Of a DNA stretch of 64,000 nt, positions 1-64,000 are shown in pieces; the first letter of the stretch is position 1; the number at the start of each line of letters is the position of its first letter. Source of the stretch: Gammaproteobacteria bacterium (lineage in GTDB: Bacteria; Pseudomonadota; Gammaproteobacteria; Pseudomonadales; Pseudohongiellaceae); NCBI GenBank assembly GCA_018661465.1, contig JABJIC010000030.1, positions 1 to 64,000 of the forward strand. The letters run 5' to 3'. A model generated the notes under the pieces. It ran no database searches. It was not told the DNA's origin and saw only the letters and a list, made by a program, of their open reading frames with translations. Position numbers and translations under genes: made by a program.

Positions 1-76
1 CGACACTGTGGCCTCGATCAACTACTTGCTTGACCGCTTCTATTCTAAATTCTTCTGTGTATCGATTGTTGCTCAT
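1..76 (-). CDS. IS3-family transposase OrfA, N-terminal fragment cut by window edge
   Basis: The reverse strand reads ATG at 76-74 and then 25 open codons beginning MSNNRYTEEFRIEAVKQ, which runs off the window start. This is the typical beginning of the small helix-turn-helix OrfA (transposase_8 type) of IS3-family elements, which binds the IS ends and is fused to the OrfB integrase by programmed frameshifting. A purine-rich ribosome site (AGAGAGGTGAAT) sits just upstream. The element end should lie between about 80 and 130, but only one end is visible so I cannot define the inverted repeat. Whether the transposase is intact cannot be judged from 25 codons. Confidence 0.75.
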   Translation of the reverse strand, partial: MSNNRYTEEFRIEAVKQVVDRGHSV

Positions 77-213
77 ATTCACCTCTCTTATAGCCATTTT
101 GTATGACTGAAAGGTGTCTAGTAAAGTGATAGCGATTCAAGTTGCCGTAAACAGCAGTATAAGAAAAAGAATACTAAGAACACGTAATGCTTGTGGGAAA
201 ATAGGAAGAGCTA

Positions 214-1248
214 ATGGATATTACAGAGTTATTGGGTTTTAGCGTTAAACAAGGCGCATCGGATCTACATATCACGGCGGGAATGCCGCCACTGATTCGT
301 GTCGATGGCGATATCAGACGAATTAATGTGCCTGAGATGGACCACAAGGAAGTTCATGCACTGATCTACGAGATCATGAACGATAAGCAGCGCAAAGACT
401 ATGAAGAATTTTGGGAAACTGACTTTTCCTTCGAAGTACCAAATCTGGCTCGATTTCGTGTAAATGCCTTCATGCAGAACCGGGGCTCTGCTGCCGTTTT
501 TCGTACTATTCCCTCCAAGGTTTTGTCTATGGAGCAACTTGGAATGGGCGACGTGTTCCGTGATATCTGTAATACGCCAAGAGGTCTGATTGCTGTTACT
601 GGCCCGACCGGTTCCGGTAAGAGTACGACGCTTGCAGCTATGATGGATTACGTGAATGACATGAAGTACGAACATATTCTCACCATCGAGGACCCTATTG
701 AATTTGTTCACCAGAGTAAAAAATGTTTGATCAACCAGCGTGAAGTTCATCGCGATACTCACGGGTTTAATGAGGCGCTACGATCAGCACTTCGTGAAGA
801 TCCCGATATTATTCTGGTTGGTGAGCTGCGTGATCTCGAGACCATTCGATTGGCTCTAACTGCTGCTGAAACCGGTCACTTGGTCTTTGGCACACTGCAT
901 ACCACTTCTGCAGCGAAAACCATCGATAGAATAATCGATGTATTTCCTGCTGCCGAGAAAGATATGGTGAGATCAATGCTGTCAGAATCCTTGCAGGCTG
1001 TAATTTCTCAAGCACTGCTGAAGAAGCCGGGAGGAGGCCGAATCGCAGCCCATGAAATTATGATGGGTACACCGGCGATTCGAAACCTGATTCGCGAGGA
1101 TAAAGTGGCGCAGATGTACTCCGCAATTCAAACCGGTGCTTCAGTGGGTATGCAGACCTTGGATCAATGCCTGAAAGACTTACTTGCCAAGGGATTGATT
1201 ACTCGCGAAGAGGCTCGCTCGAAGGCGAAGATGCCTGAGAGCTTCTAA
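214..1248 (+). CDS. pilT: Type IV pilus retraction ATPase PilT
   Basis: This is a 344-residue secretion ATPase of the GspE/PilT family. PilT hexamers at the inner membrane depolymerise pilin to retract type IV pili, giving twitching motility and DNA uptake. The N-terminal PAS-like domain (about 1-100) is followed by a RecA-like core with Walker A GPTGSGKST near residue 131, an Asp box around IEDPIE, Walker B in DPDIILVGELRD, the His box GHLVFGTLHTTSAA, and the AIRNLIRE retraction motif near residue 290. Length and start agree with characterised PilT proteins, though the C-terminus ends in KMPESF. No pilU follows, unlike the usual pilT-pilU pair; the next gene is convergent ruvX. An AGGAAGAG ribosome site precedes the ATG. 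Confidence 0.95.
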   Translation: MDITELLGFSVKQGASDLHITAGMPPLIRVDGDIRRINVPEMDHKEVHALIYEIMNDKQRKDYEEFWETDFSFEVPNLARFRVNAFMQNRGSAAVFRTIPSKVLSMEQLGMGDVFRDICNTPRGLIAVTGPTGSGKSTTLAAMMDYVNDMKYEHILTIEDPIEFVHQSKKCLINQREVHRDTHGFNEALRSALREDPDIILVGELRDLETIRLALTAAETGHLVFGTLHTTSAAKTIDRIIDVFPAAEKDMVRSMLSESLQAVISQALLKKPGGGRIAAHEIMMGTPAIRNLIREDKVAQMYSAIQTGASVGMQTLDQCLKDLLAKGLITREEARSKAKMPESF

Positions 1249-1260
1249 AGGCTACTTATT

Positions 1261-1306
1261 GGTCTAGAACAGAGATTTGGAAAGAGATCAGGAAAGAATC
1301 TAGACC
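1261..1306. terminator. Inverted repeat between convergent pilT and ruvX
   Basis: GGTCTAGA at 1261-1268 is perfectly complementary to TCTAGACC at 1299-1306, with a 30-nt spacer. It lies between two convergent genes and overlaps the ruvX stop codon. The long loop and the lack of a T-run make it a weak candidate for a bidirectional terminator. Confidence 0.25.
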
Positions 1307-1764
1307 GCAGTTGTGGATTTGTTTCGACTGAATTCCGCAAACCAATTTTCAAGAATAATCTGAGCTGCTATATCGTCTATAGCAGCTCTTTTTTTTGTGT
1401 TGCCGTTTTCTTGATGAATTTTTTCAATAGCCTCTTTGGATGAAAGACGCTCATCCATTCCGTAGCAAGGAATTCCAAATCTTCCATTAAGTCGCTTGGC
1501 AAATTTTGTCGCTCTGACCAGTAGCTCGCTATCACTGCCATCTAAATTATAGGGAATACCCACTACGAAAATATCTGGCTTCCACTCCTCGAGCAGTTTT
1601 TGAATATCCTCCCAATCAGGAATGCCATCCTTTGCCTTTATGATGCTGACAGCTTTAGCGGAACCACTTATGCTTTGACCGAAGGCCACGCCGATACGTT
1701 GAGTGCCGTAGTCAAACGCGAGGGCGGAAACAAAATCCTGTTTGGGGAATTGATTAATAATCAC
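1300..1764 (-). CDS. ruvX: RuvX/YqgF family Holliday junction resolvase-like nuclease
   Basis: This 154-residue RNase H-fold protein belongs to the YqgF/RuvX family, linked to Holliday-junction resolution and to 16S rRNA 5'-end maturation. Visible motifs are FDYGTQRIGVAFG near the N-terminus (first catalytic Asp), VVGIPYNLDGS in the middle, MDERLSS, and the C-terminal IDDIAAQIIL with the last acidic residues. It is the last gene of a leftward set gshB-tonB-algH-ruvX and starts 8 bases after the algH stop, so it is almost certainly co-transcribed. This order is conserved in Pseudomonas-like bacteria, where pyrR and pyrB often follow; here convergent pilT follows instead. Slightly longer than the E. 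coli homologue. Confidence 0.93.
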   Translation of the reverse strand: MIINQFPKQDFVSALAFDYGTQRIGVAFGQSISGSAKAVSIIKAKDGIPDWEDIQKLLEEWKPDIFVVGIPYNLDGSDSELLVRATKFAKRLNGRFGIPCYGMDERLSSKEAIEKIHQENGNTKKRAAIDDIAAQIILENWFAEFSRNKSTTAV

Positions 1765-1772
1765 AGGCGTAT

Positions 1773-2351
1773 TCAGGAGTGTCCTGCTGCTGGAGAGATT
1801 TGTTCAAGATCTATACCGAGAATAGCGGCGGCTTTATTCGTTTTGGATTCATATTCGCGGGAGAAAATAAGTTCAGAGTTCGCCGGTGTAGTTAGCCAGG
1901 CGTTATCAGTAATCTCCTTTTCCAATTGACCTGCCTCCCATCCTGCGCAGCCTAGTGCTACCAGATAATTCTCGGGGCCTTTGCCTGATGCAATGTCTTC
2001 GAGTATGGTTTTTGAAGTGCAGATAGAAATTTCCGGGGTGATGGTGATGCTGGATTCCCAGGAGTCACCGGCATCATGAATAATAAAGCCCTTATCTTTT
2101 TCTACAGGGCCTCCGGCCAATACACGCATAGAGTCAAAATTAGTTTCGTTCTGCTTATATTCAATGCTCAGTTCTTGAAAAATATCGGCTACAGATGCCG
2201 ACAGAGGTTTATTGATAACAATACCCAAAGCGCCTTCTTCGTTGTGTTTCCACATATAGGTGACAGTGCTTGAAAAAAACGGATCTATCATCTGCGGCAT
2301 GGCGATGAGAAATTGGTTTTCCAAGTATCCCGTCGATTGTTGGTCATTCAT
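1773..2351 (-). CDS. algH: YqgE/AlgH family protein (UPF0301)
   Basis: The protein contains the family hallmarks FLIAMPQM near the start, the GALGIVINKPL segment, VLAGGPVEKDKGFIIH, and ALGCAGWEAGQLEKEI. The family is named after AlgH, a regulator of alginate synthesis in Pseudomonas, but its biochemical role is not settled. I place the start at the ATG at 2351 (MNDQQS), since homologues begin only a few residues before the FLIAMP motif; a TTG at 2363 would add four residues. It sits between tonB (85 bases upstream) and ruvX (8 bases downstream) in a conserved operon, so family assignment is firm even though function is not. Confidence 0.9.
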   Translation of the reverse strand: MNDQQSTGYLENQFLIAMPQMIDPFFSSTVTYMWKHNEEGALGIVINKPLSASVADIFQELSIEYKQNETNFDSMRVLAGGPVEKDKGFIIHDAGDSWESSITITPEISICTSKTILEDIASGKGPENYLVALGCAGWEAGQLEKEITDNAWLTTPANSELIFSREYESKTNKAAAILGIDLEQISPAAGHS

Positions 2352-2448
2352 TGGCGAGAACAATCCAGGTCAGAATTCATTTAAATAGTTTGAAAAATTC
2401 TCCAGTATTTAGCTGGGACATTTCTCTAGTTTCAGGAAACTATATTCG

Positions 2449-3324
2449 CTAATAGCTTGTTAGAGCGTTTCCTTCGTGGAAACGCCAGGTACGAATTATT
2501 TCCAGTATATCAGTTTCGGCTCGCATTTCCTCGGGGAAAGGCTGGTAGGGAGCTGCTAGCCTGACAATCTCAATGGCGGCTTGGTCGAGGATGCTGTGTC
2601 CGGAAGATTGAAGAATACTAACTTCTTGCAATTCACCTTCTGGCAAAATTGCCACCAACATCCGCAGGCTGCCATATAGTTGCTGTTGTCGAGCCTGTGC
2701 TGGGTAATTAATATTTCCCACCGCTTCAATACGCCGTCGCCAATTATCAAGATAGCGTGCGTCTTCGCTGCGTCGGGTTGAGGCTGAAGAAATAGTGTAT
2801 TTTCTGGGTCGTTTTGCATAAGCCTCACGGCGAAGATCTAGCTGGGCTTGCAAGCTGGCAATTGCCAAGCTAATTTCTTGTGATGTGGCCTGTTCGGTAA
2901 GTACCGGTTTCTCTTCTGGCTCAAGTTCTTCTAATTGCTGTTGAACCTGTGCATTGTCTTCGAAGCTGGATACTACAGCGATGTCTTGTACTTGGACTTC
3001 GTTGTCTACTTCGGGCGCTTGAGGAATTGGTAGAACTTCCTGAATAGTGTCATCGTTGAAGTCAGATTCAAATGGTGTGCTTGGCGCGGCTGCTGAATCC
3101 AGTGTGCCGCTACCAAGCTGGTTTTCCTGAGCAAGGAAATCTGCTTCATCAGGGGCGAGCTCACTGCGATATTGAGCCATTGTTATTTCCAGAGAAGGCT
3201 CACTGTTAATTTCTTCAAGGTAAGTGAAGCCAACACCCAAAATAATAATAGCGTGGGCGCAAAGAGAAAGAAAAACGGTAAACCCGAATCGCTCTCTTGA
3301 AAGATCGTCATCGCTCGACGACAT
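2449..3324 (-). CDS. tonB: TonB-like energy transducer
   Basis: This 291-residue protein has a short cytoplasmic N-terminus, one membrane helix at about residues 15-36, a long periplasmic acidic spacer rich in Glu, Gln and Pro, and a C-terminal TonB domain with the YPAQARQQQLYGSLRMLVAI stretch followed by a Ser/Ile-rich end. TonB links the ExbB-ExbD proton motor to outer-membrane receptors. The spacer is unusually acidic and glutamine-rich instead of the Lys-Pro/Glu-Pro repeats of E. coli TonB. It lies between gshB and algH as in Pseudomonas, where this copy is a secondary TonB; no exbB or exbD is nearby. The assignment as a TonB-family protein is firm, but which receptors it serves is unknown. 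Confidence 0.87.
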   Translation of the reverse strand: MSSSDDDLSRERFGFTVFLSLCAHAIIILGVGFTYLEEINSEPSLEITMAQYRSELAPDEADFLAQENQLGSGTLDSAAAPSTPFESDFNDDTIQEVLPIPQAPEVDNEVQVQDIAVVSSFEDNAQVQQQLEELEPEEKPVLTEQATSQEISLAIASLQAQLDLRREAYAKRPRKYTISSASTRRSEDARYLDNWRRRIEAVGNINYPAQARQQQLYGSLRMLVAILPEGELQEVSILQSSGHSILDQAAIEIVRLAAPYQPFPEEMRAETDILEIIRTWRFHEGNALTSY

Positions 3325-3397
3325 TTTCCGGTCCTTTTGTTCTGTAGTAATTAAGCTATAGCTTTTAAACCGTAGTTTTCAAAGTGCAGCAACTAAC

Positions 3398-4345
3398 TTA
3401 CCGAAGCTTCTCTTGAATGCAGTCCATCAGATCACCGGCGATATCCAAGTCGAAGGCACGATCGATTTCCCTAATGCAGGTTGGGCTGGTGACATTAATT
3501 TCGGTTAAATAGTCGCCGATAACATCAAGGCCAACAAAGAGTAGCCCTTTTTCCTGTAAGACGGGGCCAACCTGATCACAAATCCAGCGATCTCTGTCAG
3601 TTAATTCCTGAGCGACACCGCTGCCCCCAGCTGCTAGATTACCCCTGGTCTCTCCTGAGGCAGGTATTCTCGCCAGAGCATAGTCGACGGGCTTGCCATC
3701 GATCATGAGAATTCTTTTATCTCCATTGCTGATTTCAGGAATGAATTTCTGAGCCATTATCTGCTGTCTGCCACCATCGGTGAGAGTTTCAATTACAACA
3801 CTTAAGTTGGGATCGTCAGCTTTAACTCGAAAAATGGATGCTCCGCCCATTCCGTCCAGAGGTTTGTAAATAACATCCTTGTGCTCATCATGGAATGCCT
3901 TTAGTTGCTCGTTGGATGATGCAACGATTAGAGGAGGGCAGCATTGTGGAAACTGTGTCGCGAAAAGTTTCTCATTACAATCTCGTAGAGCCTGGGGATT
4001 ATTCACAACTAATGTGCCGCTTCGTCCAGCTGCCTCCAGAAGATATGTGGAGTAAATGTAATCCATGTCAAAAGGAGGATCTTTACGCATCAACACGACG
4101 TCCAGCTCGCTAAGGGCAATATCACTGTGATTCCCTAAGCTGAACCAGTCGTCTTCATCATCTTGAACTGAAAGAGTTTGAACCCCAGCCCTGCACTCTC
4201 CTCCCTGGAGATAGAGATCAGACTGCAGCATATAGTGAATTATCCAGCCTCTTTTCTGAGCCGCTAACAGCATGGCGAGAGTGGTGTCTTTTTTTACGGT
4301 AATAGACTCAATAGGGTCCATTACTACGCCGAGATTAATGCTCAT
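3398..4345 (-). CDS. gshB: Glutathione synthetase
   Basis: This ATP-grasp enzyme joins gamma-glutamylcysteine and glycine in the second step of glutathione synthesis in the cytoplasm. Its 315 residues match the family length. The start MSINLGVVMDPIESITVKKD is characteristic, as are LMRKDPPFDMDY, VNNPQALRDCNEKL, the ATP-grasp PLDGMGGASIFRV segment, ALARIPASGETRGNLAAGG and the C-terminal EINVTSPTC. It heads the leftward operon gshB-tonB-algH-ruvX. The partner enzyme gshA lies about 30 kb away at 34915-36489, so the two steps are not in one operon. A nested inverted repeat lies 36-99 bases upstream of the start codon. Confidence 0.97.
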   Translation of the reverse strand: MSINLGVVMDPIESITVKKDTTLAMLLAAQKRGWIIHYMLQSDLYLQGGECRAGVQTLSVQDDEDDWFSLGNHSDIALSELDVVLMRKDPPFDMDYIYSTYLLEAAGRSGTLVVNNPQALRDCNEKLFATQFPQCCPPLIVASSNEQLKAFHDEHKDVIYKPLDGMGGASIFRVKADDPNLSVVIETLTDGGRQQIMAQKFIPEISNGDKRILMIDGKPVDYALARIPASGETRGNLAAGGSGVAQELTDRDRWICDQVGPVLQEKGLLFVGLDVIGDYLTEINVTSPTCIREIDRAFDLDIAGDLMDCIQEKLR

Positions 4346-4380
4346 TTAACTAGTCCTGTAGCTAACAATCGAGATCCTGA

Positions 4381-4444
4381 GAGAGTTCGTAGCTGCTGCC
4401 TGAACTATTGTCTAAGCTATGGCCTATAGACAATCTGAACTCTC
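4381..4444. repeat. Nested inverted repeats in the gshB / 4603 intergenic region
   Basis: Two concentric perfect dyads share one centre. The outer arms are GAGAGTTC (4381-4388) and GAACTCTC (4437-4444); the inner arms are ATTGTCTA (4407-4414) and TAGACAAT (4427-4434). It sits between divergent gshB and the membrane-protein gene at 4603, so it could be an operator or a folded gshB leader. The function is not known. Confidence 0.4.
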
Positions 4445-4568
4445 GATCCTTTTATCCCTTCATGCAGGGGATGCAGGCCGAAATCATATCTCACTTTATC
4501 GGCCGAAGCGACGAAGTCAAAATCCCAAAATTTGAATAATGAATCTCCAGCTTAGGGATTAAAGCCGT

Positions 4569-4574
4569 TATAAT
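4569..4574 (+). promoter_or_regulatory. Possible -10 box for the 4603 operon
   Basis: A perfect TATAAT lies 28 bases before the GTG start at 4603. No good -35 hexamer is found 16-18 bases upstream, so the promoter would need an activator. This is the only sigma70-like core I see before the 4603-6974 gene set. Confidence 0.35.
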
Positions 4575-4602
4575 GCCGGTTTTTGGACATTGAAGAGTTA
4601 CC

Positions 4603-5106
4603 GTGAATAGAATTGGGTATTATTGGGGAATTGGTGGTGTCCTATTTCTGCTTGGTTTCGCCATTTACAGACTGGCTCCAATGGCTTTGGCGCTTGGAGA
4701 TATACGGCTGTCGCTTATCCATTGGTTATCCCTGATTTTTAGTATTTTTTACATGGCATATGCAGAGGGATACAAAGGATTTCACCTGGCGTTTGCTCCC
4801 CGCGTAATCGTCAGAGCGAGATTTCTTCGAGAAAACCCCAGGATTGATCATATCCTCTTCGCTCCACTTTTTTGCATGGGTTATTTATACGCGACTCGGA
4901 AGCGTAAGATAATGTCCTATGCACTGACAGCAATGATTATCTGTTTCATTATTATCGCGCGGATGTTGCCTCAGCCCTGGAGGGGTATTCTGGACGCGGG
5001 TGTTGTTGTTGGTTTGAGCATAGGAATAATTTCCATTCTTTACTTTTTGATTCTGGCAAACCGAAACCCTGATTCGATTTCAGTTTCTCCAGAAGTGCCA
5101 GCCTAG
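4603..5106 (+). CDS. Small multi-spanning membrane protein of unknown function
   Basis: This 167-residue protein starts with GTG. It has about four to five hydrophobic segments: near residues 7-28, 35-52, 80-96, 105-120 and 128-150. Between the second and third is a basic loop (FAPRVIVRARFLREN), and a YATRKRK cluster suggests a cytosolic loop. I do not recognise a family. It begins a rightward set with two glycosyltransferases, with five bases separating it from the next gene, so a role in surface polysaccharide or lipid-linked sugar handling is plausible by context only. The segment DHILFAPLFCMGYLYATRKR resembles short membrane proteins found next to glycosyltransferases. Confidence 0.6.
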   Translation: MNRIGYYWGIGGVLFLLGFAIYRLAPMALALGDIRLSLIHWLSLIFSIFYMAYAEGYKGFHLAFAPRVIVRARFLRENPRIDHILFAPLFCMGYLYATRKRKIMSYALTAMIICFIIIARMLPQPWRGILDAGVVVGLSIGIISILYFLILANRNPDSISVSPEVPA

Positions 5107-5111
5107 TTAGG

Positions 5112-6032
5112 ATGTCTGCGGCTATGAATGAAATAAGCACCGAAAATAGCTGCGCAATTGTCGTAACCTACGATCCGAATATTACTGCACTACTCAAACT
5201 TCTTGGCCAGCTAAATAGAGAAACCAATTTCATTGTCATTGACAACGGAAGTCCCAATATCGAAACCTTGGTTGAGTCAATTACGGTTTACGATCGATGT
5301 GAGGAATTAATAAGGCTTCCTGAAAATGAAGGACTGGCCAAAGGTTTGAATCGAGGTATTAAGTGGGCGAAGGAAAACGGCTGTGAGTTTATTCTCCTGT
5401 TTGATCAGGATAGCAGTCTCTGCGATCTTTTTGTTAGCCGGATGATTTCCGCATATGAAGAAGCTAATCAATATAGCGAGAAAGGAATTGCAGCAGTTGG
5501 TCCTAGAATAATAAATCCTCAGTCTATGCGGCAGACACCATTCAAATTGTTCAATCGTATAATGCTGCGTTCCGATAGAAATTTTCGGGGCACGAAAACT
5601 CACTACATCGCGGATTTTCTCATTACATCCGGATCACTCATCGTAGCAAAACATCTTGTCGAGATAGGAGAGATGAAGGAAAGCTACTTCATTGACAATG
5701 TAGATTTGGAGTGGTGTTTTCGCGCTAAATCTTTGGGTTTCGATCTGATTGGAACGGATGATGCAGTTCTCTATCACGCCATAGGTGAAAGAAGCACTCA
5801 TCCACTGGTAAAGGCAGGCATAGTTGCACAACACAATCCCTCTCGAACTTACTACTCAAGCCGAAACCGAACCCACCTGTATGGAGTCAGCTACTCGCCA
5901 ATTGGGTGGAAATTGAGAGACATGATTCGATTTACAATCAAAGCCGCCTGGCTGCTTGTCTCGTCCGGTGACCGTCGGCAGTATTGGCAGAATATTCGCT
6001 CCGGCATCCGCGATGCCAAGACTTTGAGTTGA
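5112..6032 (+). CDS. Family 2 glycosyltransferase, rhamnosyltransferase-like
   Basis: This 306-residue GT-A fold enzyme probably transfers a sugar, perhaps rhamnose, from a nucleotide donor to a growing surface glycan. The N-terminal CAIVVTYDPN and VIDNGS segments, the NEGLAKGLNRG loop, the donor/metal-binding FDQDSS motif (as DxD) near residue 98, and a conserved SGSLI...DNVDLEWCFRA segment are all typical of the RfbF/WbbL-like rhamnosyltransferase subfamily. An ATG 12 bases downstream at 5124 (MNEIS) has a better spaced AGGA and may be the true start. It is packed between the membrane protein and another GT2, with 6 bases to the next gene, so an operon is likely. The exact sugar cannot be deduced. 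Confidence 0.88.
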   Translation: MSAAMNEISTENSCAIVVTYDPNITALLKLLGQLNRETNFIVIDNGSPNIETLVESITVYDRCEELIRLPENEGLAKGLNRGIKWAKENGCEFILLFDQDSSLCDLFVSRMISAYEEANQYSEKGIAAVGPRIINPQSMRQTPFKLFNRIMLRSDRNFRGTKTHYIADFLITSGSLIVAKHLVEIGEMKESYFIDNVDLEWCFRAKSLGFDLIGTDDAVLYHAIGERSTHPLVKAGIVAQHNPSRTYYSSRNRTHLYGVSYSPIGWKLRDMIRFTIKAAWLLVSSGDRRQYWQNIRSGIRDAKTLS

Positions 6033-6038
6033 TAGAAG

Positions 6039-6974
6039 ATGGATACAAAACCTAAACTAGCCATCGTTCTCTCCACTTATAACGGGGAGCAATATCTCGC
6101 AGAACAACTGGATTCTCTGTTAGCGCAAAGCTGGCCTAATTTTGTAATTGTTGTACGCGATGATGGTTCGAAAGACTCCACTGTTGATATGTTGCAAGCT
6201 TACGCAGGAAAATCTCCAGAGAAATTTCACCTCTTGTTAGATCAGGAGAATCAAGGTGCATCCGCCAGCTTTTCAAGTGCCATGGAATATGTTCTTAACA
6301 ACAAAGAACAGCTTGGGCTTGAGAAGGCATATATGTTGTTTTGTGATCAGGACGACATTTGGGTTTTTGATAAGGTTTATCAAGAAATGCAGGCAATGCT
6401 CACTTTAGAGCAAGCTTCTCCTGATGAAAGCATCCCTGTTCTGGTACACAGTGACCTAACCGTGGTTTCCGAGAACAATAGTGTAATTGCCGCTTCGTTT
6501 ATTGATTATCAGGGCTTGTTGCTTGTCAGAAACAGCTTCGCCAATTTGGTAATCAGTAACTTGGTAACTGGATGTACGGCGCTGATAAATGAACCATTGG
6601 CTCAAATGTCTGGCCCAGTGCCAGAAGGCGCAATAATGCATGACTGGTGGTTAGCGTTGGTGGCGAGCGCTTTTGGGAAAGTTAAGTTTGTTAACAAGCC
6701 TCTTTTGAACTATAGGCAGCATGATAACAATACAATCGGAGCCCAAGAATTTGTTAAGAAAGATGTTCTGATGAACCCTTTGAGTCGGTTGTTCAGGAAG
6801 AGAGCTGTGGATAAACATCTGCTGCAAGTTGCAGATCAGGCAATCGAGTTCAGTAAGCGGTTCGACAAGCAACTATCGTTAAAACAAAAAATTGGTCTGT
6901 GGTTTGCGGGAGGCATGAAATCCCATAATGGGATAGTGCAGAGAATTTATTATCGCTTTGCTCTGTTATTTTGA
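6039..6974 (+). CDS. Family 2 glycosyltransferase
   Basis: This 311-residue GT2 enzyme opens with LAIVLSTYNGEQYLAEQLDS and VRDDGSKDST, followed by the CDQDDIW motif near residue 107, whose acidic residues bind the metal and nucleotide sugar. A later MHDWWLAL motif and LNYRQHDNNTIG are conserved in lipopolysaccharide and exopolysaccharide glycosyltransferases of this type. It ends the rightward 4603-6974 gene set and is convergent with the large glycosyltransferase at 7006-10152. All three glycosyltransferases probably act on the same surface polysaccharide. Donor and acceptor are not predictable from sequence. Confidence 0.88.
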   Translation: MDTKPKLAIVLSTYNGEQYLAEQLDSLLAQSWPNFVIVVRDDGSKDSTVDMLQAYAGKSPEKFHLLLDQENQGASASFSSAMEYVLNNKEQLGLEKAYMLFCDQDDIWVFDKVYQEMQAMLTLEQASPDESIPVLVHSDLTVVSENNSVIAASFIDYQGLLLVRNSFANLVISNLVTGCTALINEPLAQMSGPVPEGAIMHDWWLALVASAFGKVKFVNKPLLNYRQHDNNTIGAQEFVKKDVLMNPLSRLFRKRAVDKHLLQVADQAIEFSKRFDKQLSLKQKIGLWFAGGMKSHNGIVQRIYYRFALLF

Positions 6975-7005
6975 TTCGTAAAATTCACCATAAAAGAGGC
7001 CAAAA

Positions 7006-10000
7006 TTACAGATCGAATAACGAAGCTAGCTTCTCTCTAAAATCGTTTTCTGAACAATCCTTCTCTATAGCTGTTAATGAAGCCGCTCGAATTTCCCCCC
7101 AAATGTTTTTATCGCTGTAGAGCTTGATACACTGTTCTGCGAAATCTTCTTCTGTATCCGCGGACAAGATTTGCTTCCCATCCTGCCAAGACAATTGATT
7201 GCATAACAAGGAAGTGGCAACAGATGGTATACCGTTAGCAGCAGCCTCATGTATTTTGTGAGGGATGCCTGCAGCGAATCGAGTAGGCGCGATAAATATG
7301 CGGTTACTGTTATACATTTCGTCCAGGGAATCCAGTTCTCCGGTGAAATGCACATTGCTCTTATTGATGGAGGCCAGCGATGTGGCGCCGTTTCCTCCAA
7401 CTACATTTAGAGTGATTCCTGGAATCTTGTTTTCAATTAACGGCAGAATATTGATAATAAACCACAACAAGGAATCAACATTGGGAGACCCTTCGTCTCT
7501 CAAGGCGCCGACAAATAAAATCCCATTTCGTTGTTCAAATGTATTGGGGCTAGCTTGAGAGGTGAGGGCGTGTCCCAAAACAACCGTGTTCTGATAATCA
7601 TGCTGTCGATAAAGTTCTGCCTCATTGTCTGAAACCACTACGATTTTCTCTGCATCACTGGAGAAGCCAATCTCTCTCTCGATTAAACTTTCCGCCTCGA
7701 ATTTTGTGACTTCTTCGCCAAGAAGGCGTCTCTTCAGTACTTCTCTTGGAGAACTCACTGCCTCTGCATCGTAGAAAAGACGCGCCTCTCCCAGAATATT
7801 TGGGTGTTGTTCAAGCAGCTCGTCCACAAATTCCATGTTGTGAATACGACTTACCATCATGAAATCATAGAACCCTTCTCTTTCCAGAAGAAAGTCCGCC
7901 AATCCTGCTCTGCCCCGATCAAGAATAACTTCAACACTCTTTGGAACCGCGCCGTAAAGACTGCTCCAGTCATCGTTGGGAAACTGGAGAGGATAAAAGC
8001 TTATGTTGAGAGGAAGCTGGCTCAGTTCCTTCAGAATGTGACTGCAACGAGGGTAACCGGCTCCCAGATGTGGATAGGGAACCCGGTCATCGATTATCAA
8101 CACATTTGGGAAGTTGTTTGCCGTTCTTGCTGCCAGGACATTTTCTACGGATTTCTCCTGTCTTTCGGAAAGATAATCGGCATGCTTATTCAGCAGTAAT
8201 TCACGATGGGCTATCTGCAATTCAGAGGCAGAATCAAATCCTCCAGTGCTGGCGAACTCATAGTGGGTAATCTGTGCATCGGGACAATAAACGATTCTCT
8301 TTCCTGATTGCTTCAGCCTTATGCAGAAATCAGATTCTTCATAGTAGGCGGGAGAAAACTGTTCATCGAATCCTTCTAAAGCTTCGAAGTCTGATCGAGC
8401 GAAGAGAAGGAACGCTCCAGAGCAGTAGTCGACATCTCTCTGGAAATTGAATTCGCCTTTGTCGATCGTTTCGTTTCGGCCATAACCGAGGCAGGAGCCA
8501 TCATTCCAGATAATACTGCCAGCCTCCTGCAGCTTTCCATCGAGAAGCTTTATCTTGGCTCCCACGGCTCCAATTGAAGAATCGCTCTGTAAGGTTTTCA
8601 GAGCATTCTCCACTGTATCTTTTTCAAGTAGGGCATCATTGTTCAATAGCAATATGTTTGCGCCAGAAGCAATAGCGGCGCCCTGATTGACAGCTTTTAC
8701 AAAACCCAGATTGCCTTCATTGCGCAAGATTTTGACATTCTTCAGGCGAGAGAGAAGCTCCGGGGTAGCATCGGTAGAATTATTGTCTACAAGGATCAAT
8801 TCATAGGGTGTACTTACGAATTCCAATATCGACTTGATGCAACCGAGGCTGAGGTGAGCCTGCTTGAAGAGAACCAGGATAATGGATACTGCAGGATTTT
8901 CCGAAGCAGGGAAAACTAGCTTCTCCGAGGAAGACAGAAATTCACTCAGTTTCTGGTTAGCAAACTTGTCATGAGCAGTTTTACTGTTGGATGATTCATT
9001 TTCCACATCCGCCTCAGCTAACTCGTCGCTGCCCTGGAACAAAGGATCAGTATCTTTATCGGATGACACCATATCGCGGATATTTCTTAACGGAGAAGTC
9101 ATTTTCCAGAAGACTGAATCTTCAATCATCTGGTGAGCTCTTTCTACGCGATCGACATGAGCTTTCGATTCAAGAATTTGTTGAGAGAGATGAGCTTTCG
9201 ATTCAAGAATTTGTTGAGAGAGATGAGCTTTCGATTCAAGAATTTGTTGAGAGAGATGAGCCTTGTCTTCCCGTTCTCGCTGCAGCGTGGACTTCAGGCT
9301 CGAGGCTTCTTGAGATTTCTTCTCAACAAACTTTTGTTGAGCAATAATTTGGGCTTTCAATTGCTTTAACTGAGTTACCCTTTCTTCATAGAGCGTTCCG
9401 ATTAGTGCATTGAGCTCGACGCCTTCCCAAACCTGCTTCCATTTATTGAAGATTGCAGCTCTTGCCTTACCTTGAACACTGTCATTCTGGAATCTTTGAA
9501 TCTCATCAGCCGCAGCTGTTTGTGAGTCTCCGCCATCTCGATAGAATGCACTTACTACTGGCAGATGATAGAAGTCGGTGTGCCTGCTTAGCTGTAGCCA
9601 GAAGTCCCAATCTTCGTAAATGTCGAAGCTGTCATCGAAGCGACAATCATGATCAAGTAAAGAGCGGTGGAAAACTATCGAATGGATAGGGATATAGTTG
9701 TCCCTCATCAGCAGCAGAGGATCGAAGTCCTGTGCGAAAATGTAGTCGATGGGGGTGCCGTCAGGATCTGTTTTTTGTGTGCTGCTATAAGCAGCCTTGA
9801 ATTTGGTCTGCGCTGTCAGAAAATTAAGCAAGTCCCGAATATGCTCACTGCCAATCCAGTCATCATCATCCAGAAACATGAGGTAGTCGCCGCTCGCTTC
9901 ATCCAGACCTGCATTAGCAGCCTGGGAACGACTAAGGGCTTTTCCAGGCGAAACTATTTTTAGGGAGACTGGGTCGCATAGTATTTCTGCAGCAGAAATA

Positions 10001-10152
10001 CCACTGCCGGCAGCATCCACTAAAATCAATTCAAGATTGGGATAGCTCTGTGACTGAAGTGATTGAACAGCTTGTTTGAGTTCGGGTCTACCGACAGTTC
10101 GGCAGATGACCGAAACAAGAGCTTGTGGCTCAATAGATTTATCAGTTGGCAT
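7006..10152 (-). CDS. Giant three-domain glycosyltransferase (GT2 + coiled coil + GT2 + GT4-like)
   Basis: This 1048-residue protein fuses several modules. A first GT2 domain (about 10-240) carries SVICRTVGRPELKQAV and the FLDDDDWIG metal motif. A coiled coil (about 245-345) is rich in Gln, Glu and Lys and holds perfect 11-residue repeats. A second GT2 domain (about 420-660) has SIILVLFKQA, VDNNSTDAT and LLLNNDA. The C-terminal part (about 690-1048) looks like a GT4-type glycosyltransferase with FVGALRDEGSPNVDSL and APTRFAAGIPHKIHEAAANG. Such fusions assemble complex glycans such as O-antigen or capsule at the inner membrane. It is read leftward, convergent with the GT2 gene at 6039, and occupies the place where xerC usually follows DUF484. 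The sugar specificities are unknown. Confidence 0.85.
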   Translation of the reverse strand: MPTDKSIEPQALVSVICRTVGRPELKQAVQSLQSQSYPNLELILVDAAGSGISAAEILCDPVSLKIVSPGKALSRSQAANAGLDEASGDYLMFLDDDDWIGSEHIRDLLNFLTAQTKFKAAYSSTQKTDPDGTPIDYIFAQDFDPLLLMRDNYIPIHSIVFHRSLLDHDCRFDDSFDIYEDWDFWLQLSRHTDFYHLPVVSAFYRDGGDSQTAAADEIQRFQNDSVQGKARAAIFNKWKQVWEGVELNALIGTLYEERVTQLKQLKAQIIAQQKFVEKKSQEASSLKSTLQREREDKAHLSQQILESKAHLSQQILESKAHLSQQILESKAHVDRVERAHQMIEDSVFWKMTSPLRNIRDMVSSDKDTDPLFQGSDELAEADVENESSNSKTAHDKFANQKLSEFLSSSEKLVFPASENPAVSIILVLFKQAHLSLGCIKSILEFVSTPYELILVDNNSTDATPELLSRLKNVKILRNEGNLGFVKAVNQGAAIASGANILLLNNDALLEKDTVENALKTLQSDSSIGAVGAKIKLLDGKLQEAGSIIWNDGSCLGYGRNETIDKGEFNFQRDVDYCSGAFLLFARSDFEALEGFDEQFSPAYYEESDFCIRLKQSGKRIVYCPDAQITHYEFASTGGFDSASELQIAHRELLLNKHADYLSERQEKSVENVLAARTANNFPNVLIIDDRVPYPHLGAGYPRCSHILKELSQLPLNISFYPLQFPNDDWSSLYGAVPKSVEVILDRGRAGLADFLLEREGFYDFMMVSRIHNMEFVDELLEQHPNILGEARLFYDAEAVSSPREVLKRRLLGEEVTKFEAESLIEREIGFSSDAEKIVVVSDNEAELYRQHDYQNTVVLGHALTSQASPNTFEQRNGILFVGALRDEGSPNVDSLLWFIINILPLIENKIPGITLNVVGGNGATSLASINKSNVHFTGELDSLDEMYNSNRIFIAPTRFAAGIPHKIHEAAANGIPSVATSLLCNQLSWQDGKQILSADTEEDFAEQCIKLYSDKNIWGEIRAASLTAIEKDCSENDFREKLASLFDL
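9160..9258 (-). repeat. Three perfect 33-bp tandem repeats inside the glycosyltransferase coiled coil
   Basis: Three identical 33-bp units run at 9160-9192, 9193-9225 and 9226-9258. On the coding strand each adds the 11 residues LSQQILESKAH, a hendecad that keeps coiled-coil phase. Perfect identity points to recent slipped-strand expansion, and copy changes stay in frame, so linker length may vary between strains. Confidence 0.93.
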
Positions 10153-10262
10153 TGTCAGTAGATACTTCTAATAAGTACATTTTGTAAGGTTTGTAGATTT
10201 GACCTTGTCTCAATCAGCAGCGACCTTTCTTTTTGCAAACAGGCATTAGACGAATATGCAGA

Positions 10263-10988
10263 TCAGGAAGATGAATCTGTAAATTGCTTGTGCAGCACTG
10301 CACCTACAACATGTCCAATGAAATCCAGGAACAAAGTGTCAAGATTCACATTGAAATAGTTCTCTTCCTTGTTTCCGAATGCGAGCAACGCAAGAATTTC
10401 ACTATTATGTATTACCGGGCATAGAGCCGTAGATTGAATTCCTTTTGAACCGGAAGGAAATAGGTAATTTATCTTTTCTTCTTCAATAGCTCCGCAATGG
10501 GTGCGTTTAAGTCGAAATACGTCGCTGAATTCATCTTGTAAAAACTCATGGGACTCAGTGCGCACTGCATCGGAAACTTGCAAATTGTCCTGCTGGACAA
10601 GGATCACTTCGCAGGCATCAATACTTGTGTGGTTGGCCAATTGATCTTGAGTTACATCTGAAATTTCGGTGACATTCTCCGCGCGCAAGAGAGCAAGCAC
10701 CAAGCTGCGAGTAGTATCGAATAGCTGATCATTATTGCGGGCATTCTCAAGCAGATTATTAAGCTTCTGCCGTGCTTCAATTCCGCGGTCGCGAAGAATG
10801 GTTACTTGACGTTCAAGTAAGGAAATGGCCTTTCCGCTCTCGTGGGGAAGCGAGATGTCAGCTAGTAACTCATCTTTGTCGATAAAAAAATCAGGATGGT
10901 TTTTGAGGTAGCTAGCTACCTGATCAACCGATAATTCGTCTTCACTATCGTCATCAATTTGTTCAGCGGCTGTTGCGTCAGTGTTCAT
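10263..10988 (-). CDS. DUF484 family protein
   Basis: This 241-residue protein has the family's N-terminal VASYLKNHPDFFIDKDELL helix pair (residues about 24-45), the LPHESGKAISLLERQVTILRDR segment, and a GAF-like C-terminal half with STALCPVIHNSEILALLAFGN. The family is found in Proteobacteria next to dapF and xerC, and its GAF-like fold suggests ligand sensing, but no activity is established. The start codon overlaps the dapF stop by four bases (10985-10988), giving clear translational coupling. The expected downstream xerC is missing; the glycosyltransferase block begins instead. Confidence 0.88.
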   Translation of the reverse strand: MNTDATAAEQIDDDSEDELSVDQVASYLKNHPDFFIDKDELLADISLPHESGKAISLLERQVTILRDRGIEARQKLNNLLENARNNDQLFDTTRSLVLALLRAENVTEISDVTQDQLANHTSIDACEVILVQQDNLQVSDAVRTESHEFLQDEFSDVFRLKRTHCGAIEEEKINYLFPSGSKGIQSTALCPVIHNSEILALLAFGNKEENYFNVNLDTLFLDFIGHVVGAVLHKQFTDSSS

Positions 10989-11827
10989 ATCTCGATCGTC
11001 CCCTCGTAGGCGGTTTCCGCCGGCCCTGTCATTAGAACGGGCTCATCATTTTGCTGCCAATTAATACTGAGTTCGCCGCCTCTTAGTATGGCTCTGACGG
11101 TATCATCTAACAGTCCTCGCCGGCAACCAGCAACCACGGCTGCACAGGCGCCAGTCCCACAGGCTAGCGTTTCACCCGCGCCTCTTTCATATACTCTAAG
11201 GTTTATCGTACTTCTGTCCAAAATCTGCATAAATCCGACATTTACCCCTTCCGGGAAATCCGAATGTGAACCCAGAGCTATGCCGATTCTTTCAACTTCT
11301 GCTTTGTCGACATCGTCCACCACAATCACAGCATGGGGATTGCCCATGGACAGGGCGGAGAATTCGACTTCCACATTGTCCCCTCCAATTTTTAGAGTCC
11401 GTCTATACGTGGCGGTATCGCTATCTGAGACAAAGGGTATGGAAAGGGTTTCGAATACCGGCTTTTCCATATCCACTGTAACTTCGCCATTTTCGAGACG
11501 CAGCAGGCTCAATGTGCGGTTTGGTGTCTTTACACGAATTGGGTTCTTCGTACTCAGTTTCTTGTCGTAGACATATTTAGCAAAACAGCGCGCGCCATTT
11601 CCACAATGCTCAACTTCATCGCCATCGGCATTGAAAATACGATAGTCGAAGTCCACGTCATCAGAGCTAGCCTTCTCTATTTGGAGTAATTGATCGAATC
11701 CAATACCGAAATGTCTATCGGACAATTCGCGAATTTTCTCGGCTGAGAGCTCCATAGGCTGAGAGCATAGATCCAATACCATGAAGTCGTTGCCGAGGCC
11801 GTGCATTTTTGTGAAGTTAATTTGCAT
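10985..11827 (-). CDS. dapF: Diaminopimelate epimerase
   Basis: DapF converts LL- to meso-diaminopimelate for lysine and peptidoglycan synthesis, using a Cys-Cys pair and no cofactor. The 280 residues show the KMHGLGNDFMVLD start, the first active-site motif EHCGNGARCFAKYV with its Cys near residue 74, the GNPHAVI segment, and the second motif ERGAGETLACGTGACA with its Cys. The gene lies 21 bases after lysA and overlaps the DUF484 start, in the widely conserved lptM-lysA-dapF-DUF484 operon. Its length is normal and both catalytic Cys residues are present. Confidence 0.97.
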   Translation of the reverse strand: MQINFTKMHGLGNDFMVLDLCSQPMELSAEKIRELSDRHFGIGFDQLLQIEKASSDDVDFDYRIFNADGDEVEHCGNGARCFAKYVYDKKLSTKNPIRVKTPNRTLSLLRLENGEVTVDMEKPVFETLSIPFVSDSDTATYRRTLKIGGDNVEVEFSALSMGNPHAVIVVDDVDKAEVERIGIALGSHSDFPEGVNVGFMQILDRSTINLRVYERGAGETLACGTGACAAVVAGCRRGLLDDTVRAILRGGELSINWQQNDEPVLMTGPAETAYEGTIEI

Positions 11828-11848
11828 AAGGTCAGATTGCTCGCTTAA

Positions 11849-13096
11849 TCACTCCGGCATGCAGGATTCAAGATCAAGAAGGTCAGAAAATGTCTCTCTT
11901 CTTCTTACGATGTGAACATCGGATCCGTCCACCATAAGTTCTGGCGCACGTGTACGGGTATTGTAGTTCGAGCTCATTACGAAACTGTAAGCTCCGGCTG
12001 AACGAACTGCCAGCAAGTCTCCGGCTTTCACATTGAGCTCTCTTTCTTTGCCCAAAAAATCTGAAGACTCACAGATAGGACCCACAACATCATAAGTGAG
12101 CTCTTCGCCTTGTTGCTTTTCGACAGGAATAATTTCCTGCCATGCCGAATAGAGAGCAGGTCGAATTAGGTCATTCATAGCACCATCTACGATGGCGAAA
12201 TTTTTCTGAGTATTTTGCTTTATATATTCCACTCGGGTGAGGAAGATCCCTGCATTGGCGGCAATAGATCGACCAGGCTCTACAATAAAAGTCAGTTTGC
12301 GATCGGCGAGCCGGCTCTTTACTGCATCAATAAGCTCCGAGGGAAGAGGAGGGGATTCCTCGCCATAAGTCACACCGAGTCCTCCACCCATATCGAGATG
12401 ACTTAGATGTATATCTTCCGAGGCTAATTGATCCACCATTGCGAGTAGACGATCGATTGCATCAAGAAAAGGGTCTATGTTGGTTAGTTGGGAGCCGATA
12501 TGGCAATCGATTCCTGTCACTGTAATTCCTGGCATTTTTGCAGCAGCGCGATACACATCGATAGCTTGATCACTGGCAATGCCGAACTTGTTTTCCTTTA
12601 GTCCGGTAGAAATATAGGGGTGAGTACCCGCATCCACATCTGGATTCACGCGAACAGAAATGGCTGCCTTCATTCCGCAATCGATAGCAACTTGATTGAT
12701 GCGTTCGAGCTCAGCGGCTGATTCTATGTTGAAACAGTGAATGCCAGCTTCCAGGCCTTGGCGAATTTCTTCTTCAGTCTTGCCTAGACCCGAGAAAATA
12801 ACCTTCGAGGGATCGCCGCCTGCTGCAAGTACTCGACGCAGTTCGCCGCCAGAAACAATATCGAATCCGGCGCCGAGTCGAGCCAGCACATCAAGTACGG
12901 CCAGATTGGAGTTCGCCTTTACTGCGAAGCAGATGAGATTGGGCGCGCCATTAAGTGCTTTTTCATAGGCGCGATAATGCCGCTCCAGTGTAGCTCGTGA
13001 ATAGACGAAGCAAGGTGTGCCATGTTCTTCGGCAATGGCCGAGAGCGCTACGTCCTCAGCAAATAGGGAATCACCCTTGTAATTAAAGTAGTCCAT
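11849..13096 (-). CDS. lysA: Diaminopimelate decarboxylase
   Basis: This PLP-dependent fold-III enzyme decarboxylates meso-diaminopimelate to lysine, the last step of lysine synthesis. In 415 residues it shows the PLP lysine in ICFAVKANSNLAVL (about residue 60), the GAGFDIVSGGELRR segment, HIGSQLTN, the glycine-rich DMGGGLGVTY phosphate-binding loop, VEPGRSIAANAG, and the GPICESSDFLG motif that supplies the active-site Cys from the partner subunit. It follows lptM by 40 bases and precedes dapF, so lysine and cell-wall precursor genes are probably co-regulated. Confidence 0.97.
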   Translation of the reverse strand: MDYFNYKGDSLFAEDVALSAIAEEHGTPCFVYSRATLERHYRAYEKALNGAPNLICFAVKANSNLAVLDVLARLGAGFDIVSGGELRRVLAAGGDPSKVIFSGLGKTEEEIRQGLEAGIHCFNIESAAELERINQVAIDCGMKAAISVRVNPDVDAGTHPYISTGLKENKFGIASDQAIDVYRAAAKMPGITVTGIDCHIGSQLTNIDPFLDAIDRLLAMVDQLASEDIHLSHLDMGGGLGVTYGEESPPLPSELIDAVKSRLADRKLTFIVEPGRSIAANAGIFLTRVEYIKQNTQKNFAIVDGAMNDLIRPALYSAWQEIIPVEKQQGEELTYDVVGPICESSDFLGKERELNVKAGDLLAVRSAGAYSFVMSSNYNTRTRAPELMVDGSDVHIVRRRETFSDLLDLESCMPE

Positions 13097-13136
13097 GGTT
13101 CGATAGAATTTCCAGATTTCGTCCCTGGATGAGGGA

Positions 13137-13256
13137 TTATTGGCTGATAGTTGCCAGATTTGTGGCTTCAGGGCGAGTCAGTCCACCTTTCTGTCCGCAG
13201 TGGCTCAGGCTGAGGCAGAGCATGAGCAGTATCATCATGCTAGTCAGTTTTTTCAT
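13137..13256 (-). CDS. lptM: LptM/YifL-type small LPS-assembly lipoprotein
   Basis: This 39-residue open frame runs from ATG at 13256 to TAA at 13137. It has a lipoprotein signal (MKKLTSMMILLMLCLSLS) with a lipobox ending at Cys20 in LSHC. The mature start CGQKGGLTRPE is the recognised LptM motif (CGQKGPLYLP in E. coli). LptM is a small outer-membrane lipoprotein that helps mature the LptD-LptE translocon for lipopolysaccharide export. It is placed directly before lysA, as in many Gammaproteobacteria. It is easily missed because it is so short. The ribosome-binding site is poor. Identification rests on motif plus position. Confidence 0.82.
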   Translation of the reverse strand: MKKLTSMMILLMLCLSLSHCGQKGGLTRPEATNLATISQ

Positions 13257-13418
13257 AGCTATAGGGCCAGTTTTCACGTCAGTTTTCATGCTAGTGGTGG
13301 AATCAAATCAATGGCTCAGGATTATAGCCTCGGCGGACACGGAAACACAGGCTAATTTGCCGCTGAAATGCCCGCATGGTGCTGATCTACGTCAGACTGT
13401 CATTAATTGTATGGGTTC

Positions 13419-13447
13419 TTGAAAAATGTCGGCAAGATGCCTATATT
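13419..13447 (+). promoter_or_regulatory. Sigma70-type promoter of the ABC operon
   Basis: TTGAAA at 13419-13424 and TATATT at 13442-13447 are separated by exactly 17 bases. They point towards the ABC operon that starts at 13595. Transcription from here would begin near 13454 and include the 23-bp repeats in a leader of about 140 bases. Confidence 0.6.
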
Positions 13448-13478
13448 TGCCCATCAGAATTTGCAGGCTTATTTCAGC

Positions 13479-13532
13479 CCTATATCCAAGGCTGTCATCA
13501 CCCTATATCTAAGGCTGTCATCAGCCTATATA
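13479..13532 (+). repeat. 23-bp direct repeats in the ABC-operon leader
   Basis: Two 23-bp units (CCTATATCCAAGGCTGTCATCAC at 13479-13501 begins the first; the second is at 13502-13524 with two differences) are followed by a partial CCTATATA at 13525-13532. They lie between the promoter at 13419 and the ATPase start at 13595. They could be protein-binding sites or a replication-slippage product. Confidence 0.7.
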
Positions 13533-13594
13533 GTGTTCAAACTTTTGTGTTTGGCTCTATTATTTTTGGGTCCATTTTTAGGAAACAATGCTAA

Positions 13595-14530
13595 ATGATT
13601 GAAATACGCAATTTAAGCAAGAAATTTGACCAGTTTACGGCGGTCGATGATCTTAGCTTTGAGATCGGAGAAGGAGAAGTTCTAGGCTTTCTTGGTCCAA
13701 ACGGTGCTGGTAAGTCGACGACTATGAAAGTAATCACCGGATTTCTCTCGGCATCCGCTGGTAGTGTGACTATCGATGGCCATGACATAAGTAGTGATCC
13801 AATCAAGGCCAAGGCGCTGATGGGTTATCTTCCAGAAGGAGCTCCTTCGTATGGTGACATGAGTACTCTGGAATTTTTGAGATTCATCGGCCGGATTCGA
13901 GGATATCGTGGCGAGGAATTGGAACAGCGTGTTGCTCACGTTATTCAGGAAGTGGCATTGCAGTCGGTGGCTAATCAGACCATTGAAACATTATCCAAGG
14001 GATTTAAAAGGCGAGTAGGCCTAGCACAGGCGATCATCCATGATCCGAAAGTACTGGTTCTGGATGAGCCTACCGATGGCCTGGACCCAAATCAGAAACA
14101 CCATGTGCGTGAGTTAATCAAGAATCTCGCTCAGGACAAAATCGTAATTATTTCTACTCACATCCTGGAAGAAGTTACCGCGGTGTGCAGCAGAGCAATT
14201 ATTATTTCCGAAGGAAAGATAGTTGCCGATGGCACGCCAGCAGATCTAGAGTCTCAGTCAAAATATCATCAAGCGGTGAGTGTGCGGCTTACTGAAGCCT
14301 ATGATCTGGAAGCTGACCTTTCATCACTGACAGATGTTTCTGGAGTGGAAAGAGATGAAGAGAATGATCTCGTTTTCAGAATTTTAGCTAAAGATGGTAA
14401 ATCAATTTTCACTCAGGTTTCTGAAATCGCTCAAGCCAAGCATTGGCCGATTACGGAATTTCACGTTAGTCGCGGACAACTGGAAGATGTATTCAGAACT
14501 GCGACGCAGCAAACGGGAGGAGCCGAGTGA
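13595..14530 (+). CDS. GldA-like ABC transporter ATPase
   Basis: This 311-residue ATPase powers an ABC-2 type transporter with the two genes downstream. It has Walker A GPNGAGKST near residue 36, a Q-loop region around YLPEG, a variant signature LSKGFKRRVGLAQ as usual in the GldA/CcmA-like group, Walker B VLVLDEPTDGLDP near residue 155, and the switch His in STHILEE. A C-terminal extension of about 90 residues is typical of the group. The stop overlaps the permease start by four bases (ATGG shared region 14527-14530). In Bacteroidetes the equivalent GldA-F-G set is tied to gliding, but in Proteobacteria the substrate is unknown. Confidence 0.9.
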   Translation: MIEIRNLSKKFDQFTAVDDLSFEIGEGEVLGFLGPNGAGKSTTMKVITGFLSASAGSVTIDGHDISSDPIKAKALMGYLPEGAPSYGDMSTLEFLRFIGRIRGYRGEELEQRVAHVIQEVALQSVANQTIETLSKGFKRRVGLAQAIIHDPKVLVLDEPTDGLDPNQKHHVRELIKNLAQDKIVIISTHILEEVTAVCSRAIIISEGKIVADGTPADLESQSKYHQAVSVRLTEAYDLEADLSSLTDVSGVERDEENDLVFRILAKDGKSIFTQVSEIAQAKHWPITEFHVSRGQLEDVFRTATQQTGGAE

Positions 14531-15264
14531 TGGATAATTTGGGAATAATTTTTAAGCGGGAACTGCTGAGCTATTTCGCTACTCCACTGGCCTACATTTT
14601 TATTGTGATATTTCTAATAGCCAATGGAATATTTACTTTCGACCTCGGTGGTTTGTATGCGAGAGGACAGGCTGATTTATTGCCTTTCTTTAGCTTCCAC
14701 CCGTGGTTGTATCTGTTTATGGTGCCCGCCATTGGCATGAGCCTTTGGGCAGACGAAAGGAAAACTGGAACAATCGAATTATTGCTTACCTTGCCTGTAA
14801 GGCTTGCTCATGTCGTGGTTGCAAAATTTCTGGCTGCATGGGCTCTTACCGGAATCGCCTTAGTGCTGACTTTTCCAGTTTGGTTAACGGTCAATTATTT
14901 GGGTGATCCTGACAATGGTGTAATTCTTGCTGCTTACATTGGAAGCTGGTTTATGGCTGGGGGCTTTCTTTCCATCGCTTCATGTATGTCAGCATGTACA
15001 AAAAATTCGGTCATAGCTTTCATACTCACAGTAAGCATTTGTTTTCTTTTTGTGATTATGGGTTCACCTATATTGCTGGAGGCATTTCCAGAATGGTTCC
15101 CTCAGTTTTTGGTGGATGCTTTTTCCGCAATGGGATTTCTCACACACTTTGACTCTATAGCCAAGGGTGTACTCGATATTAGAGACTTTCTTTTTTTCAC
15201 GGTGTTTATTGCTGCCTGGTTGACCGCCAGTGCAATAGTCATTGAAATCAAGAAAGCAAATTAG
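14527..15264 (+). CDS. ABC-2 type permease, GldF-like
   Basis: This 245-residue integral membrane protein has six hydrophobic segments, starting with FATPLAYIFIVIFLIANGIFTF, and the conserved MSLWADERKTGTIELLLTLP motif after the second helix, which is the coupling element of GldF-type ABC-2 permeases. It forms the membrane channel for the ATPase encoded just upstream, with which its start overlaps, and is followed 12 bases later by the GldG-like gene. Length and topology are normal. The substrate is not known. Confidence 0.88.
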   Translation: MMDNLGIIFKRELLSYFATPLAYIFIVIFLIANGIFTFDLGGLYARGQADLLPFFSFHPWLYLFMVPAIGMSLWADERKTGTIELLLTLPVRLAHVVVAKFLAAWALTGIALVLTFPVWLTVNYLGDPDNGVILAAYIGSWFMAGGFLSIASCMSACTKNSVIAFILTVSICFLFVIMGSPILLEAFPEWFPQFLVDAFSAMGFLTHFDSIAKGVLDIRDFLFFTVFIAAWLTASAIVIEIKKAN

Positions 15265-15276
15265 GGAGAACTAACG

Positions 15277-17253
15277 ATGAATACAAAATCCCTTTTTTCA
15301 AGCATTGGATTAGTCGCAATCGCAATTAGTATGGTGTTCAGTGTTGCTGTGATTTCCTTGCTGCCGAGCTTTCGCATTGATCTCACGGAAGACAATCTTT
15401 TTTCTTTGTCTGATGGAACCAGAAATATTGTTACTACTCTGGATGGACCAGTTGAATTGATCTTCTTCTATTCCGAGAGTGCCACTGAGGATATTCCGCA
15501 GATCAGAAGTTATGCCAATAGAGTTGAGGAGTTAATTCAGGAGATCGTTATTGCAAGCAATGGCAGGCTGAGCCTCAACATTATCGATCCGCAACCATTT
15601 TCTGAAGAAGAAGATTTGGCAACTCAATACGGTATTCAGGCTGTACCGGTATCTCAGGGTGGTGAAGCCATTTACTTTGGCCTAGTTGCGACTCAGACAG
15701 TAGACGCTGAAGGCAATGCTCTTATTATTCCTCCTTCGGAGGCAATGCCGCTTATTCGACCGGATCAGGAAGAATTTCTCGAATATGAATTCATGAAGCT
15801 GGTTACCAAAGTGGCCAAGCCAGATAGGCAAATTGTTGGCTTGTTAACCGAACTGGATATTGACGGTGGCTTCGACCCCACAGTAGGGCAGGCTACCCAG
15901 CAATGGATGGTCATGGATATTATTCGTCAGCTTTACGAAGTACGTCGTATAGAAAACGAAAGCGAAACTATCGATGAAGACATCGATATTCTGATGCTTG
16001 TGCATCCTCAGAATTTGTCTGAACAGATGCTGTATGCAATCGATCAGCACGTTATGCGTGGTGGGCAGACTATGCTCTTCCTCGACCCCAATGCGGATTC
16101 TCTAGTAACGCGCTCTCCCCAGGGAGCCTTGATCCCTGCGCAGATGGAATCAGAATTGCCCGGCTTACTGGAAGCCTGGGGAATTGAATATGACAGCGAC
16201 AATGTGCTGGCAGACAATGAGCAGGCCTTGCGAGTCATTATGGGCCAGGGTCAGCGTCCAGCTCCCCATCTCGGAATGCTCGGAGTGCAGCGGGATTATC
16301 TTGCTGGCGACGACATAATTACCAGCAGGCTTGAGACTGTGAATTTGTCATCCCCGGGCACGATTTCCAAGTTAGAGGGAGCCGGCACTCTTTTTGAGCC
16401 TCTGTTGAGATCATCCACCGACTCTATGTTGATGGAAGCGTCTTTGGTTGAAAATGTAACCGATCCATCAATTTTATTTGATGAATTTGTTTCTTCGGGA
16501 GAGAGTCATGTAATTGCTGCGAGAGTTAGCGGTGTTATGGCAACTGCTTTCCCTGATGGTAGGCCAGAAATAATTGTGGAAGAGTCTGACGAGGACACTG
16601 AAGTAGAAACTGAAGAAGTTGTAGTTGAGGAAATAGTTGAGGGAATAGTTGAAGATGTCGATCAAGAAGCAGTTGAGCATCTCAGTAATTCTAAGGTCGA
16701 AACAACAATACTTGTTTTTGCCGATACCGACATGTTGAGTGATCGCATGTGGGTGCAGGTGGCCCAATTTCTTGGGCAACGTATTCCTCAGCCATTTGCT
16801 AACAATGGCGATCTGGTTATCAATGCTCTAGATAATTTGGGTGGCGGCGCCGATCTGGTTAGCATCAGAAGCAGAGGCAGGTATTCGCGGCCATTTACTC
16901 GAGTGGTTCAACTTCAGCGTGAAGCGGATGACAGGTTGCGCAGCGAAGAAGCTGAATTGCTTGATCGTCTTGCAGAAACCGAAGCCGAACTTGCTCGACT
17001 AAATCAAACCGAGGATGGTCAGCCAATAGGAGTCATTACTCCTGAAATCCAAGCAGGAATCGATGGCTTCAATGAGGACTTATTGCTAACGCGACGAAGT
17101 CTTCGCGATGTTCAATATCAACTGACCGAAGACATTGAAAGGCTGGGCAGTAATCTGAAGTGGATTAATACAGCTTTGATTCCACTGTTGCTAAGTATTC
17201 TTGCTCTGGCAATGAGCTATGTTCGAGGGCAACGAAGAAAGTTGGCGTCTTAA
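15277..17253 (+). CDS. GldG-like ABC auxiliary protein
   Basis: This 658-residue protein has an N-terminal membrane helix (about 12-32), a long periplasmic part, and a C-terminal helix (about 630-650) followed by basic residues. The segment RIDLTEDNLFSLSDGTRNIV after the first helix and the fold around VELIFFYSESATEDIPQIRSY identify the GldG/ABC_transp_aux family. Near residues 428-465 it has a highly acidic insert full of Glu, Asp and Val, and at 545-600 a heptad-rich stretch predicted to be coiled coil. It completes a three-gene ABC-2 operon. A DUF4340 gene often follows in Proteobacteria, but here a convergent kinase gene follows 6 bases later. Confidence 0.87.
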   Translation: MNTKSLFSSIGLVAIAISMVFSVAVISLLPSFRIDLTEDNLFSLSDGTRNIVTTLDGPVELIFFYSESATEDIPQIRSYANRVEELIQEIVIASNGRLSLNIIDPQPFSEEEDLATQYGIQAVPVSQGGEAIYFGLVATQTVDAEGNALIIPPSEAMPLIRPDQEEFLEYEFMKLVTKVAKPDRQIVGLLTELDIDGGFDPTVGQATQQWMVMDIIRQLYEVRRIENESETIDEDIDILMLVHPQNLSEQMLYAIDQHVMRGGQTMLFLDPNADSLVTRSPQGALIPAQMESELPGLLEAWGIEYDSDNVLADNEQALRVIMGQGQRPAPHLGMLGVQRDYLAGDDIITSRLETVNLSSPGTISKLEGAGTLFEPLLRSSTDSMLMEASLVENVTDPSILFDEFVSSGESHVIAARVSGVMATAFPDGRPEIIVEESDEDTEVETEEVVVEEIVEGIVEDVDQEAVEHLSNSKVETTILVFADTDMLSDRMWVQVAQFLGQRIPQPFANNGDLVINALDNLGGGADLVSIRSRGRYSRPFTRVVQLQREADDRLRSEEAELLDRLAETEAELARLNQTEDGQPIGVITPEIQAGIDGFNEDLLLTRRSLRDVQYQLTEDIERLGSNLKWINTALIPLLLSILALAMSYVRGQRRKLAS

Positions 17254-17259
17254 CAGGCG

Positions 17260-18603
17260 TCAGCTGTCATTCCATTCAGGTTCGGGTTCTAGCCGGGGAG
17301 GATGTTGGGGGATTCTCACAGTAATGTGTGTGCCTTCGCCAAGTTCACTCTCAATCTTCAGCTCACCACCGTGGGCGGCGGCAATCAACCTACACAGATA
17401 CAGGCCTAGACCGAAACCACCGGTGTTCCTCTGTCTGGAACTGTCGGCTCGATAGAATGGCTCGCTAATTTGAGAAAGATGTTTTTCTTCAATGCCTTCT
17501 CCTTGGTCCCTTACCTCCAGAATGGCATTTTCTTCTTCAAAGCTGACCTTCACCAGGATGGGATTATTCTCACCGTGGCGAATGCCGTTGTTGAGAAGAT
17601 TGGTCATTAGCAGACGAATCCGCAGCTTGTCGATCAAAAATTCTCTATCAGGTTCAGCCTGTTCAAAACTCAAGCCACCTGCATAGTTCTTAAAGGGCTC
17701 CATTACTGAATCAATGTATTCAGCAAAGGGGACGGGTTCGGTAACCAGCACAGAATGTTCATCATTCAATCTTTCCGCTTCGATGAGATCTGAAATTAGC
17801 AATTCAATCTCGTCGATGTCTTCTCGTAATTGTTCCTTCTCTATACTCTCGGGCATAAACTCCAAGCGCAGTTTCGCTTTGGTTATTGGGGTTCTTAGTT
17901 CATGACTAATTGCGAGTAGTAGCTGTCGCTTGGCCTCCAGCATCGACTGCAAAGAGTCAGCCATATGGTTAATACTTTCCGTTAACTCACCCAGCTCATC
18001 CTGTCGATTACTCTTTACGCGAAAACTTAGATCTCCACGGCGAATGCGTTCCGCACCTCGTCTTAGCAGCCGTACCGGATTTAGTAATTTGTTCACCATG
18101 AAATAATTGAGAAAGAGTACTAAGGCGGCCAGAGCCAGACCTACGTAAATAGATACTGCGCTAAACAGATTTTCATTGCCGAATCTTTGATAGAGATAGA
18201 AATCATAGCCGCCCCGTTGAACCAGGATAATGTCTTCACTGTTCACGTTGCGCATTTCTGCGTCTCCACTTAGTCGTTCGGTGAATTCCGATTCCTCAAC
18301 GTCGAGCCGATAGTCGCTGTCCGAACTCCATTGCATGATTGGATTGTGGATGCGAATGCTCCAGTCCAATTCATCTGCAAGACGCATGGCATTACTGAGA
18401 TTGGGAGGCGTACCAATATCTTCAATAATGGATTCGATATTTCTGGTAAAGAAGTCTGGTATGGACTCAATTACATCGTCGCTCTGATTCATAGAGCGAA
18501 GTGAGAGGGAAATAATGACGAAGAACAGAACAACTGTGATGCCGAAAATAAGACTGAGGCGGAAGAAAAGTGAGCGCTGAACTCGATGAACCAGTGTGGT
18601 CAT
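17260..18603 (-). CDS. HAMP-domain sensor histidine kinase
   Basis: I place the start at ATG 18603 because it overlaps the regulator stop as ATGA; the longer frame to 18639 would run deep into that gene. The 447-residue protein has a membrane helix at about 12-37, a periplasmic sensor loop (38-150), a second helix (about 152-172), HAMP (about 172-222), the phospho-His in AISHELRTP (His234), and an ATPase domain with N-box NNGIRHGENN, G1 EVRDQGEGI, and GGFGLGLYL. It resembles OmpR-type partners such as RstB and CpxA-like kinases. It is encoded immediately after its response regulator, so the pair is almost certainly one system. The signal sensed is unknown. Confidence 0.92.
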   Translation of the reverse strand: MTTLVHRVQRSLFFRLSLIFGITVVLFFVIISLSLRSMNQSDDVIESIPDFFTRNIESIIEDIGTPPNLSNAMRLADELDWSIRIHNPIMQWSSDSDYRLDVEESEFTERLSGDAEMRNVNSEDIILVQRGGYDFYLYQRFGNENLFSAVSIYVGLALAALVLFLNYFMVNKLLNPVRLLRRGAERIRRGDLSFRVKSNRQDELGELTESINHMADSLQSMLEAKRQLLLAISHELRTPITKAKLRLEFMPESIEKEQLREDIDEIELLISDLIEAERLNDEHSVLVTEPVPFAEYIDSVMEPFKNYAGGLSFEQAEPDREFLIDKLRIRLLMTNLLNNGIRHGENNPILVKVSFEEENAILEVRDQGEGIEEKHLSQISEPFYRADSSRQRNTGGFGLGLYLCRLIAAAHGGELKIESELGEGTHITVRIPQHPPRLEPEPEWNDS

Positions 18604-19298
18604 AGTTGCTCGCCGACAAAAGTATAACCGCGTCCCCAAACGGTTTTGATAAACCGTGGTGTCTTTGAGGTGTCATTTAACTTATGTCGTAGGCGGCTCA
18701 CCAAAGTGTCAACTGCTCTTGAAAAGAGTTCGGCATCAATACCGCGAAGACGGTTCATTAACTCGTCACGAGTAAATGTTTTATTTGGGAACTGCATGAA
18801 CAAAATGAGAAGTTCGTATTCCATTGTGGTGAGATCCAGCACCGCGCCATCGAGTTTAACTTCTCTGCGGGGCATATCGACTTCAAGACCATTTATAGGT
18901 TTGATGTCTCTCACACTATTGTCATCGCTACTTCGACGAAGAATATTGTGAATACGGGCAACCAGTTCTCTTGGTTCAAATGGTTTTGGCAAATAGTCAT
19001 CAGCACCCAATTCGAGACCGACTATGCGGTCGGTGACTTCGGCGTGAGCAGTGAGCATTAGAATTGGTAACTGACCATATATGGAAGACTTCGCTCGAAT
19101 TTCTCTGCAGACCTCAAAACCATCCTTTTCTGGCAACATAACATCCAGAATCAACAGATCAGGTTTCAGCTTTTTCAGCATCTCGAAGCCCCTACTCGGG
19201 GTCAATGCGACGTGAGCTGTCATGTCATAACGCTCTAGATATTGCGTCAGCAACTGACCCAATTTCTCGTCATCATCAATTATTAGAATTTGCTTCAT
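18600..19298 (-). CDS. OmpR/PhoB-family response regulator
   Basis: This 232-residue transcription factor has an N-terminal receiver with acidic cluster DDDE, phospho-acceptor Asp52 in LILDVMLPEKDG, the Thr in MLTAH, and Lys in LPKPFEPRELVARI. The C-terminal winged-helix domain contains LTTMEYELLILFM, the KTFTRDELMNRLRG recognition region and DTLVSRLRHKL...IKTVWGRGYTFV, as in OmpR and PhoB. It precedes the kinase gene with a four-base overlap and is probably phosphorylated by it. Targets cannot be read, but the adjacent GldA/F/G-type ABC operon is a candidate by proximity. Confidence 0.94.
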   Translation of the reverse strand: MKQILIIDDDEKLGQLLTQYLERYDMTAHVALTPSRGFEMLKKLKPDLLILDVMLPEKDGFEVCREIRAKSSIYGQLPILMLTAHAEVTDRIVGLELGADDYLPKPFEPRELVARIHNILRRSSDDNSVRDIKPINGLEVDMPRREVKLDGAVLDLTTMEYELLILFMQFPNKTFTRDELMNRLRGIDAELFSRAVDTLVSRLRHKLNDTSKTPRFIKTVWGRGYTFVGEQL

Positions 19299-19441
19299 TT
19301 AGTGGTCCAGAAGAATCAATTTTCGCGGTCAAACTCTGATTTGCTCATCAGCAGGAGCCCAATAGTACGAATTCAATCTGACGAAATCAATTATGGTGTA
19401 TTATGTGCCGCCTCGAAGAATACAGATAATCGGTTCAGAGA

Positions 19442-21328
19442 ATGATTTCCCTTAACAATATCATGATCATGCGTGGTTCGCAGGTCTTGCTGCGAGACGT
19501 TAGCCTTGTGCTCCATAAAGGCCAGCGTACCGGTGTGATTGGCAGAAATGGTTGTGGTAAGACCAGTTTGTTTCGCGTGCTGGATGGCGAACTGCCTATT
19601 GAAGAGGGTGAGTTATTTATTCCCTCCGGATTGCGCATCGCATCCATGGCTCAGGAAACTCCAGGTAGCAGCAGGACGGCTCTGGAATTTGTTCTGGACG
19701 CTCATCTGGAATTCCGCCGGCTGGAAGAAGAAATGCTGCAAGCTGAGGAAAGTGGTGATGATAATAGGCTAGCTCATCTTCACAGTGAGTTCGAAGCAAT
19801 CGATGCCTATGATATTACTCACCGAGCGGAGACTCTGCTTTCTGGCTTGGGATTTTCAACAGAGCAATTCTCCAATCCCATCAGCAGCTTTTCTGGAGGC
19901 TGGCGAGTTCGACTGAATCTCGCTGCGGCATTGATGTGTCCGTCAGACTTGTTGCTCTTGGATGAACCGACTAATCACCTCGACCTGGAAGCTACGGTTT
20001 GGCTTGAGCAATGGTTGCAACAGTACCAGGGAACTATCTTACTTATTTCCCACGACAGGACATTTCTCGATTCAGTTATCGACAATGTGATCAGCTTTGA
20101 AGGAGATGGTCTTGATCTCTACAAAGGAAACTACAGCGCCTATGAGAAGCAGAGGGGTGAACGACTTGCTTTGCAACAGGCTATGTTTGAGAAACAGCAG
20201 CGACGTCGTGCAGAGATTGAAGATTTCGTTCGGCGATTTCGAGTAAAGGCAAGCAAGGCAAAGCAGGCTCAAAGTAGATTGAAAGAACTTGGGCGAATGC
20301 AGGATATTGCGCCAGCCCATATCGATTCGCCATTCAAGTTTCAGTTTCCTGACCCAGGAACCTTGCCGGCATATCTTTTGCAGTTGGAGAAATTGGCAAT
20401 TGGCTTCGATGCACCACTAGTAGAAAATATAACACTGTCTATTCGTTCCGAATCAAGAATCGGTCTTCTTGGTTTCAATGGCAGTGGTAAATCTACATTG
20501 CTGAAAGTTTTGTCAGGACAACTGGAGGCGATGGCGGGCGACATCAACGAATCCAAGAAGCTGAAACTGGGATACTTTGCACAGCACCAAGTGGATGAAT
20601 TGGATTCCCATGCAACCCCCATGCAGTTATTACAGAAAGTAGATCAAAAATGTACTGAACAGGAAATACGTAATTTCCTTGGTGGTTTCGATTTTCGAGG
20701 TGGCCGTGTCGATGAAAAAATTGGAATTTTCTCAGGTGGAGAGAAGGCAAGACTAGCTCTGGCGAAGATTGCCTGGCAAAAACCAAATCTACTTCTTCTT
20801 GATGAGCCAACCAACCATCTCGATTTGGAAATGGTGCATGCCTTAACCGTGGCTCTTCAGGAATTCAAAGGTGCAATGATTATAGTTTCCCATGATCGTC
20901 ATTTGCTGGTGAATACCGTTGACGAATTTTACTCGATTCATCAAGGAGTGTTCTCTGAGTTCAGTGGCAACCTTGCTGACTACGAGAAATGGCTGAGTCA
21001 GCAGGCAAAATTGGAAGATTCACCAGCAGGCAATAATAAAGAGATTGTGAAGCTGGACAAAAAAGAAATGAGGCAGCAGGCAGCTGCTCGACGTCAGCGA
21101 CTGGCTCCCTTAAGCCTTCGAGAAAAGGAGCTGGAGAAGCAGATGGAGAAAACCCAAAAGCGTCTTAAGCAACTGGAAGAATTGCTCGCCGATGAAACAT
21201 TGTATGATGAATCGAGAAAGCAGCAGCTAAATGAATTCTTACTCGAACAGGGGAAATGTAGTTCTGATCTGAAAGTCAGCGAAGAGCAGTGGCTGGAAGT
21301 TCAGGAAGAAATCGCGGAATTCGAGTGA
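19442..21328 (+). CDS. yheS: ABC-F family ATPase, YheS-like
   Basis: ABC-F proteins have two fused ABC ATPase domains and no membrane part; they act on ribosomes to relieve stalled translation. This 628-residue protein has Walker A GRNGCGKTS (about 36) and GFNGSGKST (about 346), signatures FSGGWRVRLNLA and FSGGEKARLALA, and Walker B LLLLDEPTNHLDLE twice. The linker between them (about 240-300) is the P-site tRNA interaction motif, with many basic residues in FVRRFRVKASKAKQAQSRL. The C-terminus is a charged coiled coil (about 530-625). Length and order match YheS more closely than EttA or Uup. It is transcribed alone, divergent from the two-component system. Confidence 0.93.
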   Translation: MISLNNIMIMRGSQVLLRDVSLVLHKGQRTGVIGRNGCGKTSLFRVLDGELPIEEGELFIPSGLRIASMAQETPGSSRTALEFVLDAHLEFRRLEEEMLQAEESGDDNRLAHLHSEFEAIDAYDITHRAETLLSGLGFSTEQFSNPISSFSGGWRVRLNLAAALMCPSDLLLLDEPTNHLDLEATVWLEQWLQQYQGTILLISHDRTFLDSVIDNVISFEGDGLDLYKGNYSAYEKQRGERLALQQAMFEKQQRRRAEIEDFVRRFRVKASKAKQAQSRLKELGRMQDIAPAHIDSPFKFQFPDPGTLPAYLLQLEKLAIGFDAPLVENITLSIRSESRIGLLGFNGSGKSTLLKVLSGQLEAMAGDINESKKLKLGYFAQHQVDELDSHATPMQLLQKVDQKCTEQEIRNFLGGFDFRGGRVDEKIGIFSGGEKARLALAKIAWQKPNLLLLDEPTNHLDLEMVHALTVALQEFKGAMIIVSHDRHLLVNTVDEFYSIHQGVFSEFSGNLADYEKWLSQQAKLEDSPAGNNKEIVKLDKKEMRQQAAARRQRLAPLSLREKELEKQMEKTQKRLKQLEELLADETLYDESRKQQLNEFLLEQGKCSSDLKVSEEQWLEVQEEIAEFE

Positions 21329-21584
21329 ACCTTGCCGGTATTCATCCCTGCTTAATGTAGCAGGTCCTATTCTGGGCATGCTGCTCTTAAATAGATTACA
21401 TTAGTAGCTGTTCTTCGATTTGATTACAGGCGAGGCAGGAAAATGCCCATCAAGGCCTTGAAACCTGAAATTTTGCTCCTATCTTTCTTCTTATGATTAT
21501 CGCTTTGCCCTCTAGTTTTAGCCGATCGCTTTAAGCTAGCTCATTAAAGGGCCAAGCCCTTGTAAATCCAGGGACCTTACTGCA

Positions 21585-22652
21585 ATGAAATACCTACATT
21601 CGCTATTACTGGGACTCGCTGTATTCGGCTCCATGTCGAGCGCCGCGCAGTCAGTGGACTATTCGCAATTTAAGACCAATGACGAAGAAAACAATATCGA
21701 GGTTTTTAAGCAGGCCAGTCCTGCGGTGGTCAATATCACTAACTCTCGCTTCGTGCGCTCTTACTATTCCCTGAATCCGCAGGAAGTACCTCAGGGCAGT
21801 GGCACCGGATTCGTGTGGAACGAAGAAGGCTATATCGTCACCAACTACCATGTCGTACAGCAGGCTAATAGAGTAACGGTGACCATGCAGAATGGCACGA
21901 CTTATGACGCTACAGCGATTGGCTTTGATCCAGACAAGGATCTGGCGGTACTTAAGATTGATGCGCCAGATACAGATTTGGTCCCGGTCACCCCCGGAGA
22001 TTCATCCATTCTGGAAGTAGGGCGAAAAGTGATCGCTATCGGTAATCCCTTTGGTTTGGATACAACCATGACAGTTGGAGTTGTTAGTGCTCTGGGCAGG
22101 GAAATTGACTCTGTTAGTCGTCGCAAAATTCGCGATGTTATTCAAACTGACGCGGCCATTAATCCGGGTAATTCAGGTGGACCATTACTAAACTCCCTCG
22201 GCCAGCTGATTGGTGTAAACACAGCGATCTATAGCCCTAGCGGAGCCAGCTCTGGTATAGGTTTTGCTATTCCGGTTAATACTGTGAAACGCGTAGTTCC
22301 GGAGTTGATTGCCTATGGAAGAGTGCAGACTCCAGTGTTGGGTATTACTCGGGTTCCTCAGCCCGATTACTATCGTCGGCTTTGGGGTGTCGAAGGCGTT
22401 ATCGTCATGGACGTAGTTGCAGGGACAGATCCTGCTCGATTGGGGATGCGTGGATTGTCACGCAGCCAGCGTGGCAGGATTCAGTTGGGGGACGTGATCA
22501 TTGGAATTGATGACATGACTGTCAGTAATGAAGATGAATATGCTGAAATCATGGAGCAGCGACGACCCGGGGATGTAGTCAAAGTGCTTACTCGAAGAGA
22601 CAACCAGACCCTGGAATACGAGGTAGAACTGCAGGCTCCTCCTTCACGCTAG
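21585..22652 (+). CDS. DegS/HtrA-like periplasmic serine protease
   Basis: This 355-residue S1C protease has a cleavable signal peptide (cut near SSAAQS, residue 22), a trypsin-like domain and a single C-terminal PDZ domain (about 255-350). The catalytic triad is visible: His in VTNYHVV, Asp in DKDLAVLKI and Ser in INPGNSGGPLLN. The family degrades or senses misfolded envelope proteins. A single PDZ resembles DegS, but DegS keeps an uncleaved anchor, whereas this one looks secreted. Similar one-PDZ proteins occur in many Gammaproteobacteria and in plants (Deg1). The gene is alone, with AAGCCCTTGTAAATCCAGGG upstream including a GGGACC ribosome site. Confidence 0.9.
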   Translation: MKYLHSLLLGLAVFGSMSSAAQSVDYSQFKTNDEENNIEVFKQASPAVVNITNSRFVRSYYSLNPQEVPQGSGTGFVWNEEGYIVTNYHVVQQANRVTVTMQNGTTYDATAIGFDPDKDLAVLKIDAPDTDLVPVTPGDSSILEVGRKVIAIGNPFGLDTTMTVGVVSALGREIDSVSRRKIRDVIQTDAAINPGNSGGPLLNSLGQLIGVNTAIYSPSGASSGIGFAIPVNTVKRVVPELIAYGRVQTPVLGITRVPQPDYYRRLWGVEGVIVMDVVAGTDPARLGMRGLSRSQRGRIQLGDVIIGIDDMTVSNEDEYAEIMEQRRPGDVVKVLTRRDNQTLEYEVELQAPPSR

Positions 22653-22656
22653 AAAT

Positions 22657-22722
22657 TTTCACGCAAACTCTTTCGTGCAAACTGTTTCATGCAAACTGTT
22701 TCATGCAAACTCTTTCATGCAA
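22657..22722. repeat. 14-bp tandem repeats between the protease and argH genes
   Basis: Units of TTTCATGCAAACTG or close variants start at 22657, 22671, 22685, 22699 and 22713 (partial), giving 4.7 copies. Units 3 and 4 differ at one base. They lie between two convergent stop codons, so they cannot code for either protein. They may come from slippage or be a binding array. Confidence 0.85.
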
Positions 22723-22746
22723 CAACAGGAAGCTTGGCGCGATTGC

Positions 22747-24144
22747 TCAGCGATTTCCCAGTTCGGTTCTTGCCGCTTTAACAGCTGAACGAACCTGATT
22801 AGGAGCGGTGCCGCCAAGATGGTCTCGCGCATTAACAGAGCCTTCTAGAGTAAGCACCGAAAACACATCTTCTTCAATCAACTCAGAGAATGACTGTAGA
22901 TCCTGCAAGCTCAATTCGGAAAGATCTTTCTCTTTCTCGATTGCGAAGGCGACAGACTTGCCGACTACTTCATGAGCATCACGAAAAGCCAGTCCCTTGT
23001 TGACCAGATAGTCAGCAAGATCAGTTGCCGTCGCGTACCCGCGTTTGGCGGCGTCGTACATAACTTCTTTCTTACAGCTTACTGCAGGCATCATTTCACT
23101 GTAGGCGAACACACAGTCTTTGACGGTATCAAGTAAATCGAATAAGGGTTCCTTGTCTTCCTGATTGTCCTTGTTGTAGGCAAGAGGTTGGGATTTCATC
23201 AGGGTCAATAAAGACACCAGGTGACCGTTTACTCTACCGGTTTTTCCTCTAATCAATTCAGGAACGTCCGGATTCTTTTTCTGAGGCATTATAGATGAAC
23301 CTGTGCAAAATCGATCCGGCAGATCAATAAAATTGAATTGAGCTGAAGTCCATAATACTAGTTCTTCGGAAAACCTGGAAAGATGTGTCATCAAGATGCT
23401 CGCAAAAGAAGCAATTTCGATTGCAAAATCTCTGTCACTAACTGAGTCCAGAGAATTTGAAGTCGGTTTTTCAAAACCTAAAAGTTCTGCGGTGTATTCT
23501 CTGTCTATGGGGTAAGTGGTGCCAGCCAGCGCCGCCGCTCCTAAAGGGGACAGGTTTACTCTTTTTCTACAATCAAGCAGACGAGCATAGTCGCGGCTCA
23601 ACATTTCAAACCACGCCATCATGTGATGGCCGAAGCTAATCGGTTGCGCAGTCTGCAAATGCGTGAAACCTGGCATGATAGTCTCAGCCTCTGCTTCGGC
23701 AAGGTTCAGTAATGCTGTCTGCAATTGAATTATCAATTTGGCAATCTGATCTATCTCATCTCTGACATATAGTCTTATGTCAGTCGCCACCTGATCATTT
23801 CTCGAACGGCCGGTGTGTAATTTCTTACCAACGTCGCCTATTCGCGAAGTCAGAGCGGCTTCGATATTCATATGTACATCTTCAAGACTAATCGACCATT
23901 GAAACTTGTCGTTCTCAATTTCTGACTTTATCTCTTTCAGGCCTTGTATGATCTGCTCGAGTTCTTCGGAACTGAGGATGCCCACTTTATTCAACATACT
24001 GGCGTGAGCGATTGAGCCCTCGATGTCGTGATGATAAAGACGGCGATCGAAAGCAACAGACGCAGTAAATCTTTCCACGAATGCATCGGTAGCCTCGGTA
24101 AATCGGCCACCCCATAGTTTGCTCTTGCCTTTATCGTCGCTCAT
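22747..24144 (-). CDS. argH: Argininosuccinate lyase
   Basis: ArgH splits argininosuccinate to arginine and fumarate, the last step of arginine synthesis. I choose ATG 24144 ([15 protein letters not shown]), because homologues begin shortly before KLWGGRF; the longer open frame upstream has no counterpart. The 465 residues include [20 protein letters not shown], the [12 protein letters not shown] segment with the catalytic His, and the fumarase/lyase signature [12 protein letters not shown] near residue 280. It is divergent from hemD. In Pseudomonas the neighbouring genes are algZ-algR-hemC-hemD, but algZ, algR and hemC are absent here. Confidence 0.97.
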
Positions 24145-24232
24145 ATCAAAATCACTTCTTTTCTGCGCAGCTTCTCTGTAGGACTGCTTAACGCCCACGT
24201 CTTGCTCACGCCCGTAATTGGACAGGAGCGCG

Positions 24233-24241
24233 ATTATAGCA
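24233..24241 (-). promoter_or_regulatory. Possible extended -10 promoter of argH
   Basis: On the reverse strand TGCTATAAT forms a consensus extended -10 element about 90 bases upstream of the argH start. There is no strong -35 box, which extended -10 promoters do not require. Confidence 0.4.
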
Positions 24242-24375
24242 GGATAGCTAACAGCTTGATAATGCTCCTGAAAAGCTCCAAAAACACGGGCTGACACGGA
24301 CAAGTAAGGCAATATCCCGTAGAATGCTGGGATTCTTCAGGGTCTCGCCAATGGGCAGTAAAGATAAAGAAACCA

Positions 24376-25176
24376 ATGAACTCAAGCAGTCTTTCCAATC
24401 AGATAGTCCTGATCACCCGTCCCATAGATCAGCAGCAGGGTCTAAGAGACGCTATTGAGCAGCGTTCTGGCTCCGTATTGAGCTTTCCCCTAATCGATAT
24501 AGCACCGCTCGAGGATAATGCCGAACAAGAGTTAGTTAAGAGCAGGGTTCAGAGTCTGGACAACTACCAGCTGCTCATTTTTATTAGTACTAACGCGGCG
24601 AAATATGGCGCGCAGTGGATAGACAAATATTGGCCCCAGTTTCCAGTAGGTGTTCAGGTTATGGCCATTGGGCCCACTACCGCAATATTGGTAGAGGAGC
24701 TGCTTGCGAGCCCGTCCTATCTTCCTGATTCTGGCATGAGTTCTGAAGATCTACTCTCCCTCGAGATACTGCAGCAAGTCGAGGGCATGAAAATTGGCAT
24801 TTTTAGAGGTAAGGGTGGGCGAGAATTACTGGCAGAGACCCTCAAAAATAGAGGCGCCCTGGTTGACTATCTTGAAGTCTATCAGCGTCAGCCGATAAAT
24901 TATGATGAAGGGGAATTTTGCGATTCCCTTCGACAAACAGGCGTAACAAGCTTAACGGTCAGCAGCGGTGAATCTCTTCAATTGCTATCGAAGTTGCTTC
25001 TATCAGGCGATAACAAACGGGATTTTAGTCTGTTACCATTACTTGTACCGTCTAATCGAGTGGCGCAACAAGCCAATGATTTGGGCTTTACTAATGTAAT
25101 TCTGTGCAAAGGTGCAGATAGCCAAAGTATGATTGAAGCCTTAGAATCTTTAGAAACAAAAAAGGTAAATCAGTGA
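24376..25176 (+). CDS. hemD: Uroporphyrinogen-III synthase
   Basis: HemD cyclises hydroxymethylbilane with ring-D inversion to uroporphyrinogen III, the branch point for haem and sirohaem. The 266-residue protein has the two-lobed layout: an N-terminal QIVLITRPIDQQQGLRDAI, FISTNAAKYGAQW, a conserved MAIGPTTAILVEE motif, and GKGGRELLAETLKNRGALVDYLEVYQR. The family has low overall conservation, so the operon with hemX and hemY strengthens the call. Its stop overlaps the hemX start. hemC, which normally precedes it, is not in this window. Confidence 0.93.
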   Translation: MNSSSLSNQIVLITRPIDQQQGLRDAIEQRSGSVLSFPLIDIAPLEDNAEQELVKSRVQSLDNYQLLIFISTNAAKYGAQWIDKYWPQFPVGVQVMAIGPTTAILVEELLASPSYLPDSGMSSEDLLSLEILQQVEGMKIGIFRGKGGRELLAETLKNRGALVDYLEVYQRQPINYDEGEFCDSLRQTGVTSLTVSSGESLQLLSKLLLSGDNKRDFSLLPLLVPSNRVAQQANDLGFTNVILCKGADSQSMIEALESLETKKVNQ

Positions 25177-26297
25177 CAGAAAAATCTGAAACACCCCAGA
25201 TTCTTGATGAGCTGTCAAAGAACAATGCAGCGAAAGCTGGCAGTCGAACAACTCGCAAGCAACAAACAGCACGTCGCCGACTCATTATTGTGGTGGTGCT
25301 GGTATTGCCTCTAATTGCGGGAGTGATTTTTCTTGGCTATCAACAGTTTTCCATTCAGAGCCAACTATTAGCGCTGAGCGATGAAAATACTCAGATGCAA
25401 CAACTACTCTCTGCACGATCAGATCGAATTCTTGCCCTTGAGCAAAGCATAGCCGCAGAAAGCGAGCCAGTACCGGTTGATGACAGTGCGGTACGGGAGT
25501 TGGGAAGCCTGGTTGAGCAGCGAACCCAAAATCTCAATCAACGAATCACTGAATTACAGGCAGAAATTGGCGAAGCAGAAACGCCGGACCAACAATGGAA
25601 AATTCTCGAAGCCGAATATCTGCTGAGTATTGCCAATCAAAGACTGATCCTGGAATCGGATATTAATTCTGCCATTTCTCTTTTGGAGAGCGCAGATAGC
25701 TCACTACTCAACTCCGGCAACAATTCGGTATTTGCAGTACGCCAATCTATTGCCAGTGATCTAACAAGATTAAGAAGTACTACATTGCCTGATCGAGAAG
25801 GAATATATCTTCGATTGGAGAATTTGTTGGCAGAGATGGATTCCATCGATCTGCTCAGTTCAATGCGAGAAAACTTTGAGAACTTGCGCGCGAATGAGTC
25901 TCAGCCAATTCAGCTAGGCAGCGATGCTCCGGGCTTGTTTGACTCAAGCATTGAATTTCTAGGAAGCATCTTTGTCTGGAGAGAGTGGGATGAAGTTCCC
26001 GAAGCAATGCTGGCCCCTGGCCAAGGCGCTCTTATAAAGCAAAATATGCAATTAATGCTGGAACAAGCTGAGCTCGCACTGCTAACAAAGGACAATGCAC
26101 TTTTTGGCGCATCACTGAGCAAGAGCAAAAGCTGGTTTCAACAATATGCAGTTACACAATCTCCTTCAGGGCAGGCTGTGATAGCGGAATTGGACCAGTT
26201 TCTTACTTTGGATATCGATCCCCGGCTTAACGGTATTGATAGAACTCTGAGTCTGATCGCGCAACTCAATAACAGCGAACCTCAAACTCCCAGATGA
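25173..26297 (+). CDS. hemX: HemX-like membrane protein (putative uroporphyrinogen-III C-methyltransferase family)
   Basis: This 374-residue bitopic protein has a basic N-terminal cytosolic part (about 1-38), one membrane helix (about 40-62), a coiled coil (about 70-145) and a helical periplasmic domain containing WKILEAEYLLSIANQRLILE and the conserved SIFVWREWDEVPEAMLAPGQ. That pattern is the HemX family, encoded between hemD and hemY in Gammaproteobacteria. Databases often label it a C-methyltransferase, but no methyltransferase motif is visible, so I do not assign that activity. The start is GTG in a GTGA overlap with hemD, and its end overlaps hemY as ATGA. Confidence 0.9.
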   Translation: MTEKSETPQILDELSKNNAAKAGSRTTRKQQTARRRLIIVVVLVLPLIAGVIFLGYQQFSIQSQLLALSDENTQMQQLLSARSDRILALEQSIAAESEPVPVDDSAVRELGSLVEQRTQNLNQRITELQAEIGEAETPDQQWKILEAEYLLSIANQRLILESDINSAISLLESADSSLLNSGNNSVFAVRQSIASDLTRLRSTTLPDREGIYLRLENLLAEMDSIDLLSSMRENFENLRANESQPIQLGSDAPGLFDSSIEFLGSIFVWREWDEVPEAMLAPGQGALIKQNMQLMLEQAELALLTKDNALFGASLSKSKSWFQQYAVTQSPSGQAVIAELDQFLTLDIDPRLNGIDRTLSLIAQLNNSEPQTPR

Positions 26298-27583
26298 TAA
26301 AGCTCTATATATTCAGTCTTCTGGTAATAGTCCTCGCACTGCTTGTCAGTCTCTATTTGGGGTTTCCCGCAGACCCGGGCTACCTGCTAATTTCTTTTGG
26401 CAAGTATACCTTCGAGACTAGTCTGTTCGCCTTGCTTGTAGCGGTCACGCTTATCTACTTGCTGGTTAAACTTTTGCTGATAGTTTTTGCATGGGTTAAC
26501 CCTTGGCATTTGATCCGATTCGGCCGTAGCTACAATCAGCAGAGGAAGTCCAAAAAGCGGAGTAATACGGTTGAAGGCTTGCTGTACTTTACTCGAGGAA
26601 ATTGGGACTCCAGTTATAAGCTACTCACTAGAAGCAGCAATGATGCTGATGCATCTGTGGTGAATTATTTGGCGGCTGCTTATGCTGCCTATCAAAATGA
26701 TGACAGGGATGCCTGGGTGAAAAGCCTTGAAAAAGCCGAGGTAGAATATCCGGCGGCGCGTTCAACGATTAATTCTCTTAAAGCGCAGTTACTATTTAAA
26801 TCAGATCAACTCGAACAATGTGTGGCTGTGTTGCAACAACTTAAGAACAGTTCTCTCAATGATTCCTCGTTACTAAATTTGTTGAAAGAAGTGTATCTCA
26901 GATTACAAGATTGGGATCAGTTGGAAAAATTGATACCTGCTCTTGAGAAAAATGCGGCAGTTGATGGTGATGAACTGGAGAGAATTCGAATAAGAGTATT
27001 CATGGAGAAGCTGTATTCCATAGCAGGGACAAGCTCGCTTGATAGGCTTAATAATGACTCTGAAGACGACTCAAAGAGTACAGCAGCCAAGTTGAATAAA
27101 TGCTGGAAGAAAGCCCCAGCTCGATTTAGAGAAGACGAAAGAGTAGTTAAGCACTATTCAGAAATACTTCTGGGTCTTAAACAAAATGAAGAAGCTGCCA
27201 AGGTTATTGAATCGGCCTTGTCCAAGCACTGGAGCGACAACTTAGTAATTCGCTATGGTGAAATGGAATTGGGGATTTATCAGAAACAATTGTTACTGGC
27301 CGAGTCCTGGTTAAAAGATAGGCCAGGAAATGCGGCGCTATTATTAAGCCTGGGTCGTCTCTCCTTGCGCTGCGAACTCTGGGGTAAGGCGAAAGCTTAT
27401 TTTGAAACCAGCATCAGTATCGATGCGACGGCACAAGCCCATGGAGAACTTGCTCGCCTATTGAAGAGCATGGGTGAAGATGAAGCCAGTGAGATACATA
27501 GAGAAGCCTACATTACATTACTGGGCTCACATTTGGCTGATTTACCACTTCCGAAAAAAGCGGCTGTACTTGCAGAAGATTAG
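26294..27583 (+). CDS. hemY: HemY-like TPR membrane protein
   Basis: This 429-residue protein has two N-terminal membrane helices (about 3-25 and 42-65), then FTRGNWDSSYKLLTRSS and a C-terminal set of tetratricopeptide-like repeats (about 95-400), as in HemY of E. coli and Pseudomonas. HemY is proposed to scaffold haem-synthesis enzymes at the membrane; it is unrelated to the Bacillus HemY oxidase. The ATG overlaps the hemX stop, so hemD-hemX-hemY are translationally coupled. The length is close to the family average of about 400. Confidence 0.9.
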   Translation: MIKLYIFSLLVIVLALLVSLYLGFPADPGYLLISFGKYTFETSLFALLVAVTLIYLLVKLLLIVFAWVNPWHLIRFGRSYNQQRKSKKRSNTVEGLLYFTRGNWDSSYKLLTRSSNDADASVVNYLAAAYAAYQNDDRDAWVKSLEKAEVEYPAARSTINSLKAQLLFKSDQLEQCVAVLQQLKNSSLNDSSLLNLLKEVYLRLQDWDQLEKLIPALEKNAAVDGDELERIRIRVFMEKLYSIAGTSSLDRLNNDSEDDSKSTAAKLNKCWKKAPARFREDERVVKHYSEILLGLKQNEEAAKVIESALSKHWSDNLVIRYGEMELGIYQKQLLLAESWLKDRPGNAALLLSLGRLSLRCELWGKAKAYFETSISIDATAQAHGELARLLKSMGEDEASEIHREAYITLLGSHLADLPLPKKAAVLAED

Positions 27584-27621
27584 CTGTAGAAAAATAGTTG
27601 AAGAAGAAAAGCTACAGACAA

Positions 27622-29094
27622 TTAGTTGTCGTCAATTCCCAGCTCTTCCCATAAATCATCAATTCGCGCTTTCACCTCATCGGTCATGGTGATGGTCGAT
27701 CCCCACTGCCTTTGAGTCTCACCTTCTATCTTGTTTGTGGCATCCAGGCCCATCTTTGAGCCAAGGCCAGATACCGGAGAGGCAAAATCGAGATAATCGA
27801 TAGGGGTGTTATCAATAAGTACCGTGTCGCGACTTGGATCCATGCGGGTAGTGATCGCCCAGATAACGTCTTCCCATTTTCGAATATCGACGTCGTCATC
27901 AACCACGATTACAAACTTCGTGTACATGAATTGGCGCAGGAATGACCAAACTCCCATCATCACGCGCTTTGCGTGACCAGGATATTGTTTCTTCATGCTG
28001 ACAACAGCCATACGATACGAACAGCCTTCCGGAGGCAGATAGAAATCTACAATTTCCGGAAATTGCTTCTGCAATAAAGGTACAAATACTTCATTGAGGG
28101 CAACGCCCAGCATGGCAGGCTCATCAGGTGGACGGCCTGTATATGTGCTGTGGTAAATAGGGTCTTTACGATGACTTATGGCAGTCACTGTATATACGGG
28201 AAAGGATTCAACCTCGTTGTAGTAGCCTGTGTGATCGCCGTAGGGACCTTCTTCGGCCATCTCACCTGGCTCTATCACTCCTTCCAAAACTATCTCAGCA
28301 CTGGCGGGAACCTGCAGTTCATTAGTAAGAGATTTAACTACGTCAGTTTTGCTTCCACGTAGTAGTCCTGCAAAAGCGTATTCCGACAGAGTGTCTGGAA
28401 TAGGCGTAACTGTCGCCAATATAGTCGCAGGGTCTGCTCCAATAGCGATTGATACAGGAAATGCTTCACCGGGATGAGCTTGTTGCCATTCTCTAAAATC
28501 CAGAGCTCCACCGCGATGGGACAACCAGCGCATGATTAATTTGTTCTTGGCGATTACCTGCATACGGTAAATGCCGAGGTTCTGTCGCTCTTTTTCTGGG
28601 CCTTTGGTTATAACCAGGGGCCATGTTACTAGTGGTGCAACATCTCCGGGCCAGCATGTTTGGATTGGTAGGAAGCCTAGATCGACATCGTCTCCTTCGA
28701 GAATTACTTCCTGACAGGCCGCTGATTTTTTCACGTTTGGGGAAATATTCAGAACGCTTTTATAGCTAGGCAGTGACTGCCATAGATCTTTCCAGCCAGC
28801 TGGGGGAACAGGTTCCTTAAGGAAGGCGAGTAGTTTGCCAACATCTCTTAAACCCTCCAGATCTTCCTGACCCATGGCTAGAGCTATTCGCCTGGTATTA
28901 CCAAATAGATTGGCAAGCAGAGGAACATCTGAACCTTTAGGGTTTTCAAACAGAAGGGCAGGGCCGTTACTACGCAGCGTTCTATCGCTGATCTCAGTCA
29001 CTTCCAAATAGGGATCAACTTCCGTTGTAATTCGCTTGAGCTCGCCTTCTTTTTCAAGCAGGTCGATAAAGTCTCGCAAATCGCGGAAAGACAT
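27622..29094 (-). CDS. ubiD: UbiD family 3-octaprenyl-4-hydroxybenzoate decarboxylase
   Basis: UbiD removes the carboxylate from octaprenyl-hydroxybenzoate in ubiquinone synthesis, using prenylated FMN made by UbiX. The 490-residue protein starts [21 protein letters not shown] and has the active-site region [20 protein letters not shown], with the conserved Glu-Arg-Glu set, followed by the [19 protein letters not shown] segment and [19 protein letters not shown]. Length and motifs agree with E. coli UbiD (497). It lies 13 bases after rho in the leftward trxA-rho-ubiD array as in Pseudomonas. ubiX is not in this window. Confidence 0.96.
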
Positions 29095-29107
29095 ATTTTG
29101 CTGTGAC

Positions 29108-30367
29108 CTATTTGCGCTTCATGGAATTAAAGAATTCTTCGTTGGTCTTGGTGTCTTTCAATTTGTCGAGGATAAATTCAGTTGCCGCAACATCTTCCAT
29201 CGAGGTGAGTAGCTTTCGAAGGATCCACATGCGTTGTAATTCTTCTTCGCTGGTAATAAGTTCTTCGCGACGAGTACCTGATCGACGAACGTTGATAGCA
29301 GGATACACACGTTTCTCGGCAATCTTTCTGTCGAGTTGTAGTTCCATGTTACCAGTGCCTTTAAATTCTTCGTAAATAACTTCATCCATCTTGGAGCCGG
29401 TTTCTACTAGAGCCGTTGCAATAATAGTCAAACTTCCACCTTCTTCAAGATTACGTGCTGCACCAAAGAATCGCTTTGGTCTTTCCAGTGCGTGAGCATC
29501 CACACCACCAGTTAACACTTTGCCTGATGAAGGAATGATTGTGTTGTAGGCGCGAGCCAGTCGTGTAATTGAATCGAGGAGGATGATGACATCTTCCTTG
29601 TGCTCAACCAGGCGCTTTGCTTTTTCGATAACCATCTCGGCAACTTGAACGTGACGTGAAGGTGGTTCGTCAAATGTGCTGGCAACTACTTCGCCCTTAA
29701 CGGAACGCTGCATCTCGGTAACTTCTTCCGGTCGCTCATCGATTAGCAATACGATAAGGCGACATTCCGGATTGTTCTTGGCAATGGACTGGGCGATGTT
29801 CTGAAGAATAAGTGTCTTACCCGCTTTCGGTGGCGACACAATTAAACCTCTCTGGCCTTTTCCTATTGGAGCGGTCAGATCGATAACTCGCGCACTTAGA
29901 TCTTCTGTACTGCCGTTACCGGTTTCTAGTGTTAGACGCTCATCTGGGAAGAGAGGAGTGAGGTTTTCAAAGAGAATTTTATTCTTGGATTCTTCTGTGC
30001 TGGAGAAGTTAATTTCGTGAATCTTGAGGAGTGCAAAATAGCGTTCGCCGTCTTTTGGAGGTCTAATCTTTCCTGCTACCGTATCACCGGTGCGGAGATT
30101 GAATCTTCTAATCTGGCTCGGAGAGACATAGATGTCATCGGGTCCAGCTAGGTAGGAAGAATCGGCTGAGCGTAAAAAACCGAAACCATCCTGTAATATT
30201 TCCAATACACCGTCGCCGTAGATGTCTTCGCCTTTCTTTGCATGTTTCTTCAAAATTGCAAAGATGATGTCCTGTTTACGCGTTCTGGAAACGTTCTCCA
30301 GGCCCATTTCGTGGGCGGTTGCTAATAGGTCGGCGATTGGGTTTTGTTTGAGTTCGGTTAAATTCAT
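29108..30367 (-). CDS. rho: Transcription termination factor Rho
   Basis: Rho is a hexameric RNA helicase that ends transcription at C-rich sites. This 419-residue protein matches the E. coli length. It has the N-terminal [18 protein letters not shown] helix, the RNA-binding OSB fold with [22 protein letters not shown] (about 60-85), Walker A PPKAGKT (about 180), Walker [17 protein letters not shown], the Q-loop [18 protein letters not shown] and the R-loop [13 protein letters not shown]. It has a long upstream leader (30368-30836), and Rho genes are commonly autoregulated by termination in such leaders. Confidence 0.98.
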
Positions 30368-30836
30368 ATTGAGTGGTCTGCTTGTGTGGGGTTTGTTTTG
30401 TGATGCCTGAATTGATCAGCTTGAAAAGTTATTGAATAACCATCCGAGCAGCTTTAGGCGCTCACATCAAAGTGTCATAGGTATATTGGTTTTAAACTTA
30501 AGGGATTGGTTTGAGGTTAATTTCTTATCAGAATTTGGTTTGTGGTTTTATGAAGAGAGTGATTCTACGGTCTAGTATCGGTAGTTATTATTCGGACTAT
30601 AGTATTTTCAGCTAGACACTACTCAGATGATTAAACTTACTCTTCTCGATTATTCAGACACATGTCTGATTGTATTCTTAATGGGTTCTTATTTTTAAGT
30701 ATTGATTGTATTTTGCCGTTAGCGGGCTTGAAGCTATGGAAAGTGTGGCCATCAGGGCGGCTAAACGGATTTTGGAATTCTGGGTGATTGCGTCAGGTGG
30801 TGCCTCAATGACGCGAGACACCACATTAAACGCAAT
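30368..30836 (-). other. 469-base trxA-rho intergenic leader with two dyads
   Basis: No convincing protein-coding frame is visible. The region is AT-rich and holds two symmetrical elements. TCAGACA-CA-TGTCTGA (30654-30669) is a 16-bp dyad that could be an operator. GTGGTGCCTC (30797-30806) pairs with GAGACACCAC (30815-30824), a 10-bp hairpin with one G-U, 12 bases past the trxA stop. The hairpin has no T-run, so it is not a classic terminator. The long AT-rich leader fits an autoregulated rho gene, but this is inference. Confidence 0.5.
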
Positions 30837-31163
30837 TTAGATCACGCTGTCAATAAATGCGGAAAGTTGAGATTTTGAAAGGGCGCCGACTTTCGTTCCG
30901 GCAACCTCGCCATTGTTAAAAATAAGAAGTGTAGGAATGCCGCGAATGCCAAATTTTGGTGCAGTTTCGGTATTGGCATCGACATCCATCTTGCAAATTT
31001 TCAATTTGCCATCGTAGTCTGTGGCTAGCTCTTCAAGTACAGGAGCAATCATCTTGCACGGTCCACACCATTCTGCCCAGAAATCAACCAGTACGGGGCC
31101 GTCGGCCTGTAAAACGTCTTGTTCAAAACTACTATCAGAGATGTGAACGATATTGTCGCTCAT
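30837..31163 (-). CDS. trxA: Thioredoxin 1
   Basis: This 108-residue thioredoxin has the WCGPC redox site (Cys33 and Cys36) in the segment [14 protein letters not shown] and the cis-Pro in [10 protein letters not shown]. It reduces cytoplasmic disulfides with electrons from thioredoxin reductase. Length and motifs match E. coli TrxA. It is read leftward between hemB and rho, as in the trxA-rho order of many Gammaproteobacteria. A purine-rich AAAAGGACT ribosome site sits before the ATG. Confidence 0.98.
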
Positions 31164-31382
31164 GGATTAGTCCTTTTAAGTGGATGTGGAGAATTCAGTA
31201 TGTAGATGAGGCTATCTAGATTTCTGTGACGCTCATACATGATTTAGTGTTGCCTATGATAAGGCCAAAAATTCAGGATTCAAGTAGAAACAACAACCTT
31301 TGTCCAAGAATCACCAACCTTTATCCAAAAAACAACATCGGGGTTAAAAGCTCATCGGATCGATTAGCCTTCAGCTAAAGAG

Positions 31383-32477
<1,095 letters not shown>

Positions 32478-32569
32478 TTATACTCCAGTTTCTTTCCGAC
32501 GTCCCTCAGGCTTGAACGGCCCAGATTTCGTGCGGATCAACGGCTCACCGACTTAAAAGGGTTTAAAGA

Positions 32570-34705
32570 TTGAACAAGCTTAGAATATTGATAGTTGGAC
32601 TAATTGTAGCTGCCCTTGTCTCCTATTTCTTGTTCGACCTGGACCAATACCTGACGCTGGAATATGTACAATCCAGCCTCGCTGACATTCGTGCATTTAA
32701 AGACGAAAATTTCGCCCTGGCGGCGACGAGTTATTTTGTTGCCTATGTGGTGATTACCGGTCTCTCTATTCCTGCAGCAATCATAGTTACGCTTATGGGT
32801 GGTGCTATCTTCGGTCTGTTCTGGGGTACGCTTTTGGCGTCTTTCGGCAGCAGCATCGGGGCGACTCTTGCCTTTCTGGCAACGCGATTCCTGCTACAGG
32901 ATTGGGTTCAGCATAAGTTTGGCGACTACCTGGCTCCCTTAAACAGGGGTATGAAGAAGGATGGCAATTTCTATCTCTTCAGCATCCGCCTGGTTCCTGT
33001 TCTACCATTTTTTGTCGTTAATTTATTGATGGGGCTAACACGAATTCCCGCGTTGAGCTTCTACCTCATCAGTCAGGTAGGCATGCTTCCCAGCACCGCT
33101 GTTTTCGTGAACGCGGGTTCCGAGTTGGCGCAGATAACCAGCGTCACCGGCCTTATCAGTTTGCCTCTATTAGCATCGTTTGTTTTATTGGCGACCTTCC
33201 CATTTTTGGCAAAAATAATTTTAGCCAGGGTTCAGGGCAATAAGATAATGAAGCCGTTCGGTAAGCCAGCAAAATTCGATGCCAATGTAGTGGTAATCGG
33301 AGCGGGCTCCGCAGGATTGGTATCCTCCCTAATAGTCGCTGGAGCGAAGGCCAAGGTCGTATTGGTTGAGAAGCATAAGATGGGAGGGGATTGCCTGAAT
33401 ACTGGCTGCGTGCCCAGTAAAGCCCTGATACGAAGTGGCAAGATAATGTCCTATATTCGCCGTGCTTCCGAGTTTGGAATCGACTCTGCTGGAGGCGAAG
33501 TGAATTTTAAACAGGTAATGAATCGAGTACAGGGAATTATTAAAACCATTGAGCCTCACGACTCCGTAGAGCGTTTTACTTCACTCGGCGTTGAATGTGT
33601 TCAGGGAGAAGCTCGAATTGAATCTCCCTATATCGTGTCCGTTGGAGACAGGAAGATTCATACCCGATCGATAATTGTAGCTAGTGGTGCCAGGCCTTTG
33701 GTGCCTGCAATTGAAGGCTTGGAGAATATCGACTATCTGACTTCCGATAATGTTTGGTCTCTGCAGCAGTTGCCTGGAAAATTACTGGTGGTTGGCGGTG
33801 GTCCCATTGGTTGTGAGCTAGCTCAAGCGTTTAGTAACCTCGGCTCTGATGTCACTCAGGTGGATATGGCGGATCGCATAATGCCCCGAGAGGATGCTGA
33901 AGTTTCAGAACTGGTTTCCAGTCGGTTTCAGAAACAGGGAATCGAACTCTTGTGTGATCACAAGCTGCTGAAGTTTGAGTCTATCGATGGCCGCAACTAT
34001 ATGGTGGCCGAACATCAAGGCGAAACTGTCAGAGTGGAGTTCGACAAGGTGCTATTGGCCATTGGACGTAAAGCTAACGTTGAAGGTTTTGGTTTAGAAG
34101 AGCTGGGCGTCGCAATGACAGATCGAGGAACCATAAAAGTTAATGAATATCTGCAGACTAATTTCCCGAATATATTTGCATGCGGTGATGTGGCAGGCCC
34201 GTATCAATTTACGCACATGGCATCCTTTCAGGCCTGGTTTGCATCACTAAATGCCATGACCGGTGGGCTTTGGCGTTCCCGTGTAAATTACAATGTCGTT
34301 CCCTGGGCTACCTTTACAGATCCGGAAGTTGCAAGAGTGGGCTTAAGTGAGCATGAAGCCAGACAGAAAGGCATTAGCTATGAGATTACTCGCTATGATC
34401 TGGATGACCACGATCGCGCTCTTGCCGATGGGGAAAATCATGGATTCGTAAAGGTGCTAACGGCTCCTGGCAAAGACAAAATATTGGGAGTCTGCATAGT
34501 TGGATATCACGCGGGTGAACTAATTGGAGAATTTGTTTTTGCCATGACCCACGGAATGGGGTTGAAGAAAATATCAGCGGTGACCCATATCTATCCGACC
34601 TTAATGGAAGCGAATAAATTTACGGCGAATGCCTGGCGAAGTGCTCGCTTGCCCGAAAAGTATTTCCCCCTTGCAGAAAAATACTTTCGTTGGCTTAGAG
34701 GTTAG
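32570..34705 (+). CDS. DedA/VTT membrane domain fused to a mercuric-reductase-like flavoprotein
   Basis: This 711-residue fusion starts with TTG after an AAAAGG ribosome site. Residues 1-230 are a VTT/SNARE-associated (DedA) membrane domain with the marker FGSSIGATLAFLATR and RLVPVLPFFVVN, giving about five helices. Residues 238-711 are a pyridine-nucleotide disulfide oxidoreductase: FAD motif GAGSAG (245-250), redox pair Cys275 and Cys280 in DCLNTGCVPSK, NAD motif GGGPIG, ACGDVAGPYQFTHMA, and a C-terminal dimerisation domain with the HIYPTLMEAN His. A mercury-binding C-terminal Cys pair is lacking, so it is not a true mercuric reductase. It probably passes reducing power at the inner membrane. 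The substrate is unknown. Confidence 0.9.
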   Translation: MNKLRILIVGLIVAALVSYFLFDLDQYLTLEYVQSSLADIRAFKDENFALAATSYFVAYVVITGLSIPAAIIVTLMGGAIFGLFWGTLLASFGSSIGATLAFLATRFLLQDWVQHKFGDYLAPLNRGMKKDGNFYLFSIRLVPVLPFFVVNLLMGLTRIPALSFYLISQVGMLPSTAVFVNAGSELAQITSVTGLISLPLLASFVLLATFPFLAKIILARVQGNKIMKPFGKPAKFDANVVVIGAGSAGLVSSLIVAGAKAKVVLVEKHKMGGDCLNTGCVPSKALIRSGKIMSYIRRASEFGIDSAGGEVNFKQVMNRVQGIIKTIEPHDSVERFTSLGVECVQGEARIESPYIVSVGDRKIHTRSIIVASGARPLVPAIEGLENIDYLTSDNVWSLQQLPGKLLVVGGGPIGCELAQAFSNLGSDVTQVDMADRIMPREDAEVSELVSSRFQKQGIELLCDHKLLKFESIDGRNYMVAEHQGETVRVEFDKVLLAIGRKANVEGFGLEELGVAMTDRGTIKVNEYLQTNFPNIFACGDVAGPYQFTHMASFQAWFASLNAMTGGLWRSRVNYNVVPWATFTDPEVARVGLSEHEARQKGISYEITRYDLDDHDRALADGENHGFVKVLTAPGKDKILGVCIVGYHAGELIGEFVFAMTHGMGLKKISAVTHIYPTLMEANKFTANAWRSARLPEKYFPLAEKYFRWLRG

Positions 34706-34728
34706 ACTTTTTCTTAGTTTTTTGCTGT

Positions 34729-34914
34729 CTAGTTAAGCTTGGCTTTAGGGCTTCTGAAAGCAATGTACATGCAAGTGCTGAACAGTGCGATAAAGGCAAC
34801 CATTGCCGTTTCTGGGATGCTCAGATCGAGCCCAAGTCCATACCAGTTTGCATTTGGGATGAAGTTGAGGAGGTCTGAAGATGGAGTGGCTTGGTGTTGT
34901 AGGCTTGATCGAGG
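34729..34914 (-). pseudogene. In-frame open extension past the gshA stop with a membrane-like segment
   Basis: Directly after the gshA TAG (34915-34917), the same reading frame stays open for 61 more codons to TAG at 34729-34731. The last 28 residues (IPETAMVAFIALFSTCMYIA then Arg and Lys) look like a hydrophobic helix and basic tail, reminiscent of C-terminal sorting anchors. There is no ATG, GTG or TTG near its beginning, and GshA is complete without it, so I regard it as a decayed gene end or a readthrough extension. It may also be chance. Confidence 0.25.
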
Positions 34915-36489
34915 CTAAAATTCGTTCCACTGCTTAAGAAAGGCGGGGAAGTCTATTTCGTCTCCTGCTTCAATTTCCTGTTGTTTTAAGATTGAGTCGT
35001 GAGCAGTTTCTCGCATCATTTTCTCAGTTTCCGGCTGCAGATTTCCATTCTGGAAATAGTCTCTATGAATGATGGAATGTTTCATGGAAAACTCGAAAAA
35101 GGATAAGTTCTCCTCTTTCATTTCCTTTAGAATCATGCCCGATGGAGTGAGATCTGGATTCGCAACCTTTGCCGCTTGCTGAGCCAGGCTCTCGGAGTAT
35201 TCATTGCCCCCATGAGCTTCATCGAGTATTGCTGCCGCGTTGCGAAGATCGTCAATAGTTTCTTCGGCCCAGGCTTTCATAGACTTCTTCGATCCGTCCA
35301 TCAACAGCATCAAATCGCTGTCTCTTCCATTCTCGACTACTGCAGCAATATTGTTGCCCACTTCAAAAAATTCCTGTTGATGACATTCCTGACTCTCGGC
35401 TAGTAAGCAGTGAACGAGAAAGGTATCCAGAAATCGAATCTGAGTCTCGTCAATGCCAAGAGGCAGATAAGGGTTCAGGTCGAGAGCCCTTACTTCCACA
35501 TACTCTATTCCATTTTCCGACAAAGCTTCCAGAGGTCTCTGTCCAGGTTTTACATTGCGCTTTGGCCTGACGGTGCTATAAAACTCATTTTCCAACTGAA
35601 GCAAATTGGTGTTGATCTGAATAAACTCGTCATCCCTGGTTTGCCCGATCTCCTCATACTCAGGGTAGGAGGTGTGCATTGCGGTATCCAGGCATTCAAT
35701 ATAGGAGTCGATCTCGTTATAACAAACGAACAGTGACTTCTGTGCTTCACTCTTGTATCCGAGATTGCCCATTCTCAAGCAGGTGGCATTCGGCAAATAT
35801 AAAGTATGCTCATCCAGTTCACTAAGACTGTGTTCCCGACCCTGAACGAAGCATTTGCATGCAGCGGGAGATGCGCCGAATAGATAAATAAGCAACCAGG
35901 AATAGCGGTGAAAATTTCGAATAAGATGAAGATACTGTTCTGTCTTAAATTCCTGCAAAGAGCCTTGATGTTCGCAACTTTGTTGATAAGGCAGCCAGAA
36001 GGATTCTGGCATAGAAAAATTGTAATGCAGCCCGGATATCGCCTGCATCAAACTGCCATAGCGGTTGCTTAAGCCTTTTCGATAGAGAGTCTTTAGTTTG
36101 CCTGTATTGGAGCTACCAAATTGTGCAATAGGTATTTCCTGTTCGCTGCTCATTGGACAAGGCATGCTCGCTACCCAGAGCATTTCGTCACGCTCAAGAT
36201 TTTGTAGCGTAAATCGATGAATATTTTCCAAAACCGAAAGGCATTCACCGATATCGCTGTAGGCAGGCGTAATGAATTCCAGCAGAGCTTCAGAAAAGTC
36301 GGTTGTAATAAAGGGATTGGTCAAAGCCGAGCCAAGAGCGAGAGGATGAAGTTCTTGTGAGATTTCGCCATCAGGGGAAACTCTCAGGCTTTCTTTCTCG
36401 ATGCCGCGATGAACAGCAGCCCAGTCAGAATTAAATTCCGATAAGCCATATCGCTGAAGACATTCATTGTATGGTTTGGCCAAGTTCAC
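34915..36489 (-). CDS. gshA: Glutamate-cysteine ligase
   Basis: GshA makes gamma-glutamylcysteine, the first step of glutathione synthesis. The 524-residue protein is of the proteobacterial GshA type (E. coli 518): it starts LAKPYNECLQRYGL with HRGIEKESLRVSPDGEIS, and shows TTDFSEALLEFITP, MISGLHYNFS-like ISGLHYNFSMPESFW and the YVEVRALDLNPYLPLGI signature. The start codon is GTG. It is transcribed leftward, 132 bases from hslR. gshB lies far away near 4 kb. Confidence 0.96.
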   Translation of the reverse strand: MNLAKPYNECLQRYGLSEFNSDWAAVHRGIEKESLRVSPDGEISQELHPLALGSALTNPFITTDFSEALLEFITPAYSDIGECLSVLENIHRFTLQNLERDEMLWVASMPCPMSSEQEIPIAQFGSSNTGKLKTLYRKGLSNRYGSLMQAISGLHYNFSMPESFWLPYQQSCEHQGSLQEFKTEQYLHLIRNFHRYSWLLIYLFGASPAACKCFVQGREHSLSELDEHTLYLPNATCLRMGNLGYKSEAQKSLFVCYNEIDSYIECLDTAMHTSYPEYEEIGQTRDDEFIQINTNLLQLENEFYSTVRPKRNVKPGQRPLEALSENGIEYVEVRALDLNPYLPLGIDETQIRFLDTFLVHCLLAESQECHQQEFFEVGNNIAAVVENGRDSDLMLLMDGSKKSMKAWAEETIDDLRNAAAILDEAHGGNEYSESLAQQAAKVANPDLTPSGMILKEMKEENLSFFEFSMKHSIIHRDYFQNGNLQPETEKMMRETAHDSILKQQEIEAGDEIDFPAFLKQWNEF

Positions 36490-36621
36490 TCCAGTCTTAC
36501 TCCTGCCTGTATTGCTTCTGTCTTACTACAGGATAATGCGGTAGTTCGATGGGTTTCATGATGACCCATCTCAAGTGAATGGCATTATGGCAAATATCCA
36601 AAGCAAGCGTAACCGTGAGCC

Positions 36622-37023
36622 TTATTCTCTTTGTTTGAATCGATGTATCAGGCGACGGTCTTTCTTATTCGGCTTACCGCTTGCTTGCAAGAATGTTGGC
36701 TGCGATTTACGTTGGATAGCCAGTTTCTCTCGTTTCTCGATGCTTTCCTCCGTTTCATCATAGAGTAATTGTGCTTCAGGAGCTCCGCGTCGATGTTCCG
36801 AAAGGGCAATGACGGTGACCGTTTTTTCATCCACGCCCTGTCGAAGTTTGATCACCGCGCCCACTTCAATTTCTTTACTTGGCTTGGTACGAGTTCCTTC
36901 TATATGCACCTTTCCTCCATCGATAGCCTGTTTGGCAACTCCTCTGGTCTTATAGAAGCGCGCTGCCCAGAGCCATTTGTCCAGTCGGACTCGGGCTAAT
37001 TCAGAGGGATTGGATTTATTCAT
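36622..37023 (-). CDS. hslR: Heat-shock protein 15, S4-domain RNA-binding protein
   Basis: Hsp15 binds free 50S subunits carrying a stalled nascent chain and helps recycle them. The 133-residue protein begins with an S4 RNA-binding domain (VRLDKWLWAARFYKTRGVAKQAIDGGKVHIEG, here described by positions 12-43) and ends in a lysine/arginine-rich tail, as in E. coli HslR (133 residues). It follows yrfG by 12 bases in the leftward yrfG-hslR pair that is conserved in Gammaproteobacteria. The hslO partner gene usually nearby is not in this window. Confidence 0.95.
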   Translation of the reverse strand: MNKSNPSELARVRLDKWLWAARFYKTRGVAKQAIDGGKVHIEGTRTKPSKEIEVGAVIKLRQGVDEKTVTVIALSEHRRGAPEAQLLYDETEESIEKREKLAIQRKSQPTFLQASGKPNKKDRRLIHRFKQRE

Positions 37024-37035
37024 AGTTTGTCTGAT

Positions 37036-37692
37036 TCATGCAAGAGGAAGAAGTTGTCCGAAATCTTCAATCAAGGGGAATTCATTGGTTTGTACAACCG
37101 GCTTTTTACTGTCAGGTTTGCTGATACCAAAAAGGTATTTAATTTTCTCCCTCGCAGCTTGGCGAAGAACAGGCAGAGAGTCATCAAACAAAACTGTAGT
37201 TTCAGGATTATAGTGTTCCATGTCTTTTAGCGCTTCCCAAAACCCATGGTTTTCCTTTGCCAGTCTTAGAGTATGTGAGCTGATCATTCTGTGAAAGTAA
37301 TTTGAAATGCCAGTGTGCTTCATTTTCAATTCAAGACTGGAAGGGTGGGCATTGGTAATTAACAAAATATTCTTATCGCTTGATTGTAATGCCTGCAATA
37401 CCTGCTCTACATTTGGCCGTATTTGAATTTTGTGTTTAATGGAGTTTTTCAGTGCGGTGATATCCAGCGCCAATTCTTCCTGCCAGTAGTCGAGGCAATA
37501 CCAATCCAAAGTGCCATGAACTTCTTCGTATTTTTTTACAATAAAATCTTCCGCCTCATTCAAGCTGACTTGATGAGTATCGGAATAGATTTTTGGAACA
37601 AGTATCTGCCAGAAATAGTTGTCGAAATGCAGGTCCAGTAGTGTTCCATCCATATCGAACATAATCGTGTCTATAGCCGACCAAGGGGGCAT
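37036..37692 (-). CDS. yrfG: HAD-family GMP/IMP nucleotidase YrfG
   Basis: This 218-residue HAD phosphatase has motif I FDMDGTLLDL (nucleophile Asp13, acid/base Asp15), motif II LLITNAH, the lysine of motif III in AKENHGFWEAL and motif IV TVLFDDSLPVL. E. coli YrfG dephosphorylates GMP and IMP. The LHFDNYFWQ segment after motif I is typical of this subfamily. It is encoded 12 bases before hslR and divergently from cysQ, the same arrangement as in Pseudomonas; a nudE gene sits between them in some relatives but is not here. Confidence 0.93.
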   Translation of the reverse strand: MPPWSAIDTIMFDMDGTLLDLHFDNYFWQILVPKIYSDTHQVSLNEAEDFIVKKYEEVHGTLDWYCLDYWQEELALDITALKNSIKHKIQIRPNVEQVLQALQSSDKNILLITNAHPSSLELKMKHTGISNYFHRMISSHTLRLAKENHGFWEALKDMEHYNPETTVLFDDSLPVLRQAAREKIKYLFGISKPDSKKPVVQTNEFPLIEDFGQLLPLA

Positions 37693-37825
37693 GAAACTCT
37701 CCTGAAAATTGAGTACAAAAAGATAGCACTTTAGTGAGCAAAAAGTGACAACTATCTAGTGGTGATTATGGACTTCGTTTTTGAGCTTGTGCTCCTTTCC
37801 AAAAAAAGACGCGGAGAAATTGAAT

Positions 37826-37834
37826 TGCTATAAT
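37826..37834 (+). promoter_or_regulatory. Extended -10 promoter of cysQ
   Basis: TGCTATAAT is a consensus extended -10 element 84 bases before the cysQ ATG. No good -35 box is visible, as expected for this promoter class. Confidence 0.5.
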
Positions 37835-37918
37835 CGCAATAAGAAAAATAAAATAGCCACTCAATCGATTTTCGGCTTTACCCGCATAATCAATTCACAA
37901 ATAAGGGTGTAGTGACAC

Positions 37919-38758
37919 ATGGGAGATATCGCACTTAATGATGAGCAATTAGAAAGCTTGTTAGATATTGCGGCTGCTGCAGGTCGTGAGATTCTCACAG
38001 TCTACAATCAATCGGAAGCAATTGAGGTTGAAAAAAAGGCTGATGACTCGCCAATTACTCTTGCCGACAGGAATGCTCATAAGCTGATCGAGGCCAGATT
38101 ACAGGAGTGGACGCCGGAGATTCCCGTCTTTTCCGAAGAATCAGATACGATCGAACCCAGCGTTCGCAAAAGCTGGGATAAGTACTGGTTAGTTGATCCT
38201 TTGGACGGCACCAAGGAATTCGTAAAACGAAATGGTGAGTTTACGGTCAATATTGCTCTAATAGAGAATGGCGTCGCAACTGCTGGCGTTGTTCACGTGC
38301 CGGTAAGCGGAATTACTTATCTGGGTCGGGTGGGATTAGCTGCTTACAAGATTGAAAAAGCACGCTGCACAAAAATTAGTGTTAGCAACCTGGACCAAAA
38401 TGCCGCCGTTAGAATCGTAGCGAGTCGTAGCCATAAAGGTGAGTCGTTGGAAAAATTGATTCGGCACATTGAACACAAATTGGGTGAAGTTGAAGTAGTT
38501 AGTATGGGTAGTTCACTGAAGATGTGTTTAATAGCGGAAGGTAAGGCAGACATCTATCCAAGGCTGGCGCCCACTTCGGAATGGGATACTGCTGCTGCCC
38601 ATGCGGTGGTTTCTGCAGCAGGTGGCCGTATCGTCGATACCGGGTTCAAGGATCTGCGCTACAACCAGAAAGAATTGCTTTTGAATCCCAATTTCATCGC
38701 CCTGGGAGACAGTGCTTATCCTTGGCAATCTCTACTAAGCGCCTCCTTGCCTGATTGA
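37919..38758 (+). CDS. cysQ: 3'(2'),5'-bisphosphate nucleotidase CysQ
   Basis: CysQ removes the 3'-phosphate from PAP (adenosine 3',5'-bisphosphate), a by-product of sulfate assimilation, and is lithium-sensitive. The 279-residue protein is of the inositol-monophosphatase fold. It shows KKADDSPITLADRNAH (metal ligand), FSEESDTIE, the metal-binding WLVDPLDGTKEFVKRNGEFTVN (described by its WLVDPLDGTKEF part), and the C-terminal PTSEWDTAAAHAVVSAAGG. Length and motifs match E. coli CysQ. It is transcribed rightward, divergent from yrfG, with an extended -10 promoter. Confidence 0.96.
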   Translation: MGDIALNDEQLESLLDIAAAAGREILTVYNQSEAIEVEKKADDSPITLADRNAHKLIEARLQEWTPEIPVFSEESDTIEPSVRKSWDKYWLVDPLDGTKEFVKRNGEFTVNIALIENGVATAGVVHVPVSGITYLGRVGLAAYKIEKARCTKISVSNLDQNAAVRIVASRSHKGESLEKLIRHIEHKLGEVEVVSMGSSLKMCLIAEGKADIYPRLAPTSEWDTAAAHAVVSAAGGRIVDTGFKDLRYNQKELLLNPNFIALGDSAYPWQSLLSASLPD

Positions 38759-38899
38759 CTCCCTTCGCCACAGCAGGCCTCTGGACAAGCTTTGACAAAA
38801 GGTTTAGCGTCGACTTTCAGTAACAATCACCGATTGTTTAGATCACAATTAGTTCATATAAATAGCTACATAAATCACTAGCTTACACTTGGAAGAATA

Positions 38900-40174
38900 A
38901 TGAATAAGAAATCTCCTCGATCCCTTGTTTTACCTTGTCTCTCCTTGGTGCTGCTCGCGACTATCTCTCCATTGTCCAGCGGACAGCGGTTGGAGCCTGC
39001 CGACCCTGCTAGCGTGGGTATGTCGTCTGAAATTCTGGGCCAGGCAACTGCTAATTTGCAAGCTCATATCGATGAGGGTGATATTTCCGGAGTAGTAGCG
39101 GCAGTCGCTCGCGATGGCAAGTTGGTGTATTTCGAATCACTGGGCCAATTGGATATGGAAGCTGGAACGCCCATGAGAGAGGATGCTCTGTTTCGCATAT
39201 ATTCCATGACGAGAGAGATCACTAGTGCGGCAGTACTAACACTTTACGAACAAGGGAAATTCAATTTCGATGACCCAATAAAAATGTATTTACCGGAATT
39301 CGAGAATCAGCGAGTTCTTCAGGATTCATCCAGTACTGATATCTCCGATGTCAAAAACAGATCTGGAGATATCACTGTTGCCCATCTACTCACCCATACT
39401 TCGGGATTGGGCAGCAGGAGCTCTGCTTTATATCGGGAAAATAATGTGCGGGATAAAAATATTACTCTGGACCAAATGGTTAGTAATGCGGCGCGTATAC
39501 CTTTATTTCAAGATCCCGGAACACAGTTTCGATATGGCATACATGCGACTATTCTCGGCAAGTTGATTGAAGTTTGGTCTGGGCAGGATTTTAGAGAATA
39601 TTTGGAAGAGAATGTTCTTGAGCCTCTAGATATGGATAGCACTATGTTCTGGGCCCAGGGCGATGATGTGGATCGACTTGCCCAGCTTTACCGGCCGCGA
39701 GATGGGCAACTTGTTCCTCACCAGATTGAAGAGGTGCCATTTACTAGCGAGCCCAAACTCATTGAAGGGGGAGTGGGATTACTTTCTACTGTAATGGACT
39801 TTATGAATTTTTCTCAGATGATATTGAATGGCGGCACTTTCAATGGCCTGACTATTCTGCAGCCTGAAACCGTCAGCTTGATGTATCAAAACGCAGTGCC
39901 AGCACAGGCTATGCCTATTGGTGATCGCGGCTACTGGCTTGGATCAGGCTGGACTCTTGGTGGCTTCAATTTGGTTATGGATGCGTCCGCTTACAGCTTT
40001 CCTGTATCAGAGGGCACCATCTGGTGGGACGGTTCTGCAGCAACACGATTCTTTGTTGACCCTAAGCAAGATACGGTGATTGTAATCATGGGCCAGGTTT
40101 CACCCTCCAGTGGAGGTGGTTTCCGGGAAGACTTTTCAAGGTTTGTTGATCAAGCAATTATCGAAAGAAGATAA
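38900..40174 (+). CDS. Exported beta-lactamase-fold (EstB-like) serine hydrolase homologue with altered SxxK motif
   Basis: This 424-residue protein has a signal peptide (about 1-28) and the beta-lactamase/penicillin-binding fold of class C enzymes and family VIII esterases. The catalytic motif reads Ser102-Met-Thr-Arg105; the normally essential Lys is an Arg, read directly as AGA at 39212-39214. The second motif is Tyr212 in RYGIHATILG, which fits the YxxN-like position in EstB relatives, and a late EGTIWWDGSAATRFFVDP segment occupies the KTG-like position. It may therefore be inactive or have a changed mechanism. Most relatives hydrolyse esters or peptides. It stands alone, with no obvious operon partner. 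Confidence 0.85.
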   Translation: MNKKSPRSLVLPCLSLVLLATISPLSSGQRLEPADPASVGMSSEILGQATANLQAHIDEGDISGVVAAVARDGKLVYFESLGQLDMEAGTPMREDALFRIYSMTREITSAAVLTLYEQGKFNFDDPIKMYLPEFENQRVLQDSSSTDISDVKNRSGDITVAHLLTHTSGLGSRSSALYRENNVRDKNITLDQMVSNAARIPLFQDPGTQFRYGIHATILGKLIEVWSGQDFREYLEENVLEPLDMDSTMFWAQGDDVDRLAQLYRPRDGQLVPHQIEEVPFTSEPKLIEGGVGLLSTVMDFMNFSQMILNGGTFNGLTILQPETVSLMYQNAVPAQAMPIGDRGYWLGSGWTLGGFNLVMDASAYSFPVSEGTIWWDGSAATRFFVDPKQDTVIVIMGQVSPSSGGGFREDFSRFVDQAIIERR

Positions 40175-40204
40175 ACATTTACGACAAACAGTTACGATTG
40201 ACCC

Positions 40205-40702
40205 GTGCTGGTGAGTACAGCTTTGGACAAGCAGATGAAAGTGGAATTCGAATATCTTGTAGATCACCCGGATCAAATTTATCAGGTAGTCAAATGGTGG
40301 AGAACTGCTTGGGATAAATGGATGGATGAGGATGATGAAGTTGTCGCCCAGCAGATTCGAAGTTCTCTCGGAAAGGAAAATTTACCCATAGACATTCTTG
40401 CCTTCATCGATGGCAAAGTTGTGGGGGCGGCGGCATTAAAACTTCAAGAGCTCGTGAAAGTTTATCCTCAGTATCAATACTGGCTTGGAAGCGTCTTTGT
40501 GGATGAGTCATATAGAGGCAATCAGATCGCAACAGCATTGACCATGCGAATTATTGATATGGCAAAAGAACATAAGCTGCCGCATTTGTACTTGCAAACC
40601 GCTAATCTTAGCGGCGGCCTATACGCAAAACTCGGTTGGAAGAAGGTCGAACAGTTTCGTGATGTGGATGAAGAAACACTTTTGATGGTTAAAACTCTTT
40701 AA
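40205..40702 (+). CDS. GNAT-family N-acetyltransferase
   Basis: This 165-residue protein starts with GTG (an ATG at residue 11, MKVEFEYL, is also possible). It has a GNAT fold with a central strand pair around ILAFIDGKVVGAAALKL, the acetyl-CoA motif A in LGSVFVDESYRGNQIATALTMRII with the R/Q-x-x-G/A-type loop, and YLQTANLSGGLYAKLGWKKVE at the end. The substrate is not known. It lies between the serine hydrolase and a second GNAT gene 40 bases downstream, so the two acetyltransferases may be co-transcribed. Confidence 0.82.
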   Translation: MLVSTALDKQMKVEFEYLVDHPDQIYQVVKWWRTAWDKWMDEDDEVVAQQIRSSLGKENLPIDILAFIDGKVVGAAALKLQELVKVYPQYQYWLGSVFVDESYRGNQIATALTMRIIDMAKEHKLPHLYLQTANLSGGLYAKLGWKKVEQFRDVDEETLLMVKTL

Positions 40703-40742
40703 AGAGCGAGGGGCAGTATAGTTTGGATAGGCAGAGAAAAAA

Positions 40743-41270
40743 TTGAAAGTCATTCGCACTAGGCCAGGCCACGAGCTCATAATGGCGAATTATCATGCTG
40801 TGAATGAGGAGCATTTCCGAAAGTGGAGTCCTTCCATGCCAAAGGACCACCACACAATTGAATCTTGGAAACTCAGATTGAAAGAACAAGAATTATTGTT
40901 CGAAAATGATAGATCGGTGCATTTTATTGGATCAGACGAAACTGAGTCTCATGTAATTGGAAGCTGTTCAATTTCCAGTATTGTTAGAGGCGTATTTCAA
41001 GCTTGTTATATGGGTTACTCAGTTGCCGAAAGATTTGAAGGCCAAGGCAAGATGAAACTGATCGTCAGTGAAGTAATAGACTACGCTTTTATTGAGCTTA
41101 AATTGCATCGCATTATGGCAAACTATATGCCGAGCAATGAGCGCTCCGGGAAATTATTGGAAAGCCTTGGCTTCGAGAAAGAAGGGCTTGCGAAGGACTA
41201 TTTGTATATCAATGGCAAATGGGAAGATCATGTGATGACAGCTTTACTAAATAGGAACCACAGGTTTTAG
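40743..41270 (+). CDS. RimJ-like GNAT acetyltransferase
   Basis: This 175-residue GNAT protein has the RimJ/RimL subfamily features: an N-terminal TRPGHELIMANYHAVNEEH, an acetyl-CoA region GYSVAERFEGQGKMKLIVSEVIDYAFIELKLHRIMANY (split here at the R/Q-G-x-G/K loop), SNERSGKLLESLGFEKEG and the C-terminal YLYINGKWEDHVMTAL. RimJ acetylates the N-terminal alanine of ribosomal protein S5. Similarity to RimJ is good but many relatives act on other substrates, so I do not give the gene symbol. The start is TTG at 40743; the ATG in MANYHAV is a shorter alternative. Confidence 0.8.
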   Translation: MKVIRTRPGHELIMANYHAVNEEHFRKWSPSMPKDHHTIESWKLRLKEQELLFENDRSVHFIGSDETESHVIGSCSISSIVRGVFQACYMGYSVAERFEGQGKMKLIVSEVIDYAFIELKLHRIMANYMPSNERSGKLLESLGFEKEGLAKDYLYINGKWEDHVMTALLNRNHRF

Positions 41271-41313
41271 GGCGACGCCGCTTATTCATATACTGAGGGT
41301 CACATGAGAGATG

Positions 41314-41892
41314 TTAAGTTTCAGCTAAGCAGTCATAGCTGTTGAGTAGTGTATATTGAGCGCCCATGTCGAGAGTTTCCGACTTATATAGCTGAAGTTG
41401 CCCCACTGTGAAGCTTCCCCACTTATGATCAGCATAGGTTTCATAGAGATTGGTCAATTCTGATTTGGCCTTATTGTTAAATTTCGCAAGCGTGACATGG
41501 GGAACAAATGGCCGAGAATCTTCAACGGAAGGCTGTACAGCGAAAGCATGTGACATGTCCGTTACTATTTGTTCTAGATAATCACTCTTATCGATACCTA
41601 TCCATAAAGAACCCTTGAAAAATCCCAGACCTGTTGAGCTGAGTTCAAAATGGCGATGCTTATTCCCAATTTCAGCCAGGGTAGCCTGGATAAATTTAAG
41701 GTTCTCCTGCTCAACCGAGCCAAGAAATTTTAAGGTGATATGCAGGTTTTCCGGAGGAGATACTCGTAATTTTAAGGGCTCGCTCAATCCCAATGGGTGT
41801 AATTCATCAAGGAGAGGGGTAAGTTCCTGGTAGAGAGGAAACTTAATGCCCGCAAAGCATCTTATTCGTACAGGTTTCTGTTTTTTCTTCAT
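41314..41892 (-). CDS. thpR: RNA 2',3'-cyclic phosphodiesterase
   Basis: This 192-residue 2H-phosphoesterase carries two HxT/S motifs: HITLKFLGSV (about residue 50) and HVTLAKFN (about 128). ThpR opens 2',3'-cyclic phosphates at RNA ends and was first described as LigT. The start RIRCFAGIKFPLYQE agrees with the family. It is encoded leftward between the acetyltransferases and the methylsuccinyl-CoA dehydrogenase genes, on its own. Both catalytic His residues are present. Confidence 0.92.
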   Translation of the reverse strand: MKKKQKPVRIRCFAGIKFPLYQELTPLLDELHPLGLSEPLKLRVSPPENLHITLKFLGSVEQENLKFIQATLAEIGNKHRHFELSSTGLGFFKGSLWIGIDKSDYLEQIVTDMSHAFAVQPSVEDSRPFVPHVTLAKFNNKAKSELTNLYETYADHKWGSFTVGQLQLYKSETLDMGAQYTLLNSYDCLAET

Positions 41893-42113
41893 TGAGATTT
41901 TCTTCGCGTAGCGATAATCAAGGTTTGAGACAGGGGATGTTACTACTCTTCTAGTTCATTGTCCTGCTTCGCAATTGCGTCGGGAATCGAATAGAATCTG
42001 GAATCCTCCTTAATCTCATTTAATCGTAAAGAGTTGAAAGCGCAATTTTGAGGCTATGGCTATCTGAGTGGGCGTTTTTGCTATATCTCAATCATTGAGC
42101 ACTAACAATATTT

Positions 42114-43769
42114 ATGGATTCGAACAATTTAATTGGCAGCATTGATCAAGAGCTGGATTACCTTCAGGAAATCGTGGGACGTGGCTTTGCAACTATCAAG
42201 AGTTATTGCCTGAATGATGGAAAGCTCGATCCTGTATTGATGGATGAATGGCAGCTATGCAGCTATGACCTTGCTTTCTGCACTGCCGAGATTTCCGCAG
42301 CTAGATCTTTTTGTACTTATGCTTCCGCGCTTCAAAATAATTCACTGGTACATAATCTTTGTGTCAGTTTTTCGGGAGAAACAATTCAAACCGTATTGAA
42401 TCGGCTTTTGTCTCGGGCAGCGGAACTTGAATTGTCTCGAGGTGATATTCTTGCCGCGTATGATCGAAAAGTTATACAAACTTTGTTGGAAAATTTTCTT
42501 ACTGGGGAATCGTTATCGAAGATAGGTGAGGAAATTTGTGAAAACGATATTCAGCGTCTGCCTTCAGTTTTAAGTGATGATATTGAAATGGTGCGGGAAA
42601 CCTTCTTTCGCTTTGCCAACGATGTAGTCATACCTCTTGCAGAAGAAATTCACCGTCAGGATCAGGATATTCCTGATTCGATTCTCAAACCCGCTGCCGA
42701 GTTGGGCTGTTTCGGCACTTGTATCCCCGAACGATTCGGTGGCTTGCAGCCGGACGACAAGCCAAACAGCCTGGGAATGATCGTAGTCACTGAGGAGCTT
42801 TCGAGAGGTTCTCTTGGGGCTGCCGGCAGCCTGATTACTCGTCCTGAAATAGCAGCTCGTTCGCTATTAAGCGGCGGCACCGCCGCCCAGCAAGAGAGGT
42901 GGCTGCCAAAGCTGGCAGCAGGGGAGATGCTTTGTGCTATATCTATCACCGAGCCCAATACCGGATCCGATGTTGCCGCAGTATCCTTAAAGGCGAGCAA
43001 GACGAAGGGCGGTTGGTTGCTGAATGGTAGCAAGACCTGGTGTACCTTCGCCGGAAAATCAGAATTGCTGGTGGTATTAGCCAGAACTGATGGGGATTTG
43101 AGTCTGGGTTATAAAGGTTTGAGCCTTTTCATGATAGAAAAGCCAGCTTATGCCGGTCATAGTTTTACACATCAGCAGGAACAGGGCGGTTCCTTAACAG
43201 GAAATGCCATATCTACACTCGGCTATCGAGGAATGCACTCCTACGATCTTTTCTTCGAAGACTACTTTGTTCCTGAAGAAAATTTGGTGGGAGAAGAAGC
43301 TGGCGAGGGTCGGGGTTTTTATTTCACCATGGAAGGATTCTCCGGTGGCAGGATTCAAACTGCAGCGAGAGCCACTGGTGTTATGCAGGCAGCATTTGAG
43401 AACGCACTCAGCTATGCCAAGGATCGACAGGTGTTCGGTAAAGCGGTGGCGGATTATCAACTCACTCGGGTTAAGCTCACGAGAATGTTGGCTACATTGA
43501 CTGCATCGCGACAATTTTCATATGCAGTTGCCGAGCAGATGGACAATGGTGGAGGTCAGATGGAGGCCAGTCTGGTAAAACTTTTTACCTGTAGAGCCGC
43601 CGAATGGATCAGCCGAGAGGCGCTGCAAATACATGGTGGTATGGGATACGCTGAAGAGTCGACAGTGAGTCGCCTGTTCGTGGATGCTAGAGTACTTTCC
43701 ATATTTGAAGGCGCCGAAGAAACACTGGCGCTTAAGGTGATCGCTCGAGATTTGATTGCCAAAGCCTAG
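42114..43769 (+). CDS. mcd: (2S)-methylsuccinyl-CoA dehydrogenase
   Basis: This 551-residue FAD acyl-CoA dehydrogenase has about 160 extra N-terminal helical residues before the usual domain, a layout characteristic of methylsuccinyl-CoA dehydrogenase (Mcd) of the ethylmalonyl-CoA pathway and absent from ordinary acyl-CoA dehydrogenases of about 380 residues. In the core I see TEELSRGSLGAAG, ISITEPNTGSDVAAV, the diagnostic LGYRGMHSYDLFFEDY, IQTAARATGVMQ, and ALQIHGGMGYAEE with SIFEGAEE, all very close to Mcd patterns. It oxidises methylsuccinyl-CoA to mesaconyl-C1-CoA. It heads a three-gene set with a MaoC hydratase and a mesaconyl-CoA transferase, which fits. I rely on recall of Mcd sequences; substrate is not proven. 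Confidence 0.83.
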   Translation: MDSNNLIGSIDQELDYLQEIVGRGFATIKSYCLNDGKLDPVLMDEWQLCSYDLAFCTAEISAARSFCTYASALQNNSLVHNLCVSFSGETIQTVLNRLLSRAAELELSRGDILAAYDRKVIQTLLENFLTGESLSKIGEEICENDIQRLPSVLSDDIEMVRETFFRFANDVVIPLAEEIHRQDQDIPDSILKPAAELGCFGTCIPERFGGLQPDDKPNSLGMIVVTEELSRGSLGAAGSLITRPEIAARSLLSGGTAAQQERWLPKLAAGEMLCAISITEPNTGSDVAAVSLKASKTKGGWLLNGSKTWCTFAGKSELLVVLARTDGDLSLGYKGLSLFMIEKPAYAGHSFTHQQEQGGSLTGNAISTLGYRGMHSYDLFFEDYFVPEENLVGEEAGEGRGFYFTMEGFSGGRIQTAARATGVMQAAFENALSYAKDRQVFGKAVADYQLTRVKLTRMLATLTASRQFSYAVAEQMDNGGGQMEASLVKLFTCRAAEWISREALQIHGGMGYAEESTVSRLFVDARVLSIFEGAEETLALKVIARDLIAKA

Positions 43770-43811
43770 AATATTTTGGAAGTACTAGACTAATTGCTAG
43801 GAAGAATTTGA

Positions 43812-44669
43812 ATGGCATTTGATGCGGAAAAATTACTCAACTACAAATTTCCTACGGTGCGCCAGGAGTATACGGAAAAGGATTGCATACTTTATGCCTT
43901 GGGCGTAGGTCTGGGTATCGACCCATTGGATGAAGAATGTTTGAAATTTGTCTATGAAGACGGTCTTAAGATGTTCCCGAGTCAGTCAGTAATGTTGGCT
44001 CATCCAGGCTTCTGGGCTAAAGAAGAAGGTACCGGAATAGATTGGGTGAAGGTTCTGCAGATGGGCCAGGAAACAATTATACATAAACCTTTTCCCACCT
44101 CGGGCACTGTAGAGGCAACGACTCGTATTACCTCGGTTGCCGATAAGGGCGAGAAAATTGGTGCGCTTATTGTTTCGGACCGAGTGGTAAGAGATATAAA
44201 TACCGGGGAAGATCTTTGTACTCTAGTTACCACAATACTGGCCAGAGGTGATGGAGGTTTTGGTGGTGAAAGAAAGGCGACACCAAAGACAGATGTTATT
44301 CCAAGCAGGGAACCTGACGAGGTTTGCGATCTGCCAACTCTGCGTCACCAAGCTCTACTCTATAGATTATCTGGGGACTATAACCCACTTCATGCCTCGC
44401 CTGTGGTGGCGCGAAACGCTGGATTCAGAGAACCGATTCTTCACGGTCTTTGTACCTTAGGTGTAGCCTCACACGCCTTGATGAAGACTTGTTGCGACTA
44501 CGATCCCGACAAGTTCAAGCGAATGCGATTACGTTTTTCCGCTCCTGTTTATCCAGGAGATACCATTAGAACCGAAATATGGCGAGATGGAAATGAAGTG
44601 GCGTTCCGTTGTAAATCTTTAGAAGAAGACAAGATCGTAATCAATAACGGCTATCTATTAGTAGGCTAG
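43812..44669 (+). CDS. MaoC-like hydratase, candidate mesaconyl-C4-CoA hydratase
   Basis: This 285-residue protein has two hot-dog halves of the hydratase-2 type: an N-terminal ILYALGVGLGIDPLDE with HPGFW, and a C-terminal MaoC domain with the active-site RLSGDYNPLHASPVVARNAGF (Asp and His of the R-hydratase signature) and PILHGLCTLG. Such enzymes add water to enoyl-CoAs with R-stereochemistry. Its place between methylsuccinyl-CoA dehydrogenase and the mesaconyl-CoA transferase suggests hydration of mesaconyl-C4-CoA to citramalyl-CoA, as done by Meh in Chloroflexus. The length (about 285) is close to that of Meh. A general peroxisomal-type hydratase remains possible. Confidence 0.7.
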   Translation: MAFDAEKLLNYKFPTVRQEYTEKDCILYALGVGLGIDPLDEECLKFVYEDGLKMFPSQSVMLAHPGFWAKEEGTGIDWVKVLQMGQETIIHKPFPTSGTVEATTRITSVADKGEKIGALIVSDRVVRDINTGEDLCTLVTTILARGDGGFGGERKATPKTDVIPSREPDEVCDLPTLRHQALLYRLSGDYNPLHASPVVARNAGFREPILHGLCTLGVASHALMKTCCDYDPDKFKRMRLRFSAPVYPGDTIRTEIWRDGNEVAFRCKSLEEDKIVINNGYLLVG

Positions 44670-44708
44670 TAGCATAATGGCCTGCCAGTTCCACAAAGAG
44701 GAGAAGTT

Positions 44709-45929
44709 GTGCAGCACCTGCTTGATGGTTTACGAATAGTTGAAGGTTCTGCATTCATAGCAGCGCCTTCTGGTGGCATGACCTTGGCGCAATTGGGCGC
44801 CGATGTTATTCGCTTTGATATGATCGGTGGTGGTATCGACTATAGAAGATGGCCGGTGACCAGCGAGGGCAAAAGCCTCTATTGGCACAGCCTCAATAAG
44901 GGCAAACGATCCATCGCAGTTGATTTCAAAAAGCCCGAAGGCCAGGAGTTATTGACTCAACTAATAACAGCACCGGGGGAAAGCGCCGGTATATTTTCAA
45001 CAAACTTTCCTTCCCGTGGCTGGCTTGATCAGGAAAAATTACGTAGCCGCAGAGAAGATCTAATCTATCTTAATCTTGTCGGCGACCGTCATGGCGGCAG
45101 TGCGCTTGATTACACAGTAAACAGTAAAATTGGTTTGCCTTTTCTAAGTGGCGATGGAAGCACGCCAGTGAATAATGCCTTTCCGGCATGGGACGTAATA
45201 GCAGGTCAACATATAGCTCTGGGCTTGTTGGCAGCGGAGAGATATAGAAGAACAACGGGGAAAGGTCAGTTTGTGAAACTCGCTCTGGCGGATGTGGCGC
45301 TAGCTACTATGGGTCATCTTGCCTATATCCCTGAGGCTGAAGTGAATGGAGATCCCAGGCAGCCTTCGGGCAATCATATCTTCGGTACATTCGGTCACGA
45401 CTTCGCCTGTAGAGATGGTCGAAGAGTAATGATTGTGGGCGTTAGTCCTAATCAATGGAAAGCCATAGTAAAAGTAACTGCTAGCCAGCGGCAGGTATCT
45501 GAACTGGAGCAGTCCTTGAATTTGGATTTTCACAATGAAGGTGATCGTTATAAAGCCAGGGAGCAATTGAAAGAAATATTCGCGGTCTGGTTTGGACAAC
45601 AAAATTTCCCGGAGGCTTGTGAGGCTCTTGATGCCGCGGGAGCCTGTTGGGGGCCGTACCAGACCATTGAAGAAATGGTGAGCTCTGACATTGATTGTTC
45701 TGAAGACAACCCTCTGTTTAGCCGGGTAGAGCAGCCAGGAATTGGAACGTACTTGATGCCTTCCAATCCATTGAATTTTACTGCCACTGAGAGAGAAGAT
45801 GTGAAGCCGGCTCCATTGTTGGGTCAACACACCGATGAAATTTTGGCAGACACTTTAGGGCTTAGTAGTTCTGAAATTGCTCACTTACATGACGCAGTCG
45901 TCGTTGCCGGTCCCGATCCCGTCGAATGA
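44709..45929 (+). CDS. mct: Mesaconyl-CoA C1-C4 CoA transferase (2-methylfumaryl-CoA isomerase)
   Basis: This 406-residue class III CoA transferase (CaiB/BaiF family) starts GTG after a good AGAGGAGAAG site. It matches the Mct pattern of Chloroflexus over its length: GLRIVEGSAFIAAPSGGMTLAQLGADVIRFD (seen here as VEGSAFIAAP and GGMTLAQLGADVIRFD), IGGGIDYRRWPVT, NKGKRSIAVD, PAWDVIAGQ with the probable nucleophile Asp162, and the C-terminal GLSSSEIAHLHD...VAGPD. Mct moves CoA within mesaconyl-CoA from C1 to C4 without a free-acid acceptor. Family-III enzymes use other substrates too, but the neighbours support this one. Confidence 0.83.
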   Translation: MQHLLDGLRIVEGSAFIAAPSGGMTLAQLGADVIRFDMIGGGIDYRRWPVTSEGKSLYWHSLNKGKRSIAVDFKKPEGQELLTQLITAPGESAGIFSTNFPSRGWLDQEKLRSRREDLIYLNLVGDRHGGSALDYTVNSKIGLPFLSGDGSTPVNNAFPAWDVIAGQHIALGLLAAERYRRTTGKGQFVKLALADVALATMGHLAYIPEAEVNGDPRQPSGNHIFGTFGHDFACRDGRRVMIVGVSPNQWKAIVKVTASQRQVSELEQSLNLDFHNEGDRYKAREQLKEIFAVWFGQQNFPEACEALDAAGACWGPYQTIEEMVSSDIDCSEDNPLFSRVEQPGIGTYLMPSNPLNFTATEREDVKPAPLLGQHTDEILADTLGLSSSEIAHLHDAVVVAGPDPVE

Positions 45930-45937
45930 ACATAGCC

Positions 45938-46618
45938 CTAGCTTACCCAGCCTCCTGAGAGAGGTATCAACTGTCCAACCATGTGAGAGCAGTTTTCACT
46001 TGCTAGATAGGCAGCCAGTTCGGCTGTTTCTTCAGCTGCGCCGATTTTATTTGTGGGCACATTGCGTTTCACATGTTCAAGAAATTTCTCGTTGTCGAGT
46101 ATGTCATCGGGGTAATAAGTATTGTTGTTGATGTAGTTTTGCGCGATGGCATTTACCTGAATATTACTTCTGGCCAATTCAAGACCAACAGCCTTAATGA
46201 ATCCATTTTGCGCCCCACGCGCGGCGCAGTAAGCGGCATTATTAGCAATTCCTTTTAAAGGAGCTGCGCTGGTAATGGCTATTATCTTTCCAGACTTTCT
46301 TTCCAGCATCTGCGGAGTCACAGCACGCACCAAATACATAAGTGGATGTACCAGAGAGTCGAAGAGTTTATTCCAGTCTTCATTTTCTATATTTTGAACC
46401 GGACCAGTCATAGGTGGCTCAGCAAGATTGGCGACGAGGATATCTATATTCCCCGCGTTTTTTATAAGAGAGTTAGCTTCAGCTTCACTTGTCATCGAGC
46501 TATTGTCGCAGATTACATTCAGGCCCAAGCTCTCAAATTTTTCCTTGATAGCCATGCCCATGTATTTTTCAATACAGGTAATTAATACTGTGCGCTTGCG
46601 TGTATTTTCTTGAGTCAT
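45938..46618 (-). CDS. Halohydrin dehalogenase (SDR-fold, no cofactor)
   Basis: This 226-residue protein has an SDR fold but not the SDR chemistry. The glycine-rich NAD motif TGxxxGxG is replaced by Thr14-Cys-Ile-Glu-Lys-Tyr19-Met-Gly21, which is the halohydrin-dehalogenase nucleophile-site signature T-x4-Y/F-x-G. The catalytic triad reads Ser117, Tyr130 and Arg134 with the S-x12-Y-x3-R spacing and an Arg in place of the usual Lys. Both signatures together define this enzyme class, which expels halide from vicinal haloalcohols to give epoxides and opens epoxides with halide, cyanide, azide or nitrite. Its end is 8 bases from mct, convergent; the selenoprotein gene lies 40 bases upstream on the same strand. 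The physiological substrate is unknown. Confidence 0.85.
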   Translation of the reverse strand: MTQENTRKRTVLITCIEKYMGMAIKEKFESLGLNVICDNSSMTSEAEANSLIKNAGNIDILVANLAEPPMTGPVQNIENEDWNKLFDSLVHPLMYLVRAVTPQMLERKSGKIIAITSAAPLKGIANNAAYCAARGAQNGFIKAVGLELARSNIQVNAIAQNYINNNTYYPDDILDNEKFLEHVKRNVPTNKIGAAEETAELAAYLASENCSHMVGQLIPLSGGWVS

Positions 46619-46658
46619 ACGTCCGTATTCCTTTCATATTCAAGAAAGAAAGCTTTGC

Positions 46659-47276
46659 CTAAGCTTCAATTCCTTTTTCCTGCATCAAATGCAGTACAAA
46701 TTTTTCCAAGGTCTCGTAGGGTTGGCAGCCTACTACTACCAGATCGTCGCAATAGAATGTTGGAACACCACTGACACCAGATTCTCTAGACCGTTGCCAG
46801 TCTTCATCAATCTGATTCTTGAATTCCCGGTTTTCCAAAACTTTTCGAGCAGCTTCACTATCGAGGCCGATAGATTGTGCAACCTCCACAAGCTCATCAA
46901 TATTACTTATGTTTCGATTCTCGAGGAAATAGGCCTTGTACAACTTGTCATGGATGGCATCTCCACCGTCTTGAGTATCTGCCCATTTTCCCAACTCCTG
47001 TGCAAGGCGGGAATTATAGGTGTGGGTCCTGTCTCCATAGGGAAGTCCGGCATCTTGCATCAGAGCTTTCATCCTTTCCCTCATAGGCGTTATGTCCCTG
47101 CCGGCAAATAATTCTTCCAGAGATTTCCCCTCTGGTGGCGTTTCCGGGTGTAGGGGGAAGTGCACCCAGTTAATCTTAACTGGATAATTTTCCTGCAATT
47201 TTTCAATACTCACGGTACTGAGATAACACCAGGGTCAGACGTAGTCGGTAAAAACGTCCAATGTTATTTGACTCAT
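46659..47276 (-). CDS. DsbA/FrnE-family oxidoreductase, selenoprotein with UPWC active site
   Basis: The true start is ATG 47276 after GAGGA. The 205-residue product reads MSQITLDVFTDYV, then an in-frame TGA at 47235-47237 (codon 14), then PWCYLSTVSIEKLQ and a complete DsbA-like fold with SGVPTFYCDD (cis-Pro) near the end. In DsbA/FrnE proteins codon 14 is the first Cys of the CxxC motif, so TGA encodes selenocysteine (UPWC). The frame on both sides is conserved and uninterrupted elsewhere. A SECIS-like hairpin follows at the right spacing. Automated calls would start at GTG 47213 and lose the active site. It is upstream of the halohydrin dehalogenase. It may also be a 2-hydroxychromene-2-carboxylate isomerase-like oxidoreductase. 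Confidence 0.85.
47206..47224 (-). promoter_or_regulatory. Bacterial SECIS-like hairpin after the UGA codon
   Basis: Downstream of the UGA, stem CTCA (47219-47222) pairs with TGAG (47209-47212) around the 6-base loop GTACCG, with two more A-T pairs below a bulged T. The first loop base is G, 16 bases after the UGA. This fits known bacterial SECIS rules (small loop, G in its first two bases, 16-37 base spacing). Confidence 0.65.
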
Positions 47277-47454
47277 AGCTTCCTCGCGGCGTGCCTCATT
47301 ATTGGGCATATTTGACTGTCTATACTCCAAATATAGAACAATGGAGGTATACTCCGATACTGCTTTTGTCTTGGGATTGTATCAAGAAGGCATTAATTGA
47401 ATTGAGAGTTTGATGCTGAGACGAGTGAACTAACAACAACACAGGGACAGCTCT

Positions 47455-49134
47455 ATGCGTAAGATCATTTTAACTTTGACCGCGGTGGCAGCCACTCTTG
47501 CCTCCACTCTGGTTTCTATAAGCCAATCATTTGCCCAAGATTCAGGTGAGCCACTGGCCATCATGATTCCAGGGGGCGGTACCTACGGCCGCACAATTTC
47601 AACAGACTCTGAACAGGCGCAGGCCTTCTTCGATCAAGGCCTTAGAATGGCCTGGAGTTTCTATTTCCCGGAATCCATTGCGTCTTATCAGGAAGCATCA
47701 AGATTAGACCCGGACAGCCCGATGCCTTATCTGGGGCTTGCTCACGCGGCGGGGCCGAACCCCAACAGCCGTTATTCAGGCATGCCAGACGATCCCCAAG
47801 GAGCAGGCTTAGCGGCAATCCGTGAAGCTTTGGACCGCGCAAATAATGGTACTCAAGCCGAGCGCGACCTGATCAATGCCGTATTCGTTCTTTATAACAA
47901 GGATGCCATTGCCGACGATCGTGAACGGGACTTTGCTTACCTGGACACTATGCGTGAGCTTCACGCCAAATACCCTGGCGATCCGGACATAGCCAGCATC
48001 TTCGCCGAATCCTATATGAATACTACGCGTTGGGATTACTGGGAGCTGGACGGCACTGCCAAGCCAGGAACAGCTGAAGCCAAGGCGGCTCTGGAAGCAG
48101 CAATGGCGGCGGAGCACGATCACCCCGGTGCCAATCACCTGTACATCCATTTAATGGAAGCCTCCTCCGAGCCAGAACTGGCAATGCCTGCGGCTCAGAA
48201 GCTGGAAAGCACAGTGCCAATTTCCGGACACATGGTGCACATGCCAGGACATATCTACCTGCGGGTTGGTGAGTATGAGAAGGCCATCGATATCAATGAG
48301 AGATCTCAAATAGTGGATGATCAATTCGCTGATATCTGGGGAGATACCAATTTCCCATTGATCGGTACTTATCCACTGTCACATAAAATCCACAAGGGTC
48401 ATGCGCTGGATTTCGTTCGCTATGCCAATATGCTTCAGGGTAATTATGAAGCTGCCGCTGAAGCCGGGACACGAAATGCCGGAAGAACAGAGCCAGATAT
48501 TACCAGCGGTTTGAAGAATGTAGCTCATACCTGGATAAGCGATAAGGTATTTGGTCAATGGGACAAGATCCATGCTGATAACGCCGCTAATAGCCAGTTT
48601 GAGTCTCCGTACTTAAAGGGTATGTGGAGTTATGTAATTGGTAGTGCCCATGTCGCTAAAGGACATATGGGTCCGGCGGAAGCAGAGCTGGCAAATCTTC
48701 AAGCTCAGATCACAGCCGATGGTGTAGATGACCAAGGTGTAAGTCCCACACCTGCATCACACGTATTGAGCCTAGCCTCCCATGCACTCAATGGCGAGAT
48801 CGAGGAAGCAAAAGGAAATTTTGACTCGGCTATCATGCACTACAACGTAGCAATCCAGTTGCAGGACAATCTGAACTATACCGAGCCACCGGATTGGTCG
48901 CAGTCCATTCGTCTCTACCTTGGAGCCGTATTATTGGAAGCAGGCCGTGCCGCTGAAGCCGAAGCAGTCTACCGCAAAGACATGGAATGGAATCAGCAAA
49001 ATGGCTGGGCATCATTCGGACTGGCGGAGGCACTACGCGCTCAGGGTAAAGAGCAGGAAGCAATAATAATGGAGAGACAGTTTCAGTCCTATTGGCGCAA
49101 TGCTGATGTGACACTGGAACGTTCACATCTCTAA
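47455..49134 (+). CDS. Exported TPR-repeat protein of unknown function
   Basis: This 559-residue protein has a signal peptide (about 1-27, cleaved after FAQ) and then tetratricopeptide-like repeats along its length. FFDQGLRMAWSFYFPESIASYQEASRLDP (residues about 57-86) is the first unit; a SGHMVHMPGHIYLRVGEYEKAI segment near 260 and EAEAVYRKDMEWNQQNGWASFGLAEALR near the C-terminus are others. The family is common in marine bacteria, but no function is established. The HDHPGANHLYIHL and GHMVHMPGH histidine clusters could bind a metal. It stands alone, divergent from the selenoprotein gene, and ends at a strong terminator. Confidence 0.8.
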   Translation: MRKIILTLTAVAATLASTLVSISQSFAQDSGEPLAIMIPGGGTYGRTISTDSEQAQAFFDQGLRMAWSFYFPESIASYQEASRLDPDSPMPYLGLAHAAGPNPNSRYSGMPDDPQGAGLAAIREALDRANNGTQAERDLINAVFVLYNKDAIADDRERDFAYLDTMRELHAKYPGDPDIASIFAESYMNTTRWDYWELDGTAKPGTAEAKAALEAAMAAEHDHPGANHLYIHLMEASSEPELAMPAAQKLESTVPISGHMVHMPGHIYLRVGEYEKAIDINERSQIVDDQFADIWGDTNFPLIGTYPLSHKIHKGHALDFVRYANMLQGNYEAAAEAGTRNAGRTEPDITSGLKNVAHTWISDKVFGQWDKIHADNAANSQFESPYLKGMWSYVIGSAHVAKGHMGPAEAELANLQAQITADGVDDQGVSPTPASHVLSLASHALNGEIEEAKGNFDSAIMHYNVAIQLQDNLNYTEPPDWSQSIRLYLGAVLLEAGRAAEAEAVYRKDMEWNQQNGWASFGLAEALRAQGKEQEAIIMERQFQSYWRNADVTLERSHL

Positions 49135-49143
49135 TTGAATTGG

Positions 49144-49179
49144 GAAACCGATAGATTGCTTCAACGAGCTATCGGTTTC
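49144..49179 (+). terminator. Rho-independent terminator after the TPR gene
   Basis: GAAACCGATAG (49144-49154) and CTATCGGTTTC (49169-49179) form an 11-bp perfect stem with a 14-base loop, followed by TTTGCTCTGTTT. It lies 10 bases after the stop codon. Confidence 0.8.
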
Positions 49180-49232
49180 TTTGCTCTGTTTCATAACCCT
49201 TGTTTCATAATGCTGACTTCAGGAAAAGTAAT

Positions 49233-49601
49233 ATGAATTGTCGTCTTGCAAATATACTCACTCTACTCTCTACGCTTTTACTATTAGTGGCTTGTAGTTC
49301 AAATTCCGGACAACAGTCTTCAGTCATAAGTGCATCTTCTTTTTCCAATGATATTGCCAATGAAGCTGTTATGGGCAAGTGGTCTCGTAGTTGCGCTTTA
49401 TGCCATATAAACGGTGAAGCAGGAGCGCCTGTTGTTGGAGATAATGAAGAATGGCAACGGCGTTTGGCTCAGGGCGAAGAATCAATTTTGAAGCGGGTTA
49501 TAGAGGGGTACGCCTCCATGCCTCCTTTAGGATATTGCATGTCCTGTGAGGAAAGTGATTTTCGAGCAATGATTGCTTTTATGGCAGGGACAAACCAATG
49601 A
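49233..49601 (+). CDS. Lipoprotein cytochrome c with one haem site
   Basis: I start at ATG 49233 (MNCRLANIL), which has an AGGAAAAG site; a longer frame from 49200 adds 11 residues. The 122-residue product has a lipoprotein signal with lipobox LVAC (Cys at about residue 21), and one CxxCH haem site in SCALCHINGEAGAP (about 50-60). A Met in YASMPPLG is the probable axial ligand. Its stop overlaps the FAD-oxidase start (ATGA), so the two are translationally coupled. It probably takes electrons from that oxidase at the membrane. Confidence 0.8.
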   Translation: MNCRLANILTLLSTLLLLVACSSNSGQQSSVISASSFSNDIANEAVMGKWSRSCALCHINGEAGAPVVGDNEEWQRRLAQGEESILKRVIEGYASMPPLGYCMSCEESDFRAMIAFMAGTNQ

Positions 49602-50995
49602 AAAAACTATCGATGAAAAAGAGATTGGCAATGAAGAGTCAGTCGAGAAGATCGTTTCTTGCTTCCGGCATAAAAACAGCCGTTTTCGGCGCGCTCGCGA
49701 ACAGTGGTCTTTCTTCAGCTTTCGCTCAATCCACTCCCTGGAGTAACTGGTCAGGCGGACAAAAATGTCAGCCCGCCGGACGTTATGACATTTCCAGCGA
49801 AGACCAACTAAGTGATCTATTGAAATCGACTCGCGGCTCCATTAGGCCAATAGGGTCAGGTCACTCTTTTAGTCCTCTAGTGCCAACCGATGGTCATCTA
49901 GTAGTAATTGATCAGCTTAGTGGCATTCTCGATTACGATGCTGACTCATTGCGAGCTACTATTGGTGCGGGCTCTCGTCTCGGCGACCTTGGAGCTCAGC
50001 TTGAAGCCATTGGTCAGGGAATGTTCAATCTACCTGACATTGATCGTCAGACATTGGCTGGCGCAACCGCTACAGGAACTCACGGTACTGGAGTAGAACT
50101 GCAGAGTCTTTCCGGATATATCACCGCGCTTCGCTTGGTTACGCCGAACGGCGAAGTCTTGGATCTTGACGAAAATAGCGGCGATCTTTTTGATGCTGCT
50201 AGAGTGAATGTAGGCGCTCTCGGTGTGGTAACCCAGATTCAGATGCAGAACAGAGAGCTTTATAAGTTAAAGAAAAGAGAGTGGACTGCGCCCACCGAAG
50301 ATATCCTAGAAAACTTCGACGAACTGGCAGCCAGTCATCGACACTTCGAAATATTTCCTCTGGTGTACTCCGATTATTCATCGGTGCTCTCAATTGACGA
50401 ATCTGATGAGCCTATCGGTCAGACAATTATTCCAAGCGTGGAAACTAGTCTCGCGGATCTGCGCCCATTGGGAGTAAACGCATCGCCAGCTGAAAAGCTC
50501 GCAAGTAATAATGCTCGTGCTCAAAGAGCAGAAGTCAGTGAGGCCGTAGATCTGTCCTATAAGCTGCTTACCAATCTACGGAACAACCGTTTTAACGAAA
50601 TGGAATATTCTGTTCCTATCGAAGTTGGTGCAGAGTGTGTGCGTGAAATTTTGAAGACGATATACGATCAGGCTATCGACGTGGCTTTTCCTCTGGAGTA
50701 TCGATACGTGGGTGCCGAAGACCCTTGGCTAAGCATGGCCTACGGAGATCATCCCCACGCGACGATTTCAATTCATCGAACAGCGACTGAAGATTACAGT
50801 CCTTACTTCGATATTATCGAACCTATATTCTGGAAATATGGAGGGCGACCACATTGGGGCAAGCTTCATAGTCTCAGTCATCGTGAGCTCGCAGAGTTGT
50901 ATCCGAGGTTCAGGGACTTTATGGAAATCAGAGAGTCGCTCGATCCGGAAGGTCGGATGCTAAACCCGCATTTGAGGAAACTGTTTAACGCTTAG
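49598..50995 (+). CDS. Tat-exported FAD-linked aldonolactone oxidase-type enzyme
   Basis: This 465-residue protein carries a twin-arginine signal (SRRSFLASGIKTAVFGALANSG, described by SRRSFLAS) and then the FAD_binding_4/VAO fold. The GSGHSFSP segment near residue 85 has the His that covalently holds FAD in related aldonolactone oxidases, and ATATGTHGTGVELQSLSGY continues the FAD site. The C-terminal ALO domain ends RPHWGKLHSLS...LNPHLRKLF. Relatives oxidise sugar lactones such as L-gulono- or D-arabinono-lactone. The overlap with a cytochrome c lipoprotein gene suggests it is a periplasmic dehydrogenase that feeds electrons to the respiratory chain rather than to oxygen. The substrate is not known. 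Confidence 0.83.
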   Translation: MKKLSMKKRLAMKSQSRRSFLASGIKTAVFGALANSGLSSAFAQSTPWSNWSGGQKCQPAGRYDISSEDQLSDLLKSTRGSIRPIGSGHSFSPLVPTDGHLVVIDQLSGILDYDADSLRATIGAGSRLGDLGAQLEAIGQGMFNLPDIDRQTLAGATATGTHGTGVELQSLSGYITALRLVTPNGEVLDLDENSGDLFDAARVNVGALGVVTQIQMQNRELYKLKKREWTAPTEDILENFDELAASHRHFEIFPLVYSDYSSVLSIDESDEPIGQTIIPSVETSLADLRPLGVNASPAEKLASNNARAQRAEVSEAVDLSYKLLTNLRNNRFNEMEYSVPIEVGAECVREILKTIYDQAIDVAFPLEYRYVGAEDPWLSMAYGDHPHATISIHRTATEDYSPYFDIIEPIFWKYGGRPHWGKLHSLSHRELAELYPRFRDFMEIRESLDPEGRMLNPHLRKLFNA

Positions 50996-51000
50996 TCGTG

Positions 51001-51375
51001 TTAAGCGAGAGCCTGTAATAATCCAGCCGCAGAAGATGTGTCTATGTATTCTCGCAGTAGTTTGATTTTTCCTTCTTCCACTTCTGCTACGACACAAACA
51101 GCCAGGTGAAGTTCGCTATCGTCGGGCAGAGTGCCCCGAACACTGTGTTCTTCAACAAATCCTGTATCGGTCACCGAACGTATTACATCTTCATAACGAA
51201 AGTTTCGCACTACCTTGCTGACGGCATCGGAGAATCCTAACAGGGTGTCCAGATCCATGGCGGGATTATTATTCTGGATGGCTTTCATGTCCGGGTGGCA
51301 AAGCGATCGGGCAGCTTCAAGATCATTTTCTGCGAAAGCCTTGAATAGGATTATTGCTAGTTCGGTATCGTTCAT
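51001..51375 (-). CDS. SnoaL/NTF2-fold small protein
   Basis: This 124-residue protein has the alpha-plus-beta NTF2-like fold of SnoaL polyketide cyclases and limonene-epoxide hydrolases: LFKAFAENDLEAARSLCHPDMKAIQNN, a conserved VVRNFRYEDVIRSV strand, and a C-terminal GKIKLLREYIDTSSAAGLL. The family does many things, so no activity is assigned. It is encoded leftward, 43 bases after the D-threonine-aldolase-like gene, and likely forms an operon with it. Confidence 0.7.
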   Translation of the reverse strand: MNDTELAIILFKAFAENDLEAARSLCHPDMKAIQNNNPAMDLDTLLGFSDAVSKVVRNFRYEDVIRSVTDTGFVEEHSVRGTLPDDSELHLAVCVVAEVEEGKIKLLREYIDTSSAAGLLQALA

Positions 51376-51418
51376 GGTTTGATTTATCCTTTCCGGATAT
51401 TGACGTTGAAACTGCTAA

Positions 51419-52660
51419 CTACGCAGACATCCCTCTAGCCGAAATAGGCCAAACCGCTTCCACCTTGTCCCCGCGAATCGCATACATTTGGTCATATAGA
51501 TTAACAACCGGATCGCAATGAGAAACGATGACTTCCAACTTTTCACCAACCTTGTAGGTTCGTGACGCATCTTCCTGGTAAGTAATGGTGCCGAATTCAT
51601 CGGAGCCGGAGCGATAGCTCATTCCAGTCTCGCCCTTGATGATGGGCCAGGGTTGGTTGATGGTGCAGGCCTTGGCGCCGGCGTCGGAGGTTGCTTTACC
51701 TTCATACTGATCGTTGAGTACGGTGGTCATTATTGTCAGGGAAGTATGAAAATCGGAATAGACTTCGTTGTCTTCTTCACCGCCGATGGAAATATACTGG
51801 GCATCCATAAACACATAAGACCCAACCTGAACATCAGTTAGTCCTTTGGTGTCGTGATCGATATTGTAGGTGCCGGTACCGCCGCCGCTGAATATTTCTG
51901 TATTCAGACCAGAGGCTTTCATCATTTCGAAGGTGTCTGTTGCCTGTACCATGCGTTCCAGTGTCTGTGCCTTTCTTGTCTCAAAACCTACAACATGTTG
52001 TGCGGCAGCGTCATAGCAAAGCATACCGACAAAGTTCAGGCCCGGGAGTTGATCTACCAGTTGAGCAAGTTGCAGAGCGGGCTGCCCGAAAGGTGTGCCG
52101 GTGCGTCGTATCCCCGGGTCAACGTCCACTACCACATCGGCAATAATTCCTTTTGCGACGGCCGCCTCAGATAGTAGTCTCGCATTGTCCTGTGAATCTG
52201 TTGCCTGAATGAATCCGGGGCATTGCTGTCGCAGGTTCATGGCGCGATTGATCTTCGTTGGCGTAACGTTGCCAGTGGTATTGAGAATATTGTCGATGCC
52301 ATTCTGGAACATGGCTTCTGCTTCGCTGACTTTGGCAGTACATATACCAACAGAACCTCGATCCATTTGCATCTGTGCAATGGTTGGGCATTTATGAGTC
52401 TTGGCATGGGGACGGCTGGCTATGCCGTTGGTGCTCATGGTTGATGCCATCCTGTCCAGATTGGCTTCTAACAGGTCGAGATCGACACACAGTGCAGGCG
52501 TGTCCAGCTCCCACTTGGAAACATTCACGGACATCTCGCCATTGGCGTAGAACTGGCGCATTTCTGCTGCGGTATAACCTGCTACTGAAGTTGGGAGCCA
52601 GAGCGCTGCGGCTCCACTGGCTTGAAGAAAGCGACGTCGTGATAGTGAGTTCCTGCTCAT
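51419..52660 (-). CDS. Tat-exported D-threonine aldolase-like PLP enzyme
   Basis: I use ATG 52660 (MSRNSLSRRRFLQAS), which gives a twin-arginine signal peptide. The mature protein is a fold-III PLP enzyme of the DSD1/D-threonine aldolase family: LDTPALCVDLDLLEANLDRM (starting with the family's LDTPAL), then the PLP-lysine motif RPHAKTHKCP (Lys87), a GNVTP segment, and the C-terminal metal site SHCDPVVNLYDQ (His and Asp). Known relatives cleave D-threonine or dehydrate D-serine with a metal ion. Export of a PLP enzyme is unusual but recurs in this group. 413 residues, normal length. Confidence 0.85.
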   Translation of the reverse strand: MSRNSLSRRRFLQASGAAALWLPTSVAGYTAAEMRQFYANGEMSVNVSKWELDTPALCVDLDLLEANLDRMASTMSTNGIASRPHAKTHKCPTIAQMQMDRGSVGICTAKVSEAEAMFQNGIDNILNTTGNVTPTKINRAMNLRQQCPGFIQATDSQDNARLLSEAAVAKGIIADVVVDVDPGIRRTGTPFGQPALQLAQLVDQLPGLNFVGMLCYDAAAQHVVGFETRKAQTLERMVQATDTFEMMKASGLNTEIFSGGGTGTYNIDHDTKGLTDVQVGSYVFMDAQYISIGGEEDNEVYSDFHTSLTIMTTVLNDQYEGKATSDAGAKACTINQPWPIIKGETGMSYRSGSDEFGTITYQEDASRTYKVGEKLEVIVSHCDPVVNLYDQMYAIRGDKVEAVWPISARGMSA

Positions 52661-52824
52661 GGTGCTGCCCCTTATTCTTTGTTTAAAAACAACCAAGGGA
52701 AATACTAACACAGGAATGAAGGGGCGGCCGTAAAGTGGCTGGAGAGCTTATGCTCCGGGGTTATCTCTTATCTGAATTGAAAGCGTGAAGGCGTTTTGAA
52801 TTGCAAAGCACAGAGGAATCAGTG

Positions 52825-53469
52825 CTACAGCAGCCCCAGATTAATAGCCCGTAGCACAGCCTGGGTTCTGTCCCTGACATCTAGCTTATCCAGTATAGAC
52901 GAGACCTGATTCTTCACGGTTCCTTCGGATTTATGAATAGCCGTGGAGATTTCGCGATTACTGTATCCCCCCGCCATCAGGCGCAAGACTTCAAGTTCCT
53001 TAGGAGACAATTCTTCCGTCAGTGCAGGTTCTTCTTCTCCACTGCCAAGGCTGGCAAGTCCCTTCAAGATTCGTTCTGTGATTGCCGGCTGCACCAGGGT
53101 TTCCCCCTGATGGACTTTTTCAATGGCATTAACCAGGCTCTCAAGAGAGACGTCTTTAAGCAGAAAGCCCTTAGCACCGGCCTGCATGCTATCGAGCAAT
53201 AATTGGTGATCGTCGAATGTAGTAAGAATTATGCTGGGAATGGAAATGTTTCTTTTCGCCATTTCCTGAAGGGCTTCTATGCCGGTCATCTTTGGCATGC
53301 GGATATCCAGTAGCAACACATCGGGCTTGAAGCGCTCAATGCCATCAATTACTTCCGAGCCGTCATTTACCTGGCCAACTACTTCGATATTGTCACTTAA
53401 TGCCAATAGGTTGCAGATTCCCTGACGAACAAGATTCTGATCCTCCGCCAACATCACCTTTATCATCAT
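52825..53469 (-). CDS. NarL/LuxR-family response regulator
   Basis: This 214-residue regulator has a receiver with acidic AEDQ, phospho-Asp55 in LLLDIRMPKMTG and Lys in GFLLKDVS, plus a C-terminal LuxR helix-turn-helix (ELSPKELEVLRLMAGGYSNREISTA and KNQVSSILDKLDVRDRTQAV). It overlaps the kinase gene (53466-53469, ATGA), so it is co-translated with it. It is the last gene of the leftward pair; targets are unknown. Confidence 0.93.
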   Translation of the reverse strand: MMIKVMLAEDQNLVRQGICNLLALSDNIEVVGQVNDGSEVIDGIERFKPDVLLLDIRMPKMTGIEALQEMAKRNISIPSIILTTFDDHQLLLDSMQAGAKGFLLKDVSLESLVNAIEKVHQGETLVQPAITERILKGLASLGSGEEEPALTEELSPKELEVLRLMAGGYSNREISTAIHKSEGTVKNQVSSILDKLDVRDRTQAVLRAINLGLL

Positions 53470-54638
53470 TGAGTGACATCCATTTTCAGCTCGACCATCA
53501 CCTGAAATCCTTTTTTAGTTCGCTGGAATGACAGTAGTCCATCATTCATTTTTATCCGTTCCTTCATTCCCGTGAGTCCATTACCGGGAACAACTGCGTT
53601 GTCTGCAATCGTGGCTTTATTGCTTGCTTTAGGCAGTGTGAGTATTCCGTTGTCCTCGATAGTTAAGATGCATTTATTGTCATGCTCTCTTAGTTCTATA
53701 CGACAATGGCTTGCCTTGCTGTGACGTAGCACGTTGGTTATGGCTTCCTGTGTGCAGCGCAAAAGAATTTCCGCCAATTCGACATTGCGAATTGTGGGAG
53801 CATTGCTGAAGTCGAGTGTGATTTGAGGCTTGGGAATGCCAGCAATCAATTGTCGGATGGATTGCTCAAGCTCAATAATATCATCTTCCCTGAGTTCACT
53901 CACAGTGGTGCGCAAGTCGCCGAGTAACAGCTTGGCCATTGCCAGAGACTGTTCCACTTTTTCCTGCGCTTCACCTTCAGCTTTATGTTTTGCTACTTCC
54001 AGATTCAGAATCAGGGCGGTCATGTGATGACCAAGTATGTCGTGAAGGTCTCTGGCAATTCTTACTCGTTCACTCTGTGCGGCCGACTGTGAAAGCAGTT
54101 CACGGGTTGCTATCAATTCATTGTTCAGTGCCCTTGCTTCTTCCCTGAGTTCTCTTTCACGGATTGACCGCGATACCGCACTAAGCGCGAATACCATGAA
54201 CAGTCCGAATGAAAGACTAGTGGCAGCAATATCAATCAGGCGGCCACCTCCAAGGTGATAGAACTGACTGCCAACTAAAACCATAAGACTTGCCGCCAAC
54301 AACCACGAAGAACGTCTGGGGCCGTAAAGCTCGGCGGACTGAACAATCCAGATAATGCTGAGGATTCCTGCAAATGAATTATTGATAACAAAATGCAGGG
54401 CAATAATGAGAACAGCCTCAATCCAGAACAGAACTCGCAGGCGAAGTGGGTGATCGTCGGTAGAAGCCAGGAAAAAACTAAAACAGAATAATTGTGCAAC
54501 CGCAAGAAATGACACCAGCGGAAGAATGTTGCTGTCTTGCGAAGAATATATCGACAGGGATCCAACCAGCAGAGTCACCAGAATGCCGCTGGCATTTAGA
54601 GCGTAGTCGCTGTTTATGTAGTCTTTAAGAGGCATCAA
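53466..54638 (-). CDS. DesK/LiaS-like membrane sensor histidine kinase
   Basis: This 390-residue protein has about five to six membrane helices in residues 15-155, then a cytosolic coiled coil (about 157-190), a HisKA_3 phospho-site RVRIARDLHDILGHH (His199), and an HATPase domain with RCTQEAITNVLRHSKASHC and EDNGILTLP, GNGLTGMKERI. That is the DesK/NarX-like layout with an integral-membrane sensor. It overlaps its response regulator start. An adjacent 55-kb ABC exporter and the DUF2306-like membrane protein are possible targets by proximity. Confidence 0.9.
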   Translation of the reverse strand: MMPLKDYINSDYALNASGILVTLLVGSLSIYSSQDSNILPLVSFLAVAQLFCFSFFLASTDDHPLRLRVLFWIEAVLIIALHFVINNSFAGILSIIWIVQSAELYGPRRSSWLLAASLMVLVGSQFYHLGGGRLIDIAATSLSFGLFMVFALSAVSRSIRERELREEARALNNELIATRELLSQSAAQSERVRIARDLHDILGHHMTALILNLEVAKHKAEGEAQEKVEQSLAMAKLLLGDLRTTVSELREDDIIELEQSIRQLIAGIPKPQITLDFSNAPTIRNVELAEILLRCTQEAITNVLRHSKASHCRIELREHDNKCILTIEDNGILTLPKASNKATIADNAVVPGNGLTGMKERIKMNDGLLSFQRTKKGFQVMVELKMDVTQ

Positions 54639-54710
54639 TCAATTCGCAGCTGTGTGAGTTTTGAACATTGTCAATTATTGCATAGCCATCAAGCCTGACC
54701 TATAGGCCAA

Positions 54711-54734
54711 AAGTCATAGTGAAGGGAGTGACTT
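54711..54734. repeat. Short dyad between the kinase operon and the membrane protein gene
   Basis: AAGTCA (54711-54716) and TGACTT (54729-54734) form an inverted repeat with a 12-base centre, in the divergent intergenic region between the kinase gene (ends of promoter at 54638) and the gene at 54860. It could be the response regulator's binding site. Confidence 0.25.
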
Positions 54735-54859
54735 CCGGCACTGTGGTCGGATCTGCACAAGTCCTACTATTAGCCTCACAACAGGAAATCAATTAGGACT
54801 GCAGGTACTCGGGCTCACTAATTCTGTAACAAACTCGGCAAAAACAAAGGATTACACAA

Positions 54860-55651
54860 ATGTTTACTATTCATCAGATCGCTTTTTATCTCCACGTTGC
54901 TGTGGGTTCATGTGCCCTGATTCTGTTCTGGGTTCCCGTATTTACTCGCAAGGGTAATCTGGATCACAAAAAATTCGGCCGTTATTTCAGCAGGGCCATG
55001 TATATTGTCGCCATTTCCGGTCTGACCATGTCCAGCCTGGATCTGGCCTTTCCGCTGGCCACTCATGCTGCAGAGCTTAATCTCGGCGCAGAAGAGGCCC
55101 GCGGCGCTACTGCCGAAATACGAACATTCGCCCTGTTTCTGTTCTCCCTCAGTATTTTGGTTCTGACCAATACCCGGCAGGGCTGGTTATCCATAAAAGG
55201 CAAAACGGATCGTTCGGCCCTGCGCAATCCTGTTCATGTCGCGTTGTGCAGTGCTCTGGTATTGGTTGGGCTGGTGCTTTTTGCCAACGGGCTTCGTGTT
55301 GGCAGCACATTGTTTCTTATCTTCGGTGCGCTGCAAGTTGCCAGTGGAATTGGCAGCCTCCGTTACAACTTCAAGTCAGAACTGAAGGACAAGGAATGGT
55401 GGATAGATCATCTGCGAGGACTTATCGGCTCCGGCATTGGTGCCTATACAGCTTTTCTGGTGTTTGGTGGTAGGCAGCTGTTTGAGGGAATCTTCGGAAG
55501 TGTCTATGGCAATGTCAGTATTCTGTTGTGGGTCGCGCCGGGAGTGATTGGCGCCATTGCGATCTCTTTGTCATCGGCACATTACAAAGCAAAGTTTGGT
55601 GGTGACTGGGCGGTGAAGCACGCCAAGCTCAGAACAAATCTTTTTCAATAG
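54860..55651 (+). CDS. DUF2306-like integral membrane protein
   Basis: This 263-residue protein has seven hydrophobic segments. The first (AFYLHVAVGSCALILFWVPVF) contains a His, followed by a FSRAMYIVAISGLTM helix; the fold resembles DUF2306 and cytochrome-b561-like membrane proteins with paired helices and conserved His. A short HLRGLIGSGIGAYTAFLVFGG motif lies near residue 180. No characterised function. It is divergent from the NarL/DesK-like two-component operon and may be its target. Confidence 0.65.
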   Translation: MFTIHQIAFYLHVAVGSCALILFWVPVFTRKGNLDHKKFGRYFSRAMYIVAISGLTMSSLDLAFPLATHAAELNLGAEEARGATAEIRTFALFLFSLSILVLTNTRQGWLSIKGKTDRSALRNPVHVALCSALVLVGLVLFANGLRVGSTLFLIFGALQVASGIGSLRYNFKSELKDKEWWIDHLRGLIGSGIGAYTAFLVFGGRQLFEGIFGSVYGNVSILLWVAPGVIGAIAISLSSAHYKAKFGGDWAVKHAKLRTNLFQ

Positions 55652-55684
55652 TTTTTGTTTTCGAATAGAGGCGAGGAAATAAAA

Positions 55685-55760
55685 AATCGGGACCGGAGCA
55701 TTGAAATTAGTTATTCATGCCGGGGTGGCTTAGAGGAGTAACTTCCCTCCGGGCCCGATT
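55685..55760. terminator. Long inverted repeat between convergent genes
   Basis: AATCGGGACCGGAG (55685-55698) and CTCCGGGCCCGATT (55747-55760) are complementary over 14 bases with one mismatch. It lies between the convergent membrane-protein and permease genes, so a bidirectional terminator is plausible, though the loop is 48 bases. Confidence 0.35.
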
Positions 55761-55772
55761 ATAAAAGCTTAA

Positions 55773-58274
55773 CTATTCATATCTCAGAACCATTGCAGGT
55801 CTCACTTTTGCACTCTTCCATGATTGAGAGAGCACAGCAGCTACCGCGATCAGCACCGAAAGAATCAGGCTAATGATAAACGGGAACACTGTCAGTTCTG
55901 CTCTTGCAGCAAACAAGCTTATATAAGCGTTACCCACCAAATAACCAACTGGAATCGCCAATGCATTAGCAATAATTATAGGTTTAGCGAAATCGAGTAG
56001 AAGCATACGCAGCAATCTGCCGCTGCTGGCCCCCATCACTTTTCGGATTCCTACTTCTTTCTGTCGAATATTTGTTATGAATGTGGCGTTACCTAACAAT
56101 CCTATGCTGGCAATAAGAAAGCCAAGAAGCGACAAGACAGTAATGGCTACACTTATTGCCTGGAACAATTCGTAAGTAAGCATGAATAGGTCATCAACAA
56201 ATTCTCGCTGTAGTGGAATTGTAGGCATCAAGCGGGCCCAGGTGTTTTCTATATGCTGCAGGGCGTCATTCACATTTTCTTTCGAAATCTTCACTATCAT
56301 CAATCGGGCAATGTCAGGTTGGAGTATGAGTACATTTCCCTGAATTCCAAATGAGCCGAAATCAACAAACTGATATTTCAAAGCATCAATTGCGCCAATC
56401 ACATTCAATTCTACTGATATCTCTACCTCACCTTCAGGTAATACGTCCCGTAGGTAAAGGCGTTCTCCTACCGCTTCCGTGGCGGAATCCCAGCCCAGAG
56501 CTTGAGCTGACTGATTATCCAGAATTATGGGATATGGACCATTACCTACCTCTAATTCTCCTGGCAAAGGATAGCGATCGGTGCTCCTCTCTCTGGAAAA
56601 ATCTCTGCCGGCAGTAAGAGGAACATCCATAGTTTCAAGATAGTCATAGGAGACATAATAAACACCAGCAATTATGTCTGGTTCATTAACGTCTTCAGAC
56701 TCTGAGATCTCTATACCAGAGCTGCTGATAGACCAAGGAGTGATGTGGCTCTGGCTTACAGAAATGACTCCGGGATGAGCTGTTAATTCATTTATTAGCA
56801 GCTCCGGGCTGACGGTGAAAGTGTCTATTGGAGTTGCAATTACTATCTTGGGGTCCGATACGATTCCGTCAAGCTGTTGCGTCATCGCTGAATTTTGCAG
56901 ATACATGACAAACGCCATGATCATCAGAGTGCCGGAGACGAAGAATTGAACTCCGACCATTACTGATCGCATGCGACCGGAGTAACCACCGGATCCCTTT
57001 GGTCTCATCATGGCGACCAATGGAACTGTAGCCGTACGTAATGCGGGATAGCAGCCGGCTATCAGCACAATGATAACTACCACTGAGCCAATTGCCAGCC
57101 AGAGGGAGGAGCTAAGCAGCATCGCCGGGCCTACGCCCACCAGATTTGCCGAGCCCATAATACTGAGCAGTGTATAGGCGACGAGCATAACCAAGGCGAG
57201 AGTGATACCTACGAATAGAAGACTCTCATAGCTGTATTGAAGCACCAGCAAGCTTCGCTTGGAGCCGAGAATTTTTTGTACTGCAATTTCCTGCGAACGT
57301 AAGGAGAGCTGGGCGACAACCAGATTCGAATAATTCAAACAACCAATCAGTAGCACTAGCCCGCCAGCAAAGATGAGTATGTTAACCAGACTAAAACCGC
57401 CTGTGACGAAACTGAGGGTGGTCATTACCAATTCATTTACCGGGATTAGCTCGTAAGTTATTTGATCCCGTCTTTCTTCAGGCAAGTTTGACTGCACGAA
57501 ATCAGTCAAACGCTGATGAAATTCCGCCTGATCGAAATCCATAGATTCGGGTATTTCTATGTAGACATAATCAGACTGATTGCCCCAATTATCTGCGTCG
57601 GGGTCAGAGCCTGCTGCAATTCTTCGTTCGCGGGCCTCCTGGTCGCGTATGGACATTGGTAAAAACATGTCAGGTGAGAATAAAGGAGTGGCGAACTGTA
57701 AATGGGACGGCTGATCCAGGGTCTTTATTACACCGACAACTGCAACATCTGTTCTGTTATCAACAATTATCCTCTCACCTATAACATCTGTTCTGCCGAA
57801 TAATTGCAGGGCCGACTCTTCCATGAGCATGGTGGAATTTGGAGGCATCGGCTCTCCCGCTGCAAGGCCATGCAGCGTCTCTACTGGAAAGATGTCGAAG
57901 AATCGGTCCTCGACATAGCGTGAAGTTACGGAATGAGCTACGCCATCAATGCTGATGCTTTCAAGATCGCCATTGCTGGCGCGAACAATATTTGGAATTT
58001 CCGGGAAATAGCTTCTGAGATACTTGGATGCTGGCTCATTAACGATTGGGAAATTATCCGGGCCAGCAGTTTCATTACCGACATTACGGATAACAACATT
58101 GTAGATTCGGTCTGCGTTCGGGAACTGTTGATCGAAGCTATCCAGATAATCCGAGAGCAGGAAAGCGACAATAAAACAGATGAAGCCAAAGCTTAGGCTA
58201 AATAAATTGATGATGGAATGCAGCTTGAACTTCAATAAAGCTTTAACTGCCATCTTGGTGAAGTGTCCGATCAT
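55773..58274 (-). CDS. MacB/FtsX-type ABC transporter permease
   Basis: This 833-residue permease has the MacB periplasmic core and FtsX membrane modules twice: an N-terminal helix (about 18-42), a periplasmic core, three helices around 290-415, a second core (about 430-685) and three more helices at 690-830. TDVIGERIIVDNRTDVAVVGV and RQKEVGIRKVMGASSGRLLRMLLLD (the FtsX signature, here the KVMGASSGRLL part) are typical. Such proteins form mechanotransmission-type exporters with a separate ATPase, here the gene 13 bases upstream. Likely roles are export of lipids, peptides or lipoprotein handling; the substrate is unknown. Confidence 0.87.
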   Translation of the reverse strand: MIGHFTKMAVKALLKFKLHSIINLFSLSFGFICFIVAFLLSDYLDSFDQQFPNADRIYNVVIRNVGNETAGPDNFPIVNEPASKYLRSYFPEIPNIVRASNGDLESISIDGVAHSVTSRYVEDRFFDIFPVETLHGLAAGEPMPPNSTMLMEESALQLFGRTDVIGERIIVDNRTDVAVVGVIKTLDQPSHLQFATPLFSPDMFLPMSIRDQEARERRIAAGSDPDADNWGNQSDYVYIEIPESMDFDQAEFHQRLTDFVQSNLPEERRDQITYELIPVNELVMTTLSFVTGGFSLVNILIFAGGLVLLIGCLNYSNLVVAQLSLRSQEIAVQKILGSKRSLLVLQYSYESLLFVGITLALVMLVAYTLLSIMGSANLVGVGPAMLLSSSLWLAIGSVVVIIVLIAGCYPALRTATVPLVAMMRPKGSGGYSGRMRSVMVGVQFFVSGTLMIMAFVMYLQNSAMTQQLDGIVSDPKIVIATPIDTFTVSPELLINELTAHPGVISVSQSHITPWSISSSGIEISESEDVNEPDIIAGVYYVSYDYLETMDVPLTAGRDFSRERSTDRYPLPGELEVGNGPYPIILDNQSAQALGWDSATEAVGERLYLRDVLPEGEVEISVELNVIGAIDALKYQFVDFGSFGIQGNVLILQPDIARLMIVKISKENVNDALQHIENTWARLMPTIPLQREFVDDLFMLTYELFQAISVAITVLSLLGFLIASIGLLGNATFITNIRQKEVGIRKVMGASSGRLLRMLLLDFAKPIIIANALAIPVGYLVGNAYISLFAARAELTVFPFIISLILSVLIAVAAVLSQSWKSAKVRPAMVLRYE

Positions 58275-58287
58275 GACTATCTCCGCT

Positions 58288-59010
58288 TTAGCTATTTGCC
58301 TGATCAGGCACAGAATTACTGCTTACAACAGACAGAGGTGAGCCTGAACCATCAACAACTTTGCCATCCACCATGCTTATAATTCTGTCAGCCTTTTTTC
58401 CATGTTCCGGAGAGTGAGTCACCATGAGTATGGTTACGCCTTTTTCCTTCAGCACGCCCAGCATGTTCATGACGTCGTCACCATTTTTGGTGTCGAGGTT
58501 TCCTGTAGGTTCGTCAGCCAGAATCAGTTTAGGCTCACCTACCACCGATCGTGCCACAGCAACCCGCTGTTGCTGACCACCGGATAGTTCCTGAGGCTTA
58601 TGTTTGGCTCTGCTATCCAGGCCAACAAGTTCAAGCGCCTTGTCTACTTTGATGCGGCGTTCTTTCTTGCTCAGACCCATGTATAGAAGGGGCAGGTCGA
58701 CGTTTTCCTGAACGCTAAGGTCATCGATGAGATTAAAATTTTGGAAGATGAAGCCAATATTCTGTTTGCGAAGGTCAACCAGGTCGTTTTCTGAGCGGCT
58801 AGCGATTTCTTCTCCATCGAACCAGTATTCACCTGAACTTGGGGAGTCGATCATGCCAACCATATTGAGGAGAGTGGACTTGCCGCAGCCTGAAGGGCCC
58901 ATGACGGCAACGAATTCTCCCTTTCCAACATGGATGCATACATTATCCAGGGCGGTAGTTTCCATATATGCGGTGCGGTATACCTTGCTCAGATCTATCA
59001 ATCGAATCAC
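58288..59010 (-). CDS. MacB/LolD-type ABC transporter ATPase
   Basis: This 240-residue ATPase has Walker A GPSGCGKST near residue 40, the Q-loop region FIFQNFNLIDDLSV, signature LSGGQQQRVAVARS, Walker B LILADEPTGNLDT and the H-loop VTHSPEHG. The pattern is that of MacB, LolD and FtsE-like ATPases. It is read leftward 13 bases before the permease gene and must be its partner. The start ATG is normal. Substrate unknown. Confidence 0.92.
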   Translation of the reverse strand: MIRLIDLSKVYRTAYMETTALDNVCIHVGKGEFVAVMGPSGCGKSTLLNMVGMIDSPSSGEYWFDGEEIASRSENDLVDLRKQNIGFIFQNFNLIDDLSVQENVDLPLLYMGLSKKERRIKVDKALELVGLDSRAKHKPQELSGGQQQRVAVARSVVGEPKLILADEPTGNLDTKNGDDVMNMLGVLKEKGVTILMVTHSPEHGKKADRIISMVDGKVVDGSGSPLSVVSSNSVPDQANS

Positions 59011-59117
59011 GGTTTAGTCCTCTTTCATGCTTGATCTTGAATTATTGTGGGACATCTTCCTGGTGGAAATGTCCTGCTTATATCTATATTGGACGCGAAA
59101 TTGCGGAATTAGTTACA

Positions 59118-59276
59118 GTGCATAGAGTAGATGCACGGCAGCGGAACTTTAGATTCATTGATGAACAGTTAGATAATCGCTTGGCTGAAAATGAGTATAA
59201 TCATGGAAACTGGCATTTGCGCAGCAATGGACAGCTGCCCAAAGCCAAATGGCATAATTCCTGGGGGGATATATAA
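59118..59276 (+). other. Possible 52-codon leader frame ahead of the alkylsulfatase
   Basis: A GTG at 59118 opens a 52-residue frame that ends at TAA 59274-59276, two bases before the alkylsulfatase ATG. The product is hydrophilic and Trp/His-rich with no recognisable motif. It might be a coupled leader peptide, a gene remnant, or chance. No ribosome site is visible for the GTG. Confidence 0.2.
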
Positions 59277-59278
59277 GT

Positions 59279-61288
59279 ATGTTGAATTCTCGAACCTCGA
59301 AAACTCCGTTCAAAGCACTGATCGTTCTATGTACTGTTTCAGTGACCTTTGGGTCAGCTTTTGCGCAAGATCACTTCAATTCTAAAGGTGCGGAACCAAG
59401 CTCTTATACCGCCGAGCTGCAGCAACAGCTCAGAGATAGTCTGCCTTTTGAGGATGAGAGGGATTTTGAAGAGTCCCGCCGCGGGTTCATCGCCGAGCCG
59501 GCTTCCAGGCAGATTCTCGGAGCGCGGGGAAATGTCGTCTGGGACATGACTAAATACGACTTCCTGCTCAGAGGAGAGGAATTCGACAGCATACATCCTT
59601 CCTTGCAGCGCCAGGCCACACTGAATATGAATTTTGGTCTGTTTGAAGTGGTCCCTGATTTCATCTATCAGGTTCGCGGGTTTGATCTGGCCAATATGAC
59701 GCTGGTCAGGGGTGAGACCGGCTGGATCCTCTTCGATGTATTGCTCAGCAGTGAGACCGCTGCTGCCGCTCTGGCACTGGCAAATGAGCAATTGGGCGAG
59801 CTGCCGGTTCGAGCCGTGATCTACTCCCACTCTCATATCGATCACTTTGGTGGAGTGCTGGGCGTAACCAATGAAGAGGACGTACGATCTGGAGCCGTTC
59901 AGATTATTGCGCCCTCGGGGTTCATGGAGGAGGCGATAGCTGAAAACGTCTATGCCGGTAATGCCATGTCTCGACGCTCAGGTCTGCAGTATGGTCGCGT
60001 CATGCCATCGAGTCCGTTTGGTCAGGTTGACTCAGCCATAGGCAAAGGTCTGGCAGCAGGAACGACAGGGCTTATAGCGCCTAGTTTGGTGATAGAGGAT
60101 GCCTACGAGAATCATGTTATAGATGGAATCAGCATAGAGTTTCAAAACACTCCTGGAACTGAAGCGCCGGCGGAGATGAATGCCTGGTTTCCGGATCAGA
60201 AGGTATTTTGGGCGGCGGAGAACATCACTGCCACTGTACATAATATCTACACGCTTCGAGGCGCTTTGGTGCGCGATGCCTTGCAATGGTCGAAGCAGAT
60301 AAATGAAGCCCTGTATCGTTATGGCCTGGAAGCGGATGTATTGGTTTCTTCCCACAACTGGCCGCGGTGGGGAAATGAGAGAATTCAGGAAGTGATGAGA
60401 GTTCAGCGCGATGCCTATGCCAACCTCAATAATCAGGTACTGAATCTGGCGAATCAGGGTGTGACCATAAATGAGATTCATAATGAGTATCAGGTCCCGC
60501 CGAGTCTCCAGCGTCACTGGAATGTTCGTCAGTACCATGGCTCCGAATTTCATAACTCCAGAGCGGTTCTGAATCGTTATCTCGGTTATTGGGATGGCAA
60601 TCCAGCAACTCTGGCCCCTTTGTCACCTTCAGACTCTGCGCCACTGTTTGTAGAGATGATGGGCGGCGCCGATGCGATTCTCTCCAGAGGAGAAGATTTG
60701 CATGAGCAGGGGCAGTATCGTCTTGCGATGGAGATTCTGAATAAGCTGGTTTATGCCGAACCGGATAACCGGCAAGCCAAAGATCTGCTGGCATCAGTCT
60801 TCGAGCAATTGGGTTATCAGTATGAGAGTGCCAGCATGCGCAATGTGTTTCTGTCCTCCGCTCAGGAATTGCGAAACGGAGCCCCGCCAATTGGCGCTCC
60901 ACGGGGAACCAGCCCCAGCCTGGCAAGGGCTATGACCACCACACAGTGGTGGGATGCCTTGGCAACTCGAGTGGATAGTAGGCTTGCCGACGAAATGAAT
61001 TTCACTATTAACTTCATAAGTCCCGACACCGATCAGCAATTCGTAATCGAGATGAGCGGAGCTACCCTGAGTAATATCGAAGGCTATCTTTCTGAAAATC
61101 CAGATGTCACTATCACCATGAATCGAAGTGATCTCGACCCGGTAATAATGGGGCAGGCTACATTGGCCCAGCAACTTCAATCGGGAGTGGGGGAAGTTCA
61201 AGGGAATCAGGCAGTGCTCTTGCAATTGGCAGCTTCGCTTGTGCAATTCACTTCGGGATTCGAAGTCATGCCGGGTACTCAGAACTAA
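59279..61288 (+). CDS. Exported SdsA-type alkylsulfatase (metallo-beta-lactamase fold)
   Basis: This 669-residue protein has a signal peptide (cleaved after FAQ, residue 30) and the HxHxDH zinc motif HSHIDH (184-189) of the metallo-beta-lactamase fold, followed by the EMNAWFPDQKVFWAAENI and LVSSHNWPRWGNERI segments (SHNWPRWG is the SdsA hallmark) and a C-terminal sterol-carrier (SCP2-like) domain (about 550-660). SdsA1 of Pseudomonas hydrolyses alkyl sulfates such as SDS to alcohol and sulfate. It stands before a formylglycine sulfatase and a sugar ABC transporter gene. The exact alkyl substrate is unknown. Confidence 0.93.
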   Translation: MLNSRTSKTPFKALIVLCTVSVTFGSAFAQDHFNSKGAEPSSYTAELQQQLRDSLPFEDERDFEESRRGFIAEPASRQILGARGNVVWDMTKYDFLLRGEEFDSIHPSLQRQATLNMNFGLFEVVPDFIYQVRGFDLANMTLVRGETGWILFDVLLSSETAAAALALANEQLGELPVRAVIYSHSHIDHFGGVLGVTNEEDVRSGAVQIIAPSGFMEEAIAENVYAGNAMSRRSGLQYGRVMPSSPFGQVDSAIGKGLAAGTTGLIAPSLVIEDAYENHVIDGISIEFQNTPGTEAPAEMNAWFPDQKVFWAAENITATVHNIYTLRGALVRDALQWSKQINEALYRYGLEADVLVSSHNWPRWGNERIQEVMRVQRDAYANLNNQVLNLANQGVTINEIHNEYQVPPSLQRHWNVRQYHGSEFHNSRAVLNRYLGYWDGNPATLAPLSPSDSAPLFVEMMGGADAILSRGEDLHEQGQYRLAMEILNKLVYAEPDNRQAKDLLASVFEQLGYQYESASMRNVFLSSAQELRNGAPPIGAPRGTSPSLARAMTTTQWWDALATRVDSRLADEMNFTINFISPDTDQQFVIEMSGATLSNIEGYLSENPDVTITMNRSDLDPVIMGQATLAQQLQSGVGEVQGNQAVLLQLAASLVQFTSGFEVMPGTQN

Positions 61289-61324
61289 GCTTGAGTGAAA
61301 AAATAAGAAGAAAGAGAATTACTA

Positions 61325-62656
61325 ATGGTTAATAAAATATTTCTGATTAGTCTTGGCATGTTGCTAAGCACATTTCCGTTTAGCATCGCTCACGGACAGC
61401 AGGCTCAACCAAATTTCATCGTCATAATGGCAGATGATCTTGGATACGGTGATTTGGGAATCTATGGTTCTAGCCTAATAAAGACACCGAATCTTGATCG
61501 CATGAGTCTGGAAGGAGTCCGCCTGGACAGTTTCTACTCCAGTGCAAATGTTTGTACAGCAGCCAGAGGCGGTCTTCTAACTGGCCGTTACCCAATCCGC
61601 CTGGATCTTGTTAACGATGTGGCAAGACCCACCAACGAGATTCATCTCGCCGATGATGAGATCACACTTGCCGAAGCACTAAAGCCTCTCGGTTATGAGA
61701 CAGCGATTTTTGGCAAGTGGCATTTGGGTAGTCGTTTGGAGTGGTCACCAAGTCGAAGTGGTTTCGATGAGTTTTTCGGATTGCTCCACAGTAACGATAT
61801 GACTCCGTTGGAGTTGTACCGCGATGAGCAAATGATTGAAGATCCTGTGAATCAAAACACACTAACCCAGCGCTACACGCGGGAAGCTATACGCTTCATT
61901 GAAGAAAATCAGGACGATCCTTTCTTCCTTTATATGCCCCACACTTTTCCCCATGTGCCTCTCTATGTTTCCAATGAGTTCAGCGGCCAGTCCGATGCAG
62001 GATTGTATGGAGATGTTGTAGAAACAATTGACTGGAGTGTTGGAGAGATCTTAAAAACTCTTGAAGAACTGGGTTTGGATGAAAATACACTAGTGCTATT
62101 TACTTCTGATAATGGCCCCTGGTTTGAAGGCAGTGCCGGTCCCTATAGAGACCGTAAAGGCAGCTCCTGGGAGGGTGGTCAAAGAGTTCCTTTTATAGCC
62201 AAGTGGACCGACAAAATTCCCGGCGGTTTGGTCAGTGATGAGCCAGCCATGAACATAGACATCTTTCCTACTCTGGTAAAGCTTGCCGGAGGAAATCTTC
62301 CTCAGGACAGGGATATCGATGGCCTGGATATTATGCCCATGCTCTTGGGTGAAGCGGACTCACCTCACGAGGCTCTTTACCTGTTCGATAGAGATCGCAT
62401 TGCCGGTGTTCGCAGTGGCCACTGGAAGTTGGTGGTAGAAACCCATTACCGTGCAGCAGTTCCAAGTTTTGATAACCCGCAATCCTATTACGGTCCAGAT
62501 GGCTTGTTGTTCGACGTCGCTAAAGACCCTTCGGAAACCTACAGCTATACAAGAGAATTCCCCGAGGTAGTTGAGCGAATGCGTGAACACCTGAAAAACG
62601 GACAAGAAGAATTGAACAGCACCGTGCTTCCGAACATGTGGAACAGACCTGACTGA
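61325..62656 (+). CDS. Exported formylglycine sulfatase
   Basis: This 443-residue type I sulfatase has a signal peptide (cleaved near AHGQ) and the metal site ADDLGYGDLG. The modification motif is Cys77-Thr-Ala-Ala-Arg81 (CxAxR) followed by GGLLTGRYPI, so the Cys would be converted to formylglycine by a sulfatase-modifying enzyme; FGKWHLG and LFTSDNGPWFEGS supply further active-site and metal residues. Relatives hydrolyse sulfate esters of sugars or aryl compounds. It is encoded 36 bases after the alkylsulfatase. The modifying enzyme is not in this window. Confidence 0.93.
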   Translation: MVNKIFLISLGMLLSTFPFSIAHGQQAQPNFIVIMADDLGYGDLGIYGSSLIKTPNLDRMSLEGVRLDSFYSSANVCTAARGGLLTGRYPIRLDLVNDVARPTNEIHLADDEITLAEALKPLGYETAIFGKWHLGSRLEWSPSRSGFDEFFGLLHSNDMTPLELYRDEQMIEDPVNQNTLTQRYTREAIRFIEENQDDPFFLYMPHTFPHVPLYVSNEFSGQSDAGLYGDVVETIDWSVGEILKTLEELGLDENTLVLFTSDNGPWFEGSAGPYRDRKGSSWEGGQRVPFIAKWTDKIPGGLVSDEPAMNIDIFPTLVKLAGGNLPQDRDIDGLDIMPMLLGEADSPHEALYLFDRDRIAGVRSGHWKLVVETHYRAAVPSFDNPQSYYGPDGLLFDVAKDPSETYSYTREFPEVVERMREHLKNGQEELNSTVLPNMWNRPD

Positions 62657-62672
62657 GATTCGCTCTTAACAA

Positions 62673-64000
62673 ATGCCTGAAAACAATAATCAGAATATGA
62701 CCATGATGTCAGTTACCCAACTGCGCAAATCTTTTGCGGATGTTGAGGTGCTCCATGGCATTGATCTGCAGATTAATGCCGGTGAAGTTCATGCCATTTT
62801 GGGTGAGAACGGAGCGGGTAAATCTACTCTGGTAAAAATTCTTTCTGGTTTCGAGCCCGCTTCCAGCGGTGAAATGATGCTATCAGGCTCTACTACATCC
62901 AACACAGCTGGCTCGGTTGATGGTGCAATGCAAAAACTAAGCTTCTGGAATAATGAAATCGCCGAACAGTCTGGCGTGGTTCTGATTCATCAGGAATTCA
63001 ATTTGGCTGAGCAGCTTTCGGTAAGCGAAAATATTTTCCTGGGGAATGAAATCCGCAAAGGTTTATTCCTTGATAAGAAGTCAATGCATGAAAAATCCAG
63101 GACGTATTTGCAGAATTTGCATAGCGATATAAACCCGGACAGTAAGATAAGTGATCTTGCCGTATCAGCGAAACAAATGGTTGAGCTTGCCAAGGCTCAG
63201 GCCAAGCATGCTCGCTTGTTAATTCTCGACGAACCTACCGCCGTACTCACTCAACAGGAAAGCACAGTTCTGTTCGAGTTAATTGAGAGACTAAAACAGC
63301 AGGGTGTTGCCATAGTCTATATCTCTCACAAGCTGGATGAGATAGAACAGATTGCAGATAGCATTACAGTCCTGCGGGATGGAGAGCTGATCGGAAACTA
63401 TCCCGCACGCGAACTGAGCAAAGACGATATGGTGCGATTGATGGTTGGGCGTGAACTAACATCTTTGTACCCGAATATTCCTGCGCCGGATACGGAATCA
63501 GCGCAAGCCCTCAGCGTTGAAGCACTTGTGGTTTCTGGAGTAGGCGCTCCGGTTAGCTTCTCATTGCGAAAAGGCGAAGTGCTGGGCTTCTCGGGCCTTG
63601 TGGGCTCTGGCCGTACTGCCCTATTGGAAACAGTTGTCGGCTTGCGTAAACAGGCATCATCGGCAAAGGGAAAGGTAATTCTGAATGGCCAGCAAGTTGA
63701 TTTGAATCATCCCGCCACTTCCAGAAATCTTGGTATCGCCTATTTGACCAAGGACAGAAAAGGCAGTGGTCTTTTGCTTGATAAAGGGCTGAGCCTCAAT
63801 TTTTCTCTGTTCGCGCTCCACAAGTTTTCAAAAATACTTTTGGATACAAAGAAAGAAGAGGAAGCCTTTAACGCGGCCGTAGATACCTTCGATATCCGAA
63901 TGAAGGACAGCAGTGTAACAGCAGGAAAACTTTCCGGAGGGAATCAACAAAAATTGTTATTAGCTAAGGTCATGGAAGCCGAGCCCGGAATTATCATTAT
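62673..64000 (+). CDS. Sugar ABC transporter ATPase (RbsA/MglA-like), cut by window end
   Basis: This partial gene starts at ATG 62673 (MPENNNQNM) and stays open to the window end, giving 442 residues of a family that is normally about 500. Two ABC ATPase domains are visible: the first has Walker A GENGAGKST, the Q-loop LIHQEFNLAEQLSV, a degenerate signature region DLAVSAKQMVELAKAQ and Walker B LLILDEPTAVLT; the second has GLVGSGRTALLE, TKDRKGSGLLL and LSGGNQQKLLLAKVMEAEP. This tandem layout is the RbsA/XylG/MglA class for ribose, xylose or galactose import. Membrane and binding-protein genes should follow outside the window. It probably imports a sugar released by the upstream sulfatases. 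Confidence 0.9.
   Translation, partial: MPENNNQNMTMMSVTQLRKSFADVEVLHGIDLQINAGEVHAILGENGAGKSTLVKILSGFEPASSGEMMLSGSTTSNTAGSVDGAMQKLSFWNNEIAEQSGVVLIHQEFNLAEQLSVSENIFLGNEIRKGLFLDKKSMHEKSRTYLQNLHSDINPDSKISDLAVSAKQMVELAKAQAKHARLLILDEPTAVLTQQESTVLFELIERLKQQGVAIVYISHKLDEIEQIADSITVLRDGELIGNYPARELSKDDMVRLMVGRELTSLYPNIPAPDTESAQALSVEALVVSGVGAPVSFSLRKGEVLGFSGLVGSGRTALLETVVGLRKQASSAKGKVILNGQQVDLNHPATSRNLGIAYLTKDRKGSGLLLDKGLSLNFSLFALHKFSKILLDTKKEEEAFNAAVDTFDIRMKDSSVTAGKLSGGNQQKLLLAKVMEAEPGIII

Follow-up and report, generated by a model that had tools for sequence, protein, structure and literature searches.

The reverse-strand locus at 46659-47276 raises the question of whether a gene interrupted by an in-frame TGA is a broken gene or a gene for a selenoprotein. 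The window, i.e., the whole stretch of DNA that was analysed, is 64,000 nt long. Judging from its sequence and from that of its relatives, the apparently stop-broken gene almost certainly encodes a functional redox enzyme that contains selenium and belongs to a known family.

The interrupted gene and its predicted product

The frame starts with ATG at 47276, reads MSQITLDVFTDYV, then TGA, then PWCYLST, and is open until TAG at 46661-46659, as the preliminary description had laid it out; 191 residues were counted from PWCYLST to the TAG. The good ribosome site claimed for this start was found as GAGGA, 4 bases upstream of the ATG. The features of the gene are:

46659-47276, reverse strand: gene of the predicted FrnE/DsbA-family selenoprotein, 205 codons plus TAG stop
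47281-47285, reverse strand: GAGGA, likely ribosome-binding site of ATG 47276, read from the sequence
47235-47237, reverse strand: TGA codon, predicted Sec14, the U of UPWC
47226-47228, reverse strand: Cys17, second residue of the UxxC pair
46725-46727, reverse strand: Cys184, extra Cys past the last strand, within VGCQPYE, present in 28/28 genus Sec proteins

When the TGA is taken as a residue, the product is a protein of 205 residues with a match to the Pfam DSBA family (PF01323, E 4.3e-35). Among solved structures, the closest in sequence are those of Deinococcus radiodurans FrnE (E 1.3e-21) and of SCO1869. The AlphaFold (AF2) model, computed with a 45-sequence alignment, has a mean pLDDT of 96.1, and its fold matches FrnE (5co3, TM 0.92) and SCO1869 (TM 0.86), and more weakly YjbH, HCCA isomerase, and kappa-class glutathione transferase (TM 0.67-0.78). 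FrnE is thus nearest by both sequence and fold, and the DsbA/FrnE assignment made at first sight holds. Of the 28 genus orthologues, 23 entered the protein alignment (A2), together with 22 of the 80 relatives (best 80 of 113). Positions 14 and 17 are invariant in these 45 proteins, and so is Pro172, the DsbA cis-Pro recognised earlier, for which the cis state is taken from the family. With a DSBA domain, a CxxC-type site, and this Pro172, the protein falls into the FrnE subfamily. The first predicted strand of the model begins at residue 4, which would leave no room for a signal peptide.

The C-terminal CxxxxC is absent from the window protein, according to the protein sequence and the 45-row alignment. 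In D. radiodurans FrnE this motif is thought to be used for regeneration, and it is present in many members, but not in all (PMC8945050). By analogy, Cys184 could do a similar job. The column of Cys184 holds A, F, or Y in 22/22 aligned non-genus rows, and its GC[QRH] pattern was found in 0/80 other relatives (best 80 of 113), the three Sec forms from outside the genus included, of which L121 ends before that point. The Gly-Ala of thioredoxin that matches the Cys184 site presumably lines the substrate groove.

Rfam and tRNA scans over the window gave no matches. A mechanical scan for other TGA-interrupted frames within the window returned seven candidates, which were viewed by eye; the target gene is not among them, presumably because another TGA stands upstream in its frame. 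On the reverse strand, the region between the selenoprotein gene and a divergent TPR gene contains two copies of GGAGTATA (47321-47328 and 47348-47355) at a distance of 27 bases, possibly an operator or promoter element.

The TGA codon, its hairpin, and the Sec machinery

The genus set consisted of 37 genomes (G000-G036) among the 58 searched. Full-length orthologues of the gene are present in 28 of the 37 (59-100% identity), with a decayed copy in G010 and none in the other eight. All 28 have TGA at the same codon. In the best 80 of 113 named relatives, the Sec position is coded by TGT in 41, TGC in 36, and TGA in 3, which agrees with Sec at the first Cys of CxxC, as had been proposed; these 77 Cys codons in 80 are no unbiased Sec/Cys ratio, since the list is biased (it is the best 80 of 113, one of the six peptides used as queries had Cys in place of Sec, and some records close to the window's genome may be missing). 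The three non-genus TGA carriers are a Pseudomonadales MAG (L044), a Granulosicoccaceae MAG (L070), and the Gammaproteobacteria SZUA-142 (L121). Among 369 genomes drawn evenly from the class, six besides G000 matched at E 1e-25, with an internal stop in 0/6.

Synonymous identity, i.e., the fraction of identical codons over sequence pairs sharing the amino acid, is 0.79 in codons +1 to +11 past the TGA and 0.55 in codons -13 to -1. Past codon +11, its mean over 172 windows of 11 codons, which overlap, is 0.395 (sd 0.045, max 0.489). The same gene terminates with TGA in 8/28 genus orthologues, and a reassigned TGA code was ruled out for that reason. Judged by this conservation, the TGA at 47235-47237 is under selection as a sense codon.

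That the gene is a pseudogene or a sequencing error, with TGA as a real stop or an artefact, would accord with the standard reading, which stops at the TGA, and decay is possible for this gene, as its relic in G010 shows. The reading is refuted by 31 genes from different genomes (28 of the genus and 3 outside it) that have TGA at this codon and protein-like conservation on both sides of it, and we regard its probability as negligible; sequencing error, which the preliminary description had named as a possible objection, is thereby excluded. Translation from the internal GTG at 47213 would give a 184-aa protein without the active site, and this 184-aa ORF is what a mechanical caller lists. That codon is GTA in 6/28 genus orthologues and GGG in L044 and L121, the residues ahead of the TGA are conserved as protein, and such a start would lose strand 1 and both UxxC residues. 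On the codon changes the GTG start, doubted from the beginning, was ruled out, and we consider it very improbable. Reading through the TGA from ATG 47276 is preferred.

Three further loci have sequences of a related kind. L133 (G010:C185) is the decayed selenoprotein gene, with a stop aligned to the Sec position and an intact halohydrin dehalogenase gene adjoining. L136 (G039:C20) is a distant FrnE relative (29% identity) in which the Trp position of CPWC is an in-frame TGA (CP*C); its genome belongs to the same order and has SelA. A mutation, an error, or another Sec site are possible there. L046 has, at about 1000-1050, a Cys-form gene with the SECIS-like stretch CTCAATACCGGGCGCATCGA, which may be left over from a Sec-to-Cys change.

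In the tree of 108 proteins (28 genus orthologues and 80 relatives, best 80 of 113; SECIS-coded residues included), the label Sec needs two changes, owing to L070. The genus, L044, and L121 form one group with support of 93/66, and L070 comes out basal to a Cys group that is mostly alphaproteobacterial, with support of 100/97. The AU test weakly rejects a single clade of all Sec forms (p 0.03). The branch of L070 is long, yet nearly all of its SECIS nucleotides are common with the other Sec genes. Two gains, a transfer, or an early Sec with losses are possible histories.

The element predicted to recode the UGA is:

47203-47221, reverse strand: SECIS hairpin with a stem of 7 bp and a loop of 5 nt (CGUGA, G in second place), 20 nt past the UGA

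The hairpin sequence TCAGTAC-CGTGA-GTATTGA (47221-47203) is conserved, and it is also the minimum-energy fold. RNAalifold on the 31 Sec genes (28 genus and 3 outside) returned one stem, columns 17-23 with 29-35, and this stem is intact in 31/31 genes, with 217/217 cells paired. Two stem pairs vary among the 31 genes, one as G-U/A-U/G-C and the other as C-G/U-G. No double compensatory change was found in the stem among the 31 genes, and the covariation score was not above that of shuffles (467/500 as high); support for the stem therefore comes from synonymous-site conservation and conserved pairing, not from covariation. The limits for bacterial SECIS elements given in a 2026 review (PMC13188914) are a loop of 3-9 nt, a stem of 4-16 bp, G in the first two loop positions, a spacing of 16-37 nt, and an MFE of -7.5 or below. 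With a 5-nt loop, a 7-bp stem, G at the second loop position, a spacing of 20 nt, and -11.1 kcal/mol on 45 nt (with flanks, z -2.41), the hairpin is inside these limits; its energy without the 3' flank is -5.8 on 40 nt. The preliminary description had drawn another hairpin (CTCA-GTACCG-TGAG, 4 bp, G first in the loop, 16 nt past the TGA). That stem is drawable, and it was dropped once the 31 Sec genes were aligned, being broken in 9/31 with 91.1% of cells paired, so that the SECIS rules invoked for it are followed by the 47221-47203 hairpin instead. No convincing further gene with the same SECIS was found in the genome, where the next matches have E 0.16 and 0.22.

A search for selA, selB, selD, and selC, which the preliminary description had expected in this genome, found all four. 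In the window's own genome (97.7% complete), SelA (539.8 bits) and SelB (402.2 bits, cut-off 242.25) are coded on contig C15, and SelD (272.5 bits, cut-off 125) and tRNA-Sec (score 64.9, gathering 47, anticodon TCA) on contig C16. SelA is present in 23/28 gene-carrying genomes and in 9/9 other genus genomes, and SelB is above its cut-off in 23/28 carriers. Among the carriers, SelA was not found in G005, G008, G017, G019, and G024 (5/28), and SelB above the cut-off not in G001, G005, G008, G016, and G019 (5/28); all of these are draft assemblies, G024 being 99% complete, and G005, G008, and G019 lack both. SelA was also detected in 3/3 non-genus Sec genomes, in one as a contig-end fragment, and in 8/21 sampled Cys-form genomes, so its presence does not force the Sec form of the gene. 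The SelD of the window's genome makes up the C-terminal portion of a 784-aa ORF (L041, 1390-3744, reverse strand), and the N-terminal portion is, by eye, similar to an NADH-dehydrogenase-type oxidoreductase. At L003, tRNA-Sec (1500-1595) is directly followed by an ORF (1694-3091) that looks like a tyrosine-recombinase integrase, which suggests selC as an integration site there.

The conserved TGA, the Cys alternatives, the hairpin, the machinery, the predicted fold, and the gene neighbourhood, as read from the sequences, point with very little doubt to an FrnE-type Sec oxidoreductase (U14-P-W-C17) whose UGA is recoded via the 47221-47203 hairpin and whose gene is probably co-expressed with that of a dehalogenase. 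We infer that SelB with Sec-tRNA binds the hairpin and decodes the UGA at 47235-47237; without this decoding, the peptide would end after 13 residues. The product would probably be a cytoplasmic thioredoxin-fold oxidoreductase of FrnE type, a reductase or isomerase with Sec14 as the nucleophile. By the chemistry of the family, Sec14 would attack a disulfide or another oxidised substrate, Cys17 would resolve the selenenylsulfide, and Cys184 may act as a third redox thiol. The original observation is thus confirmed, and its interpretation is supported as essentially right, with the hairpin alone wrong in detail.

The halohydrin dehalogenase gene downstream

The gene that follows, probably co-expressed with the selenoprotein gene, starts 40 bases downstream of it and codes for a protein of the SDR fold:

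45938-46618, reverse strand: predicted halohydrin dehalogenase (SDR superfamily), likely in the same operon
46574-46576, reverse strand: Cys15 of the dehalogenase, inside the nucleophile-pocket motif T-X4-F/Y-X-G
46226-46228, reverse strand: Cys131 of the dehalogenase, inside the catalytic Y-X3-R motif

Halohydrin dehalogenases are told from other SDRs by the motifs T-X4-F/Y-X-G and S-X12-Y-X3-R (PMC4989007), which in the window protein are TCIEKYMG and SAAPLKGIANNAAYCAAR, respectively. The best PDB matches are 8xxb and 7b73, the latter being HheD2 (PMC9629495), and then HheB. With both diagnostic motifs present, the gene is identified as that of a halohydrin dehalogenase, its activity being predicted. 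Such an ORF follows the selenoprotein gene, inside the 1.5-kb flank, in 18/28 loci, and tblastn gave the same 18. Both motifs are present in 18/18 adjacent copies; two of three further copies have them exactly, and G012 has S for T. Cys15 and Cys131 are present in all 21 copies (18/18 adjacent and 3/3 further) and absent from the five aligned PDB sequences. The stop of the selenoprotein gene overlaps the inferred dehalogenase start in 6/28 loci, as TGATG in five and ATGA in one. In G012 and G025, a long opposite-strand ORF is situated between the two genes.

A dehalogenase orthologue (E 1e-30 or better) is present in 21/58 genomes, all of the genus (21/37). In each of the 21, judged by the coordinates, the selenoprotein gene is less than 5 kb away on the contig of the dehalogenase, intact in 20 and as the relic in G010. 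In 8/28 selenoprotein genomes, most of them incomplete assemblies, the search at E 1e-30 did not detect the dehalogenase, nor does it adjoin the gene. With the window dehalogenase as tblastn query at 1e-10, matches were limited to genus loci, and none was found in the loci of the 80 non-genus relatives (best 80 of 113). The 14 largest neighbourhood clusters of these 80, from 636 ORFs, include no dehalogenase and are mostly SAR116 synteny; one of the 14 is an ordinary SDR with a glycine-rich motif.

The selenoprotein would fairly probably act as a general cytoplasmic disulfide reductase or isomerase in oxidative or metal stress, similar to D. radiodurans FrnE, with the dehalogenase as a mere neighbour. 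The closest solved relatives are FrnE, a mutant with FrnE disrupted shows sensitivity to cadmium and diamide (PMC8945050), and no dehalogenase was detected in those 8/28 gene-carrying genomes; the gene overlap and the one-way co-occurrence with the dehalogenase, on the other hand, suggest a closer tie. The alternative would be a dedicated redox partner, which reduces or forms a disulfide or an oxidised thiol at Cys15/Cys131 of the dehalogenase and so switches or repairs it. A redox link between the two proteins is plausible from the extra Cys184 of the selenoprotein, from the selenoprotein gene within 5 kb in 21/21 dehalogenase genomes, from the overlap in 6/28 loci, and from the two active-site-motif Cys present in 21/21 copies and in none of the five PDB sequences. 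Against it are the 8/28 selenoprotein genomes, mostly incomplete assemblies, in which the dehalogenase was not found, and the 80 non-genus loci (best 80 of 113) with no dehalogenase neighbour by tblastn at 1e-10, and the decayed selenoprotein gene of G010 beside an intact dehalogenase speaks against strict dependence. On balance, a dedicated partnership is considered unlikely, and the role of a general reductase is preferred.

The furthest-reaching reading, a two-gene selenium-dependent halohydrin/epoxide module in which the Sec-FrnE protein would control or repair the dehalogenase via C15/C131 with a relay of Sec14, Cys17, and Cys184, is quite unlikely. If it were true, a halohydrin dehalogenase would here be under a redox switch, and a DsbA-like selenoprotein would have a dedicated client; we are aware of no precedent for the one or the other. 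Little is known of what D-type halohydrin dehalogenases do in nature.

Relation to known systems

The preliminary description had called the gene a hidden selenoprotein. This is fair for the gene itself, but DsbA-like UxxC selenoproteins are an already published family. Nine such sequences (COG2761) were found in Sargasso Sea data (PMC2398784), the group has been listed since 2005, with one form more abundant in marine samples, and it is included in recent tables (PMC13188914, PMC9312934). Published names are "DsbA 1" of the GOS selenoproteome and "DsbA-like form 1" in the 2026 review. The kind of selenoprotein is thus already known, and its halohydrin dehalogenase neighbour is apparently unreported: the literature search, in the text it covered, found no description of the pairing, and halohydrin dehalogenase was paired with selenocysteine in one Rhodococcus genome paper, with a single mention of either; in a looser search, the dehalogenase term was in none of the matches listed.

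The analysis resolves a gene model that would probably come out truncated in automatic annotation, and the position of its SECIS hairpin is corrected to 47221-47203. DsbA-like selenoproteins, for which the cited passages of published descriptions name no partners, gain a concrete and testable neighbour, and the two extra active-site Cys suggest a redox angle for halohydrin dehalogenase.

Compared by description, the window protein is similar to the DsbA-like UxxC selenoprotein (COG2761/PF01323) in its Pfam family, in U at the first Cys of CxxC, and in its bacterial SECIS; a dehalogenase neighbour and a third Cys are unmentioned in the cited passages of those descriptions. With D. radiodurans FrnE (5cnw, 5co3) it shares the fold (TM 0.92), and CPWC of FrnE aligns to UPWC, but it has Sec at the first Cys and Cys184 instead of the C-terminal CxxxxC. 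The Cys forms of the same subfamily, from Rhodospirillales, SAR116, and Desulfofustis, are about 40-56% identical and have CPWC, with a Cys codon, no Cys184, and, by eye, a hairpin sequence that is not kept. The dehalogenase has both motifs in common with HheD2 (7b73) and HheB (4zd6), with PDB matches of 187 and 153 bits, and differs from them in the two extra Cys inside these motifs.
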